A stretch of 24,052 bases of DNA from a virus. The stretch lies in IMG/VR virus record IMGVR_UViG_3300025645_000441, positions 1 to 24,052 of that record. One strand, written 5' to 3'. Made by a program: the position numbers and the translations under genes. The notes under the pieces were generated by a model. The model saw only the letters and a list, made by a program, of their open reading frames with translations, was not told where the DNA came from and searched no databases. This document shows positions 1 through 24,052 of this stretch, one piece after another (within the stretch, counting starts at the first letter, position 1; each line of letters opens with the position of its first letter).

Positions 1-1179
1 CACCTTGAGGATGCTATCCTCAACGCAGGTGTAAATGGCGCGAGACAGGCAATCAACCATCTAAGAGCATTGCGTGATATGCTTGCAGGTAACACTAATG
101 CTCCCGTGAACGTGACAATTAAGTGGGACGGCGCGCCGGCGGTGTTTGCTGGAACTGATCCTAGTGATGGTAAGTTCTTTGTCGCAAAGAAAGGTATCTT
201 CAATAAGAATCCTAAAATATATAAATCAAACTCTGATATAGATGATGACACCTCAGGTGATTTGAATACAAAATTGAAGCTGGCACTAAAGCACTTGCCA
301 GCACTTGGCATTAAAGGAGTAGTTCAAGGTGATTTCTTATATTCGCGGGAGGATATCAAGGACATTGATATTGACGGAGAACCGCATATTACTTTCCATC
401 CTAATACGATTGTTTATGCGATACCAAAGAAAAGCGAACTCGCAAAAACAATACTTAAATCCAGAATCGGAGTGGTTTGGCACACTACGTACCGAGGAGA
501 CTCTTTTGAAACAATGTCTGCTAGTTTTGGAGAGGAGATTGCAAGCGGTCTCAAAAAAACTTCAGAAGTCTGGTCGTTAGACGCAACGTACAGAGATTTG
601 TCAGGTTCAGCTACAATGACGAAAGCTGAAACAAAAGCGGTGACAGATATTCTTTCAAATGCAGGTAGACTATTCAGAAAGCTAGATCGAAAAGTTCTTG
701 ACGGTATATCGGACGATCCAGAAAGACTAATGCGAACAAAGGTTTTTGTCAATAGTAAAATTCGTGAAGGTCAGCGCATCGGAAATCCTAAGAAATTTGT
801 CGATGATCTTGTCAAGTACATCAACGATTACTATGGTAAAGAAGAATCCAAGCGTACATCTGAAAAAGGTAAAATCACTCAGCGTCAGAAAAAAGAAACT
901 GTGCTCGAATACTTCAACAGAGTTGACAAGCGCGAGATTGTCAAGATGTTTGAGATGTACAATCTACTGATAGACGCTAAGTTGATTATCATAAAAAAAC
1001 TTGACAAGGCAAAACAGATCGACACGCTATTGCTTACACCTAACGGATACAAAGTAACAGGTCAAGAAGGATTTGTTGCAATCGATCACACGGGAAAGAA
1101 CGCAATAAAACTTGTTGACAGATTGCAATTCTCACACGCAAATTTCTCATCAGATATTATCAAGGGTTGGGATAAGTAA
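1..1179 (+). CDS. Ligase-like covalent nucleotidyltransferase, 5'-truncated by the window
   Basis: The reading frame is open from base 1, so the true start lies upstream; 392 codons are visible. The protein belongs to a family I recall only as a conserved hypothetical in T4-like cyanophages. Its motifs resemble the DNA/RNA ligase nucleotidyltransferase core: IKWDGAPAVF (motif I-like K-x-D-G, Lys codon at 121-123), VVQGDFLY (motif III-like, about 316-345), EGFVAI (motif IV-like, about 1066) and AIKLVDR (motif V-like, about 1105). Their order and spacing fit an enzyme that forms a lysyl-NMP intermediate and could seal or cap nucleic acid ends. No OB-fold or other accessory domain is obvious. 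A late-type promoter follows it. That it is coding is certain; the ligase assignment is inference from motifs. Confidence 0.72.
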   Translation, partial: HLEDAILNAGVNGARQAINHLRALRDMLAGNTNAPVNVTIKWDGAPAVFAGTDPSDGKFFVAKKGIFNKNPKIYKSNSDIDDDTSGDLNTKLKLALKHLPALGIKGVVQGDFLYSREDIKDIDIDGEPHITFHPNTIVYAIPKKSELAKTILKSRIGVVWHTTYRGDSFETMSASFGEEIASGLKKTSEVWSLDATYRDLSGSATMTKAETKAVTDILSNAGRLFRKLDRKVLDGISDDPERLMRTKVFVNSKIREGQRIGNPKKFVDDLVKYINDYYGKEESKRTSEKGKITQRQKKETVLEYFNRVDKREIVKMFEMYNLLIDAKLIIIKKLDKAKQIDTLLLTPNGYKVTGQEGFVAIDHTGKNAIKLVDRLQFSHANFSSDIIKGWDK

Positions 1180-1182
1180 TTA

Positions 1183-1190
1183 CATAAATA
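1183..1190 (+). promoter_or_regulatory. T4-type late promoter
   Basis: CATAAATA differs from the T4 late consensus TATAAATA at one position. It lies in the 42-bp gap between two genes; T4 geometry puts the transcription start near 1196, about 26 bases before the next start codon, which has an AAGG ribosome site. Confidence 0.65.
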
Positions 1191-1221
1191 GCAGAAACAT
1201 GTTATATATTAAGGTAGACAT

Positions 1222-1947
1222 ATGAGCAAGTATTATCCAGTAGAAGACACATTCTTGAACGCCTCTCGTGGTTTGATTAAGGGTGGTTCAGTAAGAAACA
1301 TTTTCGGCAAAGCACTTGGTACAGGCTCAATTGTGACTGCTGAATATAGAACGCCATGGGAACTCGCCAGTAACTACGCTTTTCCTACAGCGGCGTCTGT
1401 AATGAGTATTGTGAGTACAAGCGAAACAGATGACTCACAAATACTAGTCTCTGGATTGGATATTAACTTTGAGCCAGTATCACAAGTCGTTACTCTAACT
1501 GGGTTGACTCCAGTTATCACTACAGTAGAATTTTATCGCATCAACGATCTTGTTGAACTCAGCGATAATTTGGCAGGAGATGTGACTGCTTCTGCTGGTG
1601 GTACAGTTTATGGTAAAATAATTTCTGGAACTGGTAAGATGCAGTCTGCACACTATACTGTACCTGCAGGACATTGTTTCTATCTATATCGTATCGACGC
1701 CTTTGCAACGGATTCGAATGGTGGTAAAGCTGCTTTCTTTAGAAACTATGTTGGTAACAACACGGCAAATACTATATTCAGAGTTGCTGAAACACAGTTC
1801 TTCAACAACATGAATATCGTAAGACGATTCCCATTCAAATATGATCAAAAGTCTGACATTAAATTGCAATTGAAATCTTCTTCGGGTTCAATTGACGGTT
1901 CTATTTTTGCTGAAGGATTGCTTTTAGCTGAGCCACTAGGCGGCTGA
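1222..1947 (+). CDS. Probable virion structural protein
   Basis: This 241-aa protein is rich in Gly, Ser, Thr and short beta-type segments, with no signal peptide or membrane segment and no enzyme motif. It starts MSKYYPVEDTFLNASRG and ends LLLAEPLGG. It is a single-gene transcription unit: a late-type promoter in front and a strong intrinsic terminator 30 bp behind. That setting and the composition suggest an abundant late virion component such as a capsid decoration, fibre or neck protein. I recall similar proteins in marine T4-like phages but cannot name the family. The structural role is inference. Confidence 0.6.
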   Translation: MSKYYPVEDTFLNASRGLIKGGSVRNIFGKALGTGSIVTAEYRTPWELASNYAFPTAASVMSIVSTSETDDSQILVSGLDINFEPVSQVVTLTGLTPVITTVEFYRINDLVELSDNLAGDVTASAGGTVYGKIISGTGKMQSAHYTVPAGHCFYLYRIDAFATDSNGGKAAFFRNYVGNNTANTIFRVAETQFFNNMNIVRRFPFKYDQKSDIKLQLKSSSGSIDGSIFAEGLLLAEPLGG

Positions 1948-1978
1948 TATTTTGTCACATGTGCGTATTACGCATAAC

Positions 1979-2016
1979 GGGGTTGAGAGTTTAACAAGAC
2001 TCTCGACCCCTTTTTT
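1979..2016 (+). terminator. Rho-independent terminator
   Basis: A 12-bp stem (1979-1990 with 1999-2010, one G-T wobble) with an 8-base loop is followed by six T residues. It closes the unit of the structural gene ending at 1947. Confidence 0.93.
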
Positions 2017-2028
2017 CTGCACCTGCAT

Positions 2029-2036
2029 TATAAATA
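2029..2036 (+). promoter_or_regulatory. T4-type late promoter (perfect TATAAATA)
   Basis: An exact match to the T4 late consensus lies just after the terminator and 48 bases before the DUF1127 gene start; the predicted start of transcription is near 2042. Confidence 0.8.
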
Positions 2037-2083
2037 TGCGTATGAGCAAAGGCTCAATTACACAACACATACAGGAGAAATAA

Positions 2084-2317
2084 ATGTCACATGCAATGAT
2101 ATATGCAAAGGGCATTCTAGCAGAGTGTATAACATCACTCGTGGAATTGATCGACGACATTAAGCTATCACACAAACACAGAAAAGATGTTAATAGAACA
2201 ATCTCAGAATTGAGCAAGCTTACAGACAGAGAACTTGCTGATTTAGGCATGAATCGTGGAATGATTCGACAGGTTGCAGAAGGTACAGTTAATTGCGAAG
2301 GTCGTATTGCGAAATGA
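2084..2317 (+). CDS. DUF1127 small protein
   Basis: This 77-aa protein carries a C-terminal DUF1127 motif, SELSKLTDRELADLGMNR, in the last 40 residues, preceded by a helical N-terminal half, which is the architecture of the longer alphaproteobacterial DUF1127 proteins. An AGGAGA ribosome site stands 7 bases before the ATG. In Rhodobacter and Agrobacterium, DUF1127 proteins are arginine-rich RNA-associated regulators tied to small-RNA turnover and stress or nutrient responses. Its late promoter implies expression late in infection. It overlaps the next gene by ATGA, so the two are translationally coupled. Family assignment is firm; a role in changing host RNA metabolism is inference. Confidence 0.85.
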   Translation: MSHAMIYAKGILAECITSLVELIDDIKLSHKHRKDVNRTISELSKLTDRELADLGMNRGMIRQVAEGTVNCEGRIAK

Positions 2318-2466
2318 ACATTCTTTCAAAATTATTAAATAGATTTATGAGAGCATTCGAAATAGCTGGGTATCTTAGGGCAGGTAACGTTATGCGACAG
2401 TATGGTCTAGACGAACACGCAAAAAGTTGCTTTACTATGGCTAACGAGCTAAGAGCGAAAAAATAA
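2314..2466 (+). CDS. 50-aa basic protein coupled to DUF1127
   Basis: The ATG overlaps the DUF1127 stop (ATGA). The 50-aa product begins MNILSKLLNRFMRAFEIAGY and ends ANELRAKK. It is basic and helical, with a pattern (YLRAGNVMRQYGLDEHAKSC) like small alphaproteobacterial proteins found near DUF1127 genes. A terminator follows 28 bases after the stop. No enzyme motif is visible. The overlap and shared unit make it very likely a real gene working with its neighbour. Confidence 0.7.
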   Translation: MNILSKLLNRFMRAFEIAGYLRAGNVMRQYGLDEHAKSCFTMANELRAKK

Positions 2467-2493
2467 TAAATAGACTTGAGGTCTATTAATCAC

Positions 2494-2519
2494 AAAGGCG
2501 GGCTTCGGCGCGCCTTTTT
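2494..2519 (+). terminator. Rho-independent terminator with UUCG loop
   Basis: A GC-rich stem with one G-G mismatch is closed by a C(UUCG)G tetraloop and followed by five T residues. A second small hairpin (2469-2475 with 2481-2487) stands just upstream. Together they end the DUF1127 unit. Confidence 0.88.
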
Positions 2520-2567
2520 CTGTTTAGAGACTATAACTTTAGTAACGATCTAATATGGAATATAGTA

Positions 2568-3206
2568 ATGACCACGCATAAAGAACTTACATCATACAGA
2601 GAATGTGGACACGAAGGTGTCGATGAACTTCTTTGGGTTACCACAGATACAGGCGCTTTTGGTCACGAAAATGATGGACCTCTTAGAGACTGGATAAAAG
2701 GTAAAGACAACATATTAGAACATGCTGAAAAATTTGACACTGTTGTTCAGGCTGGCGGAAACTGTGGAATGTACGCTAGATTTTACAAGAATTATTTTAA
2801 AGAAGTCTATACATTCGAACCCGATGAACTTAACTACTACTGCTTAGACGCAAATTGTCAGGGAGAAGATTTTCATAAGTTTCTAGGTGGACTCGGAAAC
2901 ACTAGAGAGAAGTTTTCACTAAAAGCTGGTAGTGAGACTAATGTTGGAACGCATAAAATTGTTGAATCCGCTGGGGATGTACAGATGTACATGTTAGATG
3001 ACATGAACCTAAACCATTGTGATTTAATTCACTATGACTTAGAAGGTTATGAAGAAACTGCACTTAAAGGATCGATAGAAACTATAAAAAGATTTAAGCC
3101 TGTTATCGTGGTAGAAAGACTTAGTGGAAGCGATTTACTAGAAAATCTGGGCTATAAAGAACACGGTAGAACTTTCATGGACCACATCTATATTTACAAT
3201 GCATAA
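2568..3206 (+). CDS. FkbM-family SAM-dependent methyltransferase
   Basis: The 212-aa protein matches the FkbM (Methyltransf_21) pattern: an AdoMet-binding glycine motif VVQAGGNCGMY (about residue 60) followed by an acidic end of strand two, YTFEPD, then YDLEGYEETALKG and FKPVIVVER near the C terminus. The usual motif I Asp is Gln here (VQAGG). FkbM enzymes generally O-methylate sugars or polyketides. The gene overlaps the following sulfotransferase by 8 bases, so the pair is probably coupled and acts on a common glycan, perhaps host surface polysaccharide or a virion glycan. I see no clear promoter after the preceding terminator, and the ribosome site is weak. Confidence 0.85.
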   Translation: MTTHKELTSYRECGHEGVDELLWVTTDTGAFGHENDGPLRDWIKGKDNILEHAEKFDTVVQAGGNCGMYARFYKNYFKEVYTFEPDELNYYCLDANCQGEDFHKFLGGLGNTREKFSLKAGSETNVGTHKIVESAGDVQMYMLDDMNLNHCDLIHYDLEGYEETALKGSIETIKRFKPVIVVERLSGSDLLENLGYKEHGRTFMDHIYIYNA

Positions 3207-3840
3207 TTTTTATATATTCGGTCTACAGAGATCAGGCACAAATTTTATCGAAACCATAATGCAAAAAAATTTCGAGTGTAAGAAAGGTAACAATGCTACT
3301 GTTTGGAAGCACTCAATAGATGTGCCATTAGAATATGACGAATCTTTAAAGACAATCGTGATACACAAAAATCCATATACTTGGGTTGAGTCTATAGCAT
3401 ATAGAACCAGCATTGATTGGATCGATACGCAGACAACATATGATCCATTAGAGTATTCAAAATTCTGTACGATAGGTAAGAAGAGAAAGTTTAATGTTAT
3501 AAATCTATGCAAAACTTACAAGCACTTTCATGACACATGGTTACCTCGGGCTGATATGATTATAAGATATGAAGATTTGCTCATACCAGAGAAACGCGAT
3601 AATATCATATCTCGTATACATACAGACTTGCATATACCAAAGAAATATGTTGTAGATAATACATGGGAAATACCTGAAAAGGGCACAATATCGCTATCAA
3701 GAAAATATGACGATTCGCGTGAACAATACTACATAAAAGGTCAACCAGAACACTTGAATGATCGTATAGTATTCGCCATCAATCACACTGTAACACCCGA
3801 ATTGATACGAGATATGGGATATAATGTCTTAGGTCAATAG
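3199..3840 (+). CDS. PAPS-dependent sulfotransferase-like protein
   Basis: The 213-aa protein opens with a phosphosulfate-binding P-loop, FGLQRSGTNFI (residues 7-17), and has a 3'-phosphate-binding-like segment HKNPYTWVES (56-65) and the typical RYEDLL motif in the middle. These are hallmarks of cytosolic-type sulfotransferases, which move a sulfuryl group from PAPS to a sugar or other hydroxyl. It overlaps the FkbM methyltransferase by 8 bases, and the two enzymes probably decorate the same acceptor. The acceptor cannot be told from sequence. The pair sits between a terminator and a late promoter and looks like an inserted cargo cassette. Confidence 0.82.
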   Translation: MHNFYIFGLQRSGTNFIETIMQKNFECKKGNNATVWKHSIDVPLEYDESLKTIVIHKNPYTWVESIAYRTSIDWIDTQTTYDPLEYSKFCTIGKKRKFNVINLCKTYKHFHDTWLPRADMIIRYEDLLIPEKRDNIISRIHTDLHIPKKYVVDNTWEIPEKGTISLSRKYDDSREQYYIKGQPEHLNDRIVFAINHTVTPELIRDMGYNVLGQ

Positions 3841-3843
3841 ATG

Positions 3844-3851
3844 TATAAATA
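3844..3851 (+). promoter_or_regulatory. T4-type late promoter (perfect TATAAATA)
   Basis: The exact consensus sits 3 bases after the sulfotransferase stop and 54 bases before the 823-aa gene, which has a TAGGAGAA ribosome site. It probably drives the cargo cluster. Confidence 0.82.
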
Positions 3852-3905
3852 ACACGTATCACAGTGAGTCTACGGAAAACCTGTGATGGAAAATAGGAGA
3901 ACAAA

Positions 3906-6377
3906 ATGTCAGACGATGTTGAAAAGAAGGCTGAAAAAAAGCCATCGAAAAAAGATGAAAAGATTATCAAAAACACTATCGAAGTGAATCCTACGTTAAA
4001 AGAGCAAACTGAAAAGACAGTTGTGTTAGGATGGGGTCGTATGAACCCAGTGACAGTTGGTCACGAAAAACTCGCAAACAAGATCAAGTCTGTTGCAAAG
4101 AAAAGCAACGCAACTCCTTTGATCTATCTCACACATTCCCATGATCCGAAGAAAAACCCTTTGAAGTATGACGATAAGGTCACTCTTGCTAAGAAAGCAT
4201 TCGGTCGTGATGTTGTACAAAAGTCCAAATCAAAAACAATCATTCAAGTAATGCAAGAACTAGATGGTAAGTATGACAATGTTATCGTTGTCGTGGGTCA
4301 AGATCGCATTGCAGAATTCGAAAAGCTTCTCACAAAATATAATGGTAAAGATTACACATTCGATAGCATCAAAATTGTATCAGCAGGTGATAGGGATCCA
4401 GATGCAGAAGGTGTCGAAGGTATGTCCGCATCAAAGATGAGAGCCGCGGCAGCGTCAGGTAAAAAGGATGACTTTATGTCAGGTCTACCAAAGGCTCTTC
4501 AGCGCGACGGAGAAAAGGTATATGATATGGTTCGTTCTGGTATGAATATTAACGAAGAAGTCGATCTTGAAGAAGATCGTGAACCTATGACACGCACACA
4601 ACGCCGCAATATGGCTATCGCAATGCGCCGTAATAAATCAAAGATTGCAGCAGGTCGTCGTAGAGCCGCAAATCGTAAGCCTACACCTGAGAAGATTAAG
4701 ATACGCGCTAATAAGCGCGCCCGCGATATCATCAAGAAGAAAGTCATTGGCAAATCTGGAATGTCGTATGACGAACTAAGCGATTCGCAAAAGCAAATGA
4801 TAGACAAAAAAGTGATGAAGCGTCAGGCTGCCATAAAGCGTCTTGCAAAAAAACTCATTCCAAAAATTAGATCAGAAGAACTTGATATTAACGCAGCGTT
4901 TACTCTCAATGAAGATTTTGAAACTTTGGTTGAACGTAAGACACCACAAGATGACAATATCAAAGACATGGAAGGCACACAGCCTAAAAAGTATTATAGC
5001 GGTGTGAAGAAATCTGAAAAAGATGATCGCGCTCGACACTTTGCTAAGGGTGCAAAAATGGACGATGATAATCCAGCTGCATATCGCGCTCGTCACTTTG
5101 CTAAGGGTGCAAAAATGGACGATGATAATCCAGCTGCATACAAGCCAGCACCAGGTGATGAAGATGCTGAGACAAAACCATCTAAGCATACCAAGAAGTA
5201 TAAAGAGATGTTTGACGAAGCCTCAGAAAATGATGTTAAACCTAGAAAGCGATATCACAATCTACTAAACTCTAACGGTACACCTAAAATTGATATGCGT
5301 TTCAAAGCGTTTCGTGCAAAGAAGCCTATGACTGAAGAGTTTGAAAATGACACGCAAGTTATCAATCTTATCGACAATATCTGGGAATCAGTTGAACTTG
5401 AAGAAAGCAAGACAGATGCCGCACTTCAGAAGAAGGCTGACAAGACTGAAATCTCAAAAAGCATTCTAAAGAATGTTTATGATAGAGGTGTTGCAGCATG
5501 GCGCACTGGTCATAGACCTGGTACTACCCCAGCGCAATGGGGTATGGCGAGAGTAAATAGTTTTGTCACAAAGGGCAAAGGTACATGGGGCAAAGCTGAT
5601 TCTGATCTGGCTGCAAAAGTTCGTAGTGAAGAAGTTGAACTAGACTCATTCTTTGACTTGAACGAACAGCTTGAACTTACTGAAGCGTCAATTCTCGACA
5701 AAGCACTTGCTGCAGTACATAAGCACGTTCTCGGTGGAACTGAACTTGGGGACATTGCATATCAAGTATCTCGTGCGCGTGGCGTAGACATGTCTGGTCG
5801 TGAACTTGAAAAGGCGTATGTAAGCAAATACGGCAAACCTGATACAGATAAAAAAGTTAATCCAGAATTACGTGCAAGACTCATGAAGAAATATAGCGTC
5901 AAGGAAGAGCATGGCGCAGGCGACGAAGGAACTGACAAGCTTACTAAGAAGTATAAGAAAGATACTCCTGGTGAAGATATGAACGAATCTTTTGACTCGT
6001 TGATGGAAGCCGAATGTCAGCTAATTGGCATGAAACAAATCAAACAGTTTGAAAAAGTTGTTGATGAACTGTTCAAGAAGTTTGATATTGACTTCAACTT
6101 TACAAAGCACTTCGGTGAACGTATGAGTGATGGCAGAAACACTCCTTGTATCACACTCAAAGAGTTGGCTGCATTTATCAAGAAGATTTACGCAAAGCAA
6201 GGTAAATCGATCAAAGGCGTTGCTGGCGCAGAAGCTGTCATCAAAGACATCCAAAGTGACTTGAATATTCCTGTTGCTGTTACTTACGACACGAAAAACG
6301 ATGAATTCGATGTTGTCATGAAAACTATCATGCGCAAGAAGAACTTCAAGAGTCCAGATAAAGTGATTACATACTAA
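3906..6377 (+). CDS. Modular protein: N-terminal nucleotidyltransferase plus basic and linker modules
   Basis: The 823-aa product has several blocks. Residues 37-200 form a cytidylyltransferase-like Rossmann domain (GRMNPVTVGHEKL, an HxGH-type site, and SASKMR as the second motif). Residues 228-322 are very basic and helical, probably DNA-binding. Residues 375-412 are a perfect 19-aa tandem repeat. Residues 503-575 hold a block with AAWRTGHRPGTTPAQW, which I tentatively recall as DUF5824. Residues 595-645 are a small helical block. Residues 700-823 form a conserved cyanophage-type end domain (FTKHFGERMSDGRN, IMRKKNF). Acidic linkers between blocks carry I/L-x-E triplets (217, 336, 343, 500, 587, 593, 701) that fit the T4 gp21 prohead protease consensus, so the protein may be cut into pieces in the capsid. 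This last point is inference. Confidence 0.85.
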   Translation: MSDDVEKKAEKKPSKKDEKIIKNTIEVNPTLKEQTEKTVVLGWGRMNPVTVGHEKLANKIKSVAKKSNATPLIYLTHSHDPKKNPLKYDDKVTLAKKAFGRDVVQKSKSKTIIQVMQELDGKYDNVIVVVGQDRIAEFEKLLTKYNGKDYTFDSIKIVSAGDRDPDAEGVEGMSASKMRAAAASGKKDDFMSGLPKALQRDGEKVYDMVRSGMNINEEVDLEEDREPMTRTQRRNMAIAMRRNKSKIAAGRRRAANRKPTPEKIKIRANKRARDIIKKKVIGKSGMSYDELSDSQKQMIDKKVMKRQAAIKRLAKKLIPKIRSEELDINAAFTLNEDFETLVERKTPQDDNIKDMEGTQPKKYYSGVKKSEKDDRARHFAKGAKMDDDNPAAYRARHFAKGAKMDDDNPAAYKPAPGDEDAETKPSKHTKKYKEMFDEASENDVKPRKRYHNLLNSNGTPKIDMRFKAFRAKKPMTEEFENDTQVINLIDNIWESVELEESKTDAALQKKADKTEISKSILKNVYDRGVAAWRTGHRPGTTPAQWGMARVNSFVTKGKGTWGKADSDLAAKVRSEEVELDSFFDLNEQLELTEASILDKALAAVHKHVLGGTELGDIAYQVSRARGVDMSGRELEKAYVSKYGKPDTDKKVNPELRARLMKKYSVKEEHGAGDEGTDKLTKKYKKDTPGEDMNESFDSLMEAECQLIGMKQIKQFEKVVDELFKKFDIDFNFTKHFGERMSDGRNTPCITLKELAAFIKKIYAKQGKSIKGVAGAEAVIKDIQSDLNIPVAVTYDTKNDEFDVVMKTIMRKKNFKSPDKVITY
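5028..5141 (+). repeat. 57-bp in-frame tandem duplication
   Basis: Two adjacent 57-bp copies (5028-5084, 5085-5141) encode RARHFAKGAKMDDDNPAAY twice and differ only at two synonymous third positions. The near identity points to a recent duplication inside the 823-aa gene. Confidence 0.97.
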
Positions 6378-6823
6378 TGATACGCTTTAAACATTATATC
6401 AGCGAGTTGCATATATGGCAACCAACTAAAGCTCAAACTAAAGGCATCGCACGTGGTGACATGCCTCAAGTGAGAACATCCGACTACGAAGAATTGATAG
6501 AATTTCTTCGCACTAAGGACATAAAACTAAAGAAGATGAAAGTGAAAGCTAGTGCATTGAAAGCTACGCAGCGCAACTTTAATGTTGATAAAATTACAAG
6601 TGCTGCTCAGAACTATTCAACGCTACACAAGGCTAAACCAATCATCGTAAGTTCAGATAATTATATTATCGATGGGCATCATAGATGGTTAGGTGCTGTG
6701 AATGTTGGTGGCGATATCGACATATATAAAGCAAACGTGAACGTCAATGAACTTCTAGACGCAGTTAAAGAATTCCCGAAATCATTCACAAAAAATATTA
6801 ATGAGGAAACCAATGACATTTAA
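6377..6823 (+). CDS. ParB/sulfiredoxin-like domain protein with internal-protein leader
   Basis: The 148-aa protein has a ParB-like nuclease-fold signature: RNFNVDKI followed by KPIIVSSDNYIIDGHHRWLG in its second half. Such domains occur in DNA-binding partition proteins, in nucleases and in kinases of the sulfiredoxin fold, and here no helix-turn-helix follows. The N terminus MIRFKHYISEL resembles the leader of T4 internal proteins, with a candidate I-S-E cleavage site. The ATG shares one base with the preceding TAA (TAATG), and the 3' end overlaps the endolysin gene. The fold is fairly sure; nuclease activity and packaging into the head are inference. Confidence 0.75.
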   Translation: MIRFKHYISELHIWQPTKAQTKGIARGDMPQVRTSDYEELIEFLRTKDIKLKKMKVKASALKATQRNFNVDKITSAAQNYSTLHKAKPIIVSSDNYIIDGHHRWLGAVNVGGDIDIYKANVNVNELLDAVKEFPKSFTKNINEETNDI

Positions 6824-7265
6824 ATTATCAAAAAGATCGCTAAACAAACTCGAAGGCGTGAAGCCAGAACTTATCAGAGTTGTAAATCGTGCAATTGAAC
6901 TTTCAAGCGTAGACTTTGGTGTTATACAGGGTATGAGAACAGTCGAAGAGCAAAGACAACTTGTTGCTAAAGGTGCTTCACAGACGATGAAATCTAAGCA
7001 TTTGACAGGTGATGCAGTCGATCTTATGGCATACATCGGATCACGTGGATCGTGGGAACTTAATCTATACGACAACATCGCAGACGCTATGAAAGCTGCT
7101 GCTTTGGAAGAGGATGTGAAGATTCGCTGGGGTGCAGCATGGCAGATTTCTGACATCCGTGATTGGGATGGTACGATGCAAGACGCTATGGATGCATACA
7201 TTGATCTTCGCCGTTCGCAGGGTAGACGCCCGTTCATCGACGGTCCACATTTCGAATTGAACTGA
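6813..7265 (+). CDS. M15-family peptidase endolysin
   Basis: The 150-aa protein matches L-alanyl-D-glutamate peptidases such as the phage T5 endolysin: SKHLTGDAVDLM supplies zinc ligands His63 and Asp70, and IDGPHFEL gives Asp143 and His146 as the catalytic and third ligand residues. It would cut the peptide stems of host peptidoglycan. There is no signal peptide, so a holin is expected. The start at 6813 is preferred over an in-frame ATG at 6801 because GAGGA lies 7 bases ahead of it. It overlaps the ParB-like gene by 11 bases. Its place among putative head-cargo genes leaves open a role in entry as well as lysis. Confidence 0.88.
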   Translation: MTFKLSKRSLNKLEGVKPELIRVVNRAIELSSVDFGVIQGMRTVEEQRQLVAKGASQTMKSKHLTGDAVDLMAYIGSRGSWELNLYDNIADAMKAAALEEDVKIRWGAAWQISDIRDWDGTMQDAMDAYIDLRRSQGRRPFIDGPHFELN

Positions 7266-7266
7266 T

Positions 7267-7560
7267 ATGAAGTCTTTTAGTTCTTATATCAGTGAAGGTG
7301 TTATGCTACAGTTCATACGTGGCAAAGATCAAGATGTTCTAAAGATGTGGGACACTAAAGAAAAAAGCTGGGTAGAACTTCGTGGTAAAAAGGGGTTCGA
7401 GACTACCTACGATGCAAAAGATCCTCTACACAGGGCGATTACTGCACTTGGCAAGTCTGCTAACATATCGGATTTTATGAATGGCGATGTTGTCAACATA
7501 AATCCAAATCACCCAGACGCGAAGAAAGCTTTGAAGACAATACAGGGACTAATGAAGTGA
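7267..7560 (+). CDS. Unknown 97-aa protein with internal-protein-like leader
   Basis: The product starts MKSFSSYISEGVMLQF, a leader very like T4 internal proteins, with a candidate I-S-E/G prohead-protease site at residues 8-10. The rest is mixed and charged, with no recognised domain (WDTKEKSWVELRG, HPDAKKALKTIQGLMK). The gene lies 1 base after the endolysin stop and overlaps the next gene by ATGA, so it is embedded in the same transcript. Packaging in the capsid is inference from the leader. Confidence 0.7.
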   Translation: MKSFSSYISEGVMLQFIRGKDQDVLKMWDTKEKSWVELRGKKGFETTYDAKDPLHRAITALGKSANISDFMNGDVVNINPNHPDAKKALKTIQGLMK

Positions 7561-8111
7561 AGACACTTAAAAAGCACATATACGAATCGACTGTAAAGGA
7601 AGGCGTAGATTATCACGTCAAAAATGAAATACCGTTATCGGAATGCGTGTTTCGTCCTCACTCAGAATGTTTCTACGAATTCTTTGTTGAAGCGCGAAAG
7701 CAATTCAACGAAGGTAAGCTAGACCTCTATAGTAAGTTTGACATCGACATGATGGGAACCGATATTGGCGAAAGAGCGATTTATGAAGATGAGATTGTTC
7801 CACTTGACATACCGTTGATGGAATCAGAATACAACGGAAAAGATGTTGAATTAAATCAGCCAAAACGTGGTGGTAAAAAGAAGTATTACGTGTATGTCAA
7901 GAATGATAAGGGTAATGTAATTAAAGTACAGTTCGGTGACACGACAGGATTGACAGCTAAGATTGATGATGTTAAGGCGAGAAAATCTTTTGCGGCTCGC
8001 CATAACTGTGATCAAAAGACTGATAAGACAAAGGCTGGTTATTGGGCATGTCGTTTACCTTACTATGCAAAACAACTTGGACTTTCAGGTGGTGGAAACT
8101 TTTTCTGGTAG
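7557..8111 (+). CDS. Conserved T4-like phage protein with internal-protein-like leader
   Basis: The 184-aa product starts MKTLKKHIYESTVKEG, with a candidate I-Y-E/S cleavage site. The C-terminal 80 residues form a compact module rich in Lys, Gly and aromatics (KKYYVYVKNDKGNVIKVQFG, FAARHNCDQKTDKTKAGYWA, ending LGLSGGGNFFW) that I recall as recurring at the C terminus of many marine phage proteins of unknown function. Two Cys and a His in it (HNC, WAC) might bind metal. It overlaps the previous gene by ATGA. Confidence 0.7.
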   Translation: MKTLKKHIYESTVKEGVDYHVKNEIPLSECVFRPHSECFYEFFVEARKQFNEGKLDLYSKFDIDMMGTDIGERAIYEDEIVPLDIPLMESEYNGKDVELNQPKRGGKKKYYVYVKNDKGNVIKVQFGDTTGLTAKIDDVKARKSFAARHNCDQKTDKTKAGYWACRLPYYAKQLGLSGGGNFFW

Positions 8112-8115
8112 AATC

Positions 8116-8388
8116 ATGACAAAACCATATTATGATATAAAGACTGATGGCGATAGCGAATGGATTAGAATGTTCGACACATCTACCGACAATGAAGAAC
8201 TTCTATGGCACAGAGATCACAAAACTCGTCATATTGAAGTTATATTTGGTCGCGGTTGGAAGTTTCAGCGAGACAATGAAATACCGTTTGACATAAATAC
8301 AAGTAGTAAATTCGAAATAGAATCCATGGTGTATCATAGACTCATAAAGGGTAGTACACCACTGATTATAAAAATAAAGGAACAATAG
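8116..8388 (+). CDS. Conserved small protein, unknown function
   Basis: The 90-aa product begins MTKPYYDIKTDGDSEWIRMF and ends LIKGSTPLIIKIKEQ. The pattern WHRDHKTRHIEVIFGRGWKF followed by YHRLIKG is familiar from T4-like cyanophages, where it is unannotated. It starts 4 bases after the preceding stop, with no strong ribosome site, so it is probably read by coupling. No enzyme motif is visible. Confidence 0.7.
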   Translation: MTKPYYDIKTDGDSEWIRMFDTSTDNEELLWHRDHKTRHIEVIFGRGWKFQRDNEIPFDINTSSKFEIESMVYHRLIKGSTPLIIKIKEQ

Positions 8389-8389
8389 C

Positions 8390-10057
8390 ATGACTAATAA
8401 GTTATCTGCATCTTTCATCAAGGCTTTCGGTGAAAAAACTGCTCAGTTAAACCCAAAGGCAGTAGTCAATGAGGAAACTAGTAGAACCATTATCGAACGT
8501 AAAATCTCGGAACTATCTTCCAAGATCAATGCAGCACGTATTGGTGGTACAGGTCACATTGGCAAACTGACTGAAGAGAAAGCACTTCTACAGCATCAGC
8601 TTGCATCACTGAATGAGACCTCTAAGATTGAACGTATTAGTGAAGCTATGGATCCAGTTAATCCAAAAGCAGTGAAAAAGAAGTTTGATGATCGTAAAGA
8701 CAAAGACATTGACAATGATGGTGATGTTGATTCCTCTGACGAATATCTACACAAGCGCCGTAAAGCTATCTCAAAAGCTATGAAGAAAGAAGAAGTTGAA
8801 CTTGATGAAGTTTCAAACGCAGTTAAAGATCAGTTGGGCAACATCGACCTATCAATCCGCGATTGGGAAAGACGTTGGAAAAATAAGAGTGCTGGTAATC
8901 CAAATGACATGAAGGCACCTCAGAAAATCCAGGATCTGAAAGCGCAAAAGGCTGCGCTCATGAAAAAACATGGTATCAAAGAAGCTGTAGACCTAGACGA
9001 GGCTGGTCCAAAGATGAAGCCAGACTTCGTGAAGACTCAGCGAGCAAAAGATGCTGCGCACAACGCTGCAATGGGTCGCACTGCTACAGGTCGTAAGAAG
9101 CCAGTTCGTACAATGACTTCCACCCAAAGATCAATGGCTTCTATGAAGAAAGAAGAACTTGAGCTTGATGAAAAGGTCAACGAAAAAGCAATCAAAAAAG
9201 CTGTTGATGACGGTAAGTCTATGGACGTTATTGTCGGCATGTTTGCTAACAAGCGCACGACAAACACAGATGAAATTCGTCAAGTTGTGAAAGACTACAT
9301 GTGGAATAAGCGCATGAAGAAAGAAGAAGTTGAAAATCTTAAAGAATTGACTGCTTTCGAAAAGAAACTGATTAACCAAATGTATGATAAGAAAGGCAAC
9401 CTAACACCAATTGGTAAGAAGGTGATGGATGCTGGACAAAAGAAAGAAGAAGTTGAAAATCTTAAAGAATTGACTGCCAAACAACGCGCTCTTGCAAAGG
9501 CTGATGATGAAGCTAAATCAAAGGACAAAGTTTCATTGAAGAAAGCACCTTGGGATACAAAAGAAGAAGTTGCTGAATCAGTTGGTCTAACGCAGACACT
9601 CATAGAAAAAGCTCTTTCAAAGAAACAACAGATGGCAGCAGGTGCGGCACTCGCAGCAAAGCGTGGAGATGCAGATCCTTCTGAACTCGTTGGCGCATCA
9701 AAAGAGATGTACGATAGTATGTCAGAGAAAGACCTAGAAGACTTTGCCAAGACGAAGCATAAAGGTCTTCCTATGAAGAAAGAAGAAGTCGAACTTGATG
9801 AAGCCTACACAATCAATCACAAGACTTTCTCTGCAGCCGTTCAACATGCGAAAGCACAAGTAGAAAAGCAAGGCTACACTATCGATGATGACGAATGGGA
9901 TCGTAAAGTTGCGATGGGTCCAAAGAAGCCTGGTACAGGTAAGACCAATCGTTACACAATCGAATTGATGAAAAACGGAAAGCCTACTAAGCGTATGCTT
10001 CAAATGCAAGTTTACTACGATGAAGGTCGTTACGAACTTAACATGTATGTATCGTAA
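8390..10057 (+). CDS. Repeat-bearing putative internal head protein with EF-hand-like loop
   Basis: The 555-aa protein is highly charged and mostly helical. Residues 106-118 form an EF-hand-like calcium loop (D-x-D-x-D-G-x-V-D, sequence DIDNDGDVDSSDE). A KKEEVELDE-type segment recurs five times (about residues 131, 252, 309, 350, 462), two of them in the variant KKEEVENLKELTA. Residues 472-555 form a separate beta-rich module (INHKTFSAAVQHA ... GKTNRYTIELMKNGKP) common in marine T4-like phages. I/L-x-E triplets, including ISE/A (85) and LDE/A (204 and 471), fit the T4 prohead protease. AAAGGAACA serves as ribosome site. I infer a capsid-internal, perhaps processed, DNA-associated protein; no function is proven. 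Confidence 0.8.
   Translation: MTNKLSASFIKAFGEKTAQLNPKAVVNEETSRTIIERKISELSSKINAARIGGTGHIGKLTEEKALLQHQLASLNETSKIERISEAMDPVNPKAVKKKFDDRKDKDIDNDGDVDSSDEYLHKRRKAISKAMKKEEVELDEVSNAVKDQLGNIDLSIRDWERRWKNKSAGNPNDMKAPQKIQDLKAQKAALMKKHGIKEAVDLDEAGPKMKPDFVKTQRAKDAAHNAAMGRTATGRKKPVRTMTSTQRSMASMKKEELELDEKVNEKAIKKAVDDGKSMDVIVGMFANKRTTNTDEIRQVVKDYMWNKRMKKEEVENLKELTAFEKKLINQMYDKKGNLTPIGKKVMDAGQKKEEVENLKELTAKQRALAKADDEAKSKDKVSLKKAPWDTKEEVAESVGLTQTLIEKALSKKQQMAAGAALAAKRGDADPSELVGASKEMYDSMSEKDLEDFAKTKHKGLPMKKEEVELDEAYTINHKTFSAAVQHAKAQVEKQGYTIDDDEWDRKVAMGPKKPGTGKTNRYTIELMKNGKPTKRMLQMQVYYDEGRYELNMYVS
8780..9802 (+). repeat. Five dispersed copies of a KKEEVELDE-coding repeat
   Basis: Near-identical 30-base segments coding MKKEEVELDE or a variant occur at 8780-8809, 9143-9172, 9314, 9437 and 9773-9802. 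The third and fourth extend into a shared NLKELTA stretch, so these two are near-perfect 40-base copies. They separate otherwise dissimilar blocks of the 555-aa protein. Confidence 0.85.
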
Positions 10058-10066
10058 AGCACGATC

Positions 10067-10315
10067 ATGTTGAGGTTAATCAAAAAAATATTCCGCGCAA
10101 AGGTATCAAAGGAAGATGATGTGCAAATTGTGCCTCAGCATTTTCATATTGAAAGACGTCCCATAAAGCGCGAGTTACCTGATTTTGATAGTTGGATGAA
10201 GATCGACATCGCTGCATGGGCAAAGGACAATTACGACATCAAACTGGATAGACGAAATAGCAAAAATAGTATGATAGAAGAACTCAAAACTCAATTAGAA
10301 AAAAAGGAGAGCTAG
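10067..10315 (+). CDS. Small basic protein with SAP/HeH-like end
   Basis: The 82-aa product starts MLRLIKKIFRAKVSKEDD. Its second half, WAKDNYDIKLDRRNSKNSMI followed by EELKTQL, resembles the short helix-extended-helix (SAP/HeH, Rho-N-like) DNA-binding motif found in several T4-like phage proteins. The stop is followed by 1 base and then the next ATG, and its 3' end holds the AAGGAG ribosome site of that gene. Function is unknown. Confidence 0.6.
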   Translation: MLRLIKKIFRAKVSKEDDVQIVPQHFHIERRPIKRELPDFDSWMKIDIAAWAKDNYDIKLDRRNSKNSMIEELKTQLEKKES

Positions 10316-10316
10316 A

Positions 10317-11060
10317 ATGGCACTTTGGGGTAATAAAGATACCAAAGCTGTAACTGGTACGGTTGCAGTCACTGAAACGGACACTGCAGTAACAGGTACA
10401 GCAACAGACTTTGTAACAGAACTTGCTTCAGGACAAACTCTTGTGATCGCATCTGTTCCGTATAAAATCGCGGCTGTTGCTAACACAACATCAATCGAAC
10501 TTGAGACAGCGTATGCTGGTACCACGGCAAGCGGTCTTACCGTAACTGCCAATGAATCGCCTGCATATGTTCCACACGCAGATAAGCCAGAAGTATATGG
10601 TGTAGATGCAGTAGAAGCTGCAGAGCTACCAGAACTCACACACGCTGGTTGGGTGAAGAGAACTGTTGGTACAGGTGGTCGTGCAGGACGCGTGACATAT
10701 GAAACACTTGTTGCGATGGGTTCAATCTCTGGTGACGCAGAAGACACAGTATTTGTTGACGCGACAATCACAATTGGAACACAGCCAGTAGCAGCTAGTG
10801 TAACAGCACCAGATGCAACATCATTCACAGTAACAGCAACTGCAACACAAAGCGCAGTTATCGCTTACGCATGGCAAGTTTCTGATGACGCAGGTGTTAC
10901 ATGGGTATCAGCAACTGGTGGAGTATATTCTGGCGAAAATACAGACACACTTGCAATCTCAGACTCAACTGGTCTAGATACATACCTATATCGTTGCGTG
11001 TTGACAGCAACTGGTGCAGCTACAGTCACATCTGACGAAGCTGAGCTTACAGTAGCATAA
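10317..11060 (+). CDS. Virion surface protein with Ig-like C-terminal domain
   Basis: The 247-aa protein starts MALWGNKDTKAVTGTVAVTE and is rich in Thr, Ala, Val and Gly throughout. The N-terminal 150 residues include AGWVKRTVGTGGRAGRVTYE and ETLVAMGSISGDAED, a pattern I recall from structural proteins of T4-like cyanophages and relatives. Residues 155-247 look like a bacterial Ig-like beta sandwich (AYAWQVSDDAGVTW, YLYRCVLTATGA). An AAGGAG site precedes the ATG, and a strong terminator follows 14 bases after the stop, as expected for an abundant capsid decoration protein. The exact position on the virion is inference. Confidence 0.72.
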   Translation: MALWGNKDTKAVTGTVAVTETDTAVTGTATDFVTELASGQTLVIASVPYKIAAVANTTSIELETAYAGTTASGLTVTANESPAYVPHADKPEVYGVDAVEAAELPELTHAGWVKRTVGTGGRAGRVTYETLVAMGSISGDAEDTVFVDATITIGTQPVAASVTAPDATSFTVTATATQSAVIAYAWQVSDDAGVTWVSATGGVYSGENTDTLAISDSTGLDTYLYRCVLTATGAATVTSDEAELTVA

Positions 11061-11067
11061 TTTCTCT

Positions 11068-11075
11068 GATAAATA
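11068..11075 (+). promoter_or_regulatory. Possible late promoter abutting a terminator
   Basis: GATAAATA has one mismatch to the late consensus. It directly precedes the terminator hairpin, so a start near 11081 would lie inside the left arm of the stem. It could feed the gene at 11125. Confidence 0.4.
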
Positions 11076-11103
11076 AAGACACGGGGAAGACCCCGTGTCT
11101 TTT
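11075..11103 (+). terminator. Rho-independent terminator
   Basis: A perfect 12-bp stem (11075-11086 with 11091-11102), loop AAGA, has a T-rich end. It closes the virion protein gene ending at 11060. Confidence 0.93.
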
Positions 11104-11124
11104 CAATGATAATGGAATACAATA

Positions 11125-11502
11125 ATGCATCTCACGGAACGAAATTTTATGTTATATGCAGCAAAGCATTACGATATGGCAAAAGCTGCATCTGAAGAAG
11201 AGTTTCTTGATGATGTTAAAAGATTCCAGTATTTGAAAAAACTATTCAAGCGCTATGATGAAGATAACGAACTTCGGGTCAGATTGATATTGAACCATAT
11301 GATCATTCTATATAATTGTTTCGGACCAGGAGCCACGCAGATGTTGTTTATGCGATTAGAAGAATACCATTCGTATTTGGCACCTTTTGTTATATTTCTA
11401 TCTTATATGCCTGATATCATATCATACGATGAAAAGACGATTCGTTCAAGCGAAATATCACTAGACACAAAAATAGTGCAAGAATTAAGGGCCCAATTAT
11501 GA
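11125..11502 (+). CDS. Conserved T4-like phage protein, unknown function
   Basis: The 125-aa helical protein starts MHLTERNFMLYAAKHYDMAK and contains a Lys/Asp/Glu-rich first third and a hydrophobic middle (LILNHMIILYNCFGPGATQM). I recall close relatives next to the following gene in T4-like cyanophages and pelagiphages, without known function. It overlaps the next gene by ATGA. No catalytic motif is visible. Confidence 0.75.
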   Translation: MHLTERNFMLYAAKHYDMAKAASEEEFLDDVKRFQYLKKLFKRYDEDNELRVRLILNHMIILYNCFGPGATQMLFMRLEEYHSYLAPFVIFLSYMPDIISYDEKTIRSSEISLDTKIVQELRAQL

Positions 11503-12017
11503 TCGTCGATCTATTTCTAGTCTATCAATTTATTAAGCGTCTCGCTACACCATTTGATGAATGGCAAGCATACGATTTGGGCATCATCGATGAACGCGGC
11601 GAAATCCTGATAAAGCGTAAAGATATGACGATTGAACAGAGAAGCAATTGGGGTAAGTTTGATGTACTTGTCCTAAAGCTGAAAAGATTGCTTGAGAAGA
11701 TTCCTGGTGGTAGATCGCGTCTCGCATCATATGCAGCAGCGCTCTGGCTTATCAAAGAAGATGAAAATCGTGATGCTGATATGCTAACAGAAGAATTGAT
11801 CGAAGACGAATTGAATCAACTCATTAATCAAATCGAAGAGCATTACAAAGTTGAAGAAGACGCACCAGCAAATGCCGCTGGTGGTGGCAATATTGCAGGC
11901 GTTGGAGTAGGTCCAGACGGTGAACCAGGATTCACATCGTCAGCTATGAATAAATATAAAAAACGAAACAAGAAAAAAGTGAAAAATTTTGTTGACATGA
12001 TCACTAAAATAAAGTAG
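11499..12017 (+). CDS. Conserved T4-like phage protein, unknown function
   Basis: The 172-aa product starts MIVDLFLVYQFIKRLATPFD. The first 110 residues are helical and conserved in marine T4-like phages (FDVLVLKLKRLLEKIPGG, SRLASYAAALWLIKE). After that come a Gly/Ala-rich linker (about 130-150) and a strongly basic C-terminal tail (MNKYKKRNKKKVKNF) that could bind nucleic acid. It is coupled by ATGA to the gene before it, and the two probably act together. Confidence 0.75.
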   Translation: MIVDLFLVYQFIKRLATPFDEWQAYDLGIIDERGEILIKRKDMTIEQRSNWGKFDVLVLKLKRLLEKIPGGRSRLASYAAALWLIKEDENRDADMLTEELIEDELNQLINQIEEHYKVEEDAPANAAGGGNIAGVGVGPDGEPGFTSSAMNKYKKRNKKKVKNFVDMITKIK

Positions 12018-12029
12018 GGGAATATACTC

Positions 12030-12341
12030 ATGTCCGAAGAATCACGAATAAATCTTATACCAGCAGAAGCTGTGAATGAACGCTTTGATAGAATCGAGAA
12101 AAAGATTGACAAGTTATCAGATGCGATGATCGCAATGGCTCGCACCGAAGAGAAACTCATTCAAATGCAAATAGATCGTGCCAACACACTTGACCGCCTA
12201 AACCGTCACTCTGAGAAGATTGACGAACTTAATGATGATGTGAAAGAAAATTCAAGAGTGACGCAGAACATTACCAAGATAACTTGGATGATTGTGGCAG
12301 GTCTTGTTGCAGTCGCCACAAAAATGTTCATGGGCGTATAA
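12030..12341 (+). CDS. Coiled-coil protein with C-terminal membrane anchor (holin-like candidate)
   Basis: The 103-aa product has a long heptad-type helix (about residues 15-80, with repeated DRIEKKIDKL / DRLNRHSEKIDEL units) and one C-terminal membrane segment, WMIVAGLVAVATKMF. This layout resembles XhlA-type hemolysin/holin accessory proteins and some phage lysis regulators. AGGGGA serves as ribosome site. It could provide the membrane function that the signal-less endolysin needs, but the genes are 4.8 kb apart. The topology is clear; the lysis role is inference. Confidence 0.6.
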   Translation: MSEESRINLIPAEAVNERFDRIEKKIDKLSDAMIAMARTEEKLIQMQIDRANTLDRLNRHSEKIDELNDDVKENSRVTQNITKITWMIVAGLVAVATKMFMGV

Positions 12342-12347
12342 AACTAG

Positions 12348-12376
12348 TTGACATGGTAGCCTCATAAGTGTATAAT
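12348..12376 (+). promoter_or_regulatory. Consensus sigma70 promoter for the replication block
   Basis: TTGACA (12348-12353) and TATAAT (12371-12376), both perfect, are separated by 17 bp. The dyad TAATGC-N7-GCATTA (12373-12391) overlaps the -10 box and start region and could be an operator. The primase ATG is 35 bases downstream. Confidence 0.9.
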
Positions 12377-12411
12377 GCTTATAACGCATTAGAATACTAT
12401 AAGAGGTTACT

Positions 12412-13458
12412 ATGAATCACATTGACTTGAAATACTGTGGTATATTATCAACACGACTCGATCAATACGAAATAAAACAGACTAATCCTTATGAAGCAAA
12501 CTTTAGATGCTTTATATGTGGCGATAGTAAGAAATCCTCGAATAAGAAACGTGGTTGGATGCTTGACAAGGGCAACAAGGCGTTTTATTATTGTCATAAC
12601 TGTGGTTACTCAAAACCAATCGACTATTTTTTGAAGCATAATTTTTCATCTCTATATGATGAATATGTTACTGATATTATTCTTGAGAAGAAATCTCTAA
12701 ACAGATCACTGCCTAAGAAGAAAGACATAAAACCTCTTGACAAGCTTGTTATGGCTCAGCCTAAATTCACGAGTAAATCGTCACCTCTGAGTCGCATCAA
12801 AAAAGTATCATCATTACCTGCATCTCATCCAGTGAAACAATATGTAGAGAATCGTAAGATACCTGCAAAACATCACTATCGATTGTACTATGCTCCAAAG
12901 TTCAATAAGTGGGTCAATAGTATCATACCCAAAAAACTAGATGACACTTATGATGAACCTCGTCTTGTCATACCTTTGATTGATAAGAATGATACGATGT
13001 TCGGCTTTGCTGGCAGGTCGTTTAAACCTAAGTCTTCTCTACGCTATATATCTATTATGATAGACGATACGCAATCAAAGATTTTTGGTTTAGACACTGT
13101 TGATTTTGATAAGAAGTATTATGTTGTTGAAGGTCAAATTGATAGTCTATTTTTGACAAATGCAGTTGCGATGGCTGGTGCTGACGGCAATACACGCGCA
13201 TTAGAATCACTTGATAACGCAGTATTTATGTTCGACAATGAACCCAGAAATATTGAGATTGTGCATCGTATGGAGAAAGTTATTGAACGTGGTAATAAGA
13301 TTGTCATACTACCAAGCTCAGTTTCAAAGTATGGAAAAGATATAAATGAAATGGTGTTGAACGGTTTACGAACGGCAGATATAGAGTTGCTACTTGATAA
13401 TAACACATATTCAGGTCTAGAAGCAAAGCTTGCATTAACGATATGGAAGAGGGTCTAA
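12412..13458 (+). CDS. 61: DNA primase, T4 gp61 type
   Basis: The 348-aa protein has an N-terminal zinc finger (Cys33/Cys36 in CFICGDS, Cys61/Cys64 in CHNCGY) and a C-terminal TOPRIM core: YYVVEGQIDSLFL near residue 240 with the catalytic Glu, and VFMFDNEPRN as the acidic second motif. It would make the pentaribonucleotide primers for lagging-strand synthesis with the gp41 helicase, which is not in this window. Length and motif order agree with T4 gp61. It is the first gene after a consensus early promoter and overlaps DHFR by one base (TAATG). Confidence 0.93.
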   Translation: MNHIDLKYCGILSTRLDQYEIKQTNPYEANFRCFICGDSKKSSNKKRGWMLDKGNKAFYYCHNCGYSKPIDYFLKHNFSSLYDEYVTDIILEKKSLNRSLPKKKDIKPLDKLVMAQPKFTSKSSPLSRIKKVSSLPASHPVKQYVENRKIPAKHHYRLYYAPKFNKWVNSIIPKKLDDTYDEPRLVIPLIDKNDTMFGFAGRSFKPKSSLRYISIMIDDTQSKIFGLDTVDFDKKYYVVEGQIDSLFLTNAVAMAGADGNTRALESLDNAVFMFDNEPRNIEIVHRMEKVIERGNKIVILPSSVSKYGKDINEMVLNGLRTADIELLLDNNTYSGLEAKLALTIWKRV

Positions 13459-13940
13459 TGAGTATTAACGCGATTTTAGCCATGGATAACAACATTGGAA
13501 TTGGTCATGAAAACGATTTGCCATGGCCACGCAATAGAAAAGATATGAAATGGTTTCGCGAATGTACGATAGGTAATGTAGTTGTCATGGGTCGCAATAC
13601 ATGGGAGTCGTTTGGATCAAAGTCTTTACCAAATCGTATAAATGTAGTAGTTACCAATAGAGAAGTCGAAGGTGATCCTGATGATGTCGTCTCAGGGGAT
13701 TTAGATGGTATTCTAGAACTTATCGGGCACAAATATCCACAGCTAGATATTTTCGTCATTGGGGGTGCCAACATATATAGACAGGCTCTACCTTTCTGCG
13801 ATAAACTTTATGTTACACGCATAAATGGTGTTTACAAGTGTGACACTTTCATGTATAATCAAGACTTCGATGGTTTTGATGTGCAGGAATATATTGATTC
13901 GAATCAGGATTTAACAATACAGATTAGGAGTAGATCATGA
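13458..13940 (+). CDS. frd: Dihydrofolate reductase
   Basis: The 160-aa protein has the full DHFR pattern: INAILAMDNNIGIGHENDLP at the N terminus, the substrate Asp in RKDMKWF, the NADPH-binding VVMGRNTWES and FVIGGANIYRQALPF. It regenerates tetrahydrofolate used up by thymidylate synthase, which is encoded just downstream. The start at 13458 is chosen over an in-frame ATG at 13443 because it begins the family's usual N terminus, overlaps the primase stop as TAATG and has GAAGAGGG upstream. It overlaps the next gene by ATGA. Confidence 0.94.
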   Translation: MSINAILAMDNNIGIGHENDLPWPRNRKDMKWFRECTIGNVVVMGRNTWESFGSKSLPNRINVVVTNREVEGDPDDVVSGDLDGILELIGHKYPQLDIFVIGGANIYRQALPFCDKLYVTRINGVYKCDTFMYNQDFDGFDVQEYIDSNQDLTIQIRSRS

Positions 13941-14164
13941 CTGATCTTTTTGTAGAATGCAGTTGTGTATCACGATACAGCATAGAACCACAAGATGGTG
14001 ATTATGCTCTCTACTATGGGCGTTGCAGGCATCGTCATGGATACAATCTTGTTACTATGGTAGATCCAGCTTTTAACTTTGAGCTACGTCATATAGAAAA
14101 ACTAATTAATCTCGGTGATAAAGAATATGAAAAAAATCCAGATGGAGGACATTTAGCGGAATGA
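13937..14164 (+). CDS. Unknown 75-aa Cys/His-rich protein
   Basis: The product begins MTDLFVECSCVSRYSIEPQD and contains ECSC followed by GRCRHRHGYN, a spacing that might bind one zinc ion. It is coupled by ATGA at both ends, to DHFR upstream and thymidylate synthase downstream, so it is translated with the nucleotide genes. An AGGAG lies about 9 bases ahead of the ATG. I do not recognise the family. Confidence 0.7.
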   Translation: MTDLFVECSCVSRYSIEPQDGDYALYYGRCRHRHGYNLVTMVDPAFNFELRHIEKLINLGDKEYEKNPDGGHLAE

Positions 14165-15039
14165 AGCAATATCTTGATGCATTGACCCATGTACTAGAGA
14201 ACGGTGAAGATGTAAGTGATAGAACTGGCATAGGCACCAGAAGTATTTTTGGTTATCAGATGCGTTTTGACTTGACAAAAGGCTTTCCTGCTGTTACAAC
14301 TAAGAAGCTTGCTTGGCGTAGTGTCGTAGGCGAATTACTTTGGTTTCTAGAAGGTAGCACAGATGAACGCAGACTAGCAGAAATTACATACGATAAAGAT
14401 CGAACGGAACTGACAGAAAAGAATACTATCTGGACTGCGAATGCTGACAATCAAGCGAAAGCCCTTGGCTATGTAAATACTGATTTTATGAAGCAACTTG
14501 GACCAGTATATGGTCATCAATGGAGAAGCTTTGATGCACTTGGTGACAACACTTTAGGTAAGGTTGATCAAATCGAATGGCTTATAAACGAAATCAAAAC
14601 CAATCCAGATAGTCGTAGACTTATCTTATCAGCATGGAATCCTAATCAGTTGCATATGATGGCTCTACCGCCATGTCATACACTTGCACAATTCAAAGTA
14701 AACAATGGTAAATTGTCTTGTCAGTTGTATCAAAGAAGTGCGGATATGTTTTTGGGCGTCCCGTTTAATATAGCATCTTATAGTCTTTTGACACATATGT
14801 TATCACAAATATGTGACCTAGAAGTCGCAGATTTAGTGTGGGTCGGGGGTGACGTTCATATATATAGTAATCATATGGAACAAGTAATTTCTCAAATACA
14901 AAGAGAACCTCTTGGTCTTCCTACATTAGAAATGCCCAAGTTTACATCACTAGAAGAGATTTTGACTTCTAGTGTAAAAGATTATGTTTTGCGTGACTAC
15001 GATTCCATGGAATCAATCAAGGCGCCAATGGCAGTATAA
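14161..15039 (+). CDS. thyA: Thymidylate synthase (ThyA type)
   Basis: The 292-aa enzyme shows all classic ThyA motifs: DRTGIGTRSIFG near the N terminus, the catalytic Cys172 in LPPCHTL, the dUMP site QRSADMFLGVPFNIASY and the C-terminal KAPMAV. It methylates dUMP to dTMP with methylenetetrahydrofolate, making dihydrofolate for the adjacent reductase. Many marine phages instead carry the flavin-dependent ThyX, so ThyA with DHFR is the coliphage-like solution. The ATG overlaps the preceding TGA, with GGAGG 12 bases ahead. No intron is present. Confidence 0.96.
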   Translation: MKQYLDALTHVLENGEDVSDRTGIGTRSIFGYQMRFDLTKGFPAVTTKKLAWRSVVGELLWFLEGSTDERRLAEITYDKDRTELTEKNTIWTANADNQAKALGYVNTDFMKQLGPVYGHQWRSFDALGDNTLGKVDQIEWLINEIKTNPDSRRLILSAWNPNQLHMMALPPCHTLAQFKVNNGKLSCQLYQRSADMFLGVPFNIASYSLLTHMLSQICDLEVADLVWVGGDVHIYSNHMEQVISQIQREPLGLPTLEMPKFTSLEEILTSSVKDYVLRDYDSMESIKAPMAV

Positions 15040-15056
15040 AAATAAAGAGGTAATAA

Positions 15057-16028
15057 ATGCTATTCGAAGAACAAATTTCAAGAAAACCAGACTTATATCC
15101 ACAAGCGAAGAAATTCGTAGACGCAATCTGGCAAGGTTTCTGGACACCAGACGAATTCAATTTCCGATCTGATTACTCGCAATATAAATCAGATTTGACG
15201 CCCGAAGAGCAAGAAGTGATTGTTCGTGCTCTATCAGCTATTGGTCAAATCGAAGTTGCAGTGAAAACATTTTGGGCTAATCTAGGCGACAATCTACCTC
15301 ATCCGTCGCTGCGTGATCTTGGTTACGCAATGGGAAACTCAGAAGTTATTCACAATCTTGCATACGAAAAACTACTTGACGTTCTACACCTAACTGACGT
15401 GTTCGAGAAGAATATGCAAGAAGAAGTAATCAAAGGTCGTGTCAACTATCTTCGAAAGTATCTAAAGAAAGCATATAAGAACAAAGAGAAGCAGTACATC
15501 TACTCCATCATCCTCTTTACATTGTTTGTAGAGAATGTTTCATTGTTCAGCCAGTTCTATATCATCATGCACTTCAATCGCAACAAATCTGTTTTGAAAG
15601 ATTGTGCGCAGCAAGTCCAGTACACTCGCAACGAAGAAATGCTTCATGCACAAGTAGGCATCTGGCTTATCAACACGATGCGCCAAGAATATCCTGAAAT
15701 GTTTGACGCAGAACTAGAAGCCCGTGTAAAAGAAGAGATTGTTGCATCGCTTGAAGCTGAGGGTAAAGTGATTGATTGGATCATGGGTAACTACTCTACA
15801 GAAGGTCTGAGCGCAAACATTTTGAAGTCATTTATCGCAAAGCGTATGAAAGAGTCTATTGAAGCAATCGGCTTTGATTCTAGTGGTATTGAATACGATC
15901 AACATCACATTAATCAGACTTACTGGTTTGACGAAGAATTGCATGGACAAAACATGACTGATTTCTTCCAGAAGAGACCTGTCGAATATTCTAAGGGTAC
16001 AGGCATCACGGCTGAAGACCTTTTTTAA
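15057..16028 (+). CDS. nrdB: Ribonucleotide reductase class I, beta subunit
   Basis: The 323-aa protein has the diiron ligand set Glu66, Glu96-x-x-His99, Glu159 and Glu194-x-x-His197, and a radical Tyr103 placed as in E. coli NrdB (E-x-x-H-x-x-x-Y). The first ligand is Glu where E. coli has Asp. It supplies the tyrosyl radical for NTP reduction by the subunit encoded next. It has a clear AGAGG ribosome site and lies 17 bases after thyA. The order is nrdB then nrdA, the reverse of many operons. Confidence 0.94.
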   Translation: MLFEEQISRKPDLYPQAKKFVDAIWQGFWTPDEFNFRSDYSQYKSDLTPEEQEVIVRALSAIGQIEVAVKTFWANLGDNLPHPSLRDLGYAMGNSEVIHNLAYEKLLDVLHLTDVFEKNMQEEVIKGRVNYLRKYLKKAYKNKEKQYIYSIILFTLFVENVSLFSQFYIIMHFNRNKSVLKDCAQQVQYTRNEEMLHAQVGIWLINTMRQEYPEMFDAELEARVKEEIVASLEAEGKVIDWIMGNYSTEGLSANILKSFIAKRMKESIEAIGFDSSGIEYDQHHINQTYWFDEELHGQNMTDFFQKRPVEYSKGTGITAEDLF

Positions 16029-16043
16029 TAGGAGAAATAACTT

Positions 16044-17702
16044 ATGATCGATACTAAAAATAACTGGTGGTGGGCAAACGAAGACTCGCGTTTGTTTCTA
16101 TCCCGAGGATACATTGATGGTAATATGACGGTGGAAGAAAGAGTCCGCGAAATTGCAAAAGAAGCTGAACGCATTCTTGACATTGAAGGCTTTGCTGACA
16201 AATTCTATCACTATATGAGTCGAGGATACTACTCTCTATCTTCTCCAGTTTGGAGCAACTTTGGTACTAAGAAAGGTCTACCTATCTCTTGTAACGGCGT
16301 TTGGATTGATGATTCAGTAGAGTCCATTCTTGAGAAAGTTGCAGAAGTTGGTATGCAGACGAAGATGGGCGCAGGCACATCTGCATATCTTGGTGCTATT
16401 CGTCCACGTGGTTCGTCAATTGCATCTGGTGGAAAGGCAGACGGTCCAGTACATTATGCTAATATGTTTGAGACGACTGTTGATGTGATCTCACAGGGCA
16501 ATGTTCGTCGCGGTTCTATGGCTGTTTATCTTGATGTAGAGTCGCCAGATATCACTGAGTTTCTTGAAATTCGCGAAGTTGGCTCTGAGATTCAAAATCT
16601 TTCAATCGGTGTTTCTGTTGGAGATAGATGGATGCAAGAAATGATTGAAGGCGACACAGAGAAGCGTGGCATTTGGGCTCGCATTCTTCGTAAGCGCAAA
16701 GAGACAGGTTATCCATACATCTTCTTCAAAGACACTGTGAACAACAATAAACCACAAGTGCTAAAGGACAAAGATCGCACAATTTGGGCATCTAATCTAT
16801 GCTCAGAAATCGCTCTTCCTTCAAATCACGACGAATCATTCGTATGTAATCTGGCGTCTATGAATGCTCTTATGTTCGATGAATGGCAGCATACAGATGC
16901 AGTTGAAACGATGATTTATTTCCTTGATGCTGTCATGGAAGAATATATCACGAAGCTTGAAGGCAACAAGTTTATGCAGTCTTCTTACAACTTTGCGAAG
17001 CGTTGGAGAGCATTAGGTCTAGGTATTCTTGGATGGCATTCTTATCTACAGTCAAAGAAAATTTCTTTCGAGTCTTTCGCAGCGCAGATGGAAACTGTCA
17101 AAGTCTCTAAATTTATTGATGATCATTCTATGGCTGCAACGAAAGAGCTTGCAGAAGAGTATGGTGAACCAGAAGGTATGCTTGGATATGGGCAGAGAAA
17201 TCTTACTCGCACTGCGATTGCACCTACGACATCATCTAGCTTCATTCTCGGTCAAGTATCACCTACGATTGAACCTCTTGCAAGTAATTACTTCACTAAA
17301 GACCTCGCAAAAGGTAAGTTCACATATAAGAATCCATTCCTAAAAGCTTTGCTTGAAGAGAAGGGTCGCGATGATTTTGACACATGGGAGAACATTCTAA
17401 AGCATGGTGGTTCTGTTCAACATCTTGAATTCTTAGATCAAAATGAAAAAGACATATTTAAAACGTTCTCTGAAATAACTCCACTGACAGTTGTTCAACA
17501 AGCGGCCGCCCGTCAGAAGTATATTGATCAAGCACAGTCTCTAAACTTGATGATACATCCCGATGTTTCAGCAAAGGATGTGAACGCGCTTATTATCGAA
17601 GGTTGGAGAATGGGGATTAAAACATTTTATTATCAACGCTCAGCTAATCCAGCACAAGAACTTGTAAGAGACATAATGAATTGTAGTGTTTGCGAGGGCT
17701 AG
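16044..17702 (+). CDS. nrdA: Ribonucleotide reductase class I, alpha subunit (compact, no ATP cone)
   Basis: The 552-aa catalytic subunit has the key residues: Cys83 (LPISCNG), Asn251-x-Cys253-x-Glu255 (NLCSEI) with the thiyl Cys253, Cys268 (FVCNLASMN), the radical-transfer tyrosines in TFYYQRSANPAQ, and the C-terminal Cys pair CSVC. It is about 200 residues shorter than E. coli NrdA and starts where the barrel begins, lacking the N-terminal ATP-cone, so overall activity is probably not shut off by dATP. It follows nrdB by 15 bases with an AGGAG site. Confidence 0.95.
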   Translation: MIDTKNNWWWANEDSRLFLSRGYIDGNMTVEERVREIAKEAERILDIEGFADKFYHYMSRGYYSLSSPVWSNFGTKKGLPISCNGVWIDDSVESILEKVAEVGMQTKMGAGTSAYLGAIRPRGSSIASGGKADGPVHYANMFETTVDVISQGNVRRGSMAVYLDVESPDITEFLEIREVGSEIQNLSIGVSVGDRWMQEMIEGDTEKRGIWARILRKRKETGYPYIFFKDTVNNNKPQVLKDKDRTIWASNLCSEIALPSNHDESFVCNLASMNALMFDEWQHTDAVETMIYFLDAVMEEYITKLEGNKFMQSSYNFAKRWRALGLGILGWHSYLQSKKISFESFAAQMETVKVSKFIDDHSMAATKELAEEYGEPEGMLGYGQRNLTRTAIAPTTSSSFILGQVSPTIEPLASNYFTKDLAKGKFTYKNPFLKALLEEKGRDDFDTWENILKHGGSVQHLEFLDQNEKDIFKTFSEITPLTVVQQAAARQKYIDQAQSLNLMIHPDVSAKDVNALIIEGWRMGIKTFYYQRSANPAQELVRDIMNCSVCEG

Positions 17703-17713
17703 GGCTAGTGTTA

Positions 17714-18139
17714 GTGAATAAGTGGCAAGAAGCATACATGGACACGGCAGAGCGTTTCGGCGCTCTGTCTACTGCCAATAGGCTTAAAGTTGGAGCAATC
17801 GCAGTTAAAGACAATCGTATCATCTCAATTGGATATAATGGTATGCCTTCCGGTTGGGATAACGTTTGTGAGTGGACTGTCGAAGATGCTATGGGTTATG
17901 ACACTGGAAAGACTAAACCAGAAGTCATACACGCAGAATCAAATTGCATCGCAAAACTTGCAGGTTCACACGAGAGTGGTAGAGGTGCAGAAATGTATGT
18001 GACACATGCTCCTTGCATTGAATGTGCAAAACAGATATATAGTGCAGGTATATCGAAAGTATACTATAGAGAAACATATAGATCGAAAGATGGTCTAGAA
18101 TTCTTGCAAAAATGTAGAATAGAGGTAGAGCAGATATGA
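17714..18139 (+). CDS. cd: Deoxycytidylate (dCMP) deaminase
   Basis: The protein has the zinc-dependent deaminase motifs HAESNCIAK (His ligand and catalytic Glu) and APCIECAKQI (two Cys ligands). It turns dCMP into dUMP, the substrate of the nearby thymidylate synthase. The start is uncertain: the frame opens at a TTG at 17690 inside nrdA, with GTG codons at 17708 and 17714. I prefer 17714 (product begins NKWQEAYMDTAERFG after the start residue) because AGGG lies 9 bases ahead and the family starts close to this point. The 3' end overlaps the next ATG. Confidence 0.9.
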   Translation: MNKWQEAYMDTAERFGALSTANRLKVGAIAVKDNRIISIGYNGMPSGWDNVCEWTVEDAMGYDTGKTKPEVIHAESNCIAKLAGSHESGRGAEMYVTHAPCIECAKQIYSAGISKVYYRETYRSKDGLEFLQKCRIEVEQI

Positions 18140-18303
18140 GTTATAGATTTCACGAACATTGTCAATATTGTGACACTGAGTATGTTGTAGAATTTGAAAG
18201 CGAAGATGGTGAGTTAATGCATTGCCCATCATGTGGTGAAGAGATTCCTGAATTCGAAGAAGATGAAGTTTATCTTGACGAAGACGGTGAATGGGAAGAG
18301 TGA
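18136..18303 (+). CDS. Small acidic zinc-ribbon protein
   Basis: This 55-aa product has two Cys pairs, HCQYCD and HCPSCGEE, spaced like a zinc ribbon, followed by a very acidic tail (EFEEDEVYLDEDGEWEE). It overlaps dCMP deaminase by ATGA and lies 1 base before the next ATG. Such small ribbons often bind nucleic acid or polymerase, but the strong negative charge suggests a protein partner instead. Function is unknown. Confidence 0.7.
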   Translation: MSYRFHEHCQYCDTEYVVEFESEDGELMHCPSCGEEIPEFEEDEVYLDEDGEWEE

Positions 18304-18304
18304 T

Positions 18305-18499
18305 ATGTACAACAAAATGTTCGAATTGCATCCAGATGACATCGAACTGATAGAAGGTGCGCTTAATAAAAGACTTGCGGAACTATGTGCAGAAAACGGA
18401 GTGAGCGAAGACATAAAAAGTATCACTGACTTACTGGGAAGACTTCATTATCAGAAAGTTTGGTACAGACCTAAGAGTGATCAATATGTCGGAGGATAA
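18305..18499 (+). CDS. Unknown 64-aa protein
   Basis: The product starts MYNKMFELHPDDIELIEGAL, is mainly helical and ends WYRPKSDQYVGG. It lies in a tight series after the zinc-ribbon gene, and its 3' end contains the GGAGG ribosome site of the next gene. I do not recognise a domain. Confidence 0.65.
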   Translation: MYNKMFELHPDDIELIEGALNKRLAELCAENGVSEDIKSITDLLGRLHYQKVWYRPKSDQYVGG

Positions 18500-18500
18500 A

Positions 18501-18683
18501 ATGTTCAAAAAGATTTGGCGTATATGGGCAAAATCACTTGGAGAGAAAGTCGGAGAGACCGATAGACAAGCAGATTCTGTAGCAATCATTCGAACATTTT
18601 GGTGGTGTATACATGTAGTGACATGCTTGGCAATCATTCTAAACGCTATAGCTAATCATGGATGGGGTTTGTTTGGTCTATAA
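18501..18683 (+). CDS. Small membrane protein conserved in T4-like marine phages
   Basis: The 60-aa product begins MFKKIWRIWAKSLGEKVGET, then has a single membrane segment (about 35-53, FWWCIHVVTCLAIILNAIA). I recall very similar proteins in cyanophages and pelagiphages, all uncharacterised. The start at 18501 is set by GGAGG at 18491-18495, 5 bases ahead; an in-frame ATG at 18486 lacks such a site. The last codons overlap the late promoter of the next gene. Confidence 0.78.
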   Translation: MFKKIWRIWAKSLGEKVGETDRQADSVAIIRTFWWCIHVVTCLAIILNAIANHGWGLFGL

Positions 18684-18686
18684 ATA
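18679..18686 (+). promoter_or_regulatory. T4-type late promoter (perfect TATAAATA)
   Basis: The exact late consensus spans the stop of the membrane-protein gene. The predicted start near 18692 falls inside the left arm of the hairpin that covers the next start codon. Confidence 0.8.
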
Positions 18687-18711
18687 CATGTAACGAAAGG
18701 ATGTTACATGT
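18686..18711 (+). promoter_or_regulatory. Hairpin holding the start codon of the GIY-YIG gene
   Basis: A perfect 9-bp stem, ACATGTAAC (18686-18694) with GTTACATGT (18703-18711), puts the ATG (18708-18710) in the right arm and the AAAGG ribosome site in the 8-base loop. Transcripts from the late promoter would lack six of the nine left-arm bases. Confidence 0.75.
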
Positions 18712-19130
18712 GGTATTATAATGGAGAAGAGTTTACTTCCGACATGATTGGTGACTATATTGGGTTTGTCTATTGTATCACTGATATGTCAACGTCCAAG
18801 AAATATATCGGAAAGAAAAACTTCAAGTCTACGCGGAAATTAAAACCGCTCAAAGGGAAGACCCGAAAGAGAACTGTAGTCAAAGAGAGTGACTGGCAGG
18901 ACTATTTCGGGTCTTCTGACATCGTGAAAGCTCTACTTGAGGAACACGGTAAAGACAATTTTCATAGGGAGATATTGCATCTATGCACCTTCAAAGGTGA
19001 ATTGTCATACATGGAGACATATGAAATTCTAATCAGACATGCTATAATCAAAGATGAATATCATAATGCTTTCGTTGGATGTAAAATTCATAAAAATCAT
19101 GTTCCTAAAGAAACTATTGAACGTTTCTGA
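18708..19130 (+). CDS. GIY-YIG-type nuclease of T4-like phages
   Basis: The 140-aa product shows a GIY-YIG-like core: GDYIGFVYCITDMSTSKKYI followed by GKKNF at residues 16-40, then SDWQDYFGSS and the helix with Glu (FHREILHLC) that would give the metal-binding residue. It lacks the NUMOD or other DNA-binding repeats of homing enzymes and matches a stand-alone family I recall across many phages, so it may be a phage DNA-processing nuclease and not a homing enzyme. Late promoter and hairpin suggest late-only translation. Its 3' end overlaps a convergent gene by 17 bases. Confidence 0.78.
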   Translation: MWYYNGEEFTSDMIGDYIGFVYCITDMSTSKKYIGKKNFKSTRKLKPLKGKTRKRTVVKESDWQDYFGSSDIVKALLEEHGKDNFHREILHLCTFKGELSYMETYEILIRHAIIKDEYHNAFVGCKIHKNHVPKETIERF

Positions 19131-19833
19131 CCATTCCTCTATACCAGTCTAAACCAGGAGAATCTTTACTTCTTTTATTATTTTTACCATCTGTCCACCA
19201 ATATAGACCCGCCAGTTGCTTGGATTTATTAGGGCACTTATATCCTTTAATTCTACCCTCTATCCAACCATCGCCCGGGTGTTCCTGTTTTCTACAATTC
19301 CGTATTCCATTGTTAAACCATTTCAGTTTTGACATAGTTTTCGAACTTTTTTCATAGTCTGAGTTCTGGCGCAGTTGCTCAACGTGCTTTTCTTTGAAGC
19401 TCTTGTTTTCAAAATTTCTTTTAATGCTATCCACTCTACTGTTTCTTACATCGCAGTCTCTCCATGTCGCTTTCATATTATCGGTGTTTGTTATTTTTCT
19501 ACCTTTTATAGAGTTTGATAGTTTTTCTCTAGATTCTTTACTCCAAGGATGAGCACCGCCGTCACCCTCTTCCGGCTTTAGATTGGCGAATGATTTTGAC
19601 TCCACTATATTCCACAATTCACTATATTTTAAACCAACTTCGCGTAGTTCGTCATTATCTTTGGTTTCTAGTAATATTTCTGTGGTTACATCGTATCCGT
19701 GCTTATTGATGTGTTTTTTCCAAATATTACCAGAGCCTTTATAAGTGTATGGGTCTTGCACAGTTTTGCCGAGATATTTCAATCCGGTCTTATTGTGCGT
19801 CTTTAGATATAGATAAATAGTATCGCTGGACAT
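19114..19833 (-). CDS. GIY-YIG homing endonuclease with NUMOD-like motifs
   Basis: The 239-aa protein has an N-terminal GIY-YIG domain (TIYLYLKTHNKTGLKYLGKT, then TYKGSGNIWKKHINKHG), a NUMOD3-like helix (HPWSKESREKLSNSIKGRK, about residues 95-113) and C-terminal repeats of the WFNNGIRNCR / GDGWIEGR type seen in free-standing phage homing enzymes. It is the only gene on the minus strand. The start at 19833 is chosen because AAAGGAGG lies 6 bases ahead; the in-frame ATG at 19878 has no such site. It has its own late promoter and converges on the preceding gene. It is probably a mobile intruder. Confidence 0.88.
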   Translation of the reverse strand: MSSDTIYLYLKTHNKTGLKYLGKTVQDPYTYKGSGNIWKKHINKHGYDVTTEILLETKDNDELREVGLKYSELWNIVESKSFANLKPEEGDGGAHPWSKESREKLSNSIKGRKITNTDNMKATWRDCDVRNSRVDSIKRNFENKSFKEKHVEQLRQNSDYEKSSKTMSKLKWFNNGIRNCRKQEHPGDGWIEGRIKGYKCPNKSKQLAGLYWWTDGKNNKRSKDSPGLDWYRGMVRNVQ

Positions 19834-19893
19834 TAAAGCCTCCTTTGGGTTGTCTAGAGTAGTTAGATGTTGTCGCATCGTGAACTACACTTT

Positions 19894-19901
19894 TATTTAT
19901 A
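19894..19901 (-). promoter_or_regulatory. T4-type late promoter on the minus strand
   Basis: The minus strand reads TATAAATA exactly; the start would be near 19888, 55 bases before the homing endonuclease ATG. It lies back to back with the plus-strand early promoter at 19928. Confidence 0.75.
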
Positions 19902-19927
19902 AAAAACATGTTTTCAGTAAATAGTGC

Positions 19928-19956
19928 TTGACATTCATAACGAATCACTCTATACA
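19928..19956 (+). promoter_or_regulatory. Early promoter cassette, copy 1
   Basis: TTGACA, a 17-bp spacer containing AACGAATCACT, and TATACA are followed by a leader with GTAACAAGAGAGAG. It serves the gene at 19984. Confidence 0.85.
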
Positions 19957-19983
19957 TAAGATGTAACAAGAGAGAGATACATC

Positions 19984-20166
19984 ATGACCACTTTTACTTT
20001 TACCGCATATAACAAAGTCTTTACTGCACAAGCGGTCAAAGGTTTAGATGTTATGGAGCAAGCAAACGAAAAATTGTTGTGGGGTAACGAAGCATATAAG
20101 CAAGGTATTTGGTTTGAACGGGGTGACACCGGTTATGAGTGGGTCGAAGGCAACTTTTTTGATTAA
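19984..20166 (+). CDS. Unknown 60-aa early protein
   Basis: The product begins MTTFTFTAYNKVFTAQAVKG and ends YEWVEGNFFD; it is neutral to acidic and aromatic-rich, with no known motif. It is a single-gene unit between promoter cassettes 1 and 2, with a purine-rich GAGAGAG ribosome site. It is likely one of the host-takeover genes made early. Confidence 0.65.
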   Translation: MTTFTFTAYNKVFTAQAVKGLDVMEQANEKLLWGNEAYKQGIWFERGDTGYEWVEGNFFD

Positions 20167-20171
20167 AGTGC

Positions 20172-20200
20172 TTGACATTCATAACGAATCACTTTATACA
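20172..20200 (+). promoter_or_regulatory. Early promoter cassette, copy 2
   Basis: It has the same boxes as copy 1, with a single change in the spacer end and the same leader. It starts 5 bases after the preceding stop and serves the gene at 20227. Confidence 0.85.
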
Positions 20201-20226
20201 TAAGATGTAACAAGAGAGAGGTGATC

Positions 20227-20430
20227 ATGTCTTGGGTAGTTAGGGGTCAATTTAGTCAAGTAAATGTTGGTCTTGGTGGCGATGAATGTGAATGGAGCGC
20301 TGTTCATGTTGACACTCAAGAAGAAGCTGAAGCTTGGTGGAATTGTCGGGTAAACCATTCTCGGTCTCAGCGGGTTGTTCACACGCTTTGGAATCCTCAG
20401 GGTGAAGTTGTTCGGGTTTTGTTTCAATAA
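20227..20430 (+). CDS. Unknown 67-aa early protein
   Basis: The product starts MSWVVRGQFSQVNVGLGGDE and ends PQGEVVRVLFQ; it has three Trp in the middle (EWSAVHV, EAWWNCRV). A GTG two codons upstream could be used, but the other cassette leaders place the ATG after GATC, so 20227 is preferred. No family is recognised. It is a single-gene early unit. Confidence 0.65.
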   Translation: MSWVVRGQFSQVNVGLGGDECEWSAVHVDTQEEAEAWWNCRVNHSRSQRVVHTLWNPQGEVVRVLFQ

Positions 20431-20434
20431 GTGC

Positions 20435-20463
20435 TTGACATTCATAACGAATCACTCTATATT
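20435..20463 (+). promoter_or_regulatory. Early promoter cassette, copy 3
   Basis: TTGACA, a 17-bp spacer identical to copy 1, and TATATT are followed by the same leader GTAACAAGAGAGAG. It serves the gene at 20490. Confidence 0.85.
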
Positions 20464-20489
20464 ATAAGAGTAACAAGAGAGAGATGATC

Positions 20490-20828
20490 ATGAACTACGA
20501 AATGACCACAGCAATCTACGAACTAATCAACTCCGTCAAAGCTGACTACTATCGTTATACTTCTCGTAACGGCACTAAAGAGCTTAGTGAAGTTAACAAG
20601 TGCATGATTGACGAGTTCAACGCTGAAATCGGTTACGATGTGGGTCGAAAGTATGCCAAAATCACCCAGCGTAACGGCGGCTCTGTCTGGGGCTTCGTGA
20701 TGCTTCAAGACGATAAGAAGTTCAAAGCAGGTGACATTCTGAAGGCTGCTGGCTGGGCAACTCCTGCTCGTAACTTTGCTCGTGGAAACGTCTTTGAAGA
20801 ATATAACGTTCAATGGACTGGTGCCTAA
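20490..20828 (+). CDS. Unknown 112-aa early protein
   Basis: The product begins MNYEMTTAIYELINSVKADY and includes AKITQRNGGSVWGFVMLQDD and FKAGDILKAAGWATPARNFA. The second of these is a pattern I think I have seen in small phage proteins that track lysine-rich or nucleic-acid partners, but I cannot name it. An ATG two codons upstream (20484) is possible. It stands alone between cassettes 3 and 4. Confidence 0.7.
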   Translation: MNYEMTTAIYELINSVKADYYRYTSRNGTKELSEVNKCMIDEFNAEIGYDVGRKYAKITQRNGGSVWGFVMLQDDKKFKAGDILKAAGWATPARNFARGNVFEEYNVQWTGA

Positions 20829-20836
20829 ATTAGTGC

Positions 20837-20863
20837 TTGACAACTCCAACGAATCACTATAAG
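20837..20863 (+). promoter_or_regulatory. Early promoter cassette, copy 4 (diverged)
   Basis: TTGACA and the AACGAATCAC spacer element are kept, but the -10 region has drifted; TATAAG at 20858-20863 gives a 15-bp spacer. The leader GTAACAAAGAGAAG is conserved. It serves 20895 and 21083. Confidence 0.7.
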
Positions 20864-20894
20864 TTATAAGAGTAACAAAGAGAAGTGAGACACC

Positions 20895-21086
20895 ATGTTT
20901 TATAAGTTTCGTGAATCCATGCTGTATGCGGTTGCTCTGACCGAAAATTGGAAAGCAGACAATTCTATCAACTGGAACTTTGTCGATGCTGATATGTTCG
21001 AACACTGGCAAGTTCTGCTTGACGGCGAGACATACACCGAATGGTTCAATAAAGTTGCTGACGAAATCGAAGGAGTAGAAGCATGA
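20895..21086 (+). CDS. Unknown 63-aa acidic early protein
   Basis: The product starts MFYKFRESMLYAVALTENWK and ends ADEIEGVEA. It is acidic and helical, with four Trp. It overlaps the next gene by ATGA, so the two are co-translated. Its 3' end carries the AAGGAG ribosome site for that gene. No family is recognised. Confidence 0.65.
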   Translation: MFYKFRESMLYAVALTENWKADNSINWNFVDADMFEHWQVLLDGETYTEWFNKVADEIEGVEA

Positions 21087-21313
21087 ACTGGTTTATTGCT
21101 CTAGGTGATAATTCAAAACCCCGCAAGTTTTTCAACCGTGAGACACAGGGTTTCACTGACATCAGCCCTGTCTCTGCCTATAAAGAGCGTGGTGCAAATC
21201 GTCTTGCTAACTCTGGCGAGCCTTACAAGATTTGGGTAGCAATGTGTGAAAACGCATCTGATCTTGTCCTATGGCGGGTGAGTGAAGAGCACTATTTGAA
21301 AAATTATGCTTGA
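21083..21313 (+). CDS. Unknown 76-aa early protein
   Basis: The product begins MNWFIALGDNSKPRKFFNRE and ends WRVSEEHYLKNYA. It is coupled to the gene before it, with a good AAGGAG site 7 bases ahead. Its stop codon overlaps the -35 box of the next promoter cassette. No domain is recognised. Confidence 0.65.
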   Translation: MNWFIALGDNSKPRKFFNRETQGFTDISPVSAYKERGANRLANSGEPYKIWVAMCENASDLVLWRVSEEHYLKNYA

Positions 21314-21338
21314 CATTGCCAACGAATCACTCTATATA
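21310..21338 (+). promoter_or_regulatory. Early promoter cassette, copy 5
   Basis: TTGACA, a 17-bp spacer with AACGAATCACT, and TATATA are followed by the leader GTAACAAGACGAAAG. It overlaps the 3' end of the preceding gene and serves the cluster from 21367. Confidence 0.82.
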
Positions 21339-21366
21339 GATAATGTAACAAGACGAAAGAGATGAC

Positions 21367-21723
21367 ATGATTTACCAACTGATGCAAATCCGACTCACCA
21401 ATGACGAAGTTGATGCTATTAATGCTGCGCAAGATCACGGTGCAATTCCGAAGAACAAAATGCGTATTGCGATGCAGACAGACTTTAGTGGTTCGAAGAC
21501 TGCAAAGATCGCAGCCGAGGCGCTGAATAAAGGGTTCTACACCCATGTAGCAAACATCGAAGCGAATGACTTAGATGATGTTTTTGAAATCGGCAACATC
21601 GGTCCAGAGAATGCAATTGAACGTCTAAATCGGATGTCTCCTGCGAGTGTCGGTGATGTGATTGTTGATGAAGCAGGTAATACATCTGTTATCGCAAGTG
21701 TTGGTTTTCAGGAGGTAGTATAA
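21367..21723 (+). CDS. Conserved phage protein, unknown function
   Basis: The 118-aa product has a distinctive pattern, FSGSKTAKIAAEALNKGFYT followed by HVANIEANDLDDVFEIGN and SPASVGDVIVDEAGN, that I recall from marine phage accessory proteins without known role. The SVGDVI segment near the C terminus resembles a short beta module in several plasmid and phage accessory proteins. It is the first gene of a run of overlapping small genes after cassette 5, and overlaps the next by TAATG. Confidence 0.72.
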   Translation: MIYQLMQIRLTNDEVDAINAAQDHGAIPKNKMRIAMQTDFSGSKTAKIAAEALNKGFYTHVANIEANDLDDVFEIGNIGPENAIERLNRMSPASVGDVIVDEAGNTSVIASVGFQEVV

Positions 21724-21866
21724 TGTGGTACGTTGAAGCTCGTTTTGTTGATAAATGCGAACGTTGGGAAGGACTGACCCTAGAGCAATCGAAAGCAGTT
21801 TATAGTAAATATCGTGATGAAGGCTGCGGACATGTTCGCTCTGGACGCATGAACATGGAGACGTGA
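21723..21866 (+). CDS. Unknown 47-aa protein
   Basis: The ATG overlaps the preceding stop (TAATG), with AGGAGG about 8 bases ahead. The product starts MWYVEARFVDKCERWEGLTL and has LEQSKAVYSKYRDEGCGHVR in the second half, a helix-rich basic pattern. No domain is recognised. Confidence 0.62.
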   Translation: MWYVEARFVDKCERWEGLTLEQSKAVYSKYRDEGCGHVRSGRMNMET

Positions 21867-21868
21867 AA

Positions 21869-21973
21869 ATGAATACTTTAAAAATAGTTTCATCGCTGTT
21901 TTTAATATCTTGGCTCTTTTGCTGTTATCTGGGCGCTGAATACTCTGTTTGCACTTGCTATGATTTTTGCTAA
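21869..21973 (+). CDS. Cys-rich 34-aa membrane peptide (tentative)
   Basis: The short product has one hydrophobic segment near the N terminus (IVSSLFLISWLFCCYLGA) and six Cys in its second half, ending CTCYDFC. It starts 2 bases after the previous stop and overlaps the next gene by 14 bases. It could be a real membrane peptide or only a leader for translating the next gene. Confidence 0.4.
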   Translation: MNTLKIVSSLFLISWLFCCYLGAEYSVCTCYDFC

Positions 21974-22259
21974 CGACGACTACGATGTTGTAGATGAAGT
22001 AAAGATTGGGACTGGTACCCATCTTCGCCTCATTCAAACCCACAAAGGCAATCGTCGTATCGAAAGCTGGTCGAATATGACCAAACAATGGAACACTATG
22101 TATCGATACGGTGTAGACGAAGCTTGGTCTTCTTGGAAACGAGTTGAGGCTACGATAAAACCAAAGAAAAAAATCGTGAAAAAGAAAGCTGTATCAAAAT
22201 CGATGCCTGCTAAACCTAAAACGACACGCAAACCGAGAAAGAAAAAGAATGATCAATGA
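21960..22259 (+). CDS. Unknown 99-aa protein with Lys-rich tail
   Basis: The first 65 residues (MIFANDDYDVVDEVKIGTGT onward) form a small compact domain with HLRLIQTHKGNRRIE; the last 35 are very rich in Lys, Pro and Arg (KKKIVKKKAVSK, KTTRKPRKKK), like a histone-type tail suited to DNA or RNA binding. There is no clear ribosome site, and it overlaps the short membrane ORF upstream, so coupling is likely. No family is recognised. Confidence 0.65.
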   Translation: MIFANDDYDVVDEVKIGTGTHLRLIQTHKGNRRIESWSNMTKQWNTMYRYGVDEAWSSWKRVEATIKPKKKIVKKKAVSKSMPAKPKTTRKPRKKKNDQ

Positions 22260-22458
22260 GATGGAAGAAGACTATATTGGACAAATCGTTGAATGGTCCT
22301 TTGCAAACTACATGGGTGTTGAAGATATTACCACTGAACAACTCGTAAACGAGTTCTGGGCACCTTTGCTACCTTGTGAAGACTATTCGATTCAATCCGA
22401 TGGTGATAGTAAACCTATTGATGATCTAATTTTTTATGATGGGTCGCAGCCGCTGTAA
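22249..22458 (+). CDS. Unknown 69-aa acidic protein
   Basis: The product starts MINEMEEDYIGQIVEWSFAN and ends FYDGSQPL. It is strongly acidic and overlaps the Lys-rich protein gene by 11 bases, so an acidic and a basic protein are made side by side. A second ATG at 22261 is possible. It is the last gene before the tRNA. Confidence 0.65.
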   Translation: MINEMEEDYIGQIVEWSFANYMGVEDITTEQLVNEFWAPLLPCEDYSIQSDGDSKPIDDLIFYDGSQPL

Positions 22459-22465
22459 ACTGTTG

Positions 22466-22494
22466 TTGACAATCGATACATATTATGTTACTGT
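22466..22494 (+). promoter_or_regulatory. Likely promoter for the tRNA
   Basis: TTGACA (22466-22471) lies 34 bases before the tRNA. A 17-bp spacer leads to the weak -10 TACTGT (22489-22494). TATTAT-like boxes nearby make the exact -10 uncertain. The spacer does not share the cassette element. Confidence 0.5.
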
Positions 22495-22504
22495 ATTATA
22501 CAGT

Positions 22505-22590
22505 GCCCGCATGGTGAAATTGGTAGCCACGCGAGACTTAAAATTTCGTTCCTTTGAGGAGTGCCGGTTCGACCCCGGCTGCGGGTACCA
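22505..22590 (+). tRNA. tRNA-Leu (anticodon UAA), CCA encoded
   Basis: A full class II tRNA is visible: 7-bp acceptor stem GCCCGCA with TGCGGGT, D arm with AAATTGGTAG, anticodon stem CGAGA/TTTCG with loop CTTAAAA (anticodon TAA), a long variable arm (TTCC...GGAG), T arm CCGG-TTCGACC-CCGG, discriminator A and a genome-encoded CCA. It reads UUA (and UUG) codons, common in this AT-leaning genome. Confidence 0.95.
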
Positions 22591-22625
22591 TAATATTAAT
22601 GAAGTATACCAATCAAGAGGTACAT

Positions 22626-22778
22626 ATGTCAAAGTCTAGCACTGAATACACTGAGCTTTTTGGTCTTAGAAACTATCTAGGGGTTTTACAGAGCTACAAT
22701 GCTGAGCGTCGATGTAGCGAGTGGGTCTATGTGCATGATTGGGTATATAAACGAGTAAAATATCTTGAGGAAAAATGA
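22626..22778 (+). CDS. Unknown 50-aa protein
   Basis: The product begins MSKSSTEYTELFGLRNYLGV and ends VYKRVKYLEEK. The start at 22626 is chosen because AGAGG lies 6 bases ahead; in-frame ATGs further up (22599) run back into the tRNA gene. The stop overlaps the next ATG (ATGA). No domain is recognised. Confidence 0.65.
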   Translation: MSKSSTEYTELFGLRNYLGVLQSYNAERRCSEWVYVHDWVYKRVKYLEEK

Positions 22779-22900
22779 AAGATACATACCAAGAATTTAT
22801 TGAATTTGTTCTGGACGAAGTTTCAGACGAAAAGATTGAGGACCTATTCGAGGAAATGGGCATTGAAATTAACTTAAACAAACCATGGGAAGATGAATAA
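22775..22900 (+). CDS. Unknown 41-aa acidic protein
   Basis: The product starts MKDTYQEFIEFVLDEVSDEK and ends NLNKPWEDE, with about one third acidic residues. It is overlapped at both ends (ATGA upstream, TAATG downstream), which supports a real gene. Its first residues resemble the leader of T4 internal protein III as I remember it (MKTYQEFIAEA), but the I-x-E spacing is not kept. Confidence 0.62.
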   Translation: MKDTYQEFIEFVLDEVSDEKIEDLFEEMGIEINLNKPWEDE

Positions 22901-23109
22901 TGGAACTATTTTTTACAGTAGTGATTTGGATTGCATTTGTATACGGTATTTACAAGTGGGCAGAATCGAAGGGTCGTAATGCGGCTATTTGGGCAGTAGC
23001 AGGTGGAATTATTTCTCCTTTGCTTGTAGGTGTCATTCTTTTGTTTGTGCCAAAGACACTTGAAAAGCAAGCAGAAGAAGCAAACCGTATTAGAGAATTG
23101 GTGGGATAA
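22900..23109 (+). CDS. Small two-helix membrane protein
   Basis: The 69-aa product has two hydrophobic segments (about 4-19, FFTVVIWIAFVYGIYK, and 28-50, AAIWAVAGGIISPLLVGVIL) and a charged C-terminal helix (EKQAEEANRIREL). The fold could serve as a holin, antiholin or superinfection-exclusion protein; nothing in the sequence decides. It starts on the preceding stop (TAATG) and ends 2 bases before the Dps-like gene. Confidence 0.68.
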   Translation: MELFFTVVIWIAFVYGIYKWAESKGRNAAIWAVAGGIISPLLVGVILLFVPKTLEKQAEEANRIRELVG

Positions 23110-23111
23110 AT

Positions 23112-23549
23112 ATGGACAAAGATCAACTCGTATCACAGATGAAGGTCATTCTTGCGACTTCATTTTCACTATACCTAAAAGCTCATAATTATCATTGGAA
23201 TGTGATGGGACCAAACTTTGGTCAGTATCACGATTTCTTTGGTGATCTTTATGAAGAACTGCATGGGTCAATTGATACAACTGCTGAGGAGATTCGTAAT
23301 CTCGGTGGCTTTGCTCCTGGTTCGCTTGCGCGATACTTAGAGCTTAGTCGTATCGAAGATGAATCAATGGTTCCTGAACCGTTCACGATGTTTCGCAGAC
23401 TGGCTTCCGATAATGATACACTAATTGATCTACTGTATTTGGCTCGTAAAACTGCTGACGAGATCGATGCTTTTGGTACAGTAAACTATCTTGAAGATCG
23501 TATCAGTACACATGAAAAACATGCGTGGATGCTAAAAAGTTTCGAATAA
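23112..23549 (+). CDS. Dps-like mini-ferritin
   Basis: The 145-aa protein has the Dps signature: KAHNYHWNVMGPNF (His28), His40, Asp55 and Glu59 in DTTAEEIRNLGG, aligned with the ferroxidase ligands His, His, Asp and Glu of bacterial Dps. The Asp expected four residues after the second His is Gly44, with Asp45 next to it. Dps proteins form dodecamers that oxidise and store iron and shield DNA from peroxide. It lacks the long Lys-rich N-terminal tail used by E. coli Dps to bind DNA. It lies 2 bases after a membrane-protein gene. Its role in infection (protecting phage DNA or holding iron) is inference. Confidence 0.9.
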   Translation: MDKDQLVSQMKVILATSFSLYLKAHNYHWNVMGPNFGQYHDFFGDLYEELHGSIDTTAEEIRNLGGFAPGSLARYLELSRIEDESMVPEPFTMFRRLASDNDTLIDLLYLARKTADEIDAFGTVNYLEDRISTHEKHAWMLKSFE

Positions 23550-23583
23550 TTGATTCTTTTTTCGAACAAATCGCAAAAAGTTG

Positions 23584-23591
23584 TATAAATA
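23584..23591 (+). promoter_or_regulatory. T4-type late promoter (perfect TATAAATA)
   Basis: The exact consensus lies 34 bases after the Dps-like gene and 35 bases before a small ORF that ends at a terminator. The predicted start is near 23597. Confidence 0.78.
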
Positions 23592-23626
23592 AAGTTACTA
23601 ACATATTAACAAGGAACGTACCCTCA

Positions 23627-23740
23627 ATGATGAACGCCACGAAAAATATGCAACCGATAAGTCAAGTGCTCCCATGCGCTGGCTTTATTGTGCGCGGATA
23701 TGAGTGGGATATTATGAGTATGGAGGGTTCGATAAACTAG
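23627..23740 (+). CDS. Unknown 37-aa late protein
   Basis: The product starts MMNATKNMQPISQVLPCAGF and ends IMSMEGSIN. It is a complete small unit: perfect late promoter, AAGGA ribosome site 11 bases ahead, stop, then a strong terminator 25 bases later. The next in-frame ATG (23630) is equally possible. A dedicated late unit for so short a protein suggests it is made in quantity, but no function can be read. Confidence 0.65.
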   Translation: MMNATKNMQPISQVLPCAGFIVRGYEWDIMSMEGSIN

Positions 23741-23765
23741 TAACTAGTTAAATCGTAAAAAGTAG

Positions 23766-23799
23766 AACCCTCCTAGACGAAAGTTTAGGAGGGTTTTTT
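23766..23799 (+). terminator. Rho-independent terminator with GAAA loop
   Basis: A 13-bp stem (one G-T wobble) is closed by a C(GAAA)G tetraloop and followed by a run of T residues. It ends the 37-aa gene's unit and separates it from the promoter at 23811. Confidence 0.95.
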
Positions 23800-23810
23800 A
23801 ATTTTAATGG

Positions 23811-23839
23811 TTGACATTATAATACGAATCGATTATAAG
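23811..23839 (+). promoter_or_regulatory. Early promoter, sixth member of the cassette family
   Basis: TTGACA, a 17-bp spacer keeping ACGAATC, and TATAAG. The GTAACAAGAG leader seen in copies 1-5 is missing. It starts a transcript of what lies in the last 210 bases. Confidence 0.75.
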
Positions 23840-24052
23840 TTAATCATGAGACGAAGCGATAACATCAATCTCTCACGCTGTTTGAAAATTTAGTAACGTC
23901 TTAGGGGTAACCCGATGATAGACTGGAAACAGAAAGACTCTGTTTTCACATGCACACAAAGGCATGTCTTATTCGAAAGGTTCCGGTCTGTCACCGGGTT
24001 GCCAAAGTAAGATGTCTTGATAGGAAACGATCCGAGTGTGTGCAGTTGAAAG
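23840..24052 (+). other. Transcribed stretch without a clear gene; possible structured RNA or long leader
   Basis: After the promoter no convincing large ORF is seen. Hairpins can be drawn at about 23924-23949 (GAAACAGA with TCTGTTTT), 23949-23968 (ACATGC with GCATGT) and 23983-23997 (CCGGT with ACCGG), and TGCACACA (23951-23958) is complementary to TGTGTGCA (24037-24044). It may be a small RNA or a leader with regulatory structure, running past the window edge. It does not fit tRNA, tmRNA, RNase P RNA or group I intron motifs known to me. Confidence 0.35.
23915..24010 (+). CDS. Possible 31-aa peptide
   Basis: An ATG with AGGGG 7 bases ahead opens a frame beginning MIDWKQKDSVFTCTQRHVLF and ending SVTGLPK. 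The good ribosome site is the only support. A different frame from 23950 stays open to the window end (basic, four Cys) but lacks a ribosome site. Either could be spurious if the region is a structured RNA. Confidence 0.33.
   Translation: MIDWKQKDSVFTCTQRHVLFERFRSVTGLPK

Follow-up and report, generated by a model that had tools for sequence, protein, structure and literature searches.

The repeated promoters of this phage genome carry in their spacer an invariant element, CGAATC(A/G), which lies in one orientation and in fixed register, is widespread in uncultured viral records and is present in cultured phages of the Rhodobacterales. GAATC is one form of GANTC, the sequence methylated by CcrM of alphaproteobacteria. 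We propose, with moderate confidence, that the most likely function of the spacer site is to form GcrA/CcrM-sigma70 promoters in which GcrA binds the methylated site. The phages that carry the motif would then probably run their own genes via the epigenetic cell-cycle switch of the host.

The repeated promoters of the window

The window, which is the whole stretch of DNA analysed, is a 24,052-base IMG/VR record with a T4-like mixed gene set. The spacer core AACGAATCACT occurs in it exactly five times, always on the + strand (at 19939, 20183, 20446, 20848 and 21321), with 0 matches to the reversed-pattern control, and all five sites (19928-21338) follow the plan TTGACA-N5-AACGAATCACT-N-TA with a constant distance to TTGACA. 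The cassettes were grouped as a single repeat family of 51 nt. The features of this region are as follows.

19016..19926, no strand: segment absent from the near-identical contig L048, which has 116 nt in its place; right boundary at the -35 of cassette 1
19922..19985, + strand: promoter cassette 1; TTGACA 19928-19933, AACGAATCACT 19939-19949, GAATC 19942-19946, -10 slot TATACA 19951-19956, leader GTAACAAGAGAG from 19963, ATG 19984 (60-aa ORF)
20166..20229, + strand: promoter cassette 2; TTGACA 20172-20177, GAATC 20186-20190, -10 slot TATACA 20195-20200, leader from 20207, ATG 20227 (GTG 20221 possible)
20429..20492, + strand: promoter cassette 3; TTGACA 20435-20440, GAATC 20449-20453, -10 slot TATATT 20458-20463, leader from 20470, ATG 20484 or 20490
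20831..20897, + strand: promoter cassette 4; TTGACA 20837-20842, GAATC 20851-20855, weaker -10 slot TAAGTT 20860-20865, leader GTAACAAAGAGA from 20872, ATG 20895
21304..21369, + strand: promoter cassette 5; TTGACA 21310-21315, GAATC 21324-21328, -10 slot TATATA 21333-21338, leader GTAACAAGACGA from 21345, ATG 21367
23764..23797, + strand: strong terminator-like hairpin with a T run, between promoter 6 and the unit upstream of it
23811..23845, + strand: sixth promoter; TTGACA 23811-23816, CGAATC 23825-23830, -10 TATAAG 23834-23839, with a tRNA array downstream in contig L044

The original prediction had described five near-identical promoter cassettes. The five repeated promoters are real and their TTGACA distance is constant, but the description is slightly generous because cassettes 4 and 5 depart from the others in both the N5 stretch after TTGACA and the leader. 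Cassettes 1-3 are near-identical over about 50-64 nt, including the variable N5 and upstream bases, and share the leader GTAACAAGAGAG, to which the leaders of cassettes 4 and 5 are merely similar. An outlying sixth site that keeps ACGAATC had also been claimed at 23811 (TTGACATTATAATACGAATCGATTATAAG), and there TTGACA, CGAATC and the 17-nt spacing are indeed all kept. When sigma70-type criteria were applied (TTGACA, a spacer of 16-18 nt and a TATAAT-like -10), five of the six window promoters were found to have a TATA-like -10 at 17 nt, that of cassette 4 (TAAGTT) being weaker, while all six have a GANTC site within the -35/-10 region and all six sites fit the extended motif YGAKTCK. The leader begins 21 nt past the G of GAATC and a purine-rich stretch precedes the start codon. 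Transcription of the cassettes is expected to start near the G of GTAACAAGAGAG, and they may be early units with early timing.

Downstream of promoter 6, about 240 nt of unassigned sequence are followed by five tRNA matches (window 23811-24052; 8067-8730 of the near-identical contig L044), and an Rfam scan of the window returned tRNA only. No terminator-like stem-loops were detected at or between cassettes 1-5, and a hairpin in the leader RNA was no better than in shuffled sequences. In the leaders of 10 of 83 viral promoters (for example L054, L066 and L086) a second GAGAATCAC is seen just upstream of the start codon.

Constraint on the spacer element

It had been suggested that a factor may bind at the constrained spacer. 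Comparative evidence strongly supports this, with CGAATC kept in unrelated phages, in one orientation and at fixed registers, and conservation in relatives, the absence of which would have counted against the idea, was found. A scan of IMG/VR for TTGACA-N{2,6}-core gave at least 119 stretches, and because the viral loci were collected using the exact core, part of the counts that follow from them is not independent. Among the matches listed, the gap is exactly five in 85 of 101 distinct sites, nearly all of which are then followed by a TATA-type -10 and a gene start; matches with a gap of 2 to 4 were by their appearance mostly chance or coding matches and were set aside. The pattern TTGACN{9,11}GAATCN{3,5}TATA was present in 45 of 50 whole viral records of up to 342 kb, with up to 23 sites per record, all on one strand within a given record, and 0 matches for the reversed control.

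Promoters of the form TTGAC-N16-18-TATA were also collected from the same contigs with the exact-core ones excluded, and in about half of them GAATC lies at one constant distance from the -10. Once exact cores had been masked, GAATC was seen to follow TTGAC at offset 9 in 40 cases, at offset 10 in 14 and at offset 8 in 10, other offsets accounting for 0-5 each, and the opposite orientation, GATTC, was found 0 times. Natural substitutions were surveyed over all viral contigs with the geometry fixed as TTGACA-N5-AACGAATCACT-N-TATA. At this geometry the intact core is found at dozens of sites across all IMG/VR contigs and any change to CGAATC at 0-1 (GA[CGT]TC 0, [ACT]AATC 1, G[CGT]ATC 1, GAA[ACG]C 0, GAAT[AGT] 0, preceding C changed 0), while the following A is changed in 11; both single matches (L195 and L196) are isolated and chance-like. 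The per-position tolerance in near-core promoters is 11 and 8 for the leading AA, 1, 1, 1, 0, 0 and 0 for CGAATC, and 7, 13 and 7 for the trailing ACT. The substitution and tolerance counts therefore define the constrained element as CGAATC(A/G), with the N5 and outer bases varying freely across phages and CGAATC constant.

The motif-bearing records have terminases of several types that, judged by sequence, are unrelated. One is a T4-type terminase common to G001, G005, G017 and G023, another is 64% identical to that of Roseobacter phage CRP-6, and the nearest relatives of a third include those of DSL-LC06 and Pelagibacter phage HTVC111P. CRP-6 itself, the host of which is a Roseobacter RCA strain, has the identical core (TTGACGCCCACAACGAATCACTCTATACA) and carries GTGCTTGACGCCCACAACGAATCACTCTATACA ahead of a gene start. 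The pattern TTGACN{7,9}CGAATC was found seven times in Ruegeria phage DSS3P8, seven times in Rhodobacter phage RcXuper and four times in DSS3_MAL1 (control 0), once in PA5oct, and not at all in T4, KVP40, P-RSM1, GAP32 and RB43. Few or no matches were obtained in the Pelagibacter, rhizobial and Caulobacter phages tested, and the link is therefore to Rhodobacterales phages and not to all alphaproteobacterial phages. Searching cultured phages by BLAST, with the cassette as a short query, produced weak, unconvincing matches only. Between 137000 and 147500 of RcXuper (OP186293, L214), a region of small genes, about 19 promoter-leader cassettes were counted by eye, 17 of them with GAATC, which occupies two registers a helical turn apart, ahead of the common leader ACCGAAACG. 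Inverted copies of the cassette also seem to be present upstream of several of these.

In five cultured phages of Ruegeria, Phaeobacter and Rhodobacter, GAATC lies either 20-22 or 29-32 nt before ACCGAAAC at 104 sites (21 nt in the window), copies within one genome not being independent events because they are repeats. The stronger evidence is the agreement among these five mutually related phages and the unrelated window phage. The number of GAATC sites within 60 nt before ACCGAAAC was 16, 21, 28, 24 and 33 per genome against 1.1-1.7 expected, with 0, 3, 1, 2 and 0 for GATTC in the same 60 nt. The upstream register is one helical turn off and adjoins or overlaps the -35. Since the two registers are ten bases apart the site would be on the same face of the DNA, and this favours a DNA-bound factor in contact with the polymerase over direct recognition of the spacer by sigma.

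GcrA, CcrM and the alternatives

CGAATCA is TGATTCG on the opposite strand, which is the reported GcrA heptamer, the extended motif thought to be needed for activation by GcrA and broadly written YGAKTCK (PMC7987155). GcrA acts as a cofactor of sigma70 and brings polymerase to methylated promoters; its DNA-binding and sigma-binding domains are joined by an unstructured linker (PMC7403470), which would be compatible with two registers. Mutation of GANTC in Caulobacter reporters lowered activity by 60-80% (PMC3667746), and those Caulobacter transcription starts that have GANTC between -10 and -35 fall into a single distinct time class, the site being at -24 in podJ P2 and at -28/-29 in ctrA P1 (PMC4287350). 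From these likenesses we infer that GcrA is the factor and that its binding depends on methylation. The cassette would be a housekeeping sigma70-type promoter whose spacer carries one oriented GANTC, CGAATC(A/G), at about -22 to -16. The adenines of the site would be methylated by the CcrM of the host (or of the phage), upon which the host cell-cycle regulator GcrA would bind, bringing in RNA polymerase and accelerating open-complex formation. In this way the phage would tap, and may be timed by, the epigenetic cell-cycle switch of the host.

The complement of YGAKTCK is fitted by 37 of 43 viral promoters that lack the exact core, against a background of 39% of all GAATC in the same contigs. 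Other observations go against GcrA. In the five cultured phages only about half of the near-register sites fit, CGAATCT, which falls outside YGAKTCK, making up 23 of 47. YGAKTCK also permits GAGTC, which is essentially absent from the viral promoters, and a palindromic GANTC should accept any middle base and both orientations, but only GAATC in one orientation was found. The extended motif was not seen in Brevundimonas (PMC7987155), and in Rhodobacterales the importance of GANTC methylation may be lower. A published survey, in which a motif matrix was run over whole genomes of cultured alphaproteobacterial phages and not over a promoter-anchored register, found no positional asymmetry of GcrA sites (PMC9437464).

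Some of the phages encode candidate partners themselves. A CcrM-like beta-class adenine methylase of 288 aa is found in six motif-bearing records (G005, G008, G015, G017, G030 and G035; e.g. L134, L135). Its best solved relative is CcrM (E 2.5e-20); this putative GANTC methylase is a distant relative of PhiOC_p213 (27%) and scores under the curated CcrM cut-off. The GANTC specificity of PhiOC_p213 was shown via HinfI protection, and CcrM-specific methylases are common in alphaproteobacterial phages, their function remaining to be elucidated (PMC7139368). No recognised methylase was found in most of the motif-bearing phages examined. Phaeobacter phage MD18 (MT270409, about 108218-108436, L241) has a 135-aa frame in which the GcrA DNA-binding domain is near-perfect when compared with the solved one, and this may be a GcrA-type protein without the sigma-binding domain; the MD18 paper makes no mention of GcrA (PMC7643831). 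A GcrA gene was thus found in one of the five cultured phages and, above the cut-off, in none of the uncultured viral records, where there was one sub-threshold match (G046).

The strict orientation and the invariant middle A go beyond what GANTC needs, the element is not enriched in host chromosomes, and most of these phages are without a GcrA gene. These observations would suit some other factor that recognises a specific sequence, such as a so far undescribed protein of host or phage touching sigma70, and the overlap of the element with GANTC would then be coincidental. We regard this as unlikely, though deserving of some weight, given that an exact match to TGATTCG would hardly arise by coincidence, that among phages with the motif a cultured one encodes GcrA and others encode a CcrM-like methylase, and that the element is common to phages with unrelated terminases, which favours a host factor. 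Methylation of GANTC might instead, with no part for GcrA, modulate a repressor or RNA polymerase, for instance as a means of distinguishing replicated from parental phage DNA; the frequency of CcrM-specific methylases in alphaproteobacterial phages fits this, but fixed flanks, orientation and helical phasing would not be required, and we consider it improbable.

The two remaining explanations dispense with a factor altogether. The spacer may be an intrinsic feature read by the host sigma70-RNA polymerase, a strong design like that of T4 early promoters, which likewise show extra consensus beyond the -35 and -10. This is very improbable in our view, as the oriented GAATC is also kept one helical turn upstream, at or over the -35, and a move of 10 bp would be unexpected for such a feature. 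It is equally hard to credit that the cassettes are conserved merely through recombinational copying, in a PeSL-like modular shuffling that leaves the spacer unconstrained. That cassettes 1-3 share their variable N5 and upstream bases, and that contig L048 has a breakpoint at the -35, would agree with copying, but across phages the N5 and outer bases are free and CGAATC is not, so that the substitution counts refute copying as the sole explanation; moreover, PeSLs combine a promoter with a terminator and no stem-loop was detected among cassettes 1-5.

Extending the GcrA/CcrM-sigma70 reading, we suggest that a broad class of alphaproteobacterial phages (chiefly of Rhodobacterales, both cultured and uncultured and from lineages unrelated to one another) may run many promoters via host GcrA-CcrM-sigma70, with the site in one of two helically phased registers and infection gated by the cell cycle or methylation state of the host; for this wider proposal the arguments on the two sides seem to us evenly balanced. 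If true, it would account for the CcrM-like methylases or GcrA homologues that are encoded by some of these phages, and it would place the phage transcription programme under epigenetic control by the host cell cycle. If the promoters are built on a GcrA/CcrM site, the question why alphaproteobacterial phages have GANTC methylases so often, and some of them GcrA homologues, becomes directly testable in cultured phages. The motif is in addition of practical use as a marker, both to link uncultured marine phages with alphaproteobacterial hosts and to locate their promoters. In the part of the literature covered, no report of this promoter class was found, which is weak evidence of novelty.

Host, known systems and cassette recombination

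The NrdA of the window is closest to that of phages of Ruegeria, Rhodobacter, Phaeobacter, Sinorhizobium and Agrobacterium, its best matches being mostly alphaproteobacterial phages (Rhodobacterales and Rhizobiales), and for NrdB all 12 of the matches listed are alphaproteobacterial phages. For the gene at 70-1179 the closest matches are in phages that have other hosts; the genome is therefore mosaic, and we infer an alphaproteobacterial host from the gene relatives together with the motif-bearing cultured phages. In the chromosomes of 191 alphaproteobacterial genomes the same arrangement, sought with a strict pattern that required a near-consensus -35, gave 5 matches against 4 for the reversed control and so was not enriched; further scans of bacterial genomes with the strict promoter pattern gave 0 and 4 matches. 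In three alphaproteobacterial genomes (L208, L210 and L211), sites of the type TTGACA-N8/9-CGAATCR-TGTA lie upstream of related helix-turn-helix regulator genes and are a possible host counterpart of the phage promoter. In an alphaproteobacterial genome of 1.1 Mb (L209), CTTGACAAAAATTAACGAATCGTATATATT lies upstream of the gene for ribosomal protein L11.

The closest known parallel in mechanism would be the GcrA/CcrM sigma70 promoters of Caulobacter crescentus (mipZ, podJ P2 and ctrA P1), which likewise use sigma70, the heptamer TGATTCG/YGAKTCK and a GANTC between the -10 and -35 or at about -29; the phage promoters differ in their near-consensus -35, strict orientation and middle base, and repeated cassettes, and their dependence on GcrA is proposed from sequence. 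Control of phage promoters by a cell-cycle regulator of the host is known from the CtrA-controlled promoters of alphaproteobacterial phages (lytic deferment, PMC9437464), where both regulator and motif (TTAA-N7-TTAA) are different. The methylases PhiLM21_p027 and PhiOC_p213 likewise come from alphaproteobacterial phages acting on GANTC, and six motif-bearing records have a distant relative of the latter; whereas those two are known only as enzymes, here it is the promoters of such phages that contain GANTC, their target. The early promoters of T4 are also strong sigma70 promoters with extra conserved bases upstream of small genes, but T4 has UP and TGn elements and Alt, and was not matched by the looser patterns of this analysis. 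The PeSL cassettes of T4-type phages, as far as they are described where cited (Arbiol 2010 and Comeau 2014, in PMC4503421), resemble ours as repeated early-type promoters between small genes and as possible recombination joints; cassettes 1-5 differ from that description in having no detected stem-loop terminator and in carrying a conserved GANTC element that is spread far beyond T4-like phages.

Whole-cassette copying by recombination, the other process that had been put forward, has some support as an additional, secondary one in the shared variable bases of cassettes 1-3 and in the breakpoint of L048. It cannot account for a conserved CGAATC, since the element recurs, with differing flanks and downstream genes, in phages with unrelated terminases, and "mobile cassettes" alone were rejected on the ground that unrelated phages share the motif. 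Up to 19015, L048 matches the window with 99.95% identity; a stretch of 116 differing bases follows, and the two are identical again from 19927. Homology resumes at the C of CTTGACA in cassette 1, that is, exactly at the -35, and the left end of the divergent tract is inside a segE-like gene. The corresponding window segment, 19016-19926, holds a reverse-oriented endonuclease-like ORF (19114-19878). As regards gene shuffling between relatives, L048 shows this single breakpoint and contigs L044 and L116 are identical to the window across the cassettes. Elsewhere in the window, an 823-aa cytidyltransferase-like ORF contains a 57-nt in-frame tandem duplication (5026-5139), the copies of which are 98% identical.
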